This document shows positions 1 to 64,000 of a DNA stretch of 64,000 nt, in pieces. Positions within the stretch are counted from its first letter, which is position 1; each line of letters opens with the position of its first letter. The stretch comes from Betaproteobacteria bacterium (GTDB lineage Bacteria; Pseudomonadota; Gammaproteobacteria; Burkholderiales; JACQAP01): NCBI GenBank assembly GCA_016194905.1, contig JACQAP010000005.1:124001-188000 (forward strand). Direction: 5' to 3'. Both the position numbers and the translations under genes were made by a program. The notes below the pieces were generated by a model, which was not told the origin of the DNA, did not search any database, and saw only the letters and a program-made list of their open reading frames with translations.

Positions 1-93
1 GGCTTAGCCGATAAATATCAATGCCGTGTGCCCGCCTTGGGCACTTATTCCACCAGCCTTTTCAAAGAGGCCGCGGAAAACGTTTCGGACTGA
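1..93 (+). CDS. C-terminal end of an unknown upstream gene (partial)
   Basis: Frame 1 is open from the window edge to a TGA at 91-93, giving 30 codons that end in ENVSD. The stretch is short and I recognise no family, so it may be chance. If real, its 5' part lies outside the window. The 149 bases from here to pilE hold a CCATGG-GCGCC-CCATGG palindrome at about 119-135 and the pilE ribosome-binding site, but no clear promoter motif. Confidence 0.25.
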   Translation, partial: GLADKYQCRVPALGTYSTSLFKEAAENVSD

Positions 94-242
94 CAAAATT
101 CGTCCGCCAACGATAATGCCATGGGCGCCCCATGGCTAGAGCTTTCCCCGCCGTTCATTCTGCCAAACCGACCTCTTGTCGGAAGACGGTGGCATATCGA
201 TCTTCCTGTCGCTAGTCTTCGAATACCAAAAAGGAGGAACGT

Positions 243-668
243 ATGAAGAAGCCTGGCGGATTCACGCTAATCGAATTGATGATCGTTGTAGCGATTGTGG
301 CTATTCTCGCCGCGATTGCTCTGCCTTCCTATAATCAGTACGTGGTCCGCGGCAAGCTGACCGAGGCTTATTCGAATCTCCTTGCGATGCGGGTGCAGTC
401 GGAGCAGTGGTTCCAGGACAACAGGATGTATACAGGCATGCCGTGCTCTACGACGAATAACAAATACTTTACTTACGCTTGCTCGAACCTGACTCCCACT
501 ACTTATACGATCACTGCCACCGGCATTCCTGCAACCGACGTCGCCGGAATGGCTTTCACCATCGACCAGAGCAACGCCAGAACGACCACCGTCACTGCGC
601 CGGCTACCACGAAGGGCTGGACCGGCAACGCAACGTGCTGGATCGTCAGAAAGAACGGGACCTGCTGA
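243..668 (+). CDS. pilE: Type IV pilin, PilE-like
   Basis: 141-residue prepilin. It has a short basic leader followed by a class III cleavage site: GG then F1-T-L-I-E5, with Glu5 present, and a hydrophobic helix (about residues 8-30). The C-terminal part has Cys pairs (one near residue 68, one at the last residue) that could form the pilin D-region disulfide. An AAGGAGGAA ribosome-binding site ends 4 bases before the ATG. It is first in a run of pilin genes and its stop overlaps the next start (TGATG). Known role of the family: subunit of the type IV pilus fibre, processed by PilD. Its place in a minor-pilin operon suggests a minor PilE rather than the major PilA. Confidence 0.88.
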
Positions 669-1195
669 TGCGCACGCGTGCTGCAGCCGGCATGACCTTG
701 ATCGAGCTGCTGATCGGCTTCGTAATCATTGGCGTCCTGCTGGCGTTGGGGGTGCCAAGTTTTACGGCCTGGCTGCAGAACGTGCAGGTGCGCAATGCGG
801 CCGAATCGATATTCAACGGACTGCAATTGGCCCGTGCCAACGCAGTACAACGCAATAAATCGGTCAGCTTCACGATGGTTGGACCCGATTCGAGCTGGTC
901 CGTCACCATCGTAACGCCTTCTGCACTCGAACCGGCAACAGTTCAATCGCGCAGCGCCGCGGAGGGCACCCCTAACGCGGTGATTGCCACGACCGATCCG
1001 ACCATCACCTTCGACGGCCTGGGAAAGACCAATCTGCTGGCTGCCGCCACTATCCAGGTGACGAACCCGACCGGCGGCGCGTGCGGCACCGGAACCGGAA
1101 ATATGCGCTGCCTCAACGTAACGGTGGCAGTAGGCGGGCAGATCAAAATGTGCGACCCGCAAGTATCGGCAGCCGGCGATTCCCGGAAATGCTAA
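668..1195 (+). CDS. fimT: Minor pilin FimT/GspH family
   Basis: 175 residues from an ATG at 668, which overlaps the pilE stop by one base. The leader MRTRAAAG is followed by M1-T-L-I-E5 and a hydrophobic helix, the prepilin signature. The remainder fits the GspH/FimT fold: helix, then ARANAVQRNKSV and a beta-rich domain with four Cys. A longer reading frame runs back into pilE, but the start at 668 gives a proper prepilin leader. FimT-type minor pilins prime pilus assembly and in some species bind DNA during uptake. That role is family knowledge and is not visible here. Confidence 0.85.
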   Translation: MRTRAAAGMTLIELLIGFVIIGVLLALGVPSFTAWLQNVQVRNAAESIFNGLQLARANAVQRNKSVSFTMVGPDSSWSVTIVTPSALEPATVQSRSAAEGTPNAVIATTDPTITFDGLGKTNLLAAATIQVTNPTGGACGTGTGNMRCLNVTVAVGGQIKMCDPQVSAAGDSRKC

Positions 1196-1208
1196 CTGGA
1201 GTGTCCCC

Positions 1209-1655
1209 ATGACAACGACTTCAAGACGCTCATTGCGCAACGCCCAGTCAGGCGTCATGCTGCTGGAGGCGCTGATCGGCATCCTGATTTTCTCCCTCGG
1301 CATTCTGGCCATGGTCGGCATGCAAGCGATGGGCATCAAGCTTGCCACCGACTCGCGGGACCGCGCGGAGGCCAGCAACCTGGCGACCCAGTTGGTCGGT
1401 GAAATGTGGCTGAACCGCGCGGCCCTGGCGAGCTACCAATACACTGGAACCGGTACCGCCCCCGCCGCGTTGACCACCTGGATCGCACAGGTCGACGCAT
1501 CGCTGCCGGATGCAGCCGCAAACCCTCCCATTGTCACGGTTGGTGCCAGCTCGCTCGGCGCAGCGGTCGGCACACAAACCACGGTGACTCTCCGGTGGAG
1601 AAATCCGACCGACACGACGGTTCATCAGTTCGTCATGACGGCTTACATCAATTGA
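1209..1655 (+). CDS. pilV: Type IV pilus modification/minor pilin PilV
   Basis: 148 residues. A 20-residue leader ends in SG, followed by V1-M-L-L-E5 and a hydrophobic helix rich in Gly, Leu and Ile, matching PilV prepilins. The segment ATDSRDRAEASNLATQLVGEMW after the helix is typical of the family. The gene begins 13 bases after fimT and ends 8 bases before pilW, so it is almost certainly co-transcribed. PilV is one of the minor pilins that, with PilW, PilX and FimT, forms the tip complex carrying PilY1. Confidence 0.88.
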   Translation: MTTTSRRSLRNAQSGVMLLEALIGILIFSLGILAMVGMQAMGIKLATDSRDRAEASNLATQLVGEMWLNRAALASYQYTGTGTAPAALTTWIAQVDASLPDAAANPPIVTVGASSLGAAVGTQTTVTLRWRNPTDTTVHQFVMTAYIN

Positions 1656-1663
1656 GGCCAACC

Positions 1664-2797
1664 ATGCGTCAGCGCTTGAACAAGAAGCTTCAAAGCCCGC
1701 ATTTCATGCGAGGCATGAGCCTGCCGGAAATTCTGGCCGCGGTGCTCATTGGATTGATCGGCATGATCGTCATCATGCAAGTGTATGCGACGTCCGAAGA
1801 AAGAAAGCGCACCACAACAGGCACCAGCGACGCACAGATCAGCGGCAACATCGCCCTGTTTACGCTGGAAAGCACAATCCGCAGCGCGGGCTTCGGCATG
1901 GTCTCGGCAGACAACAACATGATCGGCTGCACCACGCTCGCCTACAACAGCAATCGACCGGCCCCCGACTTCACTTTTCTCATGGCCCCGGTGGTCATCA
2001 CCGTTGGCGCCGCGGGCGCGCCGGACAAGATCACGGTGATATACGGCAGTTCGCCAAACGTCGTGGAAGGCGACGCATTCGTCAGCAGCGCGGCCTCTGG
2101 TGCGGATTTTCCGTTGAAAAATGCGGCGGGCATTCTGGCGGGCGATCTCGTCGTGGCCAGCGAAGCAGGGCTCAACTGCTCCATGGCCGAGGTCACCGGA
2201 TTTCTCCCGGCGGCAGTCAATACCGTCATGCACGCCAACGCGGCCCCCTATAGCTACGTCAATGCCGCCAATCAAACGATCAACGCGACAGCCAGTTACA
2301 ACAAAGGCGGCGGTTCCGGCGTCGGTTACTCAACTGCCGCGCTGCTATTCACGCTGGGCCGCTCGCCCACCGTCGTGACTTATCAGATTGGCAACGACAA
2401 GCTGCAGACCAAAACTCTGATGCCCTACGTTCCGGCGCAGGATGCGGACGGGGATGGTACGTCGGATGCGGACATCGGCGACGGCATCGTGCAACTCAAG
2501 GCCCAGTACGGCAAGGATACCGATGGCGACGCCGTGGTGGACACCTGGGATACCACACTGCCGGCTACCTCGGCGCAATGGATGCAGGTACGCGCGATTC
2601 GCATTGCCCTATTGGCGCGCAGCGCGAAACTCGAAAAACTGCGCGAGGACGGTAGTCACGTTACCGCCGCCGCCCCCACATGGTACGGCGGCGCTTTCAC
2701 CATGACGAATCCCGATCTTCTTACCGACTGGCGTGACTACCGTTATCGCGTTTATGAAACGGTGGTACCCCTGCGCAACATGATCTGGAGCAACTGA
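1664..2797 (+). CDS. pilW: Type IV pilus assembly protein PilW
   Basis: 377 residues from ATG 1664, 8 bases after the pilV stop. The frame is open further upstream, but only this start gives the prepilin leader ending in MRG before M1-S-L-P-E5 and a long hydrophobic helix. Near residues 262-300 there are two acidic loops, DADGDGTSDAD and DTDGDAVVD, resembling calcium-binding loops. Similar loops occur in PilW relatives from memory. The stop overlaps the pilX ATG by one base. Role: minor pilin of the tip/priming complex. Confidence 0.87.
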   Translation: MRQRLNKKLQSPHFMRGMSLPEILAAVLIGLIGMIVIMQVYATSEERKRTTTGTSDAQISGNIALFTLESTIRSAGFGMVSADNNMIGCTTLAYNSNRPAPDFTFLMAPVVITVGAAGAPDKITVIYGSSPNVVEGDAFVSSAASGADFPLKNAAGILAGDLVVASEAGLNCSMAEVTGFLPAAVNTVMHANAAPYSYVNAANQTINATASYNKGGGSGVGYSTAALLFTLGRSPTVVTYQIGNDKLQTKTLMPYVPAQDADGDGTSDADIGDGIVQLKAQYGKDTDGDAVVDTWDTTLPATSAQWMQVRAIRIALLARSAKLEKLREDGSHVTAAAPTWYGGAFTMTNPDLLTDWRDYRYRVYETVVPLRNMIWSN

Positions 2798-3375
2798 TGA
2801 CATCCCTAAATCCGAAGATTGTCCGGATTCGTACGACGCGCAGCGCGCAGCGAGGCGTGGTGTTATTCATCGCGCTGATCGTCCTGGTGGCCATGACGCT
2901 GGCTGGACTCGCGATGATGCGCTCGGTCGACACCAACAACCTGATTGCGGGCAACCTGGCTTTCAAAAACGCCGCCTCAAGCGCCGGGGACGCCGCGGTC
3001 GAGGCGGCCCGCACCTGGGTGACGTCGAAGACGCCGGGCCAGTTGGAGGCAGACCAGGCCGGGTATTTTGCCAACTGGCAGCCTTCCTTCGACCCGAAGA
3101 CCTTCGATTGGCCGGCAAATGGCACGTTTGTCGGGAATGACAATAACGGCAACGCCATCTATTACGTCGCCCACCGCATGTGCAACGAATCCGCCAAATC
3201 GATCGACGCAACGGATTGCGCCAAGGTTGCCACGGTGTCGGTGGGCAGCACCAAGGGCGGCGGCTCTTATGGCAGCTCGCCGCTGGCCGGGACGTCGCTG
3301 GTGTTCTATCGGATCACCGCGAAGATCGAAGGACCGAAGTTCACCGTCAGTTACATTCAAGCGTTTATTTATTGA
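2797..3375 (+). CDS. pilX: Type IV pilus assembly protein PilX
   Basis: 192 residues. A basic leader ending in QRG is followed by V-V-L-F-I and a hydrophobic stretch with LAMMRSVDTNNLIAGN, the hallmark of PilX proteins. Residue 5 after cleavage is Ile rather than Glu, as is common in PilX/GspK-like tip pilins that lack a subunit below them to contact. Its ATG overlaps the pilW stop and pilY1 follows 33 bases after its end. Expected role: tip minor pilin that works with PilY1. Confidence 0.85.
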   Translation: MTSLNPKIVRIRTTRSAQRGVVLFIALIVLVAMTLAGLAMMRSVDTNNLIAGNLAFKNAASSAGDAAVEAARTWVTSKTPGQLEADQAGYFANWQPSFDPKTFDWPANGTFVGNDNNGNAIYYVAHRMCNESAKSIDATDCAKVATVSVGSTKGGGSYGSSPLAGTSLVFYRITAKIEGPKFTVSYIQAFIY

Positions 3376-3408
3376 TCCATCAGATCCGTTATGCATACGG
3401 GAGCCATC

Positions 3409-6400
3409 ATGAAGCGCACTTCACCGACGAGCTTGATCTTGACCAAAATGGCATTTGTCCTTGGCATGGGGTTTGCCATGACCACGGTCAACGCCGCATT
3501 GACCGACATCGCGAGTGCGCCGATGGCCAACACGGCCAGTTCGGTCGTGAAGCCCAATCTGATGTTCCTGCTGGATGCCTCCGGAAGCATGAACTGGGAC
3601 TTCATGCCGGACTCCGTCGACTTCGATCCGGCATGCAAAAGCACGGGTTCCAGTTTGACCAACTGTAGTTTCGCCGATCCCCCGCACAACAGCGCGCAGT
3701 TCAACGGCATTTACTACAACCCGACCATTACGTATACGCCGGCGGTTAACTATGACGGGACCAGTTTCCCGAGCTACACCACCTGGACCGCGGTGCCGAA
3801 CGACGCTTTTGGCATCCAGTTCAGCGGCACCATTGACTTGACCACAGCCTATCCTGACACGGTCTGGTGCAATACGAATTCGCCGACCACCTCCGATCTC
3901 ACCGCCCCGTTTGCAAGCGGCGTATGCAAGAGACCGATCCAGGCCGGCGTCTGGACCTATCCGAACGGGACATACAACCGTCTGCGTTCCGCTGCCGGCA
4001 CCCTGAACCCTTACTACTACACCGTCAGCAGCCTGGCGTGGTGTAGCAGCGCGAACGCCAGCGGCTTCGGTACGGGCACCTGCCAGGCCAAGAAAACGGC
4101 TACGTACCAGTATCCGAAGTATGGAACCGGCAGCGACGGCTTCACGCGGACGGACATCGTTCCGGGTACGGCCAGTTACCCGCGGGCCGCATCACGCACC
4201 GACTGTTCCGGCGCAGTCGGGGCAACCGGCTGCAGCTACGCGCAGGAAATGACCAACTTCGCCAACTGGTATGCCTACTATCGCACCCGCATGCAGATGA
4301 TGAAATCGGCGGCGGGTCTGGCATTCAAGCAGGTCACCGACAGCTTCCGCGTCGGCTTTATCACCATCAATCCCGGCAGCCCGGTCGCGTCCGCGAAATT
4401 TCTTCCCATGGCGGATTTCACGGCTGGCGCTGGCGGACAAAAGAATAACTGGTACACGAAGTTCTACGCACAGAATCCGAACCTGTCGACGCCATTGCGG
4501 GAAGCCCTGTCCCGGGTCGGTCGCTACTATGCCCACGTGACCACCGGCATCAACAACGGCATCACCGACGATCCGATGCAGTACTCGTGTCAGCAAAACT
4601 TCACGATCATGTCGACCGACGGGTTCTGGAACGGCAATGCCGGCCAGAAACTGGACGGCAGCGCGATCGGGAATCAGGACTCGGACCCGACGACGGCGCC
4701 GCGTCCGCTGCTCGACGGTTCGTTCCAGCTCACCGCCGTGACTTCGAACAGCACCTATACGCAGCAGATCTGCACCGGAAGCGCCACCGTTTTTGGCGCC
4801 ACGCCTTGCGGTTGTTCGGCGAACTTCAGCCGCGTCAAGCAGCAGACCTCGTCTTCAATCAGCACCGTGGTCTCGCGCGACGGCGTCGTGTTAAGCACCA
4901 CACCCTCGACGACCACGACTTACCAGGACATTACCGCTTGCAACGCGGTCGTGACGACCGCGGTGACCCCGACAACGAAGGTGGATGAACAGGCCGTCAA
5001 CGGCAATGCCACCACCACCTTTGCCGCGGTCAACGGCATCAGCGCGGGCGATAATCAGGCCGGTACCTGTGCTGCGAATTTTGGACGCATCAAACGCCGT
5101 ACCACTACCGCTACCAGCACCGTGGTCACGACCGGCGGCGTGGCGGCCGCTCCCGTACTGGGCGCGACCTACGCGTTTGCCGATGTCGGTTCCTGCGTCG
5201 CTCTGACCAACACGGTGGTCACGCAATTTACCGTTGTGGACGAGCAGACTCTGGTTGCCAACGCCACCAGCACCTTCGGCACCATCAACGGGGTTGCGGC
5301 GGGAGCCAACCAAGCCGGCGTTTGTGGAGCCGGGCAGGCACGCATCAAGCGGCGCACCACGACCTATAACCAGACTGTTGTCACGGTCGGCAGCACGGCC
5401 GGCGCTCCCACGACGAGCGGAACCGCCTATGCATTCTCCGATCCCGGTTCATGCGTAAACCTGACCTCGACCACGACAACGCCAGTCACCGAAACGGCGC
5501 AATGGGTCAGCAGCGCAAACGGCACAAACCTCCCCAGCGCTTTTGCTGCGGCGTTCGCCGGCAGCCCGAACCCGCAGACGACCTATACGTGTACCATTGC
5601 AGGGCGTACGCTGAAGCTGCAGCGCGTCATGGGTTACAACAGAATCGTGACGACCATCGGCGCGGGTGCCCCGACTACAACCTATAGCGGGACCACGAGC
5701 GGCCCGACTTTTACCATTGCGCAATCTTGCACCGTTGGCGCTAAAACGGCCAACCCGACGACTACCGTAAACGGCGCGACCTCCGCTCCCGTGGTCACCG
5801 GAGCACCGGTCGCGGCGGCAACCAGTTCCAGCAGCAGCGTCACGTCGAACACGACGACCGGCGGCCCCTCGCCAGCAGCATCGACCTCCGTCACCGGTGC
5901 GACAACGTCCACATCGACAGGGGCGGCGATCACGTCTGCGGACTTCACCATTACGCCGAATCCGAAGTCGGTCGTCACCAACACTTCGACGTCCGGCCCG
6001 CTGGGCTATCCGGATACATTGGCCGACGTGGCCCAGTACTACTACATGACCGACTTGCGCGCGCCGGGCTCGCTCGGGGCAGCGGTCTCGGGGACCCAGC
6101 TCGACGTCGGCACCACCAATAACGTCCCGGGACAGCCTGGCACCGACCCGCAAAACGACAGCGCGAGCTGGCAGCATATGACCACCTTCACCCTCGGATT
6201 GGGCGTGGACGGTACGCTGACGTACGCTTCGGACTACCGCACCAACCCGACCGGGGATTTCCTCGCCATCAAGAACGGAACGATGAACTGGCCGCAGCCG
6301 GTTGCCGACACGGTTAGTGCCGTGGACGATTTGTGGCACGCGGCGGTGGACGGCCGGGGCACGTACTTCAGTGCCAAGGATCCGGCCCAGCTCGTGTCCG

Positions 6401-8514
6401 GACTGTCGAACGCGCTGTCCGGCGTCACGGCAACGACCGGCTCGGCCGCCGCAGCGGCAACCAGTAACCTCGAGCCCGTCGCCGGTGACAACTTCGCGTA
6501 CGTCGCCAGCTACGAAACCGTGCGCTGGAATGGAGACGTGGAAGCGCGCACCATCGACCTGAGCACCGGTGCGGTCAGCGCCCCGCCTTCCATCTGGAGT
6601 GCGCAAGCCCAGCTCGATACACTGACGAATGCCACGACGCCCGGAGGTAACAACCGCAGCATCAAGCGCTTCAATAGCAGCAGCACCAACAAGCTGCAGG
6701 ACTTCGCCTGGGCGAACCTCACCGCGACCGAGCAGGCCTATTTCAATGCCGCGTGGATCGGCACGGGGGGCGCGGCATTGAGCCAGTGGGGCAGCCTCAC
6801 CGCCACACAGCAAACGGCAGCCGCAGGGTCGAACCTCGTCAGCTTCATTCGCGGCGACAGTTCCTTTGAAGCCCAAGCCTCCGTCGCCGCCGGGAACCAG
6901 CTCTATCGCGACAGGCAGCATGTTCTGGGCGACGTAGTCGACGGCGCGCCGGTGTACGTAAAGAAGATTTCGGCCGGCTACGCCGACGCCGGGTTCGCCT
7001 CGCCTGCCGGAGCCAACTTCAAGGAGTGCGTCAACACGGCCGGCGTGAGTTGTAGCGGCATCTACAGCGGCTCCCGCGATCCTGTCAATGTCGTTGCCGG
7101 CGTCGACGTCGGCAGCGCCCGTAGCGCGAACGTGTATATCGCGGCCAATGACGGCATGTTGCACGCGTTGAATGGCGATACCGGGACGGAGCGCTGGGCC
7201 TACATCCCCAACATTTTGATCCCGAATCTGTATCGCCTGGCGGATAAGGACTACGCCAACCGCCACCAATACTATGTGGATGGGTCGCCGACTGTCGGAG
7301 ACGTCTACGATCCCGTCGCGGCGAAATGGAAAACCATTCTGGTCGGCGGTCTCGCCAGCGGCGGAAGGAGCTTCTACGCTCTCGATGTCACGGATCCGGC
7401 GACGCCCATCGGGCTGTGGGAATTCAACGTCAGAGCCACGGCGAGCTGCCCGAGCGCAACAGTGCTCGGTACCGACAAGGACGATTGCGACCTCGGTTTG
7501 TCCTACGGCAACCCGATCATCACCAAGCTGGCACCCGTGTCCCCTGCCACCAATGGGAAATGGGTCGTCGTCGTGACTTCGGGTTATAACAACGTCAGCC
7601 CGGGAGACGGCAAAGGCTACGTCTATGTGCTGGATCCCATCACCGGGGTGATCCTGAAGAAGATCCAGGCCGCCAATGCGAGTCAGTTCCTGAGCCCGGG
7701 CAGTACCGCCACGCCGCTCGGCCTGGCACGGATCAACAACTGGGTTGACGACACCAACGTCGACAATACGACGCTGAGGGTTTACGGCGGCGACCTGCAG
7801 GGATATCTGTGGCGCTTCAACCTGGATACCGCCACCGCGTACGCAATCGCCCGGTACACGGACCCGTCGGGCGTGGCACAACCGGTGACAACGAAGCCGG
7901 AGCTGGGTGACGTCAACGGTGTGGCGATGACCTACGTCGGAACCGGGCGCTATCTGGGCACCAGCGACCTGCCATCGACCCAGGTACAGACCATCTACGG
8001 CATCAAGGACGCGACCAACGGGGTTGCCCCGTCCACACCCATCAACGCACGCGGCACCACGGTTGTGGCACAGACGCTGACGAATGGTACGTCCGGGACC
8101 GGTGCGGGAATTCGCACGGCGACCTCGAATGCGGTCGACCTGACGGCGAAAAATGGATGGAGAGCCGATCTTCCGAACAGCGGAGAGCGGGTGAACGTGG
8201 ATCCCAAGCTGCAACTTGGCACCCTGATTGTCGGCTCGAACATTCCGGCCTCCAGCGCCTGCACTTCCGGCGGCACGTCGTACCTGAATTTCCTCGACTA
8301 CAAGACCGGTGGATACGTCCAGTCCTCGGGCAACACGCTCGCCGGCGTGCTGGTCGGAAATTCACTGGTCGTCGGTATCAGCATCGTGCGCCTGCCCAAC
8401 AACAAGACGGTTGCGATTGTAACCACGTCAGACAACAAGTACCCCAACCTGGCGCCTCCATTCTCCTCGCCGAGCCCGACCGGCCGTCGGAGTTCCTTCC
8501 GAGAGTTGCAATAG
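3409..8514 (+). CDS. pilY1: Type IV pilus tip adhesin PilY1
   Basis: 1701 residues from ATG 3409, chosen because GGGAG lies 5 bases upstream. A start at 3391 would add six residues. It has a signal peptide ending about VNA. The N-terminal half is a von Willebrand A-like domain with the metal-site motif DASGSM (56-61) and TDGFWNGN (about 403). The C-terminal half carries the PilY1 propeller signatures, including YIPN, VDGSPTVGDVY and YGGDLQGYLWRFN. The calcium loop expected before YGGDL reads DDTNVDN, weaker than the usual DxDxDG form. A Thr/Ser-rich repeated block separates the two parts of the A-domain (see separate entry), making it longer than the common 1000-1200 residue PilY1. It is last in the pilin operon. 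Confidence 0.9.
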   Translation: MKRTSPTSLILTKMAFVLGMGFAMTTVNAALTDIASAPMANTASSVVKPNLMFLLDASGSMNWDFMPDSVDFDPACKSTGSSLTNCSFADPPHNSAQFNGIYYNPTITYTPAVNYDGTSFPSYTTWTAVPNDAFGIQFSGTIDLTTAYPDTVWCNTNSPTTSDLTAPFASGVCKRPIQAGVWTYPNGTYNRLRSAAGTLNPYYYTVSSLAWCSSANASGFGTGTCQAKKTATYQYPKYGTGSDGFTRTDIVPGTASYPRAASRTDCSGAVGATGCSYAQEMTNFANWYAYYRTRMQMMKSAAGLAFKQVTDSFRVGFITINPGSPVASAKFLPMADFTAGAGGQKNNWYTKFYAQNPNLSTPLREALSRVGRYYAHVTTGINNGITDDPMQYSCQQNFTIMSTDGFWNGNAGQKLDGSAIGNQDSDPTTAPRPLLDGSFQLTAVTSNSTYTQQICTGSATVFGATPCGCSANFSRVKQQTSSSISTVVSRDGVVLSTTPSTTTTYQDITACNAVVTTAVTPTTKVDEQAVNGNATTTFAAVNGISAGDNQAGTCAANFGRIKRRTTTATSTVVTTGGVAAAPVLGATYAFADVGSCVALTNTVVTQFTVVDEQTLVANATSTFGTINGVAAGANQAGVCGAGQARIKRRTTTYNQTVVTVGSTAGAPTTSGTAYAFSDPGSCVNLTSTTTTPVTETAQWVSSANGTNLPSAFAAAFAGSPNPQTTYTCTIAGRTLKLQRVMGYNRIVTTIGAGAPTTTYSGTTSGPTFTIAQSCTVGAKTANPTTTVNGATSAPVVTGAPVAAATSSSSSVTSNTTTGGPSPAASTSVTGATTSTSTGAAITSADFTITPNPKSVVTNTSTSGPLGYPDTLADVAQYYYMTDLRAPGSLGAAVSGTQLDVGTTNNVPGQPGTDPQNDSASWQHMTTFTLGLGVDGTLTYASDYRTNPTGDFLAIKNGTMNWPQPVADTVSAVDDLWHAAVDGRGTYFSAKDPAQLVSGLSNALSGVTATTGSAAAAATSNLEPVAGDNFAYVASYETVRWNGDVEARTIDLSTGAVSAPPSIWSAQAQLDTLTNATTPGGNNRSIKRFNSSSTNKLQDFAWANLTATEQAYFNAAWIGTGGAALSQWGSLTATQQTAAAGSNLVSFIRGDSSFEAQASVAAGNQLYRDRQHVLGDVVDGAPVYVKKISAGYADAGFASPAGANFKECVNTAGVSCSGIYSGSRDPVNVVAGVDVGSARSANVYIAANDGMLHALNGDTGTERWAYIPNILIPNLYRLADKDYANRHQYYVDGSPTVGDVYDPVAAKWKTILVGGLASGGRSFYALDVTDPATPIGLWEFNVRATASCPSATVLGTDKDDCDLGLSYGNPIITKLAPVSPATNGKWVVVVTSGYNNVSPGDGKGYVYVLDPITGVILKKIQAANASQFLSPGSTATPLGLARINNWVDDTNVDNTTLRVYGGDLQGYLWRFNLDTATAYAIARYTDPSGVAQPVTTKPELGDVNGVAMTYVGTGRYLGTSDLPSTQVQTIYGIKDATNGVAPSTPINARGTTVVAQTLTNGTSGTGAGIRTATSNAVDLTAKNGWRADLPNSGERVNVDPKLQLGTLIVGSNIPASSACTSGGTSYLNFLDYKTGGYVQSSGNTLAGVLVGNSLVVGISIVRLPNNKTVAIVTTSDNKYPNLAPPFSSPSPTGRRSSFRELQ
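4801..5770 (+). repeat. Four imperfect 85-89-residue repeats inside PilY1
   Basis: Translation shows four related units whose Cys landmarks fall at residues 467, 554, 639 and 728. The first three share the pattern Cys, a basic RxKRRT-like strand, TVV, a second Cys, then VDEQ and an NG-AG-NQAG ending. The fourth is shorter and more divergent. A Ser/Thr-rich linker follows to about residue 860, where the A-domain resumes with YPDTLADVAQYYY. The units are diverged at the DNA level, so this is an old duplication. It looks like a surface-exposed stalk or variable module inserted in the adhesin domain. Confidence 0.7.
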
Positions 8515-8531
8515 GAGCGGCAAAGCAACAA

Positions 8532-8566
8532 AAAAGCGGCTCGCCATGCGAGCCGCTTTTCTTTTT
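8532..8566. terminator. Bidirectional terminator between pilY1 and ispH
   Basis: A 13-bp perfect stem, AAAAGCGGCTCGC pairing with GCGAGCCGCTTTT, closes a CAT loop and is followed by CTTTTTT. A-rich sequence on the left side allows it to end transcription from the minus strand as well. It lies 17 bases after pilY1 and 12 bases before the end of convergent ispH. Confidence 0.9.
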
Positions 8567-8578
8567 TGTCGCAGGAAA

Positions 8579-9520
8579 TTAACCCGCGAGTGCCTTGGGC
8601 AAGGGAAATGTCACCCGTTCCGCGATACCTTCCAGTTCCCTGACCGGCCCGGCGCCCAACGAATTGAGCCGGGCGATGACCGCCTGCACCAGCACTTCCG
8701 GTGCGGATGCACCGGCCGTCACGCCCACCACCTTTTTCCCTTCCACCCATTCGGGCTTCAGATCGGCGGCGTTGTCCAGCATGTAGGCGGGCACGCCGAG
8801 ATTGGACGCGACCTCGCGCAGCCGGTTGGAGTTCGAACTGTTCGGCGAGCCGACGACGATCAACACATCGCACTGCTTCGCCAGCACCTTGACCGCATCC
8901 TGGCGGTTCTGCGTGGCATAACAGATATCGTCTTTTTTAGGCCCGAGGATTCCAGGGAAGCGGCGCCTGAGCGCCTCCGTGATCGAACGTGCATCGTCCA
9001 CAGATAACGTAGTCTGGGTCACGAACGCCAGGTTGTCCGGATTCTTGACCTTGAGGCGTTCGACGTCCCGGATGGATTCCACCAGATACATGCCGCTGCC
9101 GACCTGCCCCACGCCCTCTATCTGACCCATGGTGCCTTCCACCTCCGGGTGGCCCGCGTGGCCGATCATCACGATTTCGCGTTGGCCGTCATGCATCTTG
9201 GCCACTTCGACGTGCACTTTGGTTACCAGCGGGCAGGTGGCATCGAATACGTTCAACTTTCGCGCTTCGGCGTCGCGACGGACGGTCTGCGACACGCCGT
9301 GCGCGCTGAAGACCACCGTCGCTCCTGCGGGTATCTCGGCAAGATCCTCCACGAACACCGCTCCCTTGGCACGAAGGTCGTCCACGACATATTTGTTGTG
9401 AACGACTTCATGGCGCACGTAGATCGGCGCTCCGTGCAGCTTGAGGGCGCGTTCGACGATTTCGATGGCACGGTCTACGCCGGCGCAAAAACCGCGGGGA
9501 TTGGCGAGCAGGACTTCCAT
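8579..9520 (-). CDS. ispH: 4-hydroxy-3-methylbut-2-enyl diphosphate reductase
   Basis: 313 residues, the usual IspH (LytB) length. Cys12 in [14 protein letters not shown], the Cys in DATCPLV and the Cys in [11 protein letters not shown] are the three ligands of the iron-sulfur cluster. [11 protein letters not shown] is the conserved substrate-pocket segment. The enzyme makes IPP and DMAPP in the last step of the MEP isoprenoid pathway. It lies at the end of the ribF-ileS-lspA series, an arrangement common in proteobacteria, here with a sulfite-oxidase-like gene and a repeat element between it and lspA. Confidence 0.96.
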
Positions 9521-9604
9521 GGTGTGAGCAGGTTGATCGAGGCCTGAATTATACGCCGCCGCATTCCCTAGATTGCCGTCGGCCTCTATAGATCGCCGCC
9601 GTTT

Positions 9605-10249
9605 CTATAAATTGCCTTCAGCGAAACGTTCTTCCTTCCACGGATCGGCCTCGTTGTGATAACCGCGCACTTCCCAGAAACCGGGCCGGTCTTCTTCGTG
9701 GAATTCGATGCCGGTCAGCCATTTGGCGCTCTTCCAGGCGTAGCGCTTCGGCACCACCAGCCGGACCGGTCCGCCGTGCTCGGCCGGCAGCGGCTTGCCG
9801 AACACACTGTGCGCAATCATCACGTCATCGTCGAGCAACGCCTCAAGCGGCAGATTGGTGGTGTACTCGTCGGCACTATGCAGAGTCACGAATCCGGCCT
9901 TCTCCAGCGGACGGGCGCTCATGATGATTTCCCGCGCCGGCACACCGCGCCAGTTCATGTCGAGCTGCGACCAGCGCGTGACGCAATGAAAATCGGTGGT
10001 CAGGTCGACTTGCGGCAATTCGTTGAATGTCTTCCAGCTGTAGTCGAGCTCCTCCTCGACCAATCCGAACACACGCAGATTCCAGCCGGACAGCGAAACC
10101 TTGGGCTCCAGACCCAGATCGAGCACCGGGAAGTCATGTACTTCCTTCTGTCCCGGCGGAATGCGGGGATTGTCACTCGCCCTGGACGGCTTCGCGCCGC
10201 GTTTGGCCAGGGCAATCTTGGCTTCCATCATCTTCACCCAGTTCGGCAT
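9605..10249 (-). CDS. Sulfite oxidase-like molybdopterin oxidoreductase
   Basis: 214 residues. The central segment DLTTDFHCVTRWSQLDMNWRGV contains the Cys that ligates molybdenum in the sulfite oxidase family. GGPVRLVVPKRYAWKSAKWLTGIEF is the conserved cofactor-binding end. It is a compact one-domain form with no heme or dimerisation domain and no obvious signal peptide, so cytoplasmic location is likely. The natural substrate is not known. Sulfite is only one possibility, although a large sulfur cluster lies 5 kb away. A GGGAT site precedes the ATG. The gene sits between lspA and ispH, next to an inverted-repeat element 29 bases upstream of its start. Confidence 0.85.
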   Translation of the reverse strand: MPNWVKMMEAKIALAKRGAKPSRASDNPRIPPGQKEVHDFPVLDLGLEPKVSLSGWNLRVFGLVEEELDYSWKTFNELPQVDLTTDFHCVTRWSQLDMNWRGVPAREIIMSARPLEKAGFVTLHSADEYTTNLPLEALLDDDVMIAHSVFGKPLPAEHGGPVRLVVPKRYAWKSAKWLTGIEFHEEDRPGFWEVRGYHNEADPWKEERFAEGNL

Positions 10250-10278
10250 TTTTCTATCCCTAACTCTAAATCTCTTTT

Positions 10279-10453
10279 ACCGCAAAGGCGCAAAGACGCA
10301 AAGGAAACGCAAAGAAAACCAATGCCATTTATTCGCAAGAAACATTGGGCGCTACGAACTGTCGAGAAACTGTAACTGCGTCGCGCACGTGGTTCGTCCG
10401 AGTAATGTCCTGCCCTCCTTTGCGTTTCCTTTGCGTCTTTGCGCCTTTGCGGT
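10279..10453. repeat. Gene-less inverted-repeat element (MITE-like), CGCAAAGR arms
   Basis: Two perfect 36-bp inverted arms lie at 10279-10314 and 10418-10453, separated by 103 bases with no convincing gene. Each arm begins ACCGCAAAGG and is made of tandem CGCAAAGR octamers. The element starts 14 bases after the lspA stop on the minus strand and ends 29 bases before the next start codon. Its arms are of the same kind as those flanking the GxxExxY gene at 13724-14204. As RNA it would fold into a very stable long hairpin between the two genes. Confidence 0.85.
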
Positions 10454-10467
10454 GAAGGTTTTGAACT

Positions 10468-10954
10468 TCAAACTGCTTTGACACGGGACCGACGAAAACT
10501 ATCCCAGATCAATAGCGCGGCGCCGACTGTTATGCAGGAATCCGCCAGGTTGAATGCCGGCCAGGGGTCGAGCAGCCTGGGGCCGCCAGGCCAGCGCAGC
10601 AATACGAAATCCACCACCGCGCCGTATACCGCGCGATCAGTGAGATTGCCCACGGCGCCGCCGAGGACCAGTGCAAGGGAGAAACACAGAAAACGATCCG
10701 ATCGATGTTTGATCATCATGGTGATGATCAGGACCGAGGCGACCAGCGCGATGACCAGGAAAAAATAACGCTGCCAGCCCGAACCCGATGCAAGGAAACT
10801 GAACGCGGCACCGGGGTTGTAGGCCAGCACCAGTGTCACCACCGGCGGTAACACATCGAGGGATTGACCCGGAACCAGCGCGCGCTGGATGACGAATTTC
10901 GTGATCTGATCGAGCACCACGAGCAACGCGCTGAAACCAAGCCAGGTGCCCAGG

Positions 10955-10962
<8 letters not shown>
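10468..10962 (-). CDS. lspA: Lipoprotein signal peptidase
   Basis: 164 residues with four predicted membrane helices. The catalytic Asp regions of aspartyl signal peptidase II are seen: [19 protein letters not shown] and WPAFNLADS. It removes the signal peptide from prolipoproteins at the lipobox Cys after lipidation. Its start overlaps the end of ileS by 8 bases, the standard coupling of these two genes. Several lipoproteins that would be substrates are encoded at 53-61 kb. Confidence 0.96.
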
Positions 10963-13711
<2,749 letters not shown>

Positions 13712-13723
13712 TCTAAAAAACCC

Positions 13724-14204
13724 TTAACCGCAAAGGCGCCAAGGCGCAAAGGTAACGCAAAGGAAATCGATCAGAAATTGTTCACAACGCGCTTTATTCC
13801 GTGCCGCATTACATCTACTCTGAAATTCAGCAGCATTTCAAGTTTCAGTCCTGTCATCTTCAAGTAAGTCAAAAGCTGGGCAGTATGAATGGGCTCGAGA
13901 GCATCTACACACTTCAACTCTAGGATTACCCCTTCATTGACAATCATGTCGACCCTATAGCCTTCCTCTATCCGAAGATCCTTGTACACAACCGGGATAG
14001 GCACTTGTCTCCGAGGCTGAAATTTCCGTAGGCCGAGTTCCCAAGCAATGCTTTCTTCATAGGCCGACTCCAATAGTCCGGGCCCCAGAACACGATGTAC
14101 TTCTATCGCGGCTCCAATCACCTCATTGCTGATGTGATCCAATTCTTCGGGCGTCATTTGAATTCCTTCGCGTCCCCTTTGCGCCTTGGCGCCTTCGCGG
14201 TTAA
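13724..14204 (-). mobile_element. Inverted-repeat-bounded GxxExxY cassette
   Basis: Two 44-bp arms, 13724-13767 and 14161-14204, are inverted copies with 39 of 44 positions identical. Both read TTAACCGC(A/G)AAGGCGCC outward-in and contain CGCAAAGG-type octamers. The 387-bp GxxExxY gene fills the space between them, with 3 bases to spare at each end. The right arm lies inside the 3' end of ribF and the left arm directly abuts the ileS leader. The 481-bp unit therefore looks inserted in the ribF-ileS junction. No transposase or obvious target-site duplication is seen. Confidence 0.65.
13771..14157 (-). CDS. GxxExxY family protein, PD-(D/E)xK-like
   Basis: 128 residues. The naming motif is present as GLLESAY (G27, E30, Y33). 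Asp70 in GYRVDMIV and E80-L81-K82 in VILELKCVD fit the D...ExK core of the PD-(D/E)xK nuclease fold, followed by QLLTYLK with Q94. The family is widespread, often multi-copy, and has no assigned function. The start codon overlaps the ribF stop (ATGA), and the ribosome-binding site AAGGAATT is provided by the inverted-repeat arm. The arms hug the gene on both sides, which suggests they travel with it. Nuclease activity is an inference from the motif. Confidence 0.88.
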   Translation of the reverse strand: MTPEELDHISNEVIGAAIEVHRVLGPGLLESAYEESIAWELGLRKFQPRRQVPIPVVYKDLRIEEGYRVDMIVNEGVILELKCVDALEPIHTAQLLTYLKMTGLKLEMLLNFRVDVMRHGIKRVVNNF

Positions 14205-15119
14205 GAAGTAGTCCCTGGCAGCGGCCGCGTCCGTATCCATCTGCGCCACCAGCGCATCGATGCCGGCGAACTTCTGCTCGTCACGCAGCTTCTTCATGAA
14301 GCGCACGCCGATGCGCCGCCCGTATATGCGTCCGTCGAAATCGAACAGGTGGACTTCCAGCGTCGGGCGGCCGCGTTCCTTGACGGTGGGACGCACACCG
14401 AGACTCGCCACGCCCGGCAACGGCTCTGTTCCGAGGCCGTCCGTTTCAACGACAAAGATTCCCGCCAGCGGCGCCTTGGACCGCTTCAACTGCACGTTTG
14501 CGGTCGGGTAGCCGATTTTCGCGCCGAGTTTGTCGCCATCCACCACCCGGCCGGTGATCGAATAAGGCCGGCCGAGCAGTTGTTGTGCGCCAGCGAGATC
14601 GCCCTTCTCCAAGCGGGCGCGGATTGCCGTGCTGGAAACCCGTTCGCCGGCCGTCGCGACACTGGTCATGGCTTCGACCTCGAAGCCCGACTGGGAGGCC
14701 AGCGCCTTCAGCAGCGTGAAATCACCCGACCGTCGTGCGCCAAAACGGAAATCGTCACCGACCAGCAGCCAGCGCACCGCCAGGCCGTCGTGCAAGATCC
14801 GGGAAACAAATTCGTTCGCAGCCAGTTGCGCGAGCGCGTAATCGAAGCGGCAGACGTACACCCGGTCCACGCCGCAATCACGCAGGAGTTCCAGCTTTTC
14901 GTGCAGCGAGGTCAGCCGCGCCGGCGCCTGATCGGGCGCGAAAAATTCCTGAGGCTGGGGCTCGAAAGTCATCACCGCAACCGGCAGCTCGTGCCGGCGC
15001 GCCACTTCCGCCAGACGCGCGATCATCGCGCGGTGCCCGAGATGGACGCCGTCGAAATTGCCGATAGTTAGCGCGATAGGAACGTCTGCCCGCGCCGGGA
15101 TACCCCGAAAGACTCGCAT
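14154..15119 (-). CDS. ribF: Bifunctional riboflavin kinase/FMN adenylyltransferase
   Basis: 321 residues from ATG 15119 (MRVFRG). The frame is open 75 bases further, but this start fits the family. The N-terminal FAD synthetase domain has TIGNFDGVHLGHRAM. The C-terminal kinase domain has GRPYSITGRVVDGDKLGAKIGYPTANV. It converts riboflavin to FMN and FAD. The last 16 or so residues, from LTAKAPRRK onward, are encoded by the right arm of the GxxExxY element and are probably not native. The stop overlaps the GxxExxY start. The canonical order ribF-ileS-lspA is kept apart from this insertion. Confidence 0.95.
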   Translation of the reverse strand: MRVFRGIPARADVPIALTIGNFDGVHLGHRAMIARLAEVARRHELPVAVMTFEPQPQEFFAPDQAPARLTSLHEKLELLRDCGVDRVYVCRFDYALAQLAANEFVSRILHDGLAVRWLLVGDDFRFGARRSGDFTLLKALASQSGFEVEAMTSVATAGERVSSTAIRARLEKGDLAGAQQLLGRPYSITGRVVDGDKLGAKIGYPTANVQLKRSKAPLAGIFVVETDGLGTEPLPGVASLGVRPTVKERGRPTLEVHLFDFDGRIYGRRIGVRFMKKLRDEQKFAGIDALVAQMDTDAAAARDYFLTAKAPRRKGDAKEFK

Positions 15120-15200
15120 GTCCAACCGACCAAAAGCCTGAATTCTAGCGGCTTTCGGCTCGCCGGAGCGCGGTTCTAAACGATCCGGACCCAAACCGGA

Positions 15201-15593
15201 TCAGTTGGAGCGGGACAAGTGCTGGTCGAAGGCCCAGTCGGCAATTGCGTTGGTGAGGTCTTCCGAGTCGCCGATTGCGCTCGTAACGTCGATCCGCATC
15301 ACCGGATGCTGCTTGCGGATATCGTCGAGCAACCTGGGCAGATCTTCCCTGAGATGCCCGCCCTGAGCGAGGAACAGCGGGACCACGGTGATGCGCCCGA
15401 CGCCCTCGCCGGCCAAACCAGCAATGGCCGATTCAAGGGTTGGCTGCATCAATTCCAGAAACGCCAGTTCCACGCGAATGCCGGGTTGCTTGTGGCGCAG
15501 CCGGGCCACGATCCGGCGGAACGGCTCCGCCCACGACGGGTCACGGGCACCGTGGGCAAAAAGAAGGATTGCCGAAGCCGGCGCCTGGCTCAC
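15201..15593 (-). CDS. cbiX: Sirohydrochlorin chelatase, short CbiX/SirB form
   Basis: 130 residues, the size of the single-domain chelatases. FAHGARDPSW near residue 13 and PLFLAQGGHLREDLP near residue 77 carry the two conserved His residues that bind metal. It is expected to insert iron (or cobalt) into sirohydrochlorin. Siroheme is the cofactor of the sulfite reductase at 26.7 kb, and cobA at 22.1 kb supplies precorrin-2. A dehydrogenase for the middle step is not in the window. The gene lies 28 bases after the cysA stop, on the same strand. Confidence 0.88.
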   Translation of the reverse strand: MSQAPASAILLFAHGARDPSWAEPFRRIVARLRHKQPGIRVELAFLELMQPTLESAIAGLAGEGVGRITVVPLFLAQGGHLREDLPRLLDDIRKQHPVMRIDVTSAIGDSEDLTNAIADWAFDQHLSRSN

Positions 15594-15621
15594 TTCACAG
15601 TCAGGAGAAGTTGCATCCCGG

Positions 15622-16695
15622 CTAGTGTAGCTGACTGGGAAACAGGTCGAAGCGGCGCGGCCGGATGAATACGCGCTCGCCGGCTACGAGTTTCAGTTCA
15701 CGAAAGCGCTCCCGGCTGATCTCGGCCTGGATCGGATCGGTCCGCTCACCGCCTTCGCGGGCGAGCTCCACGCGCACCACCGGACCGACCGCCAGCATGT
15801 GCACGATGCGCGCCGGCAGCGCCGTCTCCCCATTGGACACGCGTTCAATTTCCATGTCGTGCGGTCGGACATAGGCAACGGCAGGCTGCTGATCTGCTTC
15901 GGCGTGTTCCGGCGCGTCGAGTTCGATATCGCCGATCAGCGCGCGGCCGCGATGCAGGCGGCCGTGAAACAGGTTCACATGGCCAAGGAACTCGTAGACG
16001 AACGGCCCGGCCGGCTGGTCGTACACCTCGTCTGGTGTACCGATCTGTTCTATGCGACCTTCGTTCATGACCACCACGCGATCGGCCACTTCGAGCGCCT
16101 CTTCCTGGTCGTGCGTAACGAACACGCTGGTGATATGCATGTCGTCGTGCAGCCGCCGCAGCCAGCCGCGCAATTCCTTGCGCACCTTCGCATCCAATGC
16201 GCCGAAAGGTTCGTCGAGCAGCAATACCTTCGGTTCTACGGCCAGTGCCCGTGCCAGAGCGATGCGCTGGCGCTGTCCGCCGGAGAGTTGATGCGGATAG
16301 CGATCGGCGAGCCAGTCGAGCTGCACCAGCTTGAGCAATTTCAATACGCGTTCCCGGATTTCCCCTTCTCCGGGACGGACGTTCTTCGGGCGCACACGCA
16401 GACCGAACGCAACGTTTTCGAATATCGTCATGTGCCGGAACAGCGCGTAGTGCTGGAACACGAAGCCGACGCGGCGGTCGCGTACATGACGGTCGGTGGA
16501 ATCCTCGCCATGAAACAACACCTGCCCGGTATCGGGCACTTCGAGTCCCGCTATGACCCGCAGCAGCGTAGTCTTGCCGGATCCGGAGGGCCCCAGCAGC
16601 GCAAGCAATTCGCCAGTCTGTACCTGCAGGCTGACATCGCGCAATGCGGAAAAGCTGCCGAACTGCTTCGACAGGTTGCGGACTTCAATGGTCAT
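15622..16695 (-). CDS. cysA: Sulfate/thiosulfate ABC transporter ATP-binding protein
   Basis: 357 residues from ATG 16695 (MTIEVRNL), preceded by GGAG at a good distance. An upstream in-frame start would run further into cysW. Walker A is GPSGSGKTT, the signature is [15 protein letters not shown] and Walker B is [12 protein letters not shown], all in order. The C-terminal part (from about 240) is the CysA-type regulatory domain. It energises sulfate import through CysT and CysW. Its start overlaps the end of cysW by 11 bases. Confidence 0.95.
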
Positions 16696-17563
16696 GGTCT
16701 TGCTCCTTGTCCGTCGCGGCCCTGGCCCCGACGACACTCTTGAGTACCAGGGTTACCAGCGCCAGCAACGCCAGCAGGGAAGCCACCGCAAAGGCGGCGG
16801 CAAAGTTGTATTCGTTGTAGAGGATTTCGACGTGCAGCGGCATGGTATTGGTGCTGCCGCGGATATGTCCGGACACCACGGATACCGCCCCGAATTCGCC
16901 CATCGCCCGCGCATTGCAGAGGATTGCACCGTAGAGCAATCCCCATTTGATGTTCGGCAAGGTCACGCGGGAGAAAATCTGCCAGCCGCTGGCGCCCAGC
17001 ACCGCCGCCGCCTCTTCCTCTTCGCTGCCTTGCGCCTGCATCAGCGGAATCAGTTCGCGGGCGACGAAAGGAAAAGTAACGAAAATGGTGGCGAGCACGA
17101 TGCCCGGAACCGCGAAGATTACTTTCAAGTCGTGCTCGGCAAGCCAGGGGCCAAGCCAACCCTGCAGGCCGAAGATCAGAACGTAAATCAGTCCCGAAAC
17201 CACCGGCGAAACCGAAAACGGCAAGTCGATCAAGGTAATCAGCAGATTCTTGCCGCGGAACTCGAACTTGGCGATCGCCCACGCAGCGGCGACACCGAAC
17301 ACGACGTTGAGCGGTACGGCGATCGCTGCGGCGATGAGCGTGAGCTCGATCGCGGACAACGCATCCGGCTCGACGATGGAGGCGAAGTAGACCCCCACGC
17401 CTTTTCTCAGTGCTTCGCAGAACACCGAAATCAGCGGCACGAACAGGAACAGCGTCAGGAACGCCAGCGCGAGGCCGATCAGGGTCCAGCGCACCCACAC
17501 CGGTTCCTGCGTGGCGCGCACGCCGCGTCCCGCGGCGTCGAGGGGAAGCGCAATGGAACTCAT
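16685..17563 (-). CDS. cysW: Sulfate ABC transporter permease CysW
   Basis: 292 residues with about six membrane helices. The inner-membrane-component loop is seen in [30 protein letters not shown], the EAA motif that contacts the ATPase. The ending [19 protein letters not shown]...[13 protein letters not shown]-like segment is typical of CysW. It sits 10 bases downstream of cysT and overlaps cysA. Confidence 0.95.
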
Positions 17564-17573
17564 CGGCGTGTTC

Positions 17574-18410
17574 TCATAGCGCTTCTCCGCGTCGCCGGCT
17601 CCACCATTGCAGCCAGTTGATGATCAGCAGCAGGACAAAGGAAATGGCCAGCATCACCACCGCCAGCGCGGTGGCGCCGATATAGTCGTATTGCTCCAGC
17701 TTGGTAATGATCAGCAGTGGCGTGATCTCCGAAACCATCGGCATGTTGCCGGCAATGAAAATCACCGATCCGTATTCGCCGACCGCACGCGCGAATGCCA
17801 GTGCGAAGCCGGTCACCAAAGCGGGCAATACCGTGGGAAATATTACGCGCGCAAAAGTCTGCAGCCGTGTGGCGCCGAGCGTCGCCGCCGCCTCTTCGAG
17901 TTCCGACTCCACGTCCTCCAGCACCGGCTGCACCGTGCGCACCACGAATGGCAGGCCGATGAAGGTCAGCGCGACGAAGACACCGAGCGGGGTGAAGGCG
18001 ACCTTGACGCCGAAGGGCTCGAACCATCGGCCGATCCAGCCGTTGCCCGCATACAGCGCGGTCAGTGCAATGCCGGCCACCGCGGTCGGCAGGGCGAATG
18101 GCAGATCGACCAGCGCATCGATGATTTGCTTGCCGGGAAAGCGATAACGCACCAGCACCCAGGCCACCAGCAACCCGAAGACTGCATTCAGCAGTGCCGC
18201 CGCGAGCGATGCGCCGAATGTCAGCCGGTAGGACGCCACAACCCTCGGCGTGGTCACCGTGGCCCAGAACTCAGGCCAGGACAGGGCCGCTGTCTTGATA
18301 AATGCCGCCGACAACGGGATCAGCACGATCAGGCTCAGATAGAGCAGCGTGAACCCGAGCGCCAGGTTGAACCCCGGCAGAACGCTGTGTTGTTTGAACA
18401 GCCTTACCAC
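17574..18410 (-). CDS. cysT: Sulfate ABC transporter permease CysT
   Basis: 278 residues, about six membrane helices. [18 protein letters not shown] and the EAA loop [27 protein letters not shown] are characteristic of CysT (CysU). Its partner permease CysW follows after 10 bases. Its start overlaps the end of the frameshifted EAL gene by 7 bases, so that gene was translationally coupled to the transporter. Confidence 0.95.
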
Positions 18411-19020
18411 GCGTACCCCGGATGGCTGCCTTGCTCTTGCGCACGGCGCGATATCGACTCGATCTCACGCGTCGGCTCGCCCAGGAAACGCCCCTGCAGC
18501 AGATCGGCCCCGGCGCGTACCCCTGCAGACATTTCCTGTTCGGTTTCGACGTCTCTGACCAGCAACGTAGCGCCGAATCGATGAATCGCGTCTACCAGCG
18601 CAGGCATTCCGCCACAAGACTTCAACTGACCCGCTCCCAGCCTGACGAAATCGGGATAGAGGCTGCCGAGTTCCGCCATCCAGCCCTCGTTTTCCCCGCC
18701 GTGATTGATGGCGATGCGATAACCCCTCGAGCGATGATTGACCATCACATGCTTCAGGAACCGCCAGTCCCGGTTCACCTCGGCCGGGATTTCGATCACG
18801 ACACGAGCGGTTTCCACGCCGATCAGGTCGAGCACTTTTTCAAAAGACGGCCATGGCCGTCTTTCACGCTTTCCAGCAGCCGCGCCTGCACGGCCACGAC
18901 CAGGTTCTGGCGACAATGGAAAAAATGACCGACAATCCAGCCATCCGCCGAGCGCTGCAACGGATAATCGGTGGCGGCTTGTATGCGCGCCAACGCGTCC
19001 TTGTCTGCAAGAAACTCCAT
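18404..19020 (-). pseudogene. EAL-domain-like protein in the sulfate transport operon, frameshifted
   Basis: Two frames together encode one protein. The N-terminal frame (19020-18823) begins MEFLADKDALARIQ and ends soon after VKDGHGR. A second frame continues PWPSFEKVLDLIGVETARVVIEIP to 18404 and has the later strands of an EAL domain (VVIEIP, YRIAINHGG, DFVRLGAGQLK, LLVRDVETEQE, GADLLQGRFLGEP). The switch falls at a perfect 22-bp palindrome (18843-18864). Where the catalytic EAL triplet is expected (after GWIVG) the sequence reads HFF, so even an intact protein would probably lack phosphodiesterase activity. It lies between sbp and cysT, six bases after the sbp stop. A sequencing error cannot be excluded. 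Confidence 0.75.
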
Positions 19021-19025
19021 GGTCG

Positions 19026-20060
19026 CTACTTCTGATAGATCTGATCGAACACGCCGCCATCGGCGAAATGGGTCTTCTGCGCTTTTTGCCAGCCGCCGAA
19101 TACCGCGTCGATCCTGAAAAGATTGATCTTCGGGAACTGGGTCGCATATTTCGCCGCGACCTTCGGATCCGTCGGCCGATAGAAATTGCGTCCGGCGATG
19201 TTCTGCCCCTCCTCGCTGTACAGATACTCGAGGTAAGCCTGCGCCACCTTGCGGGTGCCGTGCTTGTCGGCGACCTTGTCGACAAGGGTCACGGGCGGTT
19301 CGGCCAGAATGCTGATGGACGGCACGACGATATCGACTTTTTCCGGGCCCAGCTCTTTCACCGCCAGGAAAGCTTCGTTCTCCCAGGCCAACAACACGTC
19401 GCCGATGCCACGCTCGACGAACGTGGTCGTCGATCCGCGGGCACCGGAGTCGAGCACCGGAACATTCTTGTAGATCTTCGCGACGAATTCCTTGGCCTTG
19501 GCTTCGTCGTTACCGAAGTTCTTCAGCGCATAACCCCATGCCGCGAGATAGTTCCAGCGCGCCCCCCCGGAGGTTTTCGGGTTCGGCGTTATCACCGAAA
19601 TGCCGGGCTTGGCGATGTCGTCCCAATCCTTGATGTGCTTGGGATTGCCCCTGCGCACCAGGAAAACGATCGTCGACGTGTACGGCGAACTGTTGTGCGG
19701 CAACCGCTTCTGCCAGTCGGTAGGGAGCAGTTTCGCCTTCGCGGCGATTTCGTCGATGTCGTAGGCAAGCGCGAGCGTGACGACATCAGCGGTCAAACCG
19801 TCGATCACCGTCCGCGCCTGCTTGCCCGACCCGCCGTGAGACTGCCTGATGGTGACCTTGTCTTTGGTCCCGGCCTCCCATTGTCTGGCGAATGCGGCAT
19901 TGAACTCCTGGTAGAGCTCGCGCGTAGGGTCGTAGGACACGTTGAGCAATTCTGTATCGGCATGCGCTGATGCACCCCAAGTGAACAGAAAAGCGACAAT
20001 CAGTTCATATCCCACACTACGCGAGAACATGCTTTTCAATGATGACGGAAAGCGTTTCAT
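19026..20060 (-). CDS. sbp: Sulfate-binding periplasmic protein
   Basis: 344 residues. A signal peptide ends about ASAHA-D. The mature start [20 protein letters not shown], then [38 protein letters not shown] and [19 protein letters not shown] are the conserved pieces of the Sbp/CysP family that contact sulfate. It delivers sulfate to CysTWA, encoded downstream on the same strand. A 3'-end remnant of a second copy lies at 21819-21950. Confidence 0.94.
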
Positions 20061-20071
20061 CGGGGCGGTCC

Positions 20072-21448
20072 TCAGATCGCGGCCTGAAAGCGGGTGAGAA
20101 TTGCTTTCTCCGGCGGCCGATCTCCTATCGCCGCTCCACCATCAAAATGCGTTTCTTCATAGTTGATCTGCACCTTGATATTCCGATTAAGGTACCAATT
20201 CAATCCCACTCCGACCTCTCGCGCCTCGCGGGCAGACTGCGAAGGATTGGCCAGCCGGGTTGCGGCGGTCCCCGCGAAAGCGCCATCGTCGTTCGTCTGC
20301 ACGCTGTAGCGCGTCACGAGTTCGAACGCACCCCACCGGCCGTCGGATGAAGAAAAAGGCCTGTTGGGCACGGGCACGCCACGATAGGAAGCATTCTCAC
20401 CGGTAATGACCCAATACCCGGCTATCTGCCATGCGCGATTGTCTAGGTCTCGCTTGAGATTCGTGCTTCGGGAAATTTCCTGGCGCGAACTAATGTATTC
20501 GCCAAGCAAACCGAAGGGTCCGACGTAGTAGTAGAACTGGGGCGATACGCGATCATGGCTTCCGTCCGCATAGGCTCCAGTCGCGTAATTGAAGAAATTC
20601 TGCTGCCCCATCGTCTTGAACTGCGGAAGATCAGACGTCGTCGGGTTGCCATGATGATGACCAGTGCTGTAGGAAACTCCGAAGCCGAGGCTCTTCAGCG
20701 CGCTGTCGCCGTTTTTGAAGGGTTCCAGGAATATTCGCCCCACCCCGTCCTTGCCGTTGTTGTCGTCGCCGTCAGAGAGACCGTTATCATAGACGCCGTC
20801 GAAAATGCCCAGTTGATAGGACACCGTGTTCGAAAATACACTGCCTGCAAACTGCAAACCAACGTCGCGATTGGGCGCAAGATTGGTCGGCAATGCGCGT
20901 TCGATGAATTCGTTTTCGCTATCAAGCTGAAGGCGTTCCAGGCCCACCGGTGATTTGAATTTTCCAGCGCGAATATTGAAGGCCGGGTCGAGTCTCGCCT
21001 CGACATATTCCTCCTGGATCGTCTGGCCATTTCCAAAATCCGGCATGATTCTCAGCACGAATTTTTCGGCAATCAATGCTTCGAGAATCGGTCTCGCTTT
21101 CCTGACAAGAATGTTGTCGGGCGCGTTGCCGGACGGGAGACTATGATCCGTATACCAGCGGGTATCGGCCTGAACGACGCCCCCAAGTCGCAGGGAAAAT
21201 GCGCCATCCCCGGACTTGATGTAAAAACCGTCCTTTCCTGCGGAAATCCCGGAAGTTTCTTTCGCCTTCGCTGTAGCCGCCTCCTTGTCCAGTTCCTGCA
21301 GTCTCTGTAGCACGCGTATTTTCTGATCCAGTTCGTCGAGTTGCTGTTTGATTTGCGAAACGTCGTCTTCCGCAGCCGCGAAAGGCGAAGTCAGGATGAA
21401 GCTTGCGGCCAATGCGCCGGCCAGGGTTTGTAACCGAAACGGATTCAT
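20072..21448 (-). CDS. Outer-membrane porin, OprO/OprP-like
   Basis: 458 residues from ATG 21448, with GGGAG 9 bases upstream. A signal peptide (ending PFAAA) is followed by a predicted coiled coil (about residues 27-60, with [21 protein letters not shown]) and then a long beta-rich domain ending in aromatic-alternating strands. This is the layout of phosphate-selective porins of the OprO/OprP type. Its position 11 bases before sbp suggests it passes sulfate or related anions across the outer membrane. The ion choice is inferred only from context. Confidence 0.82.
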
Positions 21449-21579
21449 TCGAAGAACTCCCTTTAAAAAATTACGGAGCCCTCCGGTCATCCGGTCAGGT
21501 CGCCGACATCGTTTTGTTTTTTGCCGCCTCCAGTCTTCTGGTTGGCCTGCCCGGGGTGTTGCCGAGCCGGTTTACCCGG

Positions 21580-21801
21580 CTAGCGAATTTGACGTATCGC
21601 GTTCTTGCGGCCCGGTTCGTCGCGGACCACGCGAATTTTTTCCCTACACTCTATTTGCACGACCTTGCCGTCGTGGACGACCACTTCGATCGAGCCGTAG
21701 TCGATGCGCGCTATGGCCCGAAGGATCTCCCGCTCGATTTCCGGGGACAGCCGTTTATCGGTCTGCCCTTCCTCAATCCGCTTTGCGTCGAACTCGGCCA
21801 T
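21580..21801 (-). CDS. YezD/DUF2292 family small protein
   Basis: 73 residues. The segment EILRAIARIDYGSIEVVVHDGKVVQIECREKIRV is the whole conserved core of DUF2292 (YezD-like) proteins. The family is often found beside sulfate-assimilation genes, and the function is unknown. It follows the sbp remnant by 17 bases and precedes the porin gene by 131 bases on the minus strand, so it belongs to the sulfate transport unit. Confidence 0.82.
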   Translation of the reverse strand: MAEFDAKRIEEGQTDKRLSPEIEREILRAIARIDYGSIEVVVHDGKVVQIECREKIRVVRDEPGRKNAIRQIR

Positions 21802-21818
21802 CGCTGTTTCGCCTTTGT

Positions 21819-21950
21819 TTATTTGACCTGATAGATCTGATCGAACAGACCGCCATCGCTGAAATGCACCGCCTGGGCCTGCTTCCAGCCGCCGGAAACC
21901 TCGTCGACCGTGAACAGGTCGAGCTTCTTGAAAGTCGCTTCGTTAATTGA
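21819..21950 (-). pseudogene. 3'-end remnant of a second sulfate-binding protein gene
   Basis: On the minus strand about 43 codons read [20 protein letters not shown] and continue to DQIYQVK and a stop at 21819. This matches the C-terminus of the intact Sbp at 19026 ([21 protein letters not shown]...DQIYQK) with clear divergence, so it is an old second copy. No start or other Sbp motif is found upstream. The body of the gene is gone, while AT-rich leader sequence remains. Confidence 0.75.
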
Positions 21951-22056
21951 CAACAGAGGAGCTGCGAAATCGAGTGGGAAGTTACCGGGCTCCTGTTATG
22001 AATGGAAATAATATAATCTCATGTTCTTATCGTTATTAGGAATATTTAACGAGGCG
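21951..22056 (-). promoter_or_regulatory. Likely promoter/CysB region of the sulfate transport unit
   Basis: This is an AT-rich block between the cobA terminator and the sbp remnant. Read on the minus strand it contains TTAAATATTCCTAATAACG, ATAAGAACAT and TTATATTATTTCCATTCAT. ATAA/TTAT-rich pieces of this kind resemble CysB activation sites, and ATAAGAA recurs in the cysB-TSUP intergenic region. TATATT or TATTAT could be the -10 element. The assignment rests on position and composition only. Confidence 0.45.
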
Positions 22057-22082
22057 TAAAAAAGCCGGCTTTGCGCCGGCTT
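22057..22082 (-). terminator. Terminator downstream of cobA
   Basis: On the minus strand an 8-bp stem, AAGCCGGC pairing with GCCGGCTT, closes a 5-base loop and runs into TTTTTT (the A-run at 22057-22063 of the plus strand). It lies 27 bases after the cobA stop and closes the cysN-cobA transcription unit. Confidence 0.88.
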
Positions 22083-22108
22083 CCTGACAACAGCAACGCC
22101 GATATTTT

Positions 22109-22879
22109 TCAGCGTGAAGTCGCCTGCAGCGGTGTATCGTCAGCCACCAGTTCCTGTCCGGTCAGGGCATGCGCACGTTTCCTGAAAACGTTGCCGAACA
22201 ACAGCAACGCGGGACCGGCCAATCCTCGCGCGGCACCGTTCTTGAGTCCGCGCAACGTGGACCCGATATGCCGGGAGCCTGGCAACGAGGCATTCTCCAC
22301 TAGGACAACGGGGGTCGACATCGGCATGCCCTGTGCTTCCAGTATTCCCGCAATTTCCGCCGCCTGGCCGACTGCCATGTACAGCACCGCCGTATCGGCC
22401 CGGGCTACCGCCGACGCCCAGTCGCTGACGTCCTCACCTTCGCCGATCCTTGGCGTAACGAAAACAACGCTGCGGCTGACGCCGCGCTCGGTCAGCGAAA
22501 CACCCAGTTCCGCGCTGGCGGCCAGCGCCGATGTAATACCGGGTACGATCTCGTAAGGCACGCCTGCCGACTCAAGCGCCTCGATCTCTTCCTGCGCCCT
22601 GCCGAACAGCATCGGATCGCCGCCTTTGAGCCTGACCACAATGTCGTACTTGCCGGCGGCTTCGATCAGATTGCGATTGATGAAGCGCTGGTCCGTCGAG
22701 ATGCGGCTGCAACGCTTGCCCACGGCCACCTGTTTGGCACCAGGAGCCAATGCGAGCATCTCCGCTTGCACCAGCGCGTCATGAAAAACGATTTCGGCAC
22801 GCTTCAATAACTCGGCGCCTCGCAAGGTGATCAGGTCGGCAGCACCGGGCCCCGCACCGATAAGATAAACCTTGCCCAT
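22109..22879 (-). CDS. cobA: Uroporphyrinogen-III C-methyltransferase
   Basis: 256 residues, a stand-alone SUMT without the CysG N-terminal dehydrogenase part. VYLIGAGPGAADLITLRG at the start, DALV, VRLKGGDPMLFGRAQEE and GVPYEIVPGITSALAA are the standard SAM-binding motifs. It makes precorrin-2 for siroheme, needed by the sulfite reductase encoded upstream. The start overlaps the ferredoxin stop by one base (TAATG). Confidence 0.94.
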   Translation of the reverse strand: MGKVYLIGAGPGAADLITLRGAELLKRAEIVFHDALVQAEMLALAPGAKQVAVGKRCSRISTDQRFINRNLIEAAGKYDIVVRLKGGDPMLFGRAQEEIEALESAGVPYEIVPGITSALAASAELGVSLTERGVSRSVVFVTPRIGEGEDVSDWASAVARADTAVLYMAVGQAAEIAGILEAQGMPMSTPVVLVENASLPGSRHIGSTLRGLKNGAARGLAGPALLLFGNVFRKRAHALTGQELVADDTPLQATSR

Positions 22880-23205
22880 TAGGCGAACTCCAGCAAAGCG
22901 CGTTTGTCCTTGATCTGCGCCCAGTGTTCCGCATCGATAGGCTCAGGTTTCTTCTCGGTGATCGGCGACCAGGCTTTTGCCGCTTCCGCATTGATACGGA
23001 TGAAGTCCCGCTGGTCTTCGGGTACGTCGTCTTCCGCAAAGATGGCTTCGACTGGACACTCGGCAACGCACAAACTGCAATCTATGCAGGTCTCCGGGTC
23101 GATTGCGAGAAAGTTCGCTCCTTCGACGAAGCAATCGACCGGGCACACATCCACGCAGTCGGTATGCTTGCAGTTGATGCACGACTCTGTCACGACGTAG
23201 GTCAT
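22879..23205 (-). CDS. fdxA: 7Fe ferredoxin FdxA
   Basis: 108 residues. The N-terminal cluster region MTYVVTESCINCKHTDCVDVCPVDCF and the second motif CIDCSLCVAECPVEAIF are those of a [3Fe-4S][4Fe-4S] ferredoxin. The C-terminal tail with WSPITEKKPEP is typical of proteobacterial FdxA. Being between cysN and cobA, it is a reasonable electron donor for sulfite reductase or APS reductase, as an inference from context. Confidence 0.93.
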   Translation of the reverse strand: MTYVVTESCINCKHTDCVDVCPVDCFVEGANFLAIDPETCIDCSLCVAECPVEAIFAEDDVPEDQRDFIRINAEAAKAWSPITEKKPEPIDAEHWAQIKDKRALLEFA

Positions 23206-23235
23206 CTTGCGTTCCTGTGCTGCGAAATGTCCGAT

Positions 23236-24507
23236 TTATTCGATGAGTCCGGCGGCAACGGTATTGTTGCTGGTCTCGTCGATGACGATGAAACTGCCGG
23301 CGGCCCGATTCCGGCGATAGGGTTCGAACGCGACAGGCTGCGCGGTCTTGACCGAAATGCGGCCGATGTCGTTCAGCGCGAACGTGTCGGCCGATTCCTG
23401 CACCAGCGTGTTGACGTTCATCCGGTACTGCGGGGACCCGAGCAACGCCTTGACCACCCGGGTACCCTGCTTGATCAGGTAGCGCCGGCTGCGATTGAAG
23501 GGTTCGGTCGCCAGCCAGCACAGGGTCGCCTCGAATTCGCGCGCCACGACCGGTAACGTCCCGGTTGCCGCCAATACTTCGCCGCGCGAGATATCGAGCT
23601 GGTCTTCGAGCACGACCGTTACCGACTGCGGCGCCTGTGCCCGCTCGACAGTCCCGTCGAAGGTGCGGACCGTACGGACTCGCGAAGTCTGCCCGGACGG
23701 CAGCACGGTAATAGCGTCTCCGATACCGATGCTTCCGGATTCGATCCGGCCGGCATAGCCGCGCGCGCCTTCCACGCCACTGTCTCCCGGTCTCGACACC
23801 AGTTGCACCGGGAAAAAGAGCTGCCCGTGCACGGCGGAACGCGCCACTTCGGCGCTCTCGAGTATTTCCAGCAGCGTCGGTCCGCGGTACCACAACAACC
23901 TGTCGCCACGCCCGACGACCATATCGCCCTGCAGCGCCGACATCGGCAGCGCGTCAACCCGATAGAAATCGAGGTCGCGTACAAAACCATCGAAGGCTTT
24001 GCTGATGTCGTCGAATACCTGCCGCGAATAATCCACCAGGTCCATCTTGTTCACCGCCAGCACCACGTGCGGAATGCGCAGCAGGCTGGCGATATAGGCA
24101 TGACGGCGCGACTGCGTCAGCAATCCCTTGCGCGCATCCACCAGCACGATCGCCAGATCCGCGGTCGAGGCCCCGGTCACCATGTTGCGGGTGTACTGCT
24201 CGTGCCCGGGCGTATCGGCGATGATGAACTTGCGCGACGGCGTGGCGAAATAGCGGTAGGCCACATCGATGGTGATGCCCTGCTCGCGTTCCGCGAGCAG
24301 CCCGTCGGTCAGCAGCGAAAGATCGATTCCAGTTTGACCGCGACGGCGGCTGGATTTCTCGATGGAGGAAAGCTGGTCCTCGAATATCGCTTTGGTGTCG
24401 TACAGCAGCCGCCCGATCAGCGTGCTTTTGCCGTCGTCGACGCTGCCTGCGCTGGTGAAGCGCAGCATGCCGGTATCCACGGGAGACAGGGTTTCGATCG
24501 CTGACAC
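23236..24507 (-). CDS. cysN: Sulfate adenylyltransferase subunit 1 (GTPase)
   Basis: 423 residues from GTG 24507, one base after the cysD stop. An ATG at 24468 is possible. The GTPase motifs are GSVDDGKST, DTPGHEQY and NKMD, followed by EF-Tu-like beta domains. CysN uses GTP hydrolysis to drive ATP sulfurylation by CysD. There is no fused APS kinase (CysC) domain, in line with an APS reductase downstream in the pathway. Confidence 0.94.
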   Translation of the reverse strand: MSAIETLSPVDTGMLRFTSAGSVDDGKSTLIGRLLYDTKAIFEDQLSSIEKSSRRRGQTGIDLSLLTDGLLAEREQGITIDVAYRYFATPSRKFIIADTPGHEQYTRNMVTGASTADLAIVLVDARKGLLTQSRRHAYIASLLRIPHVVLAVNKMDLVDYSRQVFDDISKAFDGFVRDLDFYRVDALPMSALQGDMVVGRGDRLLWYRGPTLLEILESAEVARSAVHGQLFFPVQLVSRPGDSGVEGARGYAGRIESGSIGIGDAITVLPSGQTSRVRTVRTFDGTVERAQAPQSVTVVLEDQLDISRGEVLAATGTLPVVAREFEATLCWLATEPFNRSRRYLIKQGTRVVKALLGSPQYRMNVNTLVQESADTFALNDIGRISVKTAQPVAFEPYRRNRAAGSFIVIDETSNNTVAAGLIE

Positions 24508-24508
24508 G

Positions 24509-25432
24509 TTAAAAATATCCTTCCTTCTTGCGCAGTTCCATCGACGCTTCCGACGTCTGATCGTCCATCCGCGTCGCGCCACGTTCGGTAATGCGGGTCG
24601 TCGCCGTTTCGACGATGATTTCCTCCGCGGTTGCCGCGGTGGATTCCACCGGGCAGGTACAGGTCATGTCGCCAACGGTACGAAACCGCACTGAAATCGT
24701 TTCCACGGTTTCGCCCGCCTTCGGCCGCACGAGCTCCGACACCGGCAACAATCCGCCGGGCCTGCGCACCACTTCGCGCCGATGCGCGTAGTAGATCGAG
24801 GGAACCGCCAGCTTTTCGCGGTCGATGTACTGCCAGACGTCGAGTTCGGTCCAGTTGCTGATCGGAAACACGCGGATGTTTTCACCCTTGTGCACCCGCG
24901 TGTTGTAGAGACTCCACAACTCCGGGCGCTGGTTCTTCGGATCCCATTGGCCGAATTCATCCCGGAAAGAAAAGATACGCTCCTTCGCCCGCGATTTTTC
25001 TTCGTCACGCCGTGCCCCGCCGATGCAGGCATCGAATCCATGCTCGGCAATGGTGTCTAGCAAGGTCACCGACTGATGCACGTTGCGGCTTTCGTCTTCC
25101 GAACGCAACCTCACCCTGCCGGCTCGAATCGAATCTTCCATGTGGCCGATGACCAGGCGCTCGCCGAGTTCGGCGGCACGCGCGTCGCGAAAAGCGATGA
25201 CCTCGGGGAAGTTGTGCCCCGTGTCGATGTGCAGCAACGGGAACGGAAACCTCCCGGGACGGAATGCCTTTTCGGCCAGCCGCAGCATTACGATCGAATC
25301 CTTGCCACCGGAGAACAGCAGCGCCGGATTGCTGCATTCCGCCGCCACTTCGCGCAGGATGTGAATGGCCTCCGATTCGAGCCAGTCGAGATGGTTGATG
25401 CGCGTCGAGTCGATCTGCAGCACGGCACTCAC
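24509..25432 (-). CDS. cysD: Sulfate adenylyltransferase subunit 2
   Basis: 307 residues from GTG 25432, which overlaps the cysH stop as GTGA. This is about the family length. The frame is open 126 bases further into cysH, but the core begins LDWLESEAIHILREVAAE. The PP-loop SGGKDSIVMLRLAEKAF, LHIDTGHNFPE and GGARRDEEKSRAKERIFSFRD are the adenylating motifs. It forms APS from ATP and sulfate together with CysN. Confidence 0.95.
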   Translation of the reverse strand: MSAVLQIDSTRINHLDWLESEAIHILREVAAECSNPALLFSGGKDSIVMLRLAEKAFRPGRFPFPLLHIDTGHNFPEVIAFRDARAAELGERLVIGHMEDSIRAGRVRLRSEDESRNVHQSVTLLDTIAEHGFDACIGGARRDEEKSRAKERIFSFRDEFGQWDPKNQRPELWSLYNTRVHKGENIRVFPISNWTELDVWQYIDREKLAVPSIYYAHRREVVRRPGGLLPVSELVRPKAGETVETISVRFRTVGDMTCTCPVESTAATAEEIIVETATTRITERGATRMDDQTSEASMELRKKEGYF

Positions 25433-26184
25433 GGTGTTTTTCCCTCGGTCGGCTTGACTAACGGCGAGACGTGAATTCCGCATTCCTTGCTGTCCCTCGA
25501 TTCCCACCACCAGCGCCCGGCCCGAATGTCCTCGCCGGGGCGTATCGCACGCGTGCATGGATCGCAGCCGATGGAAGGATAGCCGCGGTCGTGCAGTGCG
25601 TTATAAGGCACCTCACGGTCGCGGACATAGGCCCATACTTCCTCCTCGCTCCAATCCGCCAGCGGATTGAATTTCACGAGGCCATGGGTGGCATCGAACT
25701 CGCGCAGCGGGAGGTCTGTGCGGGTGACCGACTGGGCGCGACGCAGTCCGGTAACCCACGCATCTCGACCTGCGAGGGCCCGCGCCAGCGGTTCCACCTT
25801 GCGGATGTGACAGCAACTCTTGCGTAACTCGACGCTTTCATAGAAAGCATTCGCACCGTGCGTGGAGACGTAGCGCTCTACCTTTTCTGTGTCAGGCCGG
25901 AATACTTCGACCTCGCGGGAATAGCGGCTGCGCATGCGCTCCAGCAGGTCCAGTGTCTCGCCTGGCAGGCGGCCGGTATCGAGCGTGAAGATGGTAATCG
26001 GCAGACCGGTTGTGAAGATGGCGTCCGCTACCACCATGTCTTCCGCGCCAAGGCTGCTGGCGAACGCGACATCGTGAAACTCGCTGGCGATTTCCTTCAA
26101 CCGCGACACGAGGACCCCATGGGGGTATCCGGAATTCGGCGAAGAAATCATGGGCTGGACGTGCATGGCCGCGTCTGCCTTCAT
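25429..26184 (-). CDS. cysH: APS-type adenylylsulfate reductase
   Basis: 251 residues from ATG 26184, which overlaps the DUF934 stop (ATGA). SSLGAEDMVV is the substrate loop and TLDTGRLPGET follows. The pairs C124-C125 (RKSCCHIRK) and C206/C209 (GCDPCTRA) are the ligands of the [4Fe-4S] cluster found in APS reductases and absent from enteric PAPS reductase. KECGIH (C234) is the catalytic Cys. The enzyme should therefore reduce APS directly, which explains the absence of cysC. Confidence 0.94.
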   Translation of the reverse strand: MKADAAMHVQPMISSPNSGYPHGVLVSRLKEIASEFHDVAFASSLGAEDMVVADAIFTTGLPITIFTLDTGRLPGETLDLLERMRSRYSREVEVFRPDTEKVERYVSTHGANAFYESVELRKSCCHIRKVEPLARALAGRDAWVTGLRRAQSVTRTDLPLREFDATHGLVKFNPLADWSEEEVWAYVRDREVPYNALHDRGYPSIGCDPCTRAIRPGEDIRAGRWWWESRDSKECGIHVSPLVKPTEGKTP

Positions 26185-26705
26185 GATTTGTTCTGAGCGG
26201 GCGGCCAGGCGCGTTCGTGACGGCGAAACGCGGGAACCGGGTTGTCCCACGAGCCCTGGTAGGCGTCGGTGAACGGCCGCAGGCTTTGCAGGGCCTGCCG
26301 GATATCCTTGTCCGCGCGCACGGCAAACGCATCGAATCCGACCCGCTTCATGTAGAAAAGCTGGTCCGGCAGCACATCGCCTATCGCGCGCAATTCGCCG
26401 CGATAGCCGAAGCGCGAACGCAGCAGGTAGGCGATCGAGTAGCCGCGTCCGTCGGTGAACTTCGGAAAATCAATCGCAATCAGCGATAGCGACGGCAAAG
26501 AAGGCGCGAGCCTGGCGGGATCGTCGGTGCCGGTCAGCCAGACGCCGACATCGCCGCGCGCGGCCAATCCCGCCTGCTGATCGAGCCACACGGCGAGCGG
26601 AACGATAACGCGGCCTGAGGGCATGATTGCCGGCCCGTCAGCGGCCGGACGCAGGACCTGCCAGTCGTCGGCCACCACCGCGCCGCGCAGAATGATCTCA
26701 GACAT
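26181..26705 (-). CDS. DUF934 protein of sulfite reduction clusters
   Basis: 174 residues from ATG 26705, overlapping the reductase gene by 8 bases and cysH by 4. The core LSLIAIDFPKFTDGRGYSIAYLLRSRFGYRGELRAIGDVLPDQLFYMKRVGFDAF is the DUF934 signature. The family is nearly always next to CysI-like reductases and is thought to help in sulfite reduction or act as an oxidoreductase accessory. The precise function is unknown. Confidence 0.88.
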   Translation of the reverse strand: MSEIILRGAVVADDWQVLRPAADGPAIMPSGRVIVPLAVWLDQQAGLAARGDVGVWLTGTDDPARLAPSLPSLSLIAIDFPKFTDGRGYSIAYLLRSRFGYRGELRAIGDVLPDQLFYMKRVGFDAFAVRADKDIRQALQSLRPFTDAYQGSWDNPVPAFRRHERAWPPAQNKS

Positions 26706-28431
26706 CGGCTGCTGCTCCTTCGCGATTCTCCGCTCCTTCCCGATTCTCGGTGCTCGCGCGCAACGGCGAGCCGTAGACGCCCGACTTGAAAGGCGCAACG
26801 CCCAGACGCGCGACCGTATCGATGAACCGTTCGTCCGCTTCGCGCTGCTCCAGGTAGATATCGACCAGCCGCGAGATGACATCGGGCATGTCATCCGCCT
26901 TGAACGACGGCCCGATGACCTTGCCGATGGCGCTGCGGCCGCGCCCAGCCTGCGAACCGTCGGCACCGCCGACCGAAACCTGGTACCACTCCTCGCCGTC
27001 CTTGTCGACGCCGAGAATACCGATATGTCCGGCATGGTGATGACCGCAGGAATTCATGCAGCCGGAAATGTTGATGTTCAGTTCGCCGATGTCGTGCAGA
27101 AAATCCAGATCATCGAAGCGGCGCTGGATGGCCTCCGCGATCGGAATGGATTTGGCATTCGCAAGCGAGCAGAAATCTCCGCCCGGGCAGGCGATGATGT
27201 CCGTCAGAAGTCCGAGGTTCGGCGTGGCGAGCCCGGCGTGGCGGGCTTCTTCCCACAGGGTAAACAAGTCGTTCGCGCGCACGTCGGGCAGGATGAGGTT
27301 CTGTTCGTGGGACACGCGCACTTCGCCGAAACCGAAACGCTCGGACCAGTCGGCGACCAGATCCATCTGTTCCGCCGTGGCATCTCCCGGCGGCACGCCG
27401 GTCTTCTTCAACGACAACACAACCGCACGATAGCCCGGGATGCGATGCGCGTTGATCGCGCGTCCCACCCAGCGGGCAAAACCGGCGTTCTCACTCGCGT
27501 GCCGATTGAATTCGGCGTCGTCCGCCGGCCGGGCCGCATAGTCAGGCGGGGCAAAGTAAGCCGATACGCGGGCCAACTCCTGGTCCGTCAGCGTATCCGG
27601 CCCGTCCCTGGTAAGAACCCACTCTTCTTCCACCTGGCACGCGAATTCTTCCGCTCCCAGCGCCTTGACCAGGATCTTGATGCGCGCCTTGTAGAGATTG
27701 TCGCGACGGCCATAGCGGTTGTAGACGCGCAGGATTGCCTCGACGTACGTGTTCATGTGTTGCCACGGCAGGAAGTCGCGGATCACCGGACCGATTACCG
27801 GCGTGCGGCCCATGCCGCCCCCGACCAATACGCGCATTCCGACTTCGCCGTCCGGCCCGCGGCGCAAATACAAGCCGATGTCGTGGAACGCGGTTGCAGC
27901 GCGGTCTTCCTCGGCACCGTTCACCGCGATCTTGAATTTGCGCGGCAGGAACGCGAACTCCGGATGGAACGTGGACCACTGCCTCAGGATTTCCGCCAGC
28001 GGCCGCGGATCGAGAACTTCGTCCGGCGCGACGCCCGCAAATTCGTCGGACGTAATGTTGCGCACGCAGTTGCCGCTGGTCTGGATCGCATGCATCTCTA
28101 CCGATGCGAGATCGGCGAGTATGTCGGGCGAATCCTCCAGGCGGGGCCAGTTGTACTGGATGTTCTGCCGCGTCGTGAAATGTCCATAGCCGCGGTCATA
28201 ACGCCGCGCTATCGAAGCCAGCATGCGCAACTGAGTTGCAGACAGCAGGCCGTAGGGGATCGCCACCCGCAGCATGTGCGCATACCGCTGCATGTACAAC
28301 CCGTTCTGCAGGCGCAACGGCCGGAACTCGTCTTCGCTCAGGTCGCCGGCGAGGAAACGCCGCACCTGGTCTCGATACTGCGCTACGCGCTCGTTGACGA
28401 GATTGCGATCGACTTGATCGTATACGTACAT
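26698..28431 (-). CDS. Siroheme nitrite/sulfite reductase (hemoprotein)
   Basis: 577 residues. The two reductase half-repeats are visible: GHFTTRQNIQYNWPRL and a second half from about 330. The cluster/siroheme ligands are CPGGDFCSLA and INISGCMNSCGHHHAGHIG, giving the C-x5-C and C-x3-C pattern. In this operon, next to DUF934, cysH and cysDN, the enzyme is most likely the assimilatory sulfite reductase (CysI-type). Sequence alone does not exclude nitrite. No flavoprotein CysJ is present, so a ferredoxin such as fdxA may donate electrons. Confidence 0.93.
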   Translation of the reverse strand: MYVYDQVDRNLVNERVAQYRDQVRRFLAGDLSEDEFRPLRLQNGLYMQRYAHMLRVAIPYGLLSATQLRMLASIARRYDRGYGHFTTRQNIQYNWPRLEDSPDILADLASVEMHAIQTSGNCVRNITSDEFAGVAPDEVLDPRPLAEILRQWSTFHPEFAFLPRKFKIAVNGAEEDRAATAFHDIGLYLRRGPDGEVGMRVLVGGGMGRTPVIGPVIRDFLPWQHMNTYVEAILRVYNRYGRRDNLYKARIKILVKALGAEEFACQVEEEWVLTRDGPDTLTDQELARVSAYFAPPDYAARPADDAEFNRHASENAGFARWVGRAINAHRIPGYRAVVLSLKKTGVPPGDATAEQMDLVADWSERFGFGEVRVSHEQNLILPDVRANDLFTLWEEARHAGLATPNLGLLTDIIACPGGDFCSLANAKSIPIAEAIQRRFDDLDFLHDIGELNINISGCMNSCGHHHAGHIGILGVDKDGEEWYQVSVGGADGSQAGRGRSAIGKVIGPSFKADDMPDVISRLVDIYLEQREADERFIDTVARLGVAPFKSGVYGSPLRASTENREGAENREGAAADV

Positions 28432-28473
28432 GACTATGCCTTTTGCGAAATTTGCATGCGGGGAACGGCCCGG

Positions 28474-29247
28474 TTACCAGACCAGCTTGCCGCCGACCAG
28501 CACCAGCATGGATGCCAGCGCCGGACGCAGCCAGCGATCGGCGATGCGACCGCTCAACTGGCTGCCGAGGTAGATGCCCGGAAGCGACCCGATCAGCAGG
28601 TTGCCGAGCAGATGCCAATCCACCGTGCCCATGTAGAAATGTCCCAGGCCGGCGACTGCTGTCAGCGGAACTGCGTGCGCGATATCGCTGCCCACGATGC
28701 GCGACGCGGGCAACAGCGGAAACAGCCAGAACAACGCTGCCACCCCGACCGCACCCGCACCAACCGAGCTCAATGCGACAAGCGCGCCGATCACTGCGCC
28801 GGTCGCGATGGTGGCCGGCACAATGTGGCGCTCGCGCCACTCTTTACCTGCGCCGTGCCTGCCCAGGCCTTGCAGCCGCTCCTTGAACAGGATTGCCAGC
28901 GCAGTCAGGATCAGGGCGACCCCCAGCGAACCGGTGATGAGGCCGCCGACCCTGTGACTGTCGACGCCAAGTGTATGAAGCGCGACCAAGGCGGCCAGAG
29001 CGGCCGGTATGCTGCCGGCCGCAAGGCAACCGACCAGTTTCCATTCGACGTTGCCACGACGGGCGTGCACCCAGACTCCGGTGGCTTTGGTGAAGGAAGC
29101 GTACAGCAGATCTGTCCCTACGGCAGTTGCGGGGGAGACACCGAATATCATAACCAGCATCGGCGTCATCAGCGAACCGCCGCCGACGCCGGTGAGCCCT
29201 ACGATAAATCCGACCAGCAACCCTGACAGGGCGTAACCCAGTTCCAT
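28474..29247 (-). CDS. TSUP (TauE/SafE) family permease
   Basis: 257 residues with about eight hydrophobic segments. GLLVGFIVGLTGVGGGSLMTPMLVMIFGVSPATAVGTDLLYASFTK is the classic first repeat of sulfite exporter TauE/SafE proteins. Being first in the cys unit and 42 bases before the sulfite reductase, it probably moves sulfite, sulfate or an organosulfonate. Direction and substrate are unproven. Confidence 0.87.
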   Translation of the reverse strand: MELGYALSGLLVGFIVGLTGVGGGSLMTPMLVMIFGVSPATAVGTDLLYASFTKATGVWVHARRGNVEWKLVGCLAAGSIPAALAALVALHTLGVDSHRVGGLITGSLGVALILTALAILFKERLQGLGRHGAGKEWRERHIVPATIATGAVIGALVALSSVGAGAVGVAALFWLFPLLPASRIVGSDIAHAVPLTAVAGLGHFYMGTVDWHLLGNLLIGSLPGIYLGSQLSGRIADRWLRPALASMLVLVGGKLVW

Positions 29248-29406
29248 TTTTTCACCCTGCGGGCCGCGTTTGCGCGCCCCGTCTCAAACTCGTGTTGTCG
29301 ACGATGGACGGATGATACTGGCAGTCCTTATATTTCTTATGACTATTCTGTTAGTATTAAATACGAATCCATTATTAAGCCGACCGTTTCGTCGGAACAA
29401 CAGGCC
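29248..29406. promoter_or_regulatory. Divergent cys operon/cysB control region
   Basis: This 159-bp gap separates the minus-strand cys unit from plus-strand cysB. An AT-rich block at 29328-29380 contains TTATATTTCTTATGACTATT, TTAGTATTAAATACG and CATTATTAAG, rich in ATAA/TTAT half-sites as expected for CysB binding. ATAAGAA (minus strand) is shared with the region at 21951-22056. No single promoter can be fixed by eye. Confidence 0.5.
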
Positions 29407-30333
29407 ATGAAACTGCAGCAGTTACGCTACATCTGCGAAGTTGCCCGCCAGAATCTCAATCTCTCGAAGGCGGCTGAGGTCCTGCACACCTCGCAACCGG
29501 GTATCAGCAAGCAGATCCGCAGTCTGGAGGAAGAACTCGGCGTCGATATTTTCGTCCGCCACGGCAAGCGCGTCGTCGCCGTTACCGAACCTGGAAAGGC
29601 GATCCTGGATATCGCTCAGCGAATCTTGAAGGATGTCGAGAATCTCAAGCAGGTCGGCGAGCAATTCACCGAGGAGGACAAGGGGCGCCTCACGATCGCG
29701 ACCACGCATACGCAGGCCCGATATGCGCTTCCCCAGATCATCCAGCGATTCACGAAGCGTTATCCCGAAGTACGGCTGTCGTTGCGCCAGGGCAGCCCGA
29801 CCCAGATTTCCGAAATGGTGGCCTCCGGTGAAGCCGACATCGCCATTGCAACCGAGGCGATCGAGCTATACGAGGACCTGGTGATGCTGCCCTGCTACAA
29901 GTGGAACCGTTGCGTTCTGGTGCAACCCGGTCACCCATTGTTGAAGGTAAAAAAGCTTACCGTCGAGGCGATCGCTGCGTTTCCGATCATCACCTACGAT
30001 TTCGCATTCACCGGCAGATCGAAGATCAACCAGGCATTTGCGGACAAGGGACTGACTCCCAACGTCGTGCTGACGGCAATCGACGCCGACGTCATCAAGA
30101 CTTACGTGGAACTCGGTCTTGGCGTGGGCATTGTTGCGATGATGGCTTACGATCCGAAACGGGACACGCATGTACGCGCCATCGATGCCAGCCATTTGTT
30201 CGAACCGAGCACAACGCGCATCGGCATCCGCAAGAACAGTTATCTGCGCGGCTATACCTACGACTTCATCGAAATGTTCGCGCCCCACCTCACCCGCCGG
30301 GTCGTCGACGACGCGATGCACAGCAAGGGGTGA
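29407..30333 (+). CDS. cysB: LysR-type regulator CysB/Cbl
   Basis: 308 residues. It starts MKLQQLRYICEVARQNLNLSKAAEVLHTSQPGISKQIRSLEEELG, the helix-turn-helix of the CysB subfamily. The effector domain holds TIATTHTQARYALP, RQGSPTQI and YDFAFTGRSKI, typical of CysB and Cbl. It is divergent from the sulfate-assimilation unit it would activate, with N-acetylserine or sulfide-related signals as family effectors. Confidence 0.93.
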   Translation: MKLQQLRYICEVARQNLNLSKAAEVLHTSQPGISKQIRSLEEELGVDIFVRHGKRVVAVTEPGKAILDIAQRILKDVENLKQVGEQFTEEDKGRLTIATTHTQARYALPQIIQRFTKRYPEVRLSLRQGSPTQISEMVASGEADIAIATEAIELYEDLVMLPCYKWNRCVLVQPGHPLLKVKKLTVEAIAAFPIITYDFAFTGRSKINQAFADKGLTPNVVLTAIDADVIKTYVELGLGVGIVAMMAYDPKRDTHVRAIDASHLFEPSTTRIGIRKNSYLRGYTYDFIEMFAPHLTRRVVDDAMHSKG

Positions 30334-30783
30334 TGGTCTTTCCCACGTTAGCAAACAACCAGCTTGAAGCCGGAGATACGCCGGCTATTGCGCTTATTAC
30401 CGCGTCCCTTTCATCGATATTTCCCGACGGCACCACGCTCATAGACTAAGTGCCATCGCACTATCATTCCTCGTCTTCGTTTCCGTTGTTCGCGGTTAGC
30501 ACAAGCGAATTGCCGTAAGCAAAACGCGACTACCATTTTTCGTCACATTGGACGTAATTTGACCGGTGACGCAATTCATCCGCGCCGGGCGTTATTTGGC
30601 ATGCAAATAGGCGGTACCCTGCCGGGCGGCAATTTTTGATCACCGTAACCACCTGAACAAACAGCCGAAAAAGAAGCGTTGATTTTGGCGTCAATTCCCA
30701 CTGCGATTGGGTACAGACATTGCGTATTCCAAGGGTGTTGCGCCACTACCTGAATTAATGCTTCCTAACAGGAGAAAGTGATC
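30334..30783 (+). other. 450-bp non-coding gap after cysB
   Basis: I see no convincing gene here. A small hairpin, AGCCGG-AGATACG-CCGGCT, lies 40 bases after cysB but has no T-run. TGCCG-GG-CGGCA followed by ATTTTTG near 30626-30645 is at best a weak terminator. The end carries the GGAG ribosome-binding site of the next gene (30771-30774). Confidence 0.5.
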
Positions 30784-31788
30784 ATGAATACCGAAACGCA
30801 GCGGCGTATGTTCGCGCCGCTAGTGCGCGGATTGCTAGTTTGTTTGCTTGGTTCTTATGCGTTTACTGCCATAGCGGGAATCACCGAGGTCGAGCCGAAT
30901 GACTCGCTTTCCACTGCGCAGTCGACTCCTGTACCAGCCACAGGTATCACCATTTCTGCAATGATCGGCCGTACCGCAGGCGATCTCACGACCGATGTCG
31001 ATTTCTTCACCTTCGATGCGACCCAGGGAGACACGCCTTCGATTACGATCGTCGGTGCGATGGGTCCGGCGGACGCCGCTGGTAATTGCTCCGGCTTTCC
31101 TAGCAACCTCGCCCTCTATGACTCTTTGGGAAATATGCTTGGTGGGGGTCAGGAAACATGCGGGCTCGCGGACGCGATGATCAACAATGTAACATTGTCA
31201 TCAACCGGGAAGTATTTCGTTGCGGTCAGCGCTTGGTCACACTATTTTGATCCAGACGGCGTTGTGGAGAATATGGACATGGCGACCCCCGGTGGTCCGT
31301 ATCAACTCGTTATCAACAACGTCCGGAATCCCACTCCTACGCCGCCGCCCCCCCCGCCCCCGGTGCAGTCGCCTTCGGCCAAACACGTGCCGATCGAAGT
31401 CAGGCACTGGCACCAGGATGAACGCGACCTGGATAACAAACGGCGGGGTATGTGGCCGATTGCGGTCGCTATTCTGTCAATGTCGGACTTCGACGCAATG
31501 ACGGTGGATCCCAACTCCCTGACATTCGGCGCCACGGGAAATGAGAAGAGCCTGTTCCGCTGCCGCAAGCAGGGCAGAGATATCAATCGAGACGGGCTTA
31601 TCGACATGGTGTGCTACTTCAAGGCCGACGTCGCCAATTTCCAGACCGGCCATCTGAACGGGGTGCTGAAAGGCAAGACCAAGTCTGGCCAGGTGATCGA
31701 AGGCAGTGCCGCTTTGAAGATTTTCTCACGGCGAACGGAGAGGCACGGCTTCAAACATCGCGACCACGACGGCGACAAAAGGCCCTAG
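30784..31788 (+). CDS. Secreted protein with PPC domain, proline linker and a C-terminal beta domain
   Basis: 334 residues from ATG 30784, 9 bases after GGAG. A GTG at 30778 would leave only 3. A signal peptide ends about AIAG. Residues 30-180 form a bacterial pre-peptidase C-terminal (PPC) domain, beginning TEVEPNDSLSTAQ with DVDFFTFDA. A PTPTPPPPPPPVQSP linker follows. The last part (about 200-318) matches a repeated extracellular module of the form VAILSxSDFDAxTVDPxSLxFG...DxNxDGxxDMVxxF. The tail is His/Lys/Asp-rich. No enzyme domain is present. It is likely an envelope or exported binding protein. Confidence 0.78.
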   Translation: MNTETQRRMFAPLVRGLLVCLLGSYAFTAIAGITEVEPNDSLSTAQSTPVPATGITISAMIGRTAGDLTTDVDFFTFDATQGDTPSITIVGAMGPADAAGNCSGFPSNLALYDSLGNMLGGGQETCGLADAMINNVTLSSTGKYFVAVSAWSHYFDPDGVVENMDMATPGGPYQLVINNVRNPTPTPPPPPPPVQSPSAKHVPIEVRHWHQDERDLDNKRRGMWPIAVAILSMSDFDAMTVDPNSLTFGATGNEKSLFRCRKQGRDINRDGLIDMVCYFKADVANFQTGHLNGVLKGKTKSGQVIEGSAALKIFSRRTERHGFKHRDHDGDKRP

Positions 31789-31866
31789 ATCCGAGCGGTG
31801 AATCGCGGAAGACGACACAGTAAGAACAAAGACAGCCGCTTCATCACTAAGTGATTTGCGGTCTTG

Positions 31867-31895
31867 GCCCCCGTCAAAAGCGGGGGCTTTTTTTT
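31867..31895 (+). terminator. Terminator after the PPC-domain gene
   Basis: A 7-bp perfect GC stem, GCCCCCG pairing with CGGGGGC, closes a 7-base loop and is followed by eight T. It lies 78 bases after the stop and before convergent murJ. Confidence 0.9.
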
Positions 31896-31986
31896 GGGAT
31901 TCTCTTGGCTTTGCCCCCCGCACGCATTTCTTGCGGCAGCCGCGTCGGACCTTGCGACTTGGTTCGCCTCGCGCAATTGGGAAAGC

Positions 31987-33522
31987 TTACGTGGACCGCT
32001 TGGCGAAATCACGCGGCCGGAAACCCAGCAGCCAGAGACTGCCGAAGTAAGTCGCAACTCCAGCGAGCACAACCATCGATAGCCGGCCGATCCGCCACGC
32101 GACTGCACTGCTCATCCAGGAGGCATCGTCTCCGGCAAGCAGCCACAGAACTACGCTCATGGCCAGCAATGCCAGCGCAAGCTTGACCAGAAATGCCTTC
32201 CAGCCGGGTTGCGGCTGGAATACCTGATGACGACGCAACTTGTAAAAAAGAAGCGCCGCGTTTAGGCAAGCGCCAAGCGAAATGGCGAGCGCCAGGCCCG
32301 CGTGCTGCAGCTTCCAGATAAACGCCAAGTTCATTAATTGCGTGGCTACCAGGACGATCAGCGCGATCTTTACCGGAGTCCGGATATTCTGCCTCGCATA
32401 GAAACCCGGAGCCAGTACCTTGACGAGAATGAGCGCCAGGAGTCCGACGCTGTAAGCGATGAGGGCATTGCGCGTCATCATCACGTCGTCGAATGTAAAG
32501 GCACCGTGCTGGAACAACGTGGAGATCAACGGCACCGCGAGCAATGCCAGCGCAAACGCACAGGGCAAAGCCAGCAGGAACGTCAGCCGCAGCCCCCAGT
32601 CAAGAAGTTTCGAATACTCTTCGCCGGTCTTGTCGGCGAAGCTTCGAGTCAGGCTCGGCAACAGGATGGTGCCCAGCGCAACACCGAGCAGCCCGGTCGG
32701 AAATTCCATCAGGCGATCGGCGTAGTAGAGCCAGGAGACACTGCCGGTTATCATGAAGGAGGCAAAGATTGTATTGATCAGCAGACTGATCTGACTTATG
32801 GACACGCCGAATACCGCGGGCCCCATCAATTTCAGGATTCTCCATACGCCCGGATCTTTCAATTCGACGCGCAGTCGCGGCAGCATGCCGATTTTGGCCA
32901 GGAACGGAAGCTGGAAAACCAGCTGCAGCAGGCCGCCGGCAAACACTGCCCAAGCCAGCGCCAGAACAGGTGGGTCGAAGTACGGCGCCAACCACAGCGC
33001 GAACACGATGAACGAGACGTTCAGCAGTGTCGGCGTGAACGCCGGCACCGAAAAGCGGCTCCAGGTATTCAGGATCCCGCCTGCAAGCGAAGTGAGCGAG
33101 ATGAAGAGGATGTAGGGAAAGGTAATGCGCAACAACTGCACGGTGACGGCGAACTTGTCAGGGGTCGCCACGAACCCCGGCGCGGTGATGTAAATGATCA
33201 GCGGCGCCGCGATCATCCCGACAGCAGAAACGACGATAAGGATCAAGCTCAGCAAAGTCGCAACGTGGTCAACCAGCGAGCGAGTCTCGTCGGGCGTCCG
33301 CGTATTGCGATATTCCCCGAGTATCGGGACAAATGCCTGCGCGAACGCTCCTTCGGCGAAGAGTCGCCGCAGCAGGTTGGGAAGCCGGAACGCCACGAAA
33401 AAAGCATCCGTATACAGTCCCGCGCCAAATGCGCGGGCGATTACGGCATCGCGTACGAATCCCAGAATTCGCGACACCAACGTCATGCTGCTGATGGTCG
33501 CCAAGGCCTTGAGCAAATTCAT
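31987..33522 (-). CDS. murJ: Lipid II flippase MurJ
   Basis: 511 residues from ATG 33522 ([25 protein letters not shown]). The upstream open frame is not conserved. There are about 14 membrane helices. [49 protein letters not shown] is the MurJ/MviN signature. It flips lipid II for peptidoglycan synthesis. It is divergent from rpsT, an arrangement shared across many Beta- and Gammaproteobacteria. Confidence 0.96.
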
Positions 33523-33717
33523 AATCGTGTGACGTGGATGCCGGGATGCGCCGGATTGTAACCGAGCGATGCCACGAGCCCAGTAGACAGAAAGAGGCTG
33601 CCTCGCAAAAGGCTGCAACGTTTTTCTGGGGAAACCCGCACTATCGAGTTGCAAACTCCCTGCCGGGACAGTACCATACCGCCCTTTTCCGCAGACCCCC
33701 GGTTCAAGGAAGACCTA

Positions 33718-33981
33718 ATGGCCAATATAGCCTCCGCCAAGAAACGCGCCCGCCAGGCAGTAAACCGCCGTGCCCACAATGCCGGCCAGCGTACGGAATT
33801 ACGCTCTGCCATCAAGAACGTGAAAAAGGCGATTGCCGCCGGCGACAAGAAGGCGGCCCAGGCGCAATTTCAAATATCGCAAAGCCGTATCGACTCGATC
33901 GCGGACAAACGCATCGTGCACAAGAACACGGTTTCGCGGCAAAAAAGTCGTCTGGCCGCAGCCATCAAGGCAATGTCCTGA
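33718..33981 (+). CDS. rpsT: Ribosomal protein S20
   Basis: 87 residues from ATG 33718, with AAGGA 6 bases upstream. [21 protein letters not shown] is the universal S20 start, and the protein is Lys/Ala/Arg-rich throughout. An upstream in-frame extension reads no conserved sequence. S20 binds 16S rRNA early in small-subunit assembly. It has its own terminator directly downstream. Confidence 0.98.
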
Positions 33982-34000
33982 TCAGGGAGCCTTGGCACAC

Positions 34001-34030
34001 AAAGGCCCGCGCATGCGGGCCTTTTGTTTT
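34001..34030 (+). terminator. Terminator of rpsT
   Basis: A 10-bp stem, AAAGGCCCGC pairing with GCGGGCCTTT, has a GCAT loop and a TTGTTTT tail. It lies 19 bases after the rpsT stop. Confidence 0.93.
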
Positions 34031-34057
34031 GCGGTTGCCGGTCCCGTTCAAACCGGG

Positions 34058-34384
34058 TCATGCCACTCTGATGTCCTTCCGAACCTGCAGCGACTGACGG
34101 ATTTCGTACCTGCCTTCCCTCACCTGCAATTCATTGTCGCTACAGAAGGTCATCAAAAATTTGAATGCTTCGGGGCTCATCTGTTCAAGCCGGCGGTCCA
34201 CCACGACGCACTTCACACCCGACGCGATGATCGGCTTCAAATAGGGTGAATAGCTGATGCGCTGATCTTCACCGAACAACGACATGCAGCCACAAAGCCG
34301 TTCAGCCCAGTCGCTGGGCCGGAATGTTTCACCGTCCGCGGTAATACCGACGATGAGGATTTCTACTATGGGCGGGCCGGACAT
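34058..34384 (-). CDS. DUF3579 protein
   Basis: 108 residues from ATG 34384 (MSGPPIVEILIVGITADGETFRPSDWAERLCG). The frame is open upstream but without conservation that I know. FGEDQRISYSPYLKPIIASGVKCVVVDRRLEQMSPEAFKFLMTFCSDNELQV is the rest of the family core. DUF3579 genes are found beside argD in Betaproteobacteria, as here, divergent from argD. Function unknown. Confidence 0.85.
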   Translation of the reverse strand: MSGPPIVEILIVGITADGETFRPSDWAERLCGCMSLFGEDQRISYSPYLKPIIASGVKCVVVDRRLEQMSPEAFKFLMTFCSDNELQVREGRYEIRQSLQVRKDIRVA

Positions 34385-34696
34385 TTTGCGGATCCTGAAT
34401 TCACGGACATCGTAGCATATTCTGCAACGCACCAAATCTCTTTCCCTAGTCCGATCGATAAAATATAACTTATTGATTGAATATGAAATATAACCAGGCA
34501 CTCAACCTTTCCTCAGCAGCCATTCTGAGCTATCGCGGGGCCCAATGGCGCTTGGAATAGTTCGATGAGGTAGGGACGCACCATCGCCGTGTTGACGGCG
34601 GTCGATTCCTCTCATCGACAAATCGCGGCACAAGTTGTGACCCGGCACCGCGTCGGCAGCCATATCGCCCGAATAGGGAAAACAGGGCCAAAGCGC

Positions 34697-34725
34697 TTGC
34701 ATCCATGCACCGATTCGGATAAATA
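34697..34725 (+). promoter_or_regulatory. Candidate sigma-70 promoter of the arg genes
   Basis: TTGCAT (34697-34702) and TAAATA (34720-34725) are separated by exactly 17 bases. This fits a vegetative promoter reading toward argD, with an expected start near 34732. The rest of the 440-bp gap between DUF3579 and argD shows no gene. Confidence 0.5.
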
Positions 34726-34754
34726 TAGGCCCTGAAAACCCCAGCATTTTCAAT

Positions 34755-34791
34755 AGCACGCACGGCGGCTTTTTGCCGCCGTGTGCTTTTT
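34755..34791 (+). terminator. Terminator-like hairpin in the argD leader
   Basis: CACGGCGGC (34761-34769) pairs with GCCGCCGTG (34775-34783) across a TTTTT loop. AGCA/TGCT extends the stem past a 2-base bulge, and TTTTT follows. It is oriented toward argD and lies between the candidate promoter and the argD start. No plus-strand gene upstream needs it, since rpsT has its own terminator. It may be an attenuator, or the end of a short leader RNA. Confidence 0.65.
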
Positions 34792-34824
34792 GGGGCCGGG
34801 GAAAACGGCCGGGTGGGCGACATA

Positions 34825-36021
34825 ATGCAACACGTGATGACAACTTATGGCCGGCAGGCGATCGCGTTCTCGCGAGGCGAAGGCTCATGGCTCTGGGATC
34901 TTGAAGGCAAGCGCTATCTCGATTGCGTCAGCGGTGTCGCGGTCAACGGTGTCGGGCATGCCCATCCCCGGCTGGTCGCTGCAATTTCCGCGCAGGCTGC
35001 GCGCGCCATGCACGTATCCAACCTTTACGAAATTCCCGAGCAGGAGCAACTCGCCGAGCGCCTGTGCGCTCTCGCCGGGATGGACAGTGCTTTCTTCTGC
35101 AATTCGGGCTGCGAAGCCAACGAAGCGGCGATCAAGCTTGCGCGTCTGTACGGACACCAGAAGGGTGTCGAATCCCCGGCCATCGTCGTAATGGAGAAAG
35201 CCTTCCACGGCCGCACCATCGCCACTCTCTCGGCCACCGGCAGCCGCAAAGTGCAGGCCGGATTCGAACCGCTGCTGACCGGGTTTGTACGCGTACCCTA
35301 CAACGACCTTCCCGCGCTCGAGCAGGTGGCGACGGTCAATCCGAACATCGTCGCGGTGCTGGTCGAACCGGTGCAAGGCGAAAGCGGCGTCCATGTTCCG
35401 GAAGATGGCTATATCCCGCACCTGCGCAAGATCTGCGATGAAAAGGGATGGCTGCTGATGCTCGATGAAGTGCAGACCGGAATGGCGCGGACGGGCAAAT
35501 GGTTCGCGCATCAGCTTCTCGGAATAAAGCCGGATGTGATGTCGCTGGCCAAGGGACTCGGCAACGGTTTCCCAATTGGCGCGTGCCTGGCGCGCGGCGC
35601 GGCGGCCAATATATTTACCCCAGGCAAGCATGGCTCCACCTTCGGCGGCAATCCGCTCGGTTGTGTTTCGGCCCTCACGACGCTCGCGATCATCGAGGAT
35701 GAAGGGCTGGTTGAACGTGCTGGCAAGATCGGAGAGAAAATCCGGGACGGAATCGCAAAGAAGCTCGCACGAACCGCCGGCGTGATGGAAATCCGCGGCA
35801 AAGGACTCATGATCGGCATCGAACTCGACAGGCCATGCGGCGATCTCGTGATTCGAGGATTCGAAGCCGGCCTGCTGATCAACGTCACGGCGGAAACCGT
35901 GGTCCGGCTGCTTCCGCCGCTGAACCTGAAAGACGCGGAAGTGCAATTACTGATCGAGGGCGTCGCCGGTCTGATCAAGACCTTTCTGAATGCCGGCGCC
36001 GACACGGCAGTGGCGTATTGA
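34825..36021 (+). CDS. argD: Acetylornithine aminotransferase
   Basis: 398 residues from ATG 34825 (MQHVMTTYGRQ). MTTYGR at 34837 is the other option. FCNSGCEANEAAIKLARLYG, LMLDEVQTGMARTGKWFAHQ and the PLP lysine in SLAKGLGNGFPIGA are class III aminotransferase motifs. It makes N-acetylornithine in arginine synthesis and may also serve in lysine synthesis. argF follows 10 bases downstream. Confidence 0.95.
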   Translation: MQHVMTTYGRQAIAFSRGEGSWLWDLEGKRYLDCVSGVAVNGVGHAHPRLVAAISAQAARAMHVSNLYEIPEQEQLAERLCALAGMDSAFFCNSGCEANEAAIKLARLYGHQKGVESPAIVVMEKAFHGRTIATLSATGSRKVQAGFEPLLTGFVRVPYNDLPALEQVATVNPNIVAVLVEPVQGESGVHVPEDGYIPHLRKICDEKGWLLMLDEVQTGMARTGKWFAHQLLGIKPDVMSLAKGLGNGFPIGACLARGAAANIFTPGKHGSTFGGNPLGCVSALTTLAIIEDEGLVERAGKIGEKIRDGIAKKLARTAGVMEIRGKGLMIGIELDRPCGDLVIRGFEAGLLINVTAETVVRLLPPLNLKDAEVQLLIEGVAGLIKTFLNAGADTAVAY

Positions 36022-36031
36022 CGATCCGAAC

Positions 36032-36958
36032 ATGCAGTCTCCGAAGCATTTTCTGCAGTTCAAGGATTTGTCGCGTGACGAACTCGGTCACCTGTTCGAG
36101 CGTACGCACTGGATCAAGCAGCAGTTCAAGGCGTACAAGCCTTATCAACCGCTCTTTGATCGCACACTGGTGATGATTTTCGAGAAGCAGAGCACGCGTA
36201 CACGGCTGTCGTTCGAAGCGGGCATACACCAGCTGGGTGGCTCGGCAATTTTCCTCAGCACGCGCGACTCCCAACTAGGCCGCGGAGAACCCGTGGAGGA
36301 CGCCGCACAGGTCATCTCGCGTATGTGCGATATCGTGATGATCCGCACGTTCGAACAGGAGATCATCGAGCGTTTCGCCGCGCAGTCGAGGGTGCCGGTC
36401 GTGAACGGACTCACCAACGAATACCATCCCTGCCAGATCCTGGCGGACATCTACACCTACATCGAGCACCGCGGCCCGATCCAGGGAAAGACCGTCGCAT
36501 GGATCGGCGACTCGAACAACGTCTGCAACACCTGGTTGCAGGCTGCAGAGGTACTCGATTTCAACGTCCACGTCTCCACGCCGCCGGGTTATGAAGTCGA
36601 GCCGGAGCGCGCCGGCCTTTACGGCACCGACCATTACGAGGAATTTTCCGATCCGATGGAAGCCGCACGCGGCGCGCATCTGGTGACGACGGACGTCTGG
36701 ACCAGCATGGGATTCGAGGCGGAGAACGAAGAGCGAAAACGCGACTTCGAGGATTGGCAGGTCGATGTCGAAATGATGAAGCGCGCCGGCCGCGATGCGT
36801 TGTTCATGCACTGCCTGCCCGCGCATCGCGGAGAGGAAGTCGCGGCGGCCGTGATCGACGGAACTCAAAGTGTGGTGTGGGATGAGGCCGAAAACCGACT
36901 CCACACCCAAAAGGCCTTAATGGAGTATCTGCTGCTCGGAAACGTCGAGTCCGTTTGA
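36032..36958 (+). CDS. argF: Ornithine carbamoyltransferase
   Basis: 308 residues from ATG 36032 (MQSPKHFLQFKDL). EKQSTRTRLSFE binds carbamoyl phosphate, with HPCQILADIYT and WIGDSNNVCNTW following, and FMHCLPAHRGEEV holds the catalytic Cys. It converts ornithine to citrulline. The gene begins 10 bases after argD. Confidence 0.96.
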   Translation: MQSPKHFLQFKDLSRDELGHLFERTHWIKQQFKAYKPYQPLFDRTLVMIFEKQSTRTRLSFEAGIHQLGGSAIFLSTRDSQLGRGEPVEDAAQVISRMCDIVMIRTFEQEIIERFAAQSRVPVVNGLTNEYHPCQILADIYTYIEHRGPIQGKTVAWIGDSNNVCNTWLQAAEVLDFNVHVSTPPGYEVEPERAGLYGTDHYEEFSDPMEAARGAHLVTTDVWTSMGFEAENEERKRDFEDWQVDVEMMKRAGRDALFMHCLPAHRGEEVAAAVIDGTQSVVWDEAENRLHTQKALMEYLLLGNVESV

Positions 36959-37128
36959 GGATGAAGGGACGTAGTTTGTTGGCGTGCAGACGGACCATGC
37001 CTGACGGACGAAAGAACGGACCCGGGCAAGCAGTTGTCGAAAGTCGCAGAGAACAAGGGGAAAACCGCTGCGGAAATGAAATCGAGCCCGCAGTCCGCAA
37101 CAGTGAAGTTACTTTGGAAGGAGCGAAC

Positions 37129-37641
37129 ATGATCCGCTTGAGCATTCCCCGAATTGCATTGATTTTATCTTTATTGGTTCCGGTCGCCGGCTTCTGTGCC
37201 GACGACGATGTCGCCTGGATCGCCGACAAGAACGGGTGCAAGGTCGCCAATCCTTTCCCGCAGGCGGGCGAATCCATCACCTGGAATGGGCAGTGCAAAA
37301 GCGGCACGGCAGACGGCGAAGGCCTGCTGCAGTGGTACATCAATGGCAAGGCCGCCGATCGTTACGAGGGCACGCTGAAACAGGGTTGGGCCGAAGGCAA
37401 AGGCATGCTCACCCGCGCGGAAGGCGGGCGCTATGCCGGCGAATGGAAACATAGCCTGCAAGACGGCGATGGTCGCTACGACGCTCCGGATGGAAGCCGG
37501 TACGAGGGGCAATGGAAAGAAGGGCAGCCACACGGCCATGGTCAGTATCAAACCCCCGATGGCCGGGTGTTCGTCGGAGAATGGGTGGACGGTGTCTACG
37601 AAGGCGACATGGATGCCGACGATGATCCAAACAAGACGTGA
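37129..37641 (+). CDS. MORN-repeat periplasmic protein
   Basis: 170 residues from ATG 37129, after a strong GGAAGGAG site. A signal peptide ends about FCA-DDD. From residue 60 on, at least four MORN units are visible ([54 protein letters not shown]). The protein ends in an acidic tail. Its stop overlaps a possible GTG start of argG (37638), so it lies inside the arg gene series. MORN repeats mediate membrane or protein contact. The specific role is unknown. Confidence 0.85.
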
Positions 37642-37664
37642 TTGAAAAGAAAACAAAGGACAAT

Positions 37665-38903
37665 GTGAAGAAGAAAAGCGCAGAAAACCCGATCGAGAAA
37701 GTCGTGCTCGCCTACTCCGGCGGGCTGGACACGTCGGTCATCCTGAAATGGCTGCAGGACACCTATCACTGTGAAGTCGTTACCTTCACCGCTGACATAG
37801 GGCAAGGCGGGGAGGTGGAACCAGCGCGCAGGAAAGCCAAGAAATTCGGTGTGCGTCAGATTTACGTCGAAGATCTGCGCGAAGAATTCGTCCGCGATTT
37901 CGTGTTTCCGATGTTCAGGGCGAATGCGCTGTACGAGGGGGAATACCTGCTCGGCACTTCGATCGCGCGTCCGTTGATCGCCAAACATCTGGTCGAGATC
38001 GCCCGCAAAACAGGGGCCGATGCGGTTTCCCATGGTGCAACGGGCAAGGGTAACGATCAGGTGCGTTTCGAGCTCGGCGCTTACGCGTTGATGCCCGATG
38101 TGAAAATAATCGCACCCTGGCGTGAATGGGATCTGCTGTCGAGGGACAGGTTGCTGGCCTATGCGGACAAGCACGGCATTCCGGTGGACTTCAAGAAACG
38201 CAAAGGCGGGGGCGCGCCCTACTCCATGGATGCCAACCTCTTGCATGTCTCCTATGAAGGCGGCATCCTCGAAGATCCGGATTTCGAGCCGGAAGACTCG
38301 ATGTGGCGTATTACCGTATCGCCCGAAAAGGCGCCCGGCCGGCCGGAGCATGTCGAACTGGAATACCGCAAGGGTGACATCGTTGCGGTCAACGGCAAGA
38401 AGATGACACCGGCACAGGTGCTCACGAAACTCAATCAGACCGGCGGCAGGCACGGTATCGGGCGCCTCGACATTGTCGAAAACCGGTATATCGGGATGAA
38501 GTCGCGCGGCTGCTACGAGACGCCGGGCGGCACCATCATGCTCAAAGCGCATCGCGCAATCGAATCCATCACTCTGGATCGCGAAGTGCTCGCGCTGAAG
38601 GACGACCTGATGCCGCGTTATGCGCGAATGATCTACAACGGCTACTGGTTCAGCCCGGAACGTCTTCTGCTGCAAAGCCTGATCGACAACTCGCAGCAGA
38701 CGGTGAACGGCACCGTGCGTCTCAAGTTGTACAAGGGCACGGTGCTGGTCGTCGGTCGCGCCTCCAAATCCGATTCGCTGTTCGATTCACGGATTGCCAC
38801 CTTCGACGACGACAAGGGCGCTTACAATCAGGCCGACGCAGCCGGATTTATCCGATTGAATGCATTGCGCCTGCGGATTGGTGCCAAACGTGGCGGAAAG
38901 TAG
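37665..38903 (+). CDS. argG: Argininosuccinate synthase
   Basis: 412 residues from GTG 37665, chosen because AAAGGA lies 5-6 bases upstream. GTG 37638, overlapping the MORN gene stop, would add nine charged residues. [19 protein letters not shown] is the ATP PP-loop, and [13 protein letters not shown] and the long C-terminal synthetase domain follow. It joins citrulline and aspartate. No argH is in the window. Confidence 0.95.
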
Positions 38904-38981
38904 AGTTTCTCCACGCGCTATTCAGGCCGACGGCACAGACGCAACCGAATGGATCAGGGAGTTCTGAGGAAGGGATAGACC

Positions 38982-39467
38982 ATGCCCAGCTTCGACATCG
39001 TCTCCGAGGTCAATCAGGTCGAATTGAGGAATGCGCTCGACCAGACCAACAAGGAAGTATCCAACCGCTTCGACTTCAAGGGATCGGACGCGCGCGTCGA
39101 GCATGCCGACAAGGCGCTGACAGTCTTCGCCGACGACGACTTCAAGCTCGGCCAGGTCTACGACGTGCTGATCGGCAAACTGACCAAGCGCGGGGTGGAC
39201 ATACGTTCCCTGCAGCGCGGCAAGGTCGAAACGATCAGCGGCAACAAGGTCAAGCAGGTGATCACCGTCAAAGTTGGGATCGACCAGGAATTGGGGAAGA
39301 AAATCCAGAAGCTGATCAAGGACGCCAGACTCAAGCTACAAGCGAGTATCCAGGGTGACGCAGTGCGTGTCTCCGGTGCCAAGAAGGACGAATTGCAGCA
39401 AGCGATCGCACTCGTTAAAAAGAACGTTACGGACTTTCCTATTCAGGTCGGCAACTTCAGGGACTGA
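38982..39467 (+). CDS. yajQ: YajQ family nucleotide-binding protein
   Basis: 161 residues. [37 protein letters not shown] and [38 protein letters not shown] are the near-invariant YajQ (DUF520) segments. Family members bind nucleotides, and one Xanthomonas member binds cyclic di-GMP. It is convergent with the amidotransferase gene, four bases away. Confidence 0.95.
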
Positions 39468-39471
39468 AGCC

Positions 39472-40182
39472 TCAAGTCTTACTTAGCCCTTCAACCCAGT
39501 GGTCATAGAGCCGCGTTGCAACGGCTCGTAGCGCCACTAGTTTCTGCCCCATTCCGCGACGCATTTCATCTTCCGTCTGTACCGCGGAACTTCTTGCCGT
39601 CGCGATCTCGTCGGCCCCGGACTTACACCAGCTTTCGATGAGTGCCTCCGTCATCTCGACGTGGCATTGCATGCCGATACTCCTGCCGATCGCGAAACCC
39701 TGATTTTCGCAATTCCGATTACCCATGATGCGTACCCCGCCGGGAGGAATCGTAAAGGTTTCACCGTGCCAGTGAAAGGATTCGAAGCGCTTCAGATCGG
39801 AGCCGAACCACGCGCGCGCTTCCGGATTGTCCGCCACTTCGATTTCGCCCCAGCCGATTTCCTTGATCGGATTGCGCCCGACGCTGCCGCCCAGCGCCTT
39901 TGACATCAACTGCCCCCCGAGACAATGTCCAAGGACGGGGACATCGGCAGCCACGGCCTTGCGAATCAGCTCGAGCTCCGGCGCAATCCAGGCCAAATCA
40001 TCGTTGACGCTCATCGGCCCGCCCATGAATACCAGCCCGCTGAAATCTTCGGTGCGCGATGGAACGGCCTCACCCCGGTCGAGCGCTACCAATTGCCACG
40101 GCAAGTCGCGGGAATCGAGATACGTGGCAAAATAGCCTGGCCCTTCCGTGGGCGAATGACGAAATATCGCGATCGGCTTCAT
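39472..40182 (-). CDS. Class I glutamine amidotransferase (GMP synthase-like)
   Basis: 236 residues from ATG 40182 (MKPIAIFRHSPTEGPGYF). The nucleophile elbow is LGHCLGGQLMSKALGG, and the His-Glu pair is in GMQCHVEMTE, completing the triad. It has only the amidotransferase domain. Relatives are annotated as GMP synthase-like or gamma-glutamyl hydrolases with unknown substrates. Its start is 15 bases from the divergent protease gene. Confidence 0.88.
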   Translation of the reverse strand: MKPIAIFRHSPTEGPGYFATYLDSRDLPWQLVALDRGEAVPSRTEDFSGLVFMGGPMSVNDDLAWIAPELELIRKAVAADVPVLGHCLGGQLMSKALGGSVGRNPIKEIGWGEIEVADNPEARAWFGSDLKRFESFHWHGETFTIPPGGVRIMGNRNCENQGFAIGRSIGMQCHVEMTEALIESWCKSGADEIATARSSAVQTEDEMRRGMGQKLVALRAVATRLYDHWVEGLSKT

Positions 40183-40197
40183 CGGCAAAGGATTCTT

Positions 40198-40851
40198 ATG
40201 CGGTTCAAAACCGCGAATATTACGCGAGTATTGATGGCGCTTTTAGCTCTGTCGGCGCCGGCGTGGGCGGTCGACATCAGTGTCGTGGCGCTGTTTCCGG
40301 GCAAAGCCATGCTGGTCGTGGACAAGGGCAAGCCGCGCACCCTGCGGGCTGGCGAGACTTACGCCGGCATTACGCTGATCAGTTCGACCAGCGAGGAAGC
40401 CGTCGTTTCGATCAACGGCAAGCAGAAACGATTGCACATTGGTGAGGGCGTCTACAGCGCGCTGTCCGTACAGAGCGAGCGCTCCACCATAGTCCTGACG
40501 CCGGACAGAAATGGGCATTTCGTATCCTACGGCAGCATTAACGGAGCTTCCGTCCGGTTTCTCGTCGATACCGGCGCCACGATGGTTTCGATGAGCGTGG
40601 AGGATGCACGCCGCGCCGGCGTCAACTATCTCGCCGGCGAACGCGGTTACTCGCAAACCGCCAATGGCGTTGCGCCGATCTACAAAGTGAAGCTCGGCAA
40701 AGTGACACTGGGAGACATCACCTTGCAGGACATAGACGGCGTGGTGCACGAGAACAGCGCGTTGCCCGTTGTATTGCTCGGCATGAGTTTCCTGGGCCGG
40801 CTGGAGATGCGCCGGGAAGGTGACAGCCTGACCCTTACCAGGCGCTACTGA
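40198..40851 (+). CDS. Retropepsin-like aspartic protease (TIGR02281 type)
   Basis: 217 residues from ATG 40198. A signal peptide ends about PAWA-VD. Residues 20-85 form a beta domain (AMLVVDKGKPRTLRAGETYAG). The protease core has VRFLVDTGATMVSMS with the active D-T-G and ends VVLLGMSFLGRLEMRREGDSLTLTRR. Clan AA enzymes act as dimers. A periplasmic location is likely. The substrate is unknown. Confidence 0.87.
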   Translation: MRFKTANITRVLMALLALSAPAWAVDISVVALFPGKAMLVVDKGKPRTLRAGETYAGITLISSTSEEAVVSINGKQKRLHIGEGVYSALSVQSERSTIVLTPDRNGHFVSYGSINGASVRFLVDTGATMVSMSVEDARRAGVNYLAGERGYSQTANGVAPIYKVKLGKVTLGDITLQDIDGVVHENSALPVVLLGMSFLGRLEMRREGDSLTLTRRY

Positions 40852-40896
40852 AAGTCAGAACCAGGGTTCCCGGACAACAAAAAAGGAAATCGAAGA

Positions 40897-41223
40897 ATGA
40901 TTTACGAGCTGCGCATCTATCACGCATTCCCCGGCATGCTGCCTGCGCTCAACGCGAGGTTCTCGAATCACACGCTGAAGTTATGGGAGCGCTTCGGCAT
41001 TCGTCAGGTCGGCTTCTGGACGACCGCGATCGGTGAGAGCAATAACGATCTGTACTACATCCTGGAGTGGGAAAATCTCGCGGAACGGGAGCAGAAGTGG
41101 AACGCTTTCGCGACGCACCCCGACTGGCTGGCGACACGCGCCGAGACCGAGAAAGACGGCCCGCTGACGACTCACATCACCAATCTGATTCTGACGCCGA
41201 CTGCATACTCGAAAATGAGATAG
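40897..41223 (+). CDS. NIPSNAP family protein
   Basis: 108 residues. MIYELRIYHAFPGMLPALNARFSNHTLKLWERFGIRQVGFW and LYYILEWENLAEREQKWNAFATHPDW define the NIPSNAP fold (a ferredoxin-like dimeric barrel). An AAAGGAAA ribosome-binding site is present. Function unknown; relatives accompany degradation genes. It meets the next gene tail to tail with one base between. Confidence 0.9.
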   Translation: MIYELRIYHAFPGMLPALNARFSNHTLKLWERFGIRQVGFWTTAIGESNNDLYYILEWENLAEREQKWNAFATHPDWLATRAETEKDGPLTTHITNLILTPTAYSKMR

Positions 41224-41224
41224 C

Positions 41225-42061
41225 TCAGTTGAACATGCCGTCGTTGCCGGCATCGGTCAGTTGCGGGGCCGGCGCCAAAGGCTGGACCGGCTCCGATGCC
41301 CCTGCCTGCTCTGGCGGAGGGCATTTGAGGTCGGGCTGAGGCTTGGCCTTTGCCGACTTCACTCCTGGGGGTAATTTCTTCCTGGACATCATGCGAGCAG
41401 TGCGTGCATACGGTTGGCGCTCCCCTCCTTTCATGGTCTGCGCCGGTTTTGTACGCGGAACGACTGGATTGGCGGATTGCGCTTGGGCTGCAGCACCGCC
41501 CTTCTCTTCGGCCTTGGCCGGGTTGGAATCCGCCTTGGCCGGATCGCTCTTGGCTGCACTGGGATCGCCCTTGGATACAGTTGGTTCGGACTCCGGTGAT
41601 TTGGTTTCCGCTGATTTGGACTCCACGGCGGGCTTCGTCGCCGTTGCAACCGGTTTTACCGCGGGCTTGAGGGGATTGCAGGCCATCTCGAGCATCTTTT
41701 CTCGCAACGAATCGGGCTCGACCGCTGCGGGGAACTGCAATCCTTCGAGGTGTGTGCGCTTGATCTCGACCCCGTCGTTGCCGAAGTAGACCTTCAGCAC
41801 CGCGTCGGTGGTGCGTTGCATGCAGTGGTAGTTGGTCAGCGATTTCACCCAGAAGAATGCGCCCTGCCAGGTGGCGCTGGTCTGGCCGGTTCTGAATTTC
41901 TGCCAATCCCAGGCCTGTACCGTATGGCCGTTGCGCACGAGCGCATCCATATCGATATAGATCGAGCGTTCCGGCGTAACGCTGACCGGCTTCCAGTGTG
42001 CGCCGGAAACCGGTCCGGCGAGCGCGAGCAAAGCCCCGGCAAGGGCAAGTTTTGTCTTCAT
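41225..42061 (-). CDS. Secreted protein with surface-adhesin-E-like domain and K/P/A-rich tail
   Basis: 278 residues from ATG 42061. A signal peptide ends about VSG-A. The N-terminal 110 residues (WKPVSVTPERSIYIDMDALVRNG, VKSLTNYHCMQRTTDAVLKVYFGNDGVEI) resemble the surface-adhesin-E domain common in Betaproteobacteria. The rest is low-complexity, rich in Lys, Pro, Ala and Ser (about residues 135-220), ending in a Pro-rich tail. It is probably periplasmic or envelope-bound. Adhesion is not implied. Confidence 0.7.
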   Translation of the reverse strand: MKTKLALAGALLALAGPVSGAHWKPVSVTPERSIYIDMDALVRNGHTVQAWDWQKFRTGQTSATWQGAFFWVKSLTNYHCMQRTTDAVLKVYFGNDGVEIKRTHLEGLQFPAAVEPDSLREKMLEMACNPLKPAVKPVATATKPAVESKSAETKSPESEPTVSKGDPSAAKSDPAKADSNPAKAEEKGGAAAQAQSANPVVPRTKPAQTMKGGERQPYARTARMMSRKKLPPGVKSAKAKPQPDLKCPPPEQAGASEPVQPLAPAPQLTDAGNDGMFN

Positions 42062-42222
42062 GGATCGGTATTTCGATTCATCCTGACCCCGTATCGGTAA
42101 CCAGGGGGAATTCTTAAGTCCCCAACCGTGAGGCGGCACAGGCCGCGGGCTATGCCCGGACCGCCGGATTACGTAGAATCGCCTGTTCGTTAAGCACCAA
42201 TTGCCGGCACAGGCAATCGATC

Positions 42223-43326
42223 ATGGATGAAAAACTGATTTACAACGTCAATGTCGCCGCCCAGGACGTCCTGCTCAACCCGGACGAAATCAAGCGCCGC
42301 GTTACGTTGACCGAGAAGGCTGAACAGACCGTCCTCGAAGGCCGCCATGCGCTCGAGCGCATTCTCGATCGGCGGGATCACCGGCTGATGGTGGTGGTGG
42401 GCCCGTGTTCCATCCACGATCCCGCGGCCGCCATGGACTACGCGCAAAAGCTGAAGAAAGTGGCGGACGAAGTCGGCGATACGTTGTTCATCGTCATGCG
42501 CGTGTATTTCGAAAAGCCGCGCACCACCACCGGCTGGAAAGGCCTGATCAACGATCCGCACATGGACGACTCCTTCGACATTGAGGAAGGCCTGCAACTC
42601 GCCCGCAAGGTGCTGCGCGACATCAACGAGTTGGGATTGCCAGCAGGCACCGAGGCGCTGGACCCGATCAGCCCGCAATACCTGGGCGACCTGGTAACGT
42701 GGAGCGCAATCGGGGCGCGCACGACCGAATCGCAGACGCATCGCGAGATGGCGAGCGGTCTGTCGACGCCGGTCGGATTCAAAAACGGAACGGACGGCGG
42801 CCTGCAGGTGGCAATCAACGCGCTGCTGTCGGTTTCGCGCCCGCACAGTTTCCTGGGCATAAACCAGCGCGGCCAGGTATCCGTCATTCGCACCAATGGC
42901 AATCGGTACGGCCACATCGTGTTGCGCGGTGGCGCGAAAGGCCCGAACTACGACTCGGTGACCATGGCCGTTGTCGAAAAAGAACTGGCCAAGAGCAAAC
43001 TGGCGGCCAATATCGTCGTGGATTGCAGCCACGCCAATTCCAACAAGGATCACAACCTGCAGCCGCTGGTGATGCTCGACTGCGCGCACCAGATCCTGGA
43101 AGGCAATCAGTCGATTGTCGGCGTAATGCTCGAGAGCAATATCAACGCCGGGAATCAGGCAATTCCAGCCGACCTGGCACAGCTTGAATACGGCGTGTCG
43201 GTAACGGATGCCTGCATCGATTGGCCGACCACGGAAAAGCTGCTGCGAGACGCGAGAGCCAAGCTCAAGGACGTGCTGCCGAAGCGAATCCCGCGGACGG
43301 CGGAAATCAGGAAGATCAGCGGTTAG
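42223..43326 (+). CDS. aroG: 3-deoxy-7-phosphoheptulonate synthase (class I)
   Basis: 367 residues, about 15 longer than enteric AroG. VVVGPCSIHDPAAAMDYA, MRVYFEKPRTTTGWKGLINDP, GARTTESQTHREMASGLS and VDCSHANSNKDH carry the metal and substrate ligands of class I DAHP synthases. It is the first step of the shikimate pathway. Which aromatic amino acid inhibits it cannot be told by eye. A terminator follows. Confidence 0.95.
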   Translation: MDEKLIYNVNVAAQDVLLNPDEIKRRVTLTEKAEQTVLEGRHALERILDRRDHRLMVVVGPCSIHDPAAAMDYAQKLKKVADEVGDTLFIVMRVYFEKPRTTTGWKGLINDPHMDDSFDIEEGLQLARKVLRDINELGLPAGTEALDPISPQYLGDLVTWSAIGARTTESQTHREMASGLSTPVGFKNGTDGGLQVAINALLSVSRPHSFLGINQRGQVSVIRTNGNRYGHIVLRGGAKGPNYDSVTMAVVEKELAKSKLAANIVVDCSHANSNKDHNLQPLVMLDCAHQILEGNQSIVGVMLESNINAGNQAIPADLAQLEYGVSVTDACIDWPTTEKLLRDARAKLKDVLPKRIPRTAEIRKISG

Positions 43327-43349
43327 ATCGAAGTCGATTTCTTGGATCG

Positions 43350-43377
43350 AATGGCGGCCATCCGATCGCCATTTTTT
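43350..43377 (+). terminator. Terminator of aroG
   Basis: AATGGCG pairs with CGCCATT across a 10-base loop and runs into TTTTTT, 24 bases after the aroG stop. Confidence 0.78.
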
Positions 43378-43405
43378 CGTTTCGTCGGCCGACCGATCGG
43401 CATTC

Positions 43406-44380
43406 CTACTTTCCTTTTCTCGCCCTCCGCTTTTTTGGCTTTTCCTCCCCGCCAGCGGCAGATGAGGAAAGCACGCTTTCGCTGCGTAGCCATTGCACAA
43501 AGTCGTCGACTTCCGCGCGACCGGCCGTCGCCGCGGTGCGCACGATGAAATAGGCGCGATCCGTGACCGCTCCCAGCGTGAACGGCGTCGCGAGCAGGCC
43601 CTCGTCCAGCAGATTCCTGACCAGCGGGCGCCGCCCTATCGCCACGCCCTGGCCACCGAGTGCTGCACTGATGACCTGGTCATAGTGATTGAAACGCAAG
43701 GTCCCTGCCGGCCTGAGGTCCGGCACACCCGCGGTTTCCAGCCAGACGTTCCATGAAAGCCATGGCGCGGAGCGTTCCGGATCGTCGAAATGCAGCAGCA
43801 CCTGGCGTTCGAGATCCGCGACCGATTTCAATGGGCGGCTGCGGTCCCTGAGCAAGGCCGGGCTGCAGACTGGCAGGATTTCCTCGCCGAACAGGCGGAC
43901 GGAACCTGCCGGCGCGACCCGCGCGGGACAATAGCGCACCGCAAGGTCGATGCGCTCGCGATCGAGGTCCAGCAACTGGTTGTTCGCCGAAATGCGCACG
44001 TCGACGTCCGAGTGCATGCGGCGAAAACCGGCGAGCCGCGGAATCAGCCACAGAGAGCAGAAAGCCATGGACGACGTCACGGTGACCATTTTCTGCGTGG
44101 TTCCGGGTGCGATGCGGTCGGCGGCTTCCCGCAACGTGCGCAAGGCAATGCCGGCCGCGCGGTACATCTGCTCCCCCGCTTCGGTAAGCGCGAGACCGCG
44201 ATTGCGGCGCACGAACAGCGCCACGCCGAGGCGCTCTTCGAGCGCCTGGATCTGTCGGCTGATCGCGGATTGCGTCACGAACAATTCCTCCGCCGCCTTG
44301 GTAAAACTCAGATGGCGGGCAGCCGCTTCGAACCCTCGGAAGAAGTCCAGGGCAGGTGTCGGATCGGATTTTCTAGGCAT
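43406..44380 (-). CDS. LysR-type regulator, GcvA-like
   Basis: 324 residues. The N-terminal helix-turn-helix reads LDFFRGFEAAARHLSFTKAAEELFVTQSAISRQIQALEERLGVALFVRRNRGL, the GcvA/AmpR subgroup pattern. The C-terminal tail is Lys/Arg-rich. It is divergent from the DUF2917 gene 133 bases away, a pairing common in Betaproteobacteria. Its target is probably that gene, which is an inference from layout. Confidence 0.87.
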   Translation of the reverse strand: MPRKSDPTPALDFFRGFEAAARHLSFTKAAEELFVTQSAISRQIQALEERLGVALFVRRNRGLALTEAGEQMYRAAGIALRTLREAADRIAPGTTQKMVTVTSSMAFCSLWLIPRLAGFRRMHSDVDVRISANNQLLDLDRERIDLAVRYCPARVAPAGSVRLFGEEILPVCSPALLRDRSRPLKSVADLERQVLLHFDDPERSAPWLSWNVWLETAGVPDLRPAGTLRFNHYDQVISAALGGQGVAIGRRPLVRNLLDEGLLATPFTLGAVTDRAYFIVRTAATAGRAEVDDFVQWLRSESVLSSSAAGGEEKPKKRRARKGK

Positions 44381-44513
44381 TCATAAAACTCATGCGAATC
44401 ATTCCGAAATATCGTTTGTCGTCTTGTGTGCACTGCGGAAAATAGCCTCCGTAATGATTTACCGGAATGCTTGGCAGGTCAACCGATCCGCGCCGGGCGT
44501 ACAGGAGACCACC

Positions 44514-44813
44514 ATGCAGATCGAAATCACCCGTTCCACGGTCACGCTGGCGCGTGATGGCCTGCTCGCCGTGCGAGACGGTGCCGGAACACGAATCGTA
44601 TGTCGCTCGGGCAACCTCTGGATCACCCAGGAAGGCGACCTCAAGGACGCGATCATCGGTCCCGCCGATGCCTTTACCATTCGCAAGTCCGGCCTCACGA
44701 TCGTCACCGCCCTGCAATCCTCGTCGTTGACGCTGATCGGACCGGACGCCCAGGATAGGAGTGAGGCACGCCGCGCCCTCGGCTTGGACACCGAGTCCAT
44801 CGCGTGCAGTTGA
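44514..44813 (+). CDS. DUF2917 protein
   Basis: 99 residues from ATG 44514, with AGGAG 8 bases upstream. LARDGLLAVRDGAGTRIVCRSGNLWITQEGDLKDAIIGPADAFTIRKSGLTIVTAL is the DUF2917 core, a small cupin-like beta fold. Function unknown. It overlaps the following acetyltransferase start and is divergent from a GcvA-like regulator. Confidence 0.85.
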   Translation: MQIEITRSTVTLARDGLLAVRDGAGTRIVCRSGNLWITQEGDLKDAIIGPADAFTIRKSGLTIVTALQSSSLTLIGPDAQDRSEARRALGLDTESIACS

Positions 44814-45406
44814 ATCGAGCGGGGCCGGGCGTTGTTGTCAATGCGCGCAACGCCGCCGTCCCGATCATCCGACCGATCCTCCGGGCGGACGAATCCGACC
44901 TGCAGCGATTCATCCGCAACCTTTCCCCGGCAAGCCGCTATCTGAGATTCATGAGGGCGGTCCGGGAACTGCCGGAAGAAATACTGAGCAGGTTTGCCAA
45001 TCCGGAGCCTGGCCGCGAAGCGGCGCTGGTTGCAAGCTCGCCGTTTGTCGGCATCATCGGCCTTGCCCAGTATGTCGCTGACAAAGAAGGCGACGGCTGC
45101 GAAGTCGCCATTGTCGTGAGCGATGCGTGGCAACGACAGGGATTGGGGTCTGATTTGCTGACCGCGCTGATGGTCGTCGCCAGGTGCGACGAAATAGGGC
45201 ACGCCCATGCCGATGTATTCGCCGACAACCACGCGATGCGCGCGCTTGCCCGCAAGCTGGGATGCGAACTGCGCACCAATCCGGAATCACCTTTCCTGGT
45301 GCGAATCTTCAAAACTCTGGAATCACCGCGCTCCGCGCCGTTCGGTTCGCTTGCCAGGCGTAGCGGCAGCGACTGGCGCTGCACAACAGTTCCAGGGGGA
45401 AGATGA
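44804..45406 (+). CDS. GNAT family N-acetyltransferase
   Basis: 200 residues from GTG 44804, overlapping DUF2917 by 10 bases. VPIIRPILRADESDLQRFIRNLSPASRYLRFM is the start of stress-type GNAT proteins, and VVSDAWQRQGLGSDLLTALM is the acetyl-CoA loop (Q/RxxGxG/A). Relatives are the C-terminal acetyltransferase domains linked to acetate-CoA ligases. The substrate is unknown. The region after its stop has an 8-bp hairpin (CCCATCCC/GGGATGGG) without a T-run. Confidence 0.85.
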   Translation: MQLNRAGPGVVVNARNAAVPIIRPILRADESDLQRFIRNLSPASRYLRFMRAVRELPEEILSRFANPEPGREAALVASSPFVGIIGLAQYVADKEGDGCEVAIVVSDAWQRQGLGSDLLTALMVVARCDEIGHAHADVFADNHAMRALARKLGCELRTNPESPFLVRIFKTLESPRSAPFGSLARRSGSDWRCTTVPGGR

Positions 45407-45448
45407 CCCCCATCCCCTCCGCGCTGCTGAAGGGATGGGCGGAGCACG

Positions 45449-46927
45449 TCAGCGCATTACGAAAGGATTGCCGGTCTTGACCCCGGTGTTGATCCAGACG
45501 CTCTTCATTTGCAGGTATTCGTAGATGGCGCTCTGGCCGTTTTCTCTGCCCAAGCCGCTGTCTTTGTAGCCGCCGAACGGCGACATGAAACTGACCGCGC
45601 GATAAGTATTGACCCAGACAGTGCCGGCCTTGATGCGCTCCGACATGCGGATCGCGCGCCCGACATCGCGGGTCCAGACTCCCGCACCGAGACCGAAGCG
45701 AACATCGTTGGCAATGCGAACGGCGTCGTCTTCATCCCGGAACGGAATGATCGACAGCACCGGACCGAACACTTCTTCCTGCGCAATGCGCATCTTGTTG
45801 TCGACGCCGGTGAAAATCGTCGGTTCGACGAACCATCCCTTGCCGCACTCCGGGCGTGTCGCCGGTCCGCCGCCCATGCGCAATTTGGCGCCTTCGTTCC
45901 TGGCGACGTCGATATACGACAGCACCTTCTGATACTGTGGCTGCGTGGTGACCGGACCAACCTGGGTTTCCAGACTCATCGGATCGCCCATCTTTGCGGT
46001 CTTGGCCAGCGCCAGCAATTTCTCGACGAACTCGTCGTGAATCGACTGCTGCAGCAGCAACCGCGAACCCGCGATGCAGGTCTGGCCGGTTGCAGCAAAT
46101 ATGCCGGACACAGCGCCATTGACCGCGTCTTCGATGACCGCATCTTCGAAGACGATATTTGGCGACTTGCCACCCAGTTCCAGGCCCACCTTCTTGAAGC
46201 CGCGCGCCGCCGTCTCGGCGATGATCCTGCCGGTCGTATCCGATCCGGTGAAAGTTATTTTTGCGGTGAGTGGATGCTCGACCAGCGGCATCCCTGCTTC
46301 TTTGCCATAGCCGGTAACGACGTTGACCACACCGGCGGGAAAGCCCGCCTGCTCCACCAGCTTGACGAATTCCAGCGCGGAGGCGGAAGTGAACTCGGAA
46401 GGCTTGATGACCACGGTATTGCCTGCGGCCAGCGCGGGCGCGAGTTTCCAGGCGGTCAGCATGAGCGGCGAATTCCACGGCGTAATCGCGACCACCACGC
46501 CGAGCGGCTCATAACGCGTGAAGTTGAAATAGCCTTTCTTGTCTAGAGGAATGACGGCTCCCTGAACCTTGTCCGCGAGTCCGCCGAAGTAGTAATACCA
46601 CTGCGGCACATAGTTGAGCTGCCCCGCCATCTCGGCAATCAACTTGCCGTTGTCGCGCACCTCGGTTTCGGCGAGACGCTGCGCGTTCTGCGCGACCAGG
46701 TCGCCCAGTTGCCTTAGCAACGCACCGCGTTGGGTCGGCGTCATCTGCGGCCAGGGGCCGTCCGTGAATGCGGCGTGCGCCGTACGCACCGCATGATCCG
46801 CATCGACCGCGTTGCCGCGCGGAATCAACGCCCATGGTTCGCCGGTAAACGGGTTGAAGCTTTCAAACCATTCGCCCGACGAAGGGGCGACCCATTCGCC
46901 GCCGATGTACATCTGATATTTCTGCAT
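45449..46927 (-). CDS. Aldehyde dehydrogenase (NAD(P)-dependent)
   Basis: 492 residues from ATG 46927 (MQKYQMYIGGEW), with GGAG upstream. PWNSPLMLTAWKLAPALAAGNTVVIKPSEFT, FTGSDTTGRIIAE, the Glu in GLELGGKSPNIVF and the catalytic Cys in ATGQTCIAGSRLL are the family motifs. The aldehyde is unknown. The protein most resembles broad-range or carnitine/betaine-type dehydrogenases. No operon partner is intact, since the next gene upstream is a pseudogene. Confidence 0.92.
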   Translation of the reverse strand: MQKYQMYIGGEWVAPSSGEWFESFNPFTGEPWALIPRGNAVDADHAVRTAHAAFTDGPWPQMTPTQRGALLRQLGDLVAQNAQRLAETEVRDNGKLIAEMAGQLNYVPQWYYYFGGLADKVQGAVIPLDKKGYFNFTRYEPLGVVVAITPWNSPLMLTAWKLAPALAAGNTVVIKPSEFTSASALEFVKLVEQAGFPAGVVNVVTGYGKEAGMPLVEHPLTAKITFTGSDTTGRIIAETAARGFKKVGLELGGKSPNIVFEDAVIEDAVNGAVSGIFAATGQTCIAGSRLLLQQSIHDEFVEKLLALAKTAKMGDPMSLETQVGPVTTQPQYQKVLSYIDVARNEGAKLRMGGGPATRPECGKGWFVEPTIFTGVDNKMRIAQEEVFGPVLSIIPFRDEDDAVRIANDVRFGLGAGVWTRDVGRAIRMSERIKAGTVWVNTYRAVSFMSPFGGYKDSGLGRENGQSAIYEYLQMKSVWINTGVKTGNPFVMR

Positions 46928-47098
46928 ATTGATTTCTCGCTCCTGTTTCTGAATTTCAGCGCCTTCTCCACTTGATGGAGAGGGCATCGCTGACTCGGCG
47001 TTGGCGGAGCCATCCGGGGCGGGAAGCGATGCCTAGGCACGCTACCCGCAAACGGGTGATTCCATCACTAACGTGTCCGTGCGCCGGGGGTGAGGTGC

Positions 47099-47728
47099 CT
47101 ACCGTATTGCAATCGGCGCTACCGTCGAGCCGGTTCCGCCCTTGATCTTCAGCGGCTGCACGACGAACACAAACTCGTAGGCTTTCTTCACTGCCAGTTC
47201 GCCCAGCCTGCTGCCGCAACACCGATTCCCGGACCACCGGCGTTGTACTTCGCATTGTCCACTTTTCTCCACGCCCAACTTGGTGAAGCCGTTGCGGGTG
47301 GTTATATCGTCGGTGGCAAAACAGTTGTAGTGGCTGTTGTCGATGCTCTGGTGGGAAAACATGTCGAACTGCGTGCCGACCTGGCCGATCTCGGAGATCA
47401 CCAGTTCCTCATTGGTATAGCGCTTGTTGCTGCCCATCGGGCCGCCCGTGCGCTTGCTATGAATGTCGAAGCGTCGCGTGCCGAACAGAGGCATGTCCAT
47501 CGCCAGCACACGTCCGAGCTCGACAACTTCGCCGGTGCGGATCAGCCTGGACGCATTCAGCACGGATTCGGGCGTCAGGAGATTGGCCGCACCGCGATCA
47601 TCCGTTGCACCCCATTTAGAAGGGCAACGCTGCCCCGGCAAAGGCGGCGACCAGCTCTGCGCGTTCGCCACCGCCGAAATTAGCATCAGCCCGGCGATTA
47701 TTGCCGCAATGAAATTTCTGATTTTCAT
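47099..47728 (-). pseudogene. Cyclase (kynurenine-formamidase-like) gene with internal deletions
   Basis: 209 codons are still open, against about 330 for intact relatives. Residues 1-135 are normal (signal peptide, SKWGATDDRGAANLLTPESVL, HSKRTGGPMG, GTQFDMFSHQSIDN). After NGFTKLGVEK the middle is missing. A short stretch readable only in another frame gives VDNAKYNAGGPGIGVAAAGW, a later family motif. Then the frame rejoins the C-terminus, KKAYEFVFVVQPLKIKGGTGSTVAPIAIR. Two deletions with compensating frames explain it. The product should be inactive. Confidence 0.82.
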
Positions 47729-47808
47729 TTTCTCCCCCGGCTTGTTCTGACCAACGGAAAATTCAATGCGCGCTGTCGACCCCGCATCTTCTCGTCCCGC
47801 TTATTTTA

Positions 47809-48192
47809 TTATTCGATCCGCCGGATCCTGACTTTGTTGAAGCCGATCAGCGAATTCAGGATGAAGCTGAATACCGACACGAAAATTGCCACGAGGAATC
47901 CGGACCAGAATCCCGCCACGATGAACCCGGGAACCAGCCACGCGACCAGCAACAACATCAGCGCGTTGATGACCAGCACAAACAGACCCAGGGTCAAGAT
48001 CGACAACGGCAGCGTCAGGATCACCAGCGTCGGCTTGAGAAAGGTGTTCACGATCCCCAGCATCAGGCCGGCGACGAACAGCGATTGCGGCGTCGCGAAC
48101 GAGATGCCGTCGAACAGTTCGTCGGCCACCCACAGCGAAAGCGTGTTGACGCCCCAGAATACGAGGAAGCGCACGACGGGATTGATAGTCAT
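47809..48192 (-). CDS. Phage-holin-family (4-TM) membrane protein
   Basis: 127 residues, nearly all hydrophobic, with four predicted helices. VRFLVFWGVNTLSLWVADELFDGI and ALMLGIVNTFLKPTLVILTLPLSILTLGLFVLVINALMLLL match the DUF/phage_holin_4_2 family found in many non-phage genomes. It is an orphan gene. There is no sign of a prophage, so a lysis role should not be assumed. Confidence 0.87.
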   Translation of the reverse strand: MTINPVVRFLVFWGVNTLSLWVADELFDGISFATPQSLFVAGLMLGIVNTFLKPTLVILTLPLSILTLGLFVLVINALMLLLVAWLVPGFIVAGFWSGFLVAIFVSVFSFILNSLIGFNKVRIRRIE

Positions 48193-48211
48193 TGAGGGAT
48201 AGTAACAAAAA

Positions 48212-48283
48212 AGGACTCGGGACTCAGTGCTCCGGACTCGGAGGAATCTCCGGTGGGAAGTTCTTCACTCAGTCCTCAGTCCT
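48212..48283. repeat. Inverted pair of GGACTCRG-type repeats
   Basis: AGGACTCGGGACTCAGTG (48212-48229) and the reverse complement of 48266-48283 (AGGACTGAGGACTGAGTG) match at 14 of 18 positions, with 36 bases between. A further GGACTCGG lies between them. Each arm is a tandem of a 7-8-base unit. It sits in the 130-bp gap between two divergent genes. Confidence 0.6.
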
Positions 48284-48322
48284 GTTTTCTCTGTACACTT
48301 CGGCCTCTTTCGGGAATCCTCC

Positions 48323-49228
48323 ATGCCCTCGCAACATCATCAAACCCTGCCCCGCTCGATGTGGGTGCTGCTCGTATTGCTCACGTTCGGCTGGGGCGTC
48401 AACTGGCCGATGATGAAACTGACGCTGGCCGAGTTGCCGGTGTGGACATTCCGCGGCCTCTGCGTCGGCTCCGGCGCGGCCGGCCTTTTCCTGATTGCGC
48501 GGCTGGGCGGTCAGTCCTTGCGCGTGCCGCGGGGCCAATGGACGCGGCTCATCGTTACCTCGGCCTGTAACGTGACGCTGTGGAACGTGTTCATCGGTTA
48601 CGGACTTACCATGCTGCCCGCAGGGCGTAGCGCGATCCTCGCGTACAGCATGCCGGTCTGGGCTGTGCTGCTCTCCTTATTCATTCTCCATGAAAAGCTC
48701 ACGCGCCGGCGTCTGCTCGGTCTTGTGCTCGGGATGGCGGGAATGGCGCTCCTCATCGGCGGAGAATTCACCGTGATGCGAGCGTCGCCGCTGGGAGCGA
48801 TCCTGGTTGTAGGCGCGGCATTCGGCTGGGCGCTCGGTACGGTATTGATGAAACGCCACCCAATGGGCCTGGGAACCACGGCACTCACCGCCTGGCAACT
48901 GCTGATTGGCGGATTGCCGATCATGATCGGCGCACTGATCATCGACTGGGGCCGCTGGAGGCCGATCGGAACTCCTGCCGTCATCGGACTCGTCTACAAC
49001 ATGTTTTTCGTGTTCATTTTCTGCTATTGGGCATGGTTCAAGATCGCGACTACCGCACCGCCCAGCGTATCCTCGCTGAGCACGCTGATGATTCCGATCG
49101 TGGGCGTATTCAGCGGCATATGGCTGCTCGGAGAGTCGCCGCGATGGCAGGAGTATGCCGCGCTGGTACTGGTGATCGCGGCGCTGGCGACCGTGCTGAT
49201 TCCGCCTCGCCGAACCGCGCCGGTCTAA
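48323..49228 (+). CDS. EamA/DMT family transporter
   Basis: 301 residues from ATG 48323, with about ten membrane helices in two EamA halves. WGVNWPMMKLTLAELPVWTFRGL and PPSVSSLSTLMIPIVGVFSGIWLLGE are typical. It probably exports amino acids or other metabolites. No substrate can be given. Confidence 0.87.
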   Translation: MPSQHHQTLPRSMWVLLVLLTFGWGVNWPMMKLTLAELPVWTFRGLCVGSGAAGLFLIARLGGQSLRVPRGQWTRLIVTSACNVTLWNVFIGYGLTMLPAGRSAILAYSMPVWAVLLSLFILHEKLTRRRLLGLVLGMAGMALLIGGEFTVMRASPLGAILVVGAAFGWALGTVLMKRHPMGLGTTALTAWQLLIGGLPIMIGALIIDWGRWRPIGTPAVIGLVYNMFFVFIFCYWAWFKIATTAPPSVSSLSTLMIPIVGVFSGIWLLGESPRWQEYAALVLVIAALATVLIPPRRTAPV

Positions 49229-49345
49229 ACCTTTCGGAGCCCGATCCGTTAATTCAGCCGGAACTGTCGTGGCCGCGCCGGCCGGTCATGTAGCCTGCGG
49301 CAAGACAAGAGCAATGGCCTGGAAGTTGCTAAACTCAGGATTCAA

Positions 49346-49954
49346 ATGAAAATCCAGCGTCTCGTCTTACTGGTTTCGGCGATTTCTGCCGGAATTGCGC
49401 ACGCCGACATCTACCGTTACGTCGACACCGACGGGACGGTGCACTTCACCAACGTGCCGCAGGACAGCCGATTCAAGGTTTATCTGAAGGAAAAGAGAAC
49501 GCCGGACCCGGTTGCCGACACGCTCGCCAGCGAAATCCGCCACTACGATGAAAAGGAGCGGGCGCGCTATGCCAAGCCCATCCAGGACGCGGCGAAGGCC
49601 ACGCGCCTGGAACCCGCCCTGATCCATGCGGTGATCTCGGCAGAATCCGGCTATAACCCGTTTGCACGTTCACGCAAAGGCGCTGCCGGCCTCATGCAAC
49701 TGATGCCCGAGACGGCAAAACGCTATGGCGTGAAGAACCGGCTGGATCCCGTGCAGAACATAAGCGGCGGCGCACGCTACCTGCGCGATCTGATCCGGAT
49801 GTTCAACAACGATTTGCAGCTTGCCGTCGCCGCTTACAACGCCGGCGAGAATGCAGTGGTCAGGGCCGGCAACCGCATTCCGCCCTTTCAGGAAACCATG
49901 ACCTACGTTCCCCGGGTCATGACTTACTACAAGAAATACCGAACGACCTCCTAG
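49346..49954 (+). CDS. Lytic transglycosylase (SLT) with DUF4124
   Basis: 202 residues. A signal peptide ends AHA-D, followed by a DUF4124 segment (IYRYVDTDGTVHFTNVPQD). The SLT domain starts near residue 80: LIHAVISAESGYNPFARSRKGAAGLMQLMPETAKRYG contains the catalytic Glu, then AVAAYNAGENAV. It cleaves peptidoglycan glycan strands. Its stop overlaps the original end of the frameshifted convergent pilin-like gene. Confidence 0.92.
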   Translation: MKIQRLVLLVSAISAGIAHADIYRYVDTDGTVHFTNVPQDSRFKVYLKEKRTPDPVADTLASEIRHYDEKERARYAKPIQDAAKATRLEPALIHAVISAESGYNPFARSRKGAAGLMQLMPETAKRYGVKNRLDPVQNISGGARYLRDLIRMFNNDLQLAVAAYNAGENAVVRAGNRIPPFQETMTYVPRVMTYYKKYRTTS

Positions 49955-50494
49955 TCCTTTCGCGGTCGCGGACAAAGTCCCGCAGTCCGATCCTCAGGCA
50001 AATCGGGCACAAACAGGAATTTCCAGTCACTGTAGTGCTGCGCCCCGGAAAAGTTTTCGTGGCGGGGACCGAGGTTTGCCTGCCTGAACGGGGTTTGGTC
50101 CGAGCGACTTATAGACCCCGACGATTTCACTTTCTGGTCCTTTCACCAATCCCCAATCCGCACTGCCGGTCATCGGATCGACATAAAGCCGGCGCAGATA
50201 GCGCTGCGTAGTCGGAAAGCGGCGGTCGTGCAACAAGTCCTCGAGCTTGCCGGGCCACTTTTTCTCTCCCGGCGAACGATCGTAGTACGCCCCTATCGCC
50301 CGGCGGAACTGTTCTCCGGCGAACAACAGTTCGCGCTCCTTTTCCCTCTGCGTTTCCGTGTGCCAGACCAGGCCTGTTGCCGCAAGCACGATGCTCATGA
50401 GCGCGACCAGGATGAGCAGCCCGATGTAAGTGAAACCGCAACTCGAGGCTGGATAGGGGAAACTCCTCTCCACTGCCCCATCGCTCTTCATCAT
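49951..50494 (-). pseudogene. Prepilin-like (type II secretion) protein, frameshifted near the end
   Basis: From ATG 50494 the frame gives a leader ending SCG, then F-T-Y-I-G and a hydrophobic helix (LLILVALMSIVLAATGLVW), QREKERELLFAGEQFRRAIGAYYDRSPG and YVDPMTGSADWGLVKG. Position 5 is Gly, not Glu. After about 50100 the original frame goes off and stops at 50027. The neighbouring frame reads QANLGPRHENFSGAQHYSDWKFLFVPD, the expected family ending, to a stop at 49951. One indel near 50095-50110 would restore it. This is a recent mutation or a sequencing error. Confidence 0.72.
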
Positions 50495-50614
50495 TGATTT
50501 GCCGATTGCCGGTTACCAGTCCCCATATTTGCTCCCGTCCAATGCCACGCCCGGTGCGCCGCTTTTTACATCGAACACGCCGCCCTTCCCCGCTTCGCCC
50601 GGAGGGACGGTCGA

Positions 50615-51562
50615 CCAGGTAGCGGCGCAACCATCAAGTCGGTGCAGTTCTCGATGGATGGCCGCGTTGTGTGCGGCAGCGTCACGCTGAAGACCGATGG
50701 CCTGGTCGCCGCGGCACCCGCCGGCGCGACCGTAGCCTCTTTGTGCGCACACGATGAAGATCGTCCCGGACTGCATACCCTGCGCGTTACCGCCACGCAG
50801 AGCGACGGGCAATCGGTTTCCCGCGAAGGCAACTTTGAGGTCCCTGCCGATCAAATTCGGCGGCAAGAAGGTCAGGAACATCATCATGCTCGGCGATGGC
50901 ATGGGTGCTTCGCACCGAACCGCCGCGCGCATCGTGGCCAACGGCGTAGTCCAGGGGAAGGCGAAAGCACCGCTGGCGATGGATACCTTCCCGGTCACCG
51001 GCATGGTCATGACGGCGTCAACGTTTCGCTCGACAAGATCGGCAAGCGTCGCGGCACCTCGACTGTCGTCGACGACTATGGCTTCCCCGATCAGCCAATG
51101 CTCGACGAGATGACGAAGAAGGCGCTGGAGGTACTCGGCAACGAGCGCAACGGTGTCGTGGGCAACTACGATACCGCGGGATTTCCGAAGTACACCATTG
51201 CCGCTGACGGCTATCCGGTCGCGACCGACATCGACCGCAAGATGCTAATCGGCTACGGCGCGAACGCCGACCGTTACGAAGACTGGCTGACCAACGCGCA
51301 ACCGATACGCGACAGCCAGCAGCCATTCAACGGCGCGGCGCCGCTCAACACTTATCCTTTGGACCCGTTGAAGCGCGACATTGCGGGCGGCTTCCTGGTC
51401 ACCGGACAGGTCGAAGGCACCACCGCCGTACATACCGGATCGGACATTCCACTGTCGGCTTTCGGGCCGGGCGCCCGGATGTTCACCGGCGTCATGGACA
51501 ATTCCGATGTGTTTTTCAAGCTCGGCCAGGCCGCGCTCGGCGGTACTCGCGAAGACGATTGA
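50615..51562 (+). pseudogene. Decayed alkaline phosphatase
   Basis: Pieces in two frames make one disrupted protein. 50615-50855 reads GATIKSVQFSMDGRVVCGSV, an N-terminal beta domain. The other frame then gives KFGGKKVRNIIMLGDGMGAS and on to TFPVTGMVMT (about 50855-51015), the phosphatase N-terminus with the first metal Asp. After that the active-site Ser region is missing. The first frame resumes with STVVDDYGFPDQPMLDEMTKKAL and ends AVHTGSDIPLSAFGPGARMFTGVMDNSDVFFKL. At least two frameshifts and a large deletion make it non-functional. An intact relative is at 56120-57679. Confidence 0.82.
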
Positions 51563-51716
51563 TCTCCGGGTCTTTCCCGGAGTCTGCGAAGGACGTTGCG
51601 GTCGCAACGCCCTTTATTTCTTTGCTTTGTCCCGCCGGCAGTCTTCTCGCGTGCACGCGCGCTGCTCGTCGCCTATCATTCGCCTCTCTTCCCGCCGAGC
51701 TTGCCGGAGAACAACA

Positions 51717-52814
51717 ATGAAAATCGATAAAATCGAAACGATGGTGCTGCATATTCCCTACACCAGCGGCGGCCCGTCGGACACTGAGGCCTGGGGCGGG
51801 AAAGCCTGGCAGACCGCGGACGTACTGCTGGTCAAGGTCGGCACCGACGCCGGCGTCACCGGCTGGGGCGAAGCCTTCGGCTACAACGTCATTCCTGCCA
51901 CCAAGGTCGCGATCGACCAGATCCTGGCGCCGATGTGCATAGGCCGCGATCCACTGGCCATCGAAAGCCTGACGCAGGAAATCCAGCAGAAGCTGCATAT
52001 CTTCGGGCGCAGCGGCCCGATTATCTTCGGCCTGTCCGGCCTCGACATCGCACTGTGGGACATCGCCGGCAAGGTTGCGCATCAGCCCGTGCACCAGTTG
52101 CTGGGCGGCGGCAAACCGCAACTGACCTGCTACGCGAGCATGATCCGCTACACCGAACCGAAACGGGTAGCGGCCAATGTCGAGCGCGCATTGAGCCAGG
52201 GCTACCGCCATATCAAGCTGCATGAAATCGAAGTCGCGCCGGCGCGCGCGGCGCGCGAGGTCGCCGGCGACAACGTGGACATCATGCTCGACGTGAACTG
52301 TCCGTGGACGCTGCGCGAAGCGCTGGACATGACGCAAAAGCTGCGGCCGCTGAACCTGCGCTGGCTCGAGGAGCCGGTATGGCCCCCGGAAGACCACACG
52401 GCGCTGGCGCATGTTCGCGCGCACGGCGGCATCCCCGTTGCGGCCGGAGAAAACGCCACCACGGTTGCACAATTCAAGCACTTGTTCGATGCCGGCGCGG
52501 TGGATTTCGTCCAGCCCAGCCCGGCCAAGATGGGCGGTGTTTCCGAACTGCGCAAGGTATTCACGCTCGCCGCTGCGTACAACGTGACGGTAATGCCGCA
52601 CAGCTTTTATGACGGCCCGGCCTTCCTGGCGGGGGTTCACGTCAATGCCGCGCTGGGCCGCGGATCAATGGTGGAATGGCGGTACTTCGACCTGGAGGCA
52701 CGGCTCTATGGCAACCAGGCGATTCCTCAAAACGGATCGATTGCCGTACCACAGGCGCCCGGATTGGGATTCGACCCCGATCCCGAAGTCATCCGCCGTT
52801 ATCGCGCCGACTGA
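51717..52814 (+). CDS. Mandelate racemase/muconate lactonizing enzyme family protein
   Basis: 365 residues from ATG 51717 (MKIDKIETMVLHIPY). In the barrel, YRHIKLHE supplies a Lys, DVNCPW, WLEEPVWPPED and AAGEN supply the Asp-Glu-Glu metal ligands, and MPHSFYDGP supplies a His. It belongs to the enolase superfamily and probably acts on an acid-sugar or related carboxylate. Neighbouring pseudogenes suggest a former catabolic island. Confidence 0.88.
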   Translation: MKIDKIETMVLHIPYTSGGPSDTEAWGGKAWQTADVLLVKVGTDAGVTGWGEAFGYNVIPATKVAIDQILAPMCIGRDPLAIESLTQEIQQKLHIFGRSGPIIFGLSGLDIALWDIAGKVAHQPVHQLLGGGKPQLTCYASMIRYTEPKRVAANVERALSQGYRHIKLHEIEVAPARAAREVAGDNVDIMLDVNCPWTLREALDMTQKLRPLNLRWLEEPVWPPEDHTALAHVRAHGGIPVAAGENATTVAQFKHLFDAGAVDFVQPSPAKMGGVSELRKVFTLAAAYNVTVMPHSFYDGPAFLAGVHVNAALGRGSMVEWRYFDLEARLYGNQAIPQNGSIAVPQAPGLGFDPDPEVIRRYRAD

Positions 52815-52866
52815 CTCGGCTCCGGGGATTCTGCTGCCGGACGGCTTGCGCGTAAAATTGTCCCTC

Positions 52867-53391
52867 ATGAATCTCGAACGCATCACCGTGGAGTTCCACG
52901 CCGAAGAGGACCGCCTGATGGTGCGGGTGTTTTTCGACAAGAAAGCCGAAATCCAGTTCTGGCTGACACGGCGCCTGGTCAAGCGCATCTGGCCGGTACT
53001 GCTGCAAACGGCGCAGGCCAAGCCGGACATCCAGATGCAGCCTAATCCCGAGGCGCGCAAGGCGCTGCTGGGATTGCAGCACGAAAAGGCGCTGCAGGAG
53101 GTGAAATTCTCAAAGGCCACTCAGGAACCGGAGCGCGAGCACCCGCTGGGCAACGCGCCGATGCTGGTGAGCAAAGTGCGTGCACGCCGCAACGAGAGGG
53201 GCCAGACCGTGTTGTCGCTCCAGCCATCACAGGGAAATGGCGTGGATCTGGCGTTAAGCGACACGCTGCTGCACGGCCTGATGAAACTTGTGCAGGACAC
53301 GGCAGTCAAGGCCGAGTGGAATCTCGCGCTCGCGGTGCCGGCGTTCACGCACGCTCCTTCCGAAGAAGACGTCGGCCGCACCGTCAACTGA
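52867..53391 (+). CDS. Conserved hypothetical protein
   Basis: 174 residues from ATG 52867 (MNLERITVEFHAEEDRLMVRVFFDKKAEIQFWLTRRLVKRIWPVLL). The frame is open upstream, overlapping the previous gene, but this start looks natural. There is no signal peptide and no motif I can assign. It is mixed alpha/beta with a charged middle. I recall similar proteins only as unnamed betaproteobacterial ones. It precedes the COG3014 lipoprotein gene by 37 bases. Confidence 0.7.
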   Translation: MNLERITVEFHAEEDRLMVRVFFDKKAEIQFWLTRRLVKRIWPVLLQTAQAKPDIQMQPNPEARKALLGLQHEKALQEVKFSKATQEPEREHPLGNAPMLVSKVRARRNERGQTVLSLQPSQGNGVDLALSDTLLHGLMKLVQDTAVKAEWNLALAVPAFTHAPSEEDVGRTVN

Positions 53392-53428
53392 CGCACGGCT
53401 GCGGCGTTGTTGCCAGCAGGACTCCGCC

Positions 53429-54892
53429 TTGAAAGCCTTCCCCCCTTCTTTTTTCCGCGCCCGTACTGCGGCAACCGCCCTGCTGCTGACCATGCTATCG
53501 GGCTGCGCCACGTTTCGCAGCTACGATTCCGAACTGACCAGTACCATCAATCTGGCGGCGGCAGGTAACGTCGACGGCGCAATCAAGCGGCTCGAAGGCA
53601 ACAACAAGCTCGGTTCCAAGGACCTGCTCTACTACCTGGAACTCGGTGAGCTGCAGCGCCTCAATCATCGATACGACGAAAGCGAGAAAGCGTGGGTGGC
53701 CGCGGATGCGCATGTGCAGGCGTGGGAAAAAACGGCGCTCGCCAATCCGGAGAAACTGCTCGGCAGCGTCACCAGCGTGGTGCTCAACGACAAGACAATC
53801 CCTTACGAAGGCCACGATTACGAGAAGGTCATGCTCACGACCCGCCTCGCGCTGGATCATCTCGCACGCGGCGATTTCGAAACCGCCCGCGTGGACATCA
53901 AGAGGACGCACGAGCGCGAGGCGGTCATTGCAGAATTGAGGAAAAAGGAACTGCAGAAGACCGAGGAAGAAGCGAAGACGCGCGGCATGAAGACCAGTTT
54001 CAAGGAATTGAACGGCTATCCGGTGCAGACCATCGACAGCCCGGAAATCAACGCACTCAAGAACAGCTATGAGAGCGCGTTCAGCCACTACCTTGCCGGC
54101 TTCGTCTATGAAGCGCTCGGTGAACCCAGCCTTGCCGCCGCCGGTTACCGGCAAGCAATCGAATTGCAACCGAACCACCCGCCATTGGAAGACGCTCTGG
54201 CGGGATTGGATACACGCGTCGCAGCGAGGGACGACGGCTACACCGATGTGCTGTTCGTCATCGAGTCGGGAACGGCGCCGGCGCGGCGGTCGCGACAATT
54301 CAGCCTGCCTTTTCCCTACCGAGGCCGGTTGCTGATCGTGCCGGTGTCGTTCCCTGTCATGGCACCGACCCAGCCTTCCTTCATGCCCGCGCAGTTGCAG
54401 ATACAGGGCGAGGCTCCGATCAGCACCACCGTCATCACCAGCCTCGACCTGATGGCGCGCAAGGCCTTGCAGGAAGAAATGCCGGGCATCATGCTCAGAG
54501 GTATCATTCGTTCGAGTTCCAAGGCGATAGCGCAGTATCAGGCGGGCAAGAATGACCAGACCGGGCTCGCGGCGTTTGCGCTGGCAATCGGGTCGATCGT
54601 CACCGAATCGGCGGACGAACGCGGGTGGCGCTCGTTGCCGGGGCAAATTGCGATCGCGCGGGCGCGCATTCGGTCCGGCGAGCACACCCTCGCCTTCGGG
54701 GCCGGTCCTGGCGGCCAAAACATACGCTTCGGCGTATCGGGCCGTTACGCCGTGATTGGATTGCGATTTCTGGGCGGAGCCACTTTCGCGATCCTCCCCG
54801 CGGCATTGCCGGCCGGAAAACCGGGCCCCGAAGCCCTGGAACGCCAGCGTATTCTCACCCGGTCAACGACTATGACGGCGGGAACGTTTTGA
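53429..54892 (+). CDS. COG3014 family lipoprotein
   Basis: 487 residues from TTG 53429, preceded by AGGA. No ATG or GTG gives a complete signal peptide. The signal peptide ends in the lipobox LSGC (near residue 24). The body has TPR-like helices (AGNVDGAIKRLEGNNKLGSKDLLYYLELGELQRLNHRYDESEKAW, FSHYLAGFVYEALGEPSLAAAGYRQAIELQPNH) and a C-terminal beta part. It is followed at 31 bases by a YcfL gene and then LpoB, the usual company of COG3014. Likely an outer-membrane accessory of cell-wall synthesis, by context. Confidence 0.82.
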   Translation: MKAFPPSFFRARTAATALLLTMLSGCATFRSYDSELTSTINLAAAGNVDGAIKRLEGNNKLGSKDLLYYLELGELQRLNHRYDESEKAWVAADAHVQAWEKTALANPEKLLGSVTSVVLNDKTIPYEGHDYEKVMLTTRLALDHLARGDFETARVDIKRTHEREAVIAELRKKELQKTEEEAKTRGMKTSFKELNGYPVQTIDSPEINALKNSYESAFSHYLAGFVYEALGEPSLAAAGYRQAIELQPNHPPLEDALAGLDTRVAARDDGYTDVLFVIESGTAPARRSRQFSLPFPYRGRLLIVPVSFPVMAPTQPSFMPAQLQIQGEAPISTTVITSLDLMARKALQEEMPGIMLRGIIRSSSKAIAQYQAGKNDQTGLAAFALAIGSIVTESADERGWRSLPGQIAIARARIRSGEHTLAFGAGPGGQNIRFGVSGRYAVIGLRFLGGATFAILPAALPAGKPGPEALERQRILTRSTTMTAGTF

Positions 54893-54923
54893 CCATCACG
54901 TTACCTTACTCCAGGAGCAAAAC

Positions 54924-55361
54924 ATGAACCTGCGCGTACTTGCCACCATCCTGATCGCATCGATCGCCGCAGCCGGGTGCGGCGGCAGCAAGTTCGAGCG
55001 CCCCGGTTTTGCCTACGGCTGCCCGACCGGCGATAACAAGAAGATCGAATCCAAGGAGGATCTGATCAAGGCGAAACTCGAAATCGCCGGCTCCCTGCCC
55101 AAGATCGAGGTCGCGGACCTGCGCTGCTCGGAACGCGCCAGCCTGCTGCGCATCGACGTGGATCTGAAGAACGAGAGCAAGGAAGTACGCCGCATCGCCT
55201 ATCGCTTCCGCTGGCTCGACAAGGAAGGCATGCGCGCCTGGGACGACGAATCGTGGAAGCCGGTGCTGATCTACGGCAATACGCTTTACACGGTGACCAC
55301 CATGTCGCCCTCGCAGGAAGCGACGGACTTCAGGGTCGTGGTCATGGATCAGGACAAATAA
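54924..55361 (+). CDS. YcfL-like lipoprotein (DUF1425)
   Basis: 145 residues with a lipoprotein signal (lipobox AAGC near residue 19). The beta domain includes IEVADLRCSERASLLRIDVDLKNESKEVRRIAYRFRWLDKEGM, the DUF1425 core. In E. coli ycfL lies next to lpoB as it does here. Function unknown, presumably envelope. Confidence 0.85.
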   Translation: MNLRVLATILIASIAAAGCGGSKFERPGFAYGCPTGDNKKIESKEDLIKAKLEIAGSLPKIEVADLRCSERASLLRIDVDLKNESKEVRRIAYRFRWLDKEGMRAWDDESWKPVLIYGNTLYTVTTMSPSQEATDFRVVVMDQDK

Positions 55362-55394
55362 CAACGCAACCGATCATTTCGAAGGAGTGACCTC

Positions 55395-55979
55395 ATGATG
55401 CAATTCCCCTCTGCCCGGCTCATCGCCGCATTCGCACTGTGCGCGGCCGCCGGCCTTTCCGGCTGCGCCGAGAAAACCCGTTACGGCGACGCGCGCGGCG
55501 TCGAAACCGTGACCAACCAGTTCGGTTCCACGGACCTGCAGATGATCGCCGAATCCATGACGCGCTCGATGCTCAACACACCGGTGGTGGCGGGCGGGAA
55601 TCTGCCGATCATGACGGTGCAGGAGGTCAAGAACAAGACCAGCGAGTACATCGATACGCGCGCGATCACCGACTCGATCCGGGTCGAATTGCAGAAGAGC
55701 GGCCGGGTGCGTTTCGCGGTCGATGCGGCGGCGATGGAGCAGCAGATCGAGGAGCTGAAGCGCCAGCAAAGCGACTACTACGATGCCAAGAAATCAGCCG
55801 AAATCGGCAGGATGGTCGGCGCGGCGTTTCGTCTCGAGGGCAACATCACTTCGATCGTCAAGGAAGCCAAGGGCGTGAAGGACGTGTACTACAAGTTCAA
55901 CCTGCAACTCTGGAACGTGCAGAACGGCTTGCTGGAATGGACGGACGAGAAGGAAATCCGCAAGACCACGACAAAATAA
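55395..55979 (+). CDS. lpoB: Penicillin-binding protein activator LpoB-like
   Basis: 194 residues with an LSGC lipobox near residue 24. VTNQFGSTDLQMIAESMTRSML, VQEVKNKTSEYIDTRAITDSIRVELQKSGRVRF and GAAFRLEGNITSIVKEAKGVKDVYYKFNLQLWN are LpoB-type segments. In E. coli LpoB reaches from the outer membrane to stimulate PBP1b. A palindromic element follows its stop. Confidence 0.87.
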   Translation: MMQFPSARLIAAFALCAAAGLSGCAEKTRYGDARGVETVTNQFGSTDLQMIAESMTRSMLNTPVVAGGNLPIMTVQEVKNKTSEYIDTRAITDSIRVELQKSGRVRFAVDAAAMEQQIEELKRQQSDYYDAKKSAEIGRMVGAAFRLEGNITSIVKEAKGVKDVYYKFNLQLWNVQNGLLEWTDEKEIRKTTTK

Positions 55980-55980
55980 C

Positions 55981-56118
55981 CCCCCTCTCCCCGGCCCTCT
56001 CCCGCCAGGGGAGAGGGAGCCCTAGTTCAAGCCCTAAAATAAAAGGCGACCAATGGTCGTCTTTATTATTGCATCAAAACTCCCTCTCCCCTGGCGGGAG
56101 AGGGTTGGGGGAGAGGGG
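55981..56118. repeat. Long inverted repeat of CCCTCTCCC-type arms between convergent genes
   Basis: The left arm (55981-56020) and right arm (56079-56118) both read CCTCTCCCGCCAGGGGAGAG on opposite strands and stay similar over about 40 bases, with mismatches only near GGCC/CAAC. Each arm also has an inner CCCTCTCC(C)/GGGAGAGGG palindrome. Similar sequences are scattered in many proteobacterial genomes. It ends right at the stop of the alkaline phosphatase gene. Confidence 0.75.
56041..56063. terminator. Terminator-like hairpin inside the palindromic element
   Basis: AAAGGCGACC pairs with GGTCGTCTTT (one G-U pair) across an ATT-sized loop, with A/T-rich flanks on both sides (AAAAT before, TTATTATT after). 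It can serve both lpoB and the convergent phosphatase gene. Confidence 0.7.
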
Positions 56119-56119
56119 G

Positions 56120-57679
56120 TTAGTCGCTCATCCCCAGCGCTTCCGCCATGACGTGGAAGATGACGTGCTGCTCGAGGACGCCGCGAATCAGATGAGCCTG
56201 CGGGCCGCGTGCGTAGATCGCAACATCCTCGCCGCCATGCGTCTCGCTTTCCATCGGCATCGTCGATTCCTGCATGTAGTCCGGCGCCGTCGTGTCCACG
56301 CCGGTCAGATCCGGCCTGCCATTCGTTATGCCGTGATATCCGGGGCCGTGGTGAGGAAATTTTTTCGACCCCTCCGGCTGCGTTATCGACTGACCGGTAT
56401 AGCCGGGGCCGTTGACGTAACCCAGCGTGGTATACGGCTGGCCGAGCGCATCCTGCGCATATTCCTTGGTGGGATGGCCGGGCTCGATCACCTTGCCTAG
56501 AATCGGGTTGCCGCGCCTGGGATAACCGGCGATGGTAAACGTGTGGCTGTGGTCCGCGGTGACGATGATCAAAGTGTCACGCGGATCCGTGCGCTCCATC
56601 GCGAGCTTCACCGCACGCGCGAACTCGACGGTATCGGTGAGTGCGCGAAACGCGTTGCCCGCATGATGCGCGTGATCGATGCGGCCACCTTCCACCATCA
56701 GGAAATACCCTTTCTGGTGCTGCGAAAGAATATCCAGCGCCTTGCCCGTCATTTCAGTGAGCGAGGGTTCGCCGGCACCATCCTTGGCGCGATCGTGCTC
56801 GTATTGCATGTGCGAAGGCTGGAACAGGCCGAGCAGATGCCTGACCTGTTTGGTGTCCACCGTATCGAGCTGCGCCTTGTTCCAGACGTAAGCCGATTTC
56901 GGGTAGCGTGTCTGCCATTCCTTGGTCAGATCGCGGCCATCGTGGCGCTCTCCCGTTTTGTCCGGATACTCGGGATCATGCACCGTGCGCGGCAGGAACT
57001 TCACACGCCCCCCGCCCAGTGCCACCTCCAGTCCATCGCCGTGCGAAAATTCGACCAGTTGCCGGGCGATGTCGGGAAAGCCGGACTCGTTGGCCGCATC
57101 CGGCTGGTCGGCGTCGCTTTCCCAGTCGCGGTCGGGCGAGTGCGCGTAACATGCAGCCGGCGTCGCATGGGTGATGCGGGTGGTCGTGACCACGCCGGTG
57201 GCCATACCGCGATCTTCCGCGCGCTCGAGGATGGTCTTGGCCGAGTTGACGGCCACCGCGCGGAAATCGCCACGCGCGACCCTTTCGTTCACCGATATCA
57301 GACCGTCGTTGGTTTTCATGCCGGTCACGATCGCGCTCATGGTCGGCGCGGAGTCCGAGGTCTGCTGGTTCGCGCTGTAGGTTTTGGACAAAGCGACGTA
57401 AGGCAACTTCTCAAATGAAAGCTGGTTCTCCTCTCCGGACATGCCGCGCTGCTGACCCTCGAAGATGCGCGCCGCGGTGACAGTGGAGATGCCCATGCCA
57501 TCGCCGAGGAACAGGATCACGTTCCTGGCGTGACCCATGACGGGTTTTTCCTGCTTGGCTTTTTCCACTGCGGCGCGTCCGCTGCGGAACCATTCTTCCG
57601 GGGATTGCGCGCCTGCCACGGCAGTCTGCAATGCCAGCATGGCGGCGGCAATAATTCCCAAAATAAATTTATCGGTCAT
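56120..57679 (-). CDS. Alkaline phosphatase (PhoA family), intact
   Basis: 519 residues with a signal peptide (ending AVAGA). NVILFLGDGMGISTVTAARIF has the first metal Asp, and SANQQTSDSAPTMSAIVTGMKT has the nucleophile Ser. VEGGRIDHAHHAGNAFRALTDTVEF and IIVTADHSHTF hold further metal ligands. ESETHGGEDVAIYARGPQAHL ends the catalytic core. It releases phosphate from monoesters in the periplasm. Its start overlaps the DapA-like gene by four bases (ATGA), so the two are co-translated. Confidence 0.92.
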   Translation of the reverse strand: MTDKFILGIIAAAMLALQTAVAGAQSPEEWFRSGRAAVEKAKQEKPVMGHARNVILFLGDGMGISTVTAARIFEGQQRGMSGEENQLSFEKLPYVALSKTYSANQQTSDSAPTMSAIVTGMKTNDGLISVNERVARGDFRAVAVNSAKTILERAEDRGMATGVVTTTRITHATPAACYAHSPDRDWESDADQPDAANESGFPDIARQLVEFSHGDGLEVALGGGRVKFLPRTVHDPEYPDKTGERHDGRDLTKEWQTRYPKSAYVWNKAQLDTVDTKQVRHLLGLFQPSHMQYEHDRAKDGAGEPSLTEMTGKALDILSQHQKGYFLMVEGGRIDHAHHAGNAFRALTDTVEFARAVKLAMERTDPRDTLIIVTADHSHTFTIAGYPRRGNPILGKVIEPGHPTKEYAQDALGQPYTTLGYVNGPGYTGQSITQPEGSKKFPHHGPGYHGITNGRPDLTGVDTTAPDYMQESTMPMESETHGGEDVAIYARGPQAHLIRGVLEQHVIFHVMAEALGMSD

Positions 57680-58575
57680 TCAAGTGGTCCCAGTGCGGCG
57701 GCGTAACGTTGGGCACAGCGCATTCCGAAGGCGTTCGGCCGCAGCGCCGGCGCGCGATCGAATACTTCTCCGAGCCCGAGGCGCATCGCGGCAATCCGCT
57801 TGCCGTAAGTGTGCAACGTATCCAGTGATTGCATGACGAAGACGATCGCGGGCAGCACCTCGCGATAGAGCGCCTCGGCATGGGTCTCCGCACCTTCGCG
57901 CAGAAGATCGAATATGCGCGCCTGGCGGTCGAATGTATCGGAGGCCGGAATCATGCCTGAACACCCGGCACGCAGGTTGTCGATGAGTTCGAGTCCGCCG
58001 CGGCCATTGAATACCATGAGGCTCTCTCCGGCCTCGTCGATGAATTGCCGGATCGACAGCGCCGGCCCTTCCCCTTTGAGTATGCGAAAGTTCGGATGAT
58101 TTCTCGCCAGTGTTTTTACGCCTGCCGGCGTCAACCCCACGCCGAGGTAGTCCGGCGCGTTCTGGACGGCGACCGGCAATTCGACGCGATCGGCCACCGC
58201 ACCGAAGAAGCGAATGAAGAATTCCTCGGGCACGCCTCGATCCGGCGGCGGCTGCAGGATCACCCAGGACGCGCCACGCGAATGCGCGAACTTCGCGAAC
58301 TCGACCTGCGCATCGACCGTAGGCGCATTGACCGTGATCGCCAGCGGCAACCTGCCGTCGAGTTCCTCGGCCACCCAGTCCACAAGTTGATGTCGTTCGA
58401 TGTCCGACAGCTTGTTGACCTCGGTGCCGAGCCCCAGCACGGCCATGCCGTGCGCGCCGTTGTCGATGAAGGCCTGTACCTGCCGTCGAGTGGCCTGCCT
58501 GTCCAGGCCGCCCTGTGCGTTGAAAAAAGCATACAGCATCGGGTAGATTCCGTGCGGCACGTCGTTATCGTTCAT
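57676..58575 (-). CDS. Dihydrodipicolinate synthase family aldolase/lyase
   Basis: 299 residues. The barrel has GLGTEVNKLSDIER (phosphate-loop region), QNAPDYLGVGLTP with the conserved Tyr, and the Schiff-base Lys in FRILKGEGPALS. The GIYPMLYAFFNAQGGLD start and GCSGMIPASDTFDRQ segment mark it as a sugar- or keto acid-type relative and not the lysine-pathway DapA. It reads into the alkaline phosphatase gene. An RraA-like remnant lies just behind its start, a pairing that fits a lost catabolic cluster. Confidence 0.85.
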   Translation of the reverse strand: MNDNDVPHGIYPMLYAFFNAQGGLDRQATRRQVQAFIDNGAHGMAVLGLGTEVNKLSDIERHQLVDWVAEELDGRLPLAITVNAPTVDAQVEFAKFAHSRGASWVILQPPPDRGVPEEFFIRFFGAVADRVELPVAVQNAPDYLGVGLTPAGVKTLARNHPNFRILKGEGPALSIRQFIDEAGESLMVFNGRGGLELIDNLRAGCSGMIPASDTFDRQARIFDLLREGAETHAEALYREVLPAIVFVMQSLDTLHTYGKRIAAMRLGLGEVFDRAPALRPNAFGMRCAQRYAAALGPLE

Positions 58576-58681
58576 TGCGATTCCTCCCGGGCTGCATCCT
58601 ATACGCTCACCGCCGCTGCCTCAAATTCCGCGGCCACTGCGGAGAATCGGTGTACCATTTTTCCATTCCATATTGGTTTAC

Positions 58682-58876
58682 GTGATGCAGGACGGGCTCG
58701 AGATTGCGGCAATGGGCAATCTGATGGGCACCGCCACCAAGGTGAGGGGACTCGCGGGCGCCGTGATCGACGGAGCGGTGAGGGACGCCGCCGAGCTGAA
58801 GCGGCTCGAATGTCCGGTGTAGTCGCGGCGCGTCAGCCCGGCGACTTCGGTCGGTCGCATGATCAGCGTGGACAAA
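58682..58876 (+). pseudogene. RraA/HMG-aldolase-like gene fragment
   Basis: In one frame the plus strand reads MQDGLEIAAMGNLMGTATKV then RGLAGAVIDGAVRDAAELKRLECPV, the core of RraA-like proteins. A TAG at about 58820 interrupts it and SRRVSPATSVGRMISVDK continues after it. The homology ends at 58876, exactly where the left arm of a repeat element begins. No start region is left upstream. RraA-like lyases often work with DapA-like aldolases. Confidence 0.78.
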
Positions 58877-59032
58877 AGGCACGAAGAATTCTTTTTTTAT
58901 ACCCCCTTGAGGGGTACACAAGGGAACACGAAAGAGAACGAAGAATAAGCATGTACAGATTTTCCTCGTCTTTGCGCCTTTGCGTAGACAAGTGTTTTCT
59001 TGCTCTGCCTTTCTTCGTGTTCTTCGTGCCTT
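58876..59032. repeat. Degenerate inverted-repeat element with CACGAAGR units
   Basis: AAGGCACGAAGAA at 58876-58888 is repeated in inverted form at 59020-59032. The right arm extends as tandem CACGAAG units. Inside lies one array of the other family (CGTCTTTGCGCCTTTGCG at 58968-58985) and a small TACCCC/GGGGTA hairpin near 58899-58916. The reading frames here give only translated repeat sequence. The element abuts the rraA remnant and ends 55 bases before the dioxygenase gene. Confidence 0.65.
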
Positions 59033-59087
59033 CGTGTTGAGATTTCCGGTTTGCTTTGCGGGTTTTCAACAGCAGGAGCCGATCACG

Positions 59088-59780
59088 ATGATGGATGTAC
59101 GGCGCAGGGAGTTTCTCGAGACCGCGGGTGCTCTGGCCGCGAGTGCGGCGCTACCCGCGTGGGCGACGGATCTGGTGCCGACGCCGGCACAGATGCGCGG
59201 ACCGTTCTATCCGCTCACGTTTCCGCTCGACCAGGACAATGATCTGGTTTCGGTAAGCGGCCGCTCGGGCATTGCCTATGGAATGATCACCAACATCACC
59301 GGGCAAGTGCTCGATGAGAAGGGCCGCCCGCAGGCCGGCGTACGCGTCGAGATCTGGCAGGTTAACGGTTACGGGCGCTATCACCATGCCGGCGACAACA
59401 GCGACAAACCGATCGACCCGAATTTCCAGGGTTATGGAACAGCGGTTACCGGTGCAGATGGCGCCTATCGTTTTCGCACCGTCAAGCCGGTCGCCTACCC
59501 CGGCCGTGCGCCCCATATTCATTTCGCCCTGACGCGCAAAGACTTCGGTACTTTCACCACGCAGATGTACGTCGCGGGCGCGCCGGAAAATGAACGCGAC
59601 TTCCTCCTGTCCGGCGTTCGCGATCGCAGGGCGCGCGCGCGCCTGATCGTCGCGCTGGCGCCCTCATCCGCAACCGCTGGCGAACTGGCCGGAGAATTCA
59701 ATATCGTGCTGGCGGATGACGGCCGGCTTCAGCGTGGCGCCCTGCCGGCGGCCTACCGGCAGGCCCGTCTTGGCCTATAG
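59088..59780 (+). CDS. Intradiol ring-cleavage dioxygenase-like protein, Tat signal
   Basis: 230 residues from ATG 59088, with GGAG 9 bases upstream. RRREFLETAGALAASAAL is a twin-arginine-type signal. The dioxygenase core has GRPQAGVRVEIWQVNGYGRYHHAGDN (Tyr ligand), GAYRFRTVKPVAYPGRAPHIHFAL (Tyr and His ligands) and a short C-terminal beta tail. Relatives are protocatechuate/catechol-type intradiol enzymes, often with unknown exported substrates. It is single-subunit and not beside other aromatic genes. Confidence 0.87.
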   Translation: MMDVRRREFLETAGALAASAALPAWATDLVPTPAQMRGPFYPLTFPLDQDNDLVSVSGRSGIAYGMITNITGQVLDEKGRPQAGVRVEIWQVNGYGRYHHAGDNSDKPIDPNFQGYGTAVTGADGAYRFRTVKPVAYPGRAPHIHFALTRKDFGTFTTQMYVAGAPENERDFLLSGVRDRRARARLIVALAPSSATAGELAGEFNIVLADDGRLQRGALPAAYRQARLGL

Positions 59781-59816
59781 TTGAAACATGATCGATCAAC
59801 CGGGCTGGAGGCCCCA

Positions 59817-60029
59817 ATGGAACTGACGGAGGAGGAGATCCAGCTGGTCCGCAGCAGGCTCGAGGTCATGAAGATCGAGCACCGCGACCTCGACGATGTG
59901 ATCGAGCGCCTGTCGCACGGCCAGAAGCTCGACGAACTGCAGATGCAGCGCCTGAAGAAACGCAAGCTGCTGCTGAAAGACCAGATTTCCATACTCGAGC
60001 GGCAACTGGTGCCTGATATTTCAGCCTGA
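59817..60029 (+). CDS. YdcH/DUF465 small protein
   Basis: 70 residues from ATG 59817, with GGAGG upstream. LTEEEIQLVRSRLEVMKIEHRDLDDVIERLSHGQKLDELQMQRLKKRKLLLKDQISILERQL is the whole DUF465 domain, a helical hairpin likely to form a coiled coil. Function unknown. The 19-bp tandem repeat starts 13 bases after its stop. Confidence 0.85.
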   Translation: MELTEEEIQLVRSRLEVMKIEHRDLDDVIERLSHGQKLDELQMQRLKKRKLLLKDQISILERQLVPDISA

Positions 60030-60042
60030 CCGTCCCTCGCCT

Positions 60043-60156
60043 GCGTTGAACCATGACGTTCTTGTTGAACCATGGCGTTCTTGTTGAACCATGGCGTTTT
60101 TGTTGAACCATGGCGCACTTGTTGAACCCTAGTGCATTTGTTGAACCCGGGCTGAC
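60043..60156 (+). repeat. Six-unit 19-bp tandem repeat
   Basis: Six contiguous units of exactly 19 bases share TTGTTGAACC, and the first four continue ATGGCG-like (ATGACG in unit 1). Units 2 and 3 differ at a single base. Units 5 and 6 are diverged after AACCC. There are no spacers. The array lies between the DUF465 gene and the first of two lipoprotein genes. On the minus strand it is open and would code FNKN/MVQQ-type filler, which is not a gene. Confidence 0.92.
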
Positions 60157-60198
60157 TTCTGGTGGTCTCACACCGAAGACAATCCGGCCCATCACCCC

Positions 60199-60561
60199 AT
60201 GCGCGCCTATTTTCCCCATCTCGCCGCCATTTTCCTCGGTCTGGTCCTGTTGAGCGGTTGCGCTGGCATGCAGCGCCGGCCTCCGCCGTCTGTCGAGCAG
60301 ATCGTGGAAATGGCGAAAGCCGGCAAGCCAGCCGAGGAGATCGTTCGCGAACTGCAGGAGACCCGCGCGGTCTATCCCCTGACCGCCTCGCAGATCGTCA
60401 AGCTGCACGAACAGGGCGTACCCGAAGCGGTGCTCGACTACATGCAGAACGCCTACGCCGAAAGCATTCGCTGGAACGCGCGCATGCAATATGAAAGCAC
60501 ATATTGGTGGCACGATTGCTTCTACTGCTACCATCGGCCTGTCATCGTCGTTCCGCGTTGA
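60199..60561 (+). CDS. Small lipoprotein with a two-helix repeat domain
   Basis: 120 residues with an LSGC lipobox near residue 21. The mature part has one copy of a helical motif, VEQIVEMAKAGKPAEEIVRELQETRAVYPLTASQIVKLHEQGVPEAVLDYMQNAY, and ends in an aromatic, Cys-containing tail (YWWHDCFYCYH). The neighbouring gene carries related copies. The motif pattern recurs in many secreted bacterial proteins. I know no function for it. Confidence 0.75.
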   Translation: MRAYFPHLAAIFLGLVLLSGCAGMQRRPPPSVEQIVEMAKAGKPAEEIVRELQETRAVYPLTASQIVKLHEQGVPEAVLDYMQNAYAESIRWNARMQYESTYWWHDCFYCYHRPVIVVPR

Positions 60562-60620
60562 TCGTTAAAGGCCGATGGGGTGACGTCTGCAAGACGCGCC
60601 CAGCCACCCGGGAGCCGATC

Positions 60621-61388
60621 ATGTTCATCACCCAATTCCGTACCCTTTTGTCCGTGGCCATATTCGCCTTGCTGCTCGGCGCCTGCTCGGTCATAACGCC
60701 GCGCCAGGCAACGCCGATTTCGGAAGTCGTAAACCTGAGCAAGAACGGCCAGCCGGAGCAGGTCATCAACCGCATCGGCAGTTCCAAAACTACCTACGCG
60801 CTACGCGGATCCGATTTCGGCAAACTCGCCGAAGCGGGCGTGCCGCCGAAGGTGCTCGACTATCTGCAGCAAGCATTCCTCAACGACGTGGATCTGCTCA
60901 CCCGCTATTGGGTCTTGGGAGAATCCCTGGGTGGCTGCGTCTCCTGCTATCCGCAACCGGTGGACCTGGCCAACCTCGCCGGTGGCGGCAACGGCATGGC
61001 CGATGCGCAATACGTCGCGCGCTACTCGACTTACGGGAAACCGCAGGGCCTGCCCGATTGGGTGACCGCGATCCCCGGCAACATCAACGCACCCGGCCTG
61101 ACCATCGGCGAGATCGAACAGATGGTGAAGGACGGTACACCGGGGGCAGATATTGCCGCGCGCATCCGCGCGTCACGCCTGTACGACATCATCGGCACCG
61201 GGGGACTCACCAAGGTCAGTACGCACTACGTCGCCGGTTTGAGCGGCTCCGACCTCGCGCAGTTGCACAAGGATGGCGCGAGCGACGAGGTCCCGGATGC
61301 CTTGCAGCAGAAATTCCTGGCGGAATACATCGAATTCTCCCGCATCCGCTACCAAAGCTGGGGCAAGGGCTCCGGCCCGATGAAGTAA
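60621..61388 (+). CDS. Lipoprotein with two copies of the same helical motif
   Basis: 255 residues from ATG 60621 (LGAC lipobox near residue 22). Copy one is ISEVVNLSKNGQPEQVINRIGSSKTTYALRGSDFGKLAEAGVPPKVLDYLQQAF. Copy two, weaker, is IGEIEQMVKDGTPGADIAARIRASRLYDIIG, with ALSGSDLAQLHKDGASDEVPDALQQKF later. A Gly/Cys-rich segment (LGGCVSCYPQ) lies between. It is 59 bases after the first lipoprotein gene and clearly a relative, so probably a duplication and co-transcribed. Confidence 0.78.
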   Translation: MFITQFRTLLSVAIFALLLGACSVITPRQATPISEVVNLSKNGQPEQVINRIGSSKTTYALRGSDFGKLAEAGVPPKVLDYLQQAFLNDVDLLTRYWVLGESLGGCVSCYPQPVDLANLAGGGNGMADAQYVARYSTYGKPQGLPDWVTAIPGNINAPGLTIGEIEQMVKDGTPGADIAARIRASRLYDIIGTGGLTKVSTHYVAGLSGSDLAQLHKDGASDEVPDALQQKFLAEYIEFSRIRYQSWGKGSGPMK

Positions 61389-61409
61389 TTTCAGGCGGTT
61401 CGCCGCCAT

Positions 61410-61438
61410 CCGGCCGGCAAAGCTGACCGGTTATTTTT
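61410..61438. terminator. Terminator between the lipoprotein gene and ilvD
   Basis: CCGGCCGGC pairs with GCTGACCGG (one mismatch, one G-U) around an AAA loop, followed by TTATTTTTT. It lies 21 bases after the lipoprotein stop and overlaps the last codons of convergent ilvD. Confidence 0.7.
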
Positions 61439-63131
61439 TCGGCTCGTCGAATAAATGCAGGTCCGTGACTGCGCCGATCGACGCAGTGGACACTAGGTGC
61501 GTGTACTTCGCCAGCAGGCCACGGGTGAAACGCGGCCTGGGTTGCTTCCACGCCGCACGGCGCTTGGCCAGTTCATCATCGGAAACGTTGAGCTGGATCA
61601 GTTGTTTGTGCGCGTCGATGGTGATCGAGTCGCCTTCTTTTACCAGCGCGATGGTGCCGCCCACAAAGGCTTCCGGCGCAACATGGCCGACCACCATCCC
61701 CCAGGTCGCACCCGAGAAACGTCCGTCGGTGATCAGTCCGATCGAATCGCCCAGACCCTGACCGGTGAGCGCAGAAGTCGGCGCCAGCATTTCCTGCATG
61801 CCGGGTCCGCCCTTCGGCCCCTCGTAGCGGATCACCACCACGTCGCCGGCCTTGATCTTGCGTTCCATGATCGCCGCCATGACCTCCGGCTCGGAATCGA
61901 ACACCCGCGCCGGTCCGGTGATCGACGGATTCTTAAGTCCCGTGATCTTGGCGACGCAGCCCTCGGTTGCCAGGTTGCCCCGGAGGATGGCAAGGTGGCC
62001 CTGCGCGTACATGGGGTTGCTCCACGGACGGATCACGTCCTGATCGCGCCGAGGCTCGGTGGGAATGTGCTCCAGTTCCTCGGCGATGGTGCGGCCGGTG
62101 ATGGTCATGCAATCGCCGTGCAGCACACCATTGACCAGCAGCATCTTCAGTACCTGTGGCGCGCCTCCGGCCTTGTGGAAATCAGTGGCGACATACTTGC
62201 CGGACGGCTTGAGGTCGCACAGCACCGGCACCTTGCGGCGGACGCGCTCGAAGTCGTCGATGGTCCACTCGACTTCCGCCGCCGAGGCGATCGCCAGATA
62301 GTGCAGGACCGCATTCGTCGACCCGCCGGTGGCCATCACCAGGCTGACCACGTTTTCGATCGACTTGCGGGTGATGATGTCGCGAGGACGAATGTTTTTC
62401 CTGATCGCATTGACCAGCGCCTTGGCCGATGCCGCGGCGGAATCGGCCTTCTCCGCATCCGGCGAAGCCATGGTCGAGGAACTCATCAGGCTCATGCCCA
62501 GCGCCTCGAAGGACGTGGACATCGTATTCGCGGTGTACATGCCGCCACAGGCGCCAACGGTCGGACAGGCGTTCTTCTCGATACCCTCGTAATCTTCCTT
62601 GCTGATCTTGCCGGCGCTGAATGCACCCACTGCTTCGAACGCGCTGGCGATCGTCAGGTCCTGACCCTTCCACTTGCCCGGCTTGATGGTGCCGGCGTAG
62701 ACGTAGATCGCTGGCACGTTGATCCGCGCGATCGCCATCATTCCAGCCGGCATGTTCTTGTCGCAGCCGCCGACGACCAGCGCGCCGTCCATCATCTGGC
62801 CGTTGACCGAGGTTTCGATGGCGTCGGCGATCACTTCACGCGAGACCAGCGAATATTTCATGCCGTCGGTGCCCATGCCGATGCCGTCGGTTACGGTGGG
62901 CGTGCCGAACACCTGAGGCATGGCACCGGCTTCGCGCAATGCGTCCATGGCGCGGTCGACCAGCGGCTGGATGCCGGCATTGCAGGGATTCATGTTGGAA
63001 TGGCCGTTGGCCACGCCGACGATCGGCTTGTCGAAGTCACCGTCCTTGAATCCGACGGCGCGCAACATCGAGCGGTTCGGCGAGCGGGTAACGCCCGCGG
63101 TGATCAGTTTGCTGCGCCAGTTGTCTGCCAT
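61431..63131 (-). CDS. ilvD: Dihydroxy-acid dehydratase
   Basis: 566 residues. [31 protein letters not shown] and [17 protein letters not shown] supply the cluster Cys residues, and [16 protein letters not shown] is the conserved C-terminal segment. It dehydrates dihydroxy acids in isoleucine and valine synthesis (pantothenate branch included). The gene is alone and divergent from a LysR-type gene. Confidence 0.95.
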
Positions 63132-63256
63132 GATTTCTCCTCACTTGAGTTGTAGCTGCCGCGTCCCGCATGGGGGAAGACTGTCTCAGGGAGCGGAGTC
63201 TGGCCGCGCCGAGATGCGGCGTCTAATATATTATTTACGTGGTTTTGATACTTTTT
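63132..63256. promoter_or_regulatory. Divergent ilvD/LysR control region
   Basis: The 125-bp gap between the two starts contains a perfect palindrome TAATATATTA (63224-63233) and ATACTTTTTAT just before the LysR start. Both are in the AT-rich third nearest the regulator, suitable as a LysR operator and promoter. The ilvD side is GC-rich. No experimental-grade motif is seen. Confidence 0.4.
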
Positions 63257-64000
63257 ATGAATCAGATGGAACTACGCCACCTGCGTTACTTTGTCGCCGT
63301 CGCCGAGGAACTGCATTTCGGCCGCGCCGCGGAGAAACTGCACATTTCGCAGCCGCCGCTGTCGATGCAGATCCGCGCGCTGGAGAACGAACTCGGCTTG
63401 ACGCTGCTCAATCGCACCCAGCGCCATGTTTCGCTGACCCAGGCCGGCGATGCGCTTCTCGGGGAGGCGCGGCATATTCTGGCACGGGTCGAGCAGGCGG
63501 TGCTGACGACCAAGCAGGCGGGTCGCGGCGAGATCGGCGAGCTTGCGATCGGATTCATCAGCGTGGCGGACTACAACGTGCTTCCGGTCGTGTTGCGCGA
63601 GTTCCGCAGCCGCTTCCCGCTGGTCAATCTTACCTTGCGGGAATCGACCACCGATGCGCAGATCCGCGACTTGCTCGCCGGCCGGATCGACGTTGGTTTC
63701 GTGCTGCCCCCGATCAACGATCCGTCGCTCGAGTCGGTCTCTATCCTGCGCGAACCGCTGATTGCGGCGCTGCCCGAAAAACATCCGCTGGCGCGCAAAC
63801 CCGGCAAGCTCGCGCTCGAAAAACTGAAGGACGCGCCGTTCATCCTGTTTCCGCGACCGTATGCCCCCGGCCTGTACGACGATGTCGTCAGTTGCTGCAA
63901 GGCGGCGGGTTTCAGCCCGCGGGTGGAACAGGAGGCGATCCAGATGCAGACCATCGTCAGCCTGGTGTCCGCCGAACTCGGGGTGGCGCTGATACCGGCG
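63257..64000 (+). CDS. LysR-type regulator (cut by window end)
   Basis: The first 248 residues are present. MNQMELRHLRYFVAVAEELHFGRAAEKLHISQPPLSMQIRALENELGLTLLNRTQRHVSLTQAG is a LysR helix-turn-helix. The effector domain shows GELAIGFISVADYNVLPVVLREF and a D-G-F-V-L pattern. ATG 63266 is an alternative start. The last 50 or so residues are beyond the window. It may control ilvD, from which it is divergent. Confidence 0.9.
   Translation, partial: MNQMELRHLRYFVAVAEELHFGRAAEKLHISQPPLSMQIRALENELGLTLLNRTQRHVSLTQAGDALLGEARHILARVEQAVLTTKQAGRGEIGELAIGFISVADYNVLPVVLREFRSRFPLVNLTLRESTTDAQIRDLLAGRIDVGFVLPPINDPSLESVSILREPLIAALPEKHPLARKPGKLALEKLKDAPFILFPRPYAPGLYDDVVSCCKAAGFSPRVEQEAIQMQTIVSLVSAELGVALIPA

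Follow-up and report, generated by a model that had tools for sequence, protein, structure and literature searches.

The window, by which we mean the whole 64,000-nt stretch of DNA analysed, carries on its minus strand the gene order ribF, GxxExxY, ileS, lspA, oxidoreductase, ispH. The spacer that separates the lspA stop (position 10468) from the oxidoreductase start (10249) is occupied by a gene-less palindromic element; lspA and this molybdopterin oxidoreductase gene are both encoded on the minus strand. The first-pass annotation of this DNA had placed the element next to lspA in the ribF-to-ispH series, beside a gene not usual there; the gene order agrees with this, and the unusual gene (9605-10249) encodes an Oxidored_molyb domain (PF00174). 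Its nearest model is MsrP, yet it reaches only 69 bits where the cut-off is 207. The oxidoreductase gene is present between ispH and lspA in the genome of the window (G000) and in two of the relatives compared (G002 and G003), and is absent there in a third (G001). The features discussed below are, in window coordinates:

10276..10456, no strand: whole gene-less palindromic element, an inverted repeat between the lspA stop and the Oxidored_molyb gene start
10279..10314, plus strand: left arm of the focal element, four CGCAAAG-type units with spacings of 8, 8 and 11 nt, no T on the plus strand
10315..10417, no strand: interior of the focal element, 103 nt, without a gene of its own
10418..10453, minus strand: right arm of the focal element, its minus-strand sequence is that of the left arm
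~13723..13768, plus strand: GxxExxY cassette, left arm; its units are spelled nearly as in the gene-less copies
13771..14157, minus strand: GxxExxY gene (PDDEXK_3; TIGR04256, PF13366), encodes the protein proposed as partner of the arms
~14160..14205, minus strand: right arm of the GxxExxY cassette, extending into the 3' end of ribF
15577..15620, no strand: short spacer, empty in G000; G002 and G003 have differently spelled arm elements there
24506..24510, no strand: spacer, empty in G000, G001 and G003, with an arm element in G002

The focal element has the paired, perfect 36-bp arms and the lack of a gene that were first described for it: positions 10279-10314 (plus) and 10418-10453 (minus) are inverted and match at 36/36 bases, with 103 nt between them, and extending each arm by three bases leaves 38/39 identical (97%). 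Arms that lack T on one strand cannot hold a stop codon in any of the six frames. Folded as single-stranded DNA, the stretch 10270-10462 gave -59.1 kcal/mol (z -10.4; 0/200 shuffles equal), and by this prediction it would form a long hairpin. No Rfam family exceeded its gathering score in window positions 9000-15500, where the sole match listed was weak and lay outside the element, and no relative of the focal interior was found among 40 compared gene-less copies of G000.

The arms belong to a family dispersed over G000 (4.75 Mb, 36 contigs), in which a short variable interior lies between inverted arms of 7-nt units (C[AG]C[N][AG]AG) iterated at intervals of ~8-11 nt. Allowing <=2 mismatches, ACCGCAAAGGCGCAAAG occurred in G000 at 45 forward and 38 reverse places, and its reversed control at 0 forward and 3 reverse; with 83 places as compared with 3, the focal element is one of many gene-less copies, as had been supposed. 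The genome-wide search for paired arms that the first-pass annotation proposed yielded 32 inverted arm pairs read in G000, many of them 100-240 bp apart. Twenty-nine of the 32 were gene-less (119-235 bp), two contained a GxxExxY gene (the cassette in the window, on C5, and C16:51840-52414), and one, of 1584 bp, enclosed a Trypsin_2 gene (C17:95340-96923, L050), possibly through gene capture. The counterpart of this last locus in G002 (L249) is ~1.2 kb shorter and contains arm elements. At least two arm sets coexist in G000, one ACCGCAAAGGCGC[AG]AAGG-like (24 read) and one AACGCAAAGGCGCAAAGGACGCAAAGG-like (8 read). The window also holds a lone three-unit arm (59013-59036, minus strand) and a lone ACCGCAAAGG at 16785, both without a partner, and these unpaired arms are possibly remnants.

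The GxxExxY gene of the window is a full member of its family, scoring 136.5 bits against TIGR04256 (curated cut-off 35) and 135.7 bits against PF13366 (PDDEXK_3; cut-off 22). Shared unit architecture, and a spelling close to that of the cassette arms, place the focal element in the same arm family as this cassette, in keeping with the first-pass annotation. A cassette stands at the same address, between ribF and ileS, in G000, G002 (where it is broken) and G003, with an arm spelling near each genome's own, and it is absent from G001, which has 61 bp at that address. In the window, the last codons and the stop of ribF are supplied by the cassette arm (14154-14205). Taken together, the focal palindrome and the copies that flank the nuclease gene suggest that the nuclease is linked to a mobile repeat system not described before.

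Comparing the region downstream of lspA among relatives, a check likewise proposed at the outset, revealed an empty site: the focal spacer of G003 (89% identity) measures ~32 bp and has no element. The same spacer in G002 (79% identity) holds another pair of arms, and the interior between them differs too. In G001 neither the element nor the oxidoreductase gene is found there. A fixed RNA hairpin in all relatives is ruled out at the focal site by its absence from G003. Other addresses provided more empty/filled contrasts between species, including the two spacers listed above, and some element addresses were common to three or four species; shared filled sites are over-represented in this comparison, since most loci of the other genomes were picked for holding an element. 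Opposite window positions 18910 and 19025, contig C447 of G003 has ~206 and 226 extra bases, which are unlike arm elements.

Where two species shared an element address, the two arms of an element were more alike (mean 0.869) than orthologous arms were (0.791). The within-element similarity was the higher one in 29/33 comparisons, which share elements and are not independent events (32 were used in the interior analysis). The perfect arms of the focal element may therefore reflect homogenization and not youth. They had initially been read as a sign of recent insertion or of gene conversion; the 36/36 identity behind that reading stands, and youth is neither supported nor contradicted, there being no duplication in G000 and an occupied spacer in G002 as well. 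The interiors of gene-less elements at shared addresses outscored all 200 shuffles in 4/25 comparisons, and in 5 further ones all except 2 to 8. The GxxExxY alleles at shared addresses were synonymously more divergent than their neighbors (pS 0.85 vs 0.23-0.42; 0.68 vs 0.26-0.41; 0.79 vs 0.57; 0.87 vs 0.69-0.73; neighbor values quoted without overlapping antisense reading frames, as judged by eye). Since two of the three same-address GxxExxY sets are clades in the tree, this excess may come from near-relative allele replacement or from local hypermutation. A cassette swap at one address was also considered: the tree does not group L115 with L118 as sisters, but a clade of the two is not rejected by the AU test (p = 0.258), and a swap is not claimed. 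The turnover at shared addresses is explained best by replacement with related copies, local hypermutation being an alternative.

Evidence of movement was found in G001, a sister species, where 20 copies could be aligned end to end, with sharp ends outside the arms (CCTAAAAACCGC ... TTTTTCTAGG; outer ends CCTARAAA) and no evident similarity beyond. Exact 5-bp direct repeats occurred at a single register in 14/20 of these copies, as compared with 2.2/20 for mispaired flanks; the next best register gave 3/20, 6-bp repeats fell to 3, and the target is of the type WTNAW. One member found ~40 places in G001, nearly all at 70-93% identity (40/92 candidates scored); among them, longer copies bounded by these ends and containing a gene were not seen. 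Arms in the spelling of the mobile family accompanied 0/4 of the GxxExxY genes found in G001. The relatives of G001 are too diverged to show clean empty sites with a single target copy.

The other populations look different. A scan of every offset from 2 to 25 gave no register shared by the copies at which the target was duplicated, either in G000 (24 and 8 copies) or in G002 (25 copies), the most being 3/25 for 4 bp. Gene-less interiors with a relative, counted over the copies in the fetched loci, numbered 5/40 in G000 (three of them in one locus), 17/32 in G001, 0/30 in G002 and 0/27 in G003. The G001 copies thus have duplications and related interiors where the others do not, which points to a younger family in G001, and G000, G002 and G003 seem to hold old populations in which the arms were kept and the interiors lost. 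The focal element itself has features of a miniature inverted-repeat transposable element (MITE): terminal inverted repeats, no gene, a length under ~600 bp and many copies. Its lack of a gene had been read as expected of a MITE-like, non-autonomous derivative. Movement of the family is borne out by the 5-bp duplications of G001; derivation from the cassette is not, the interiors in G000, G002 and G003 being mostly unrelated.

The association between GxxExxY genes and arms extends well beyond the window. In G000, 5/5 GxxExxY genes lie between inverted, iterated-unit arms, and the spelling differs from gene to gene. Within the genus and G037, the inverted-repeat score reached 30 in 12/14 GxxExxY genes and unit arms were recognized by eye in 13/14 (a count that leaves out the third G037 gene, at a contig end of C19, and was scored with other gap penalties than the wider sample); the score of L116 was 26, and that of L119, the exception and a gene interrupted by a stop, was 23. 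Nine more cassettes from the order (one each in G030, G067, G069 and G091, two in G048, three in G038) were all armed as judged by eye (9/9). Arms of this kind go beyond the CRCNRAG spelling: some cassettes build them of other units, namely ACAGGAT (L304, G048 C13), CACGAAT (L120, G037 C74) and CGCAGAT (L300, G038 C25).

For a wider sample, the best 80 of 585 confirmed loci were taken from many bacterial phyla and archaea, and 3/80 at contig ends were dropped. At least two units stood on both sides of the gene, in the right orientation, in 50/77 of these best-80-of-585 loci, as compared with 0/574 controls in the same loci; at least three units on both sides were found in 33/77, and 27/77 fell short of two units per side. 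When units in the wrong orientation were counted, 13/77 loci also had two per side. An inverted-repeat score of at least 30 was likewise obtained in 50/77 of the best 80 of 585, against 3/493 controls. Doubled palindromes occur in some loci (e.g., L128 and L196), and eight plasmid records contain GxxExxY, at 31 to 50% identity.

Each genome has its preferred spelling of the unit: ACCGCAAAGGCGC[AG]AAG in G000, ACCGCAGAGGCGC[AG]GAG in G003, ACCACAGAG[AG]CACNGAG in G001 and, among the matches listed, ACCGCAAAGACGCAAAG in G002, ACCGCCAAGACGCCAAG in G048 and ACCGCAGAG[AG]CGC[AG]GAG in G069. GxxExxY cassettes share the arm spelling of the gene-less copies in G000, G002, G003, G048 and G069. When cassette arms were scored under the position matrices of seven repeat populations, those of G000, G002, G048 and G069 scored best in their own genome, and those of G003 tied with G069, whose spelling is identical, at -4.4. 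The G030 cassette arms fit the G003 repeats best, in a matrix test from which the G030 population was absent. Across phyla, unit spelling tracks the GxxExxY tree (34 changes; shuffled mean 40.0; 0/300 shuffles as low), as tested on 62 rows with the unit labels of nine set by eye.

Gene and repeats also co-occur among the 100 genomes of the order that we surveyed, in which GxxExxY exceeded the cut-off in 11, with weak matches in 2 more. At least 13 matches to ACCRCNRAGNCRCNRAG, counting both strands, were present in 10/11 genomes with GxxExxY as compared with 3/89 others (Fisher p = 1.8e-10; by family, 7/7 vs 2/44, p = 3e-7), where the threshold of 13 was chosen after the counts were seen and related genomes are not independent. 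The reversed control of ACCRCNRAGNCRCNRAG gave <=5 matches in any of the 100 genomes. These counts depend on fragmented assemblies (350 contigs in G002, 580 in G003). The one genome with the gene that the pattern missed is G091: no match was found there, and its arms begin GCC, a start invisible to the pattern. Three genomes (G017, G064 and G085) are repeat-rich (at least 13 matches) with no GxxExxY over the cut-off.

To our knowledge, no function has been assigned to the widespread GxxExxY gene family. We aligned 65 proteins (54 from the 77 stop-free loci that remained of the best 80 of 585 once 3 with stops had been set aside, and 11 proteins of our own genome and the order), and used this set for the tree and for a structure model (mean pLDDT 95.2, pTM 0.87). 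Residues E30, D70, E80 and K82 are invariant in all 65, the last three in keeping with the D...ExK motif of PD-(D/E)XK nucleases. Foldseek gave no match to the model at E <=0.001, its best being SSO0001 (2.3e-3), a Cas4. A second structural aligner gave high places to PD-(D/E)XK enzymes, among them SSO0001 (Z 9.2, rmsd 3.2, 98 aligned), BamHI (Z 7.6, rmsd 3.5, 110 aligned), SwaI (Z 7.5, rmsd 3.6, 115 aligned) and Hjc (Z 7.0, rmsd 3.1, 86 aligned). On the strength of the model and of Pfam, GxxExxY is a predicted PD-(D/E)XK nuclease family; most of the Z scores are middling and do not fix its function. TnsA was not among the structural matches listed, which is uninformative either way, and no solved structure with a sequence relationship was found, the single match being at E 0.4. 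The dN/dS was 0.12 and 0.19 in the two unsaturated comparisons out of five. PADLOC returned weak Cas4 matches only (E 5e-4 to 0.03), and PHROG had no match to GxxExxY. The literature has little on the family: the relevant excerpt of PMC8934634 only names GxxExxY, as a domain reported beside a reverse transcriptase, and PMC12085832 and PMC9756366 mention GxxExxY and PF13366, respectively. A repeat flanking GxxExxY was not found in the accessible portions of the open-access literature naming the family, nor were the unit strings found in open-access literature, where strings broken across lines would escape.

We read the focal element as a non-autonomous palindromic mobile repeat whose arms GxxExxY probably recognizes and cuts, driving spread and replacement of the copies (probability roughly 0.55). 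The iterated units read like binding sites, which the palindrome would set face to face as two groups. GxxExxY, as the proposed mobilizer, would recognize the unit spelling of its own system and cut at or near the arms, either as a duplex or as a cruciform, this being a candidate activity. Repair from another copy could then replace arms and interior together, homogenizing the spelling within a genome while keeping the address. Reaching new sites would take a cut-and-join step, performed by GxxExxY or by another enzyme, of which the 5-bp duplications in G001 are the trace; GxxExxY as the cut-and-join enzyme is weakened because G001 has no matching cassette. Spread combined with replacement of occupants would leave addresses conserved and alter the arms, interiors and nuclease alleles found at them. 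A broader generalization, which we put forward tentatively and hold to be possible, is that the repeats form a class found throughout bacteria and archaea, in which a lone GxxExxY nuclease, and not a transposase, recognizes the iterated units of the long arms, spreads dozens to >100 gene-less copies per genome and re-occupies fixed addresses through homing-like conversion, with concerted turnover of arm spelling, interiors and nuclease alleles inside each genome.

The strongest of the alternatives, though in our judgment an unlikely one, is that the palindromes are ordinary MITEs of a separate transposase, e.g., of the DDE type, with GxxExxY as a passenger or as a user of the elements for its own spread. 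The exact WTNAW duplications and CCTARAAA ends of G001 are the kind of trace expected of a classical transposase, the four GxxExxY genes found in G001 include no cassette in the spelling of that family, some repeat-rich genomes have no such gene, and in G000 the Trypsin_2 gene, too, lies between two arms. A passenger, however, is not expected beside the same arms in 50/77 loci (best 80 of 585) from many phyla, nor is it expected to track the unit spelling, and G001 revealed no longer, transposase-bearing copy among the 40/92 candidates scored.

It is improbable that GxxExxY is instead a defense or selfish nuclease for which the repeats serve as marked self or as decoy sites, without being moved by it. 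The PD-(D/E)XK fold near Cas4, BamHI, SwaI and Hjc, the PADLOC matches to Cas4 and the low dN/dS would suit such a role, but the PADLOC matches are all weak and PHROG gave none, and neither the replicated copies with target duplications nor the arms flanking the gene itself would be explained. A very improbable reading is that the hairpin serves the host, as a terminator or another RNA or DNA structure selected with compensatory changes. Addresses common to several species, arms that change together, a strong predicted fold and the frequent position of elements near the end of the adjacent reading frame are what such a function might produce, and an RNA role may exist at single sites; against this stand the polymorphic occupancy of the focal and other spacers, the ~40 dispersed copies of G001 with target duplications in 14/20 of those aligned, the same units flanking one nuclease family across phyla, and the lack of an Rfam match to the element. 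A REPIN system driven by a RAYT (Y1 HUH transposase) is hardly credible and its membership is ruled out for G000, for although inverted doublets, a variable spacer, own flavors and a cognate gene by the same repeat are shared with REPINs as the seen part of PMC3116915 presents them, and although all four genomes have Y1_Tnp genes, none of the four in G000 (0/4) has paired arms in the 2.4-3.9 kb around it (one has an isolated three-unit run nearby, L295:156), as compared with 5/5 for GxxExxY.

These data link GxxExxY to a specific DNA repeat in many phyla, and so offer a testable substrate for the family. If GxxExxY moves or converts the repeats, a transposase-free nuclease would account for a class of dispersed palindromes, and the wholesale shift of spelling between sister species would let protein-DNA co-evolution be followed as a natural experiment. 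Should GxxExxY be only a passenger, the repeats still are a mapped cause of variable spacer length and of altered gene ends, as in ribF.

Among known systems, PD-(D/E)XK homing endonucleases and free-standing homing genes offer one comparison. The likeness lies in a small nuclease gene, a fixed address and a fast allele turnover that is consistent with conversion at cut sites; here, in contrast, there is no intron or intein, most copies are gene-less, and cutting is putative. Bacterial MITEs, such as MITEAba12 as far as the available part of PMC6382973 describes it, resemble the family in being short and gene-less with terminal inverted repeats, and in the duplications and many copies of G001. 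Unlike with MITEs, a parent transposon encoding a transposase between such ends was not found in G001 (40/92 candidates scored), and in G000, G002 and G003 it is the arms that are conserved and the interiors that mostly are not. Closest in behavior is the REPIN-RAYT system (Bertels and Rainey 2011, PMC3116915), in which REPINs are described, in the sections seen, as extragenic inverted doublets that form a hairpin and come in several flavors per genome, each by a gene with the same repeat; inverted arms, variable spacer, predicted hairpin, flavors and an adjoining gene are all found here. The REPIN palindrome has a GTAG or CGTC tag at one end, according to the consulted portion of PMC3733652, whereas the arms of our family, judged by eye, mostly begin ACCRC, AACGC or GACGC. 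In place of a Y1 HUH transposase, the proposed partner here is a PD-(D/E)XK nuclease; the arms are built of iterated 7-nt units, the copies in G001 are bordered by 5-bp duplications, and the association includes archaea.
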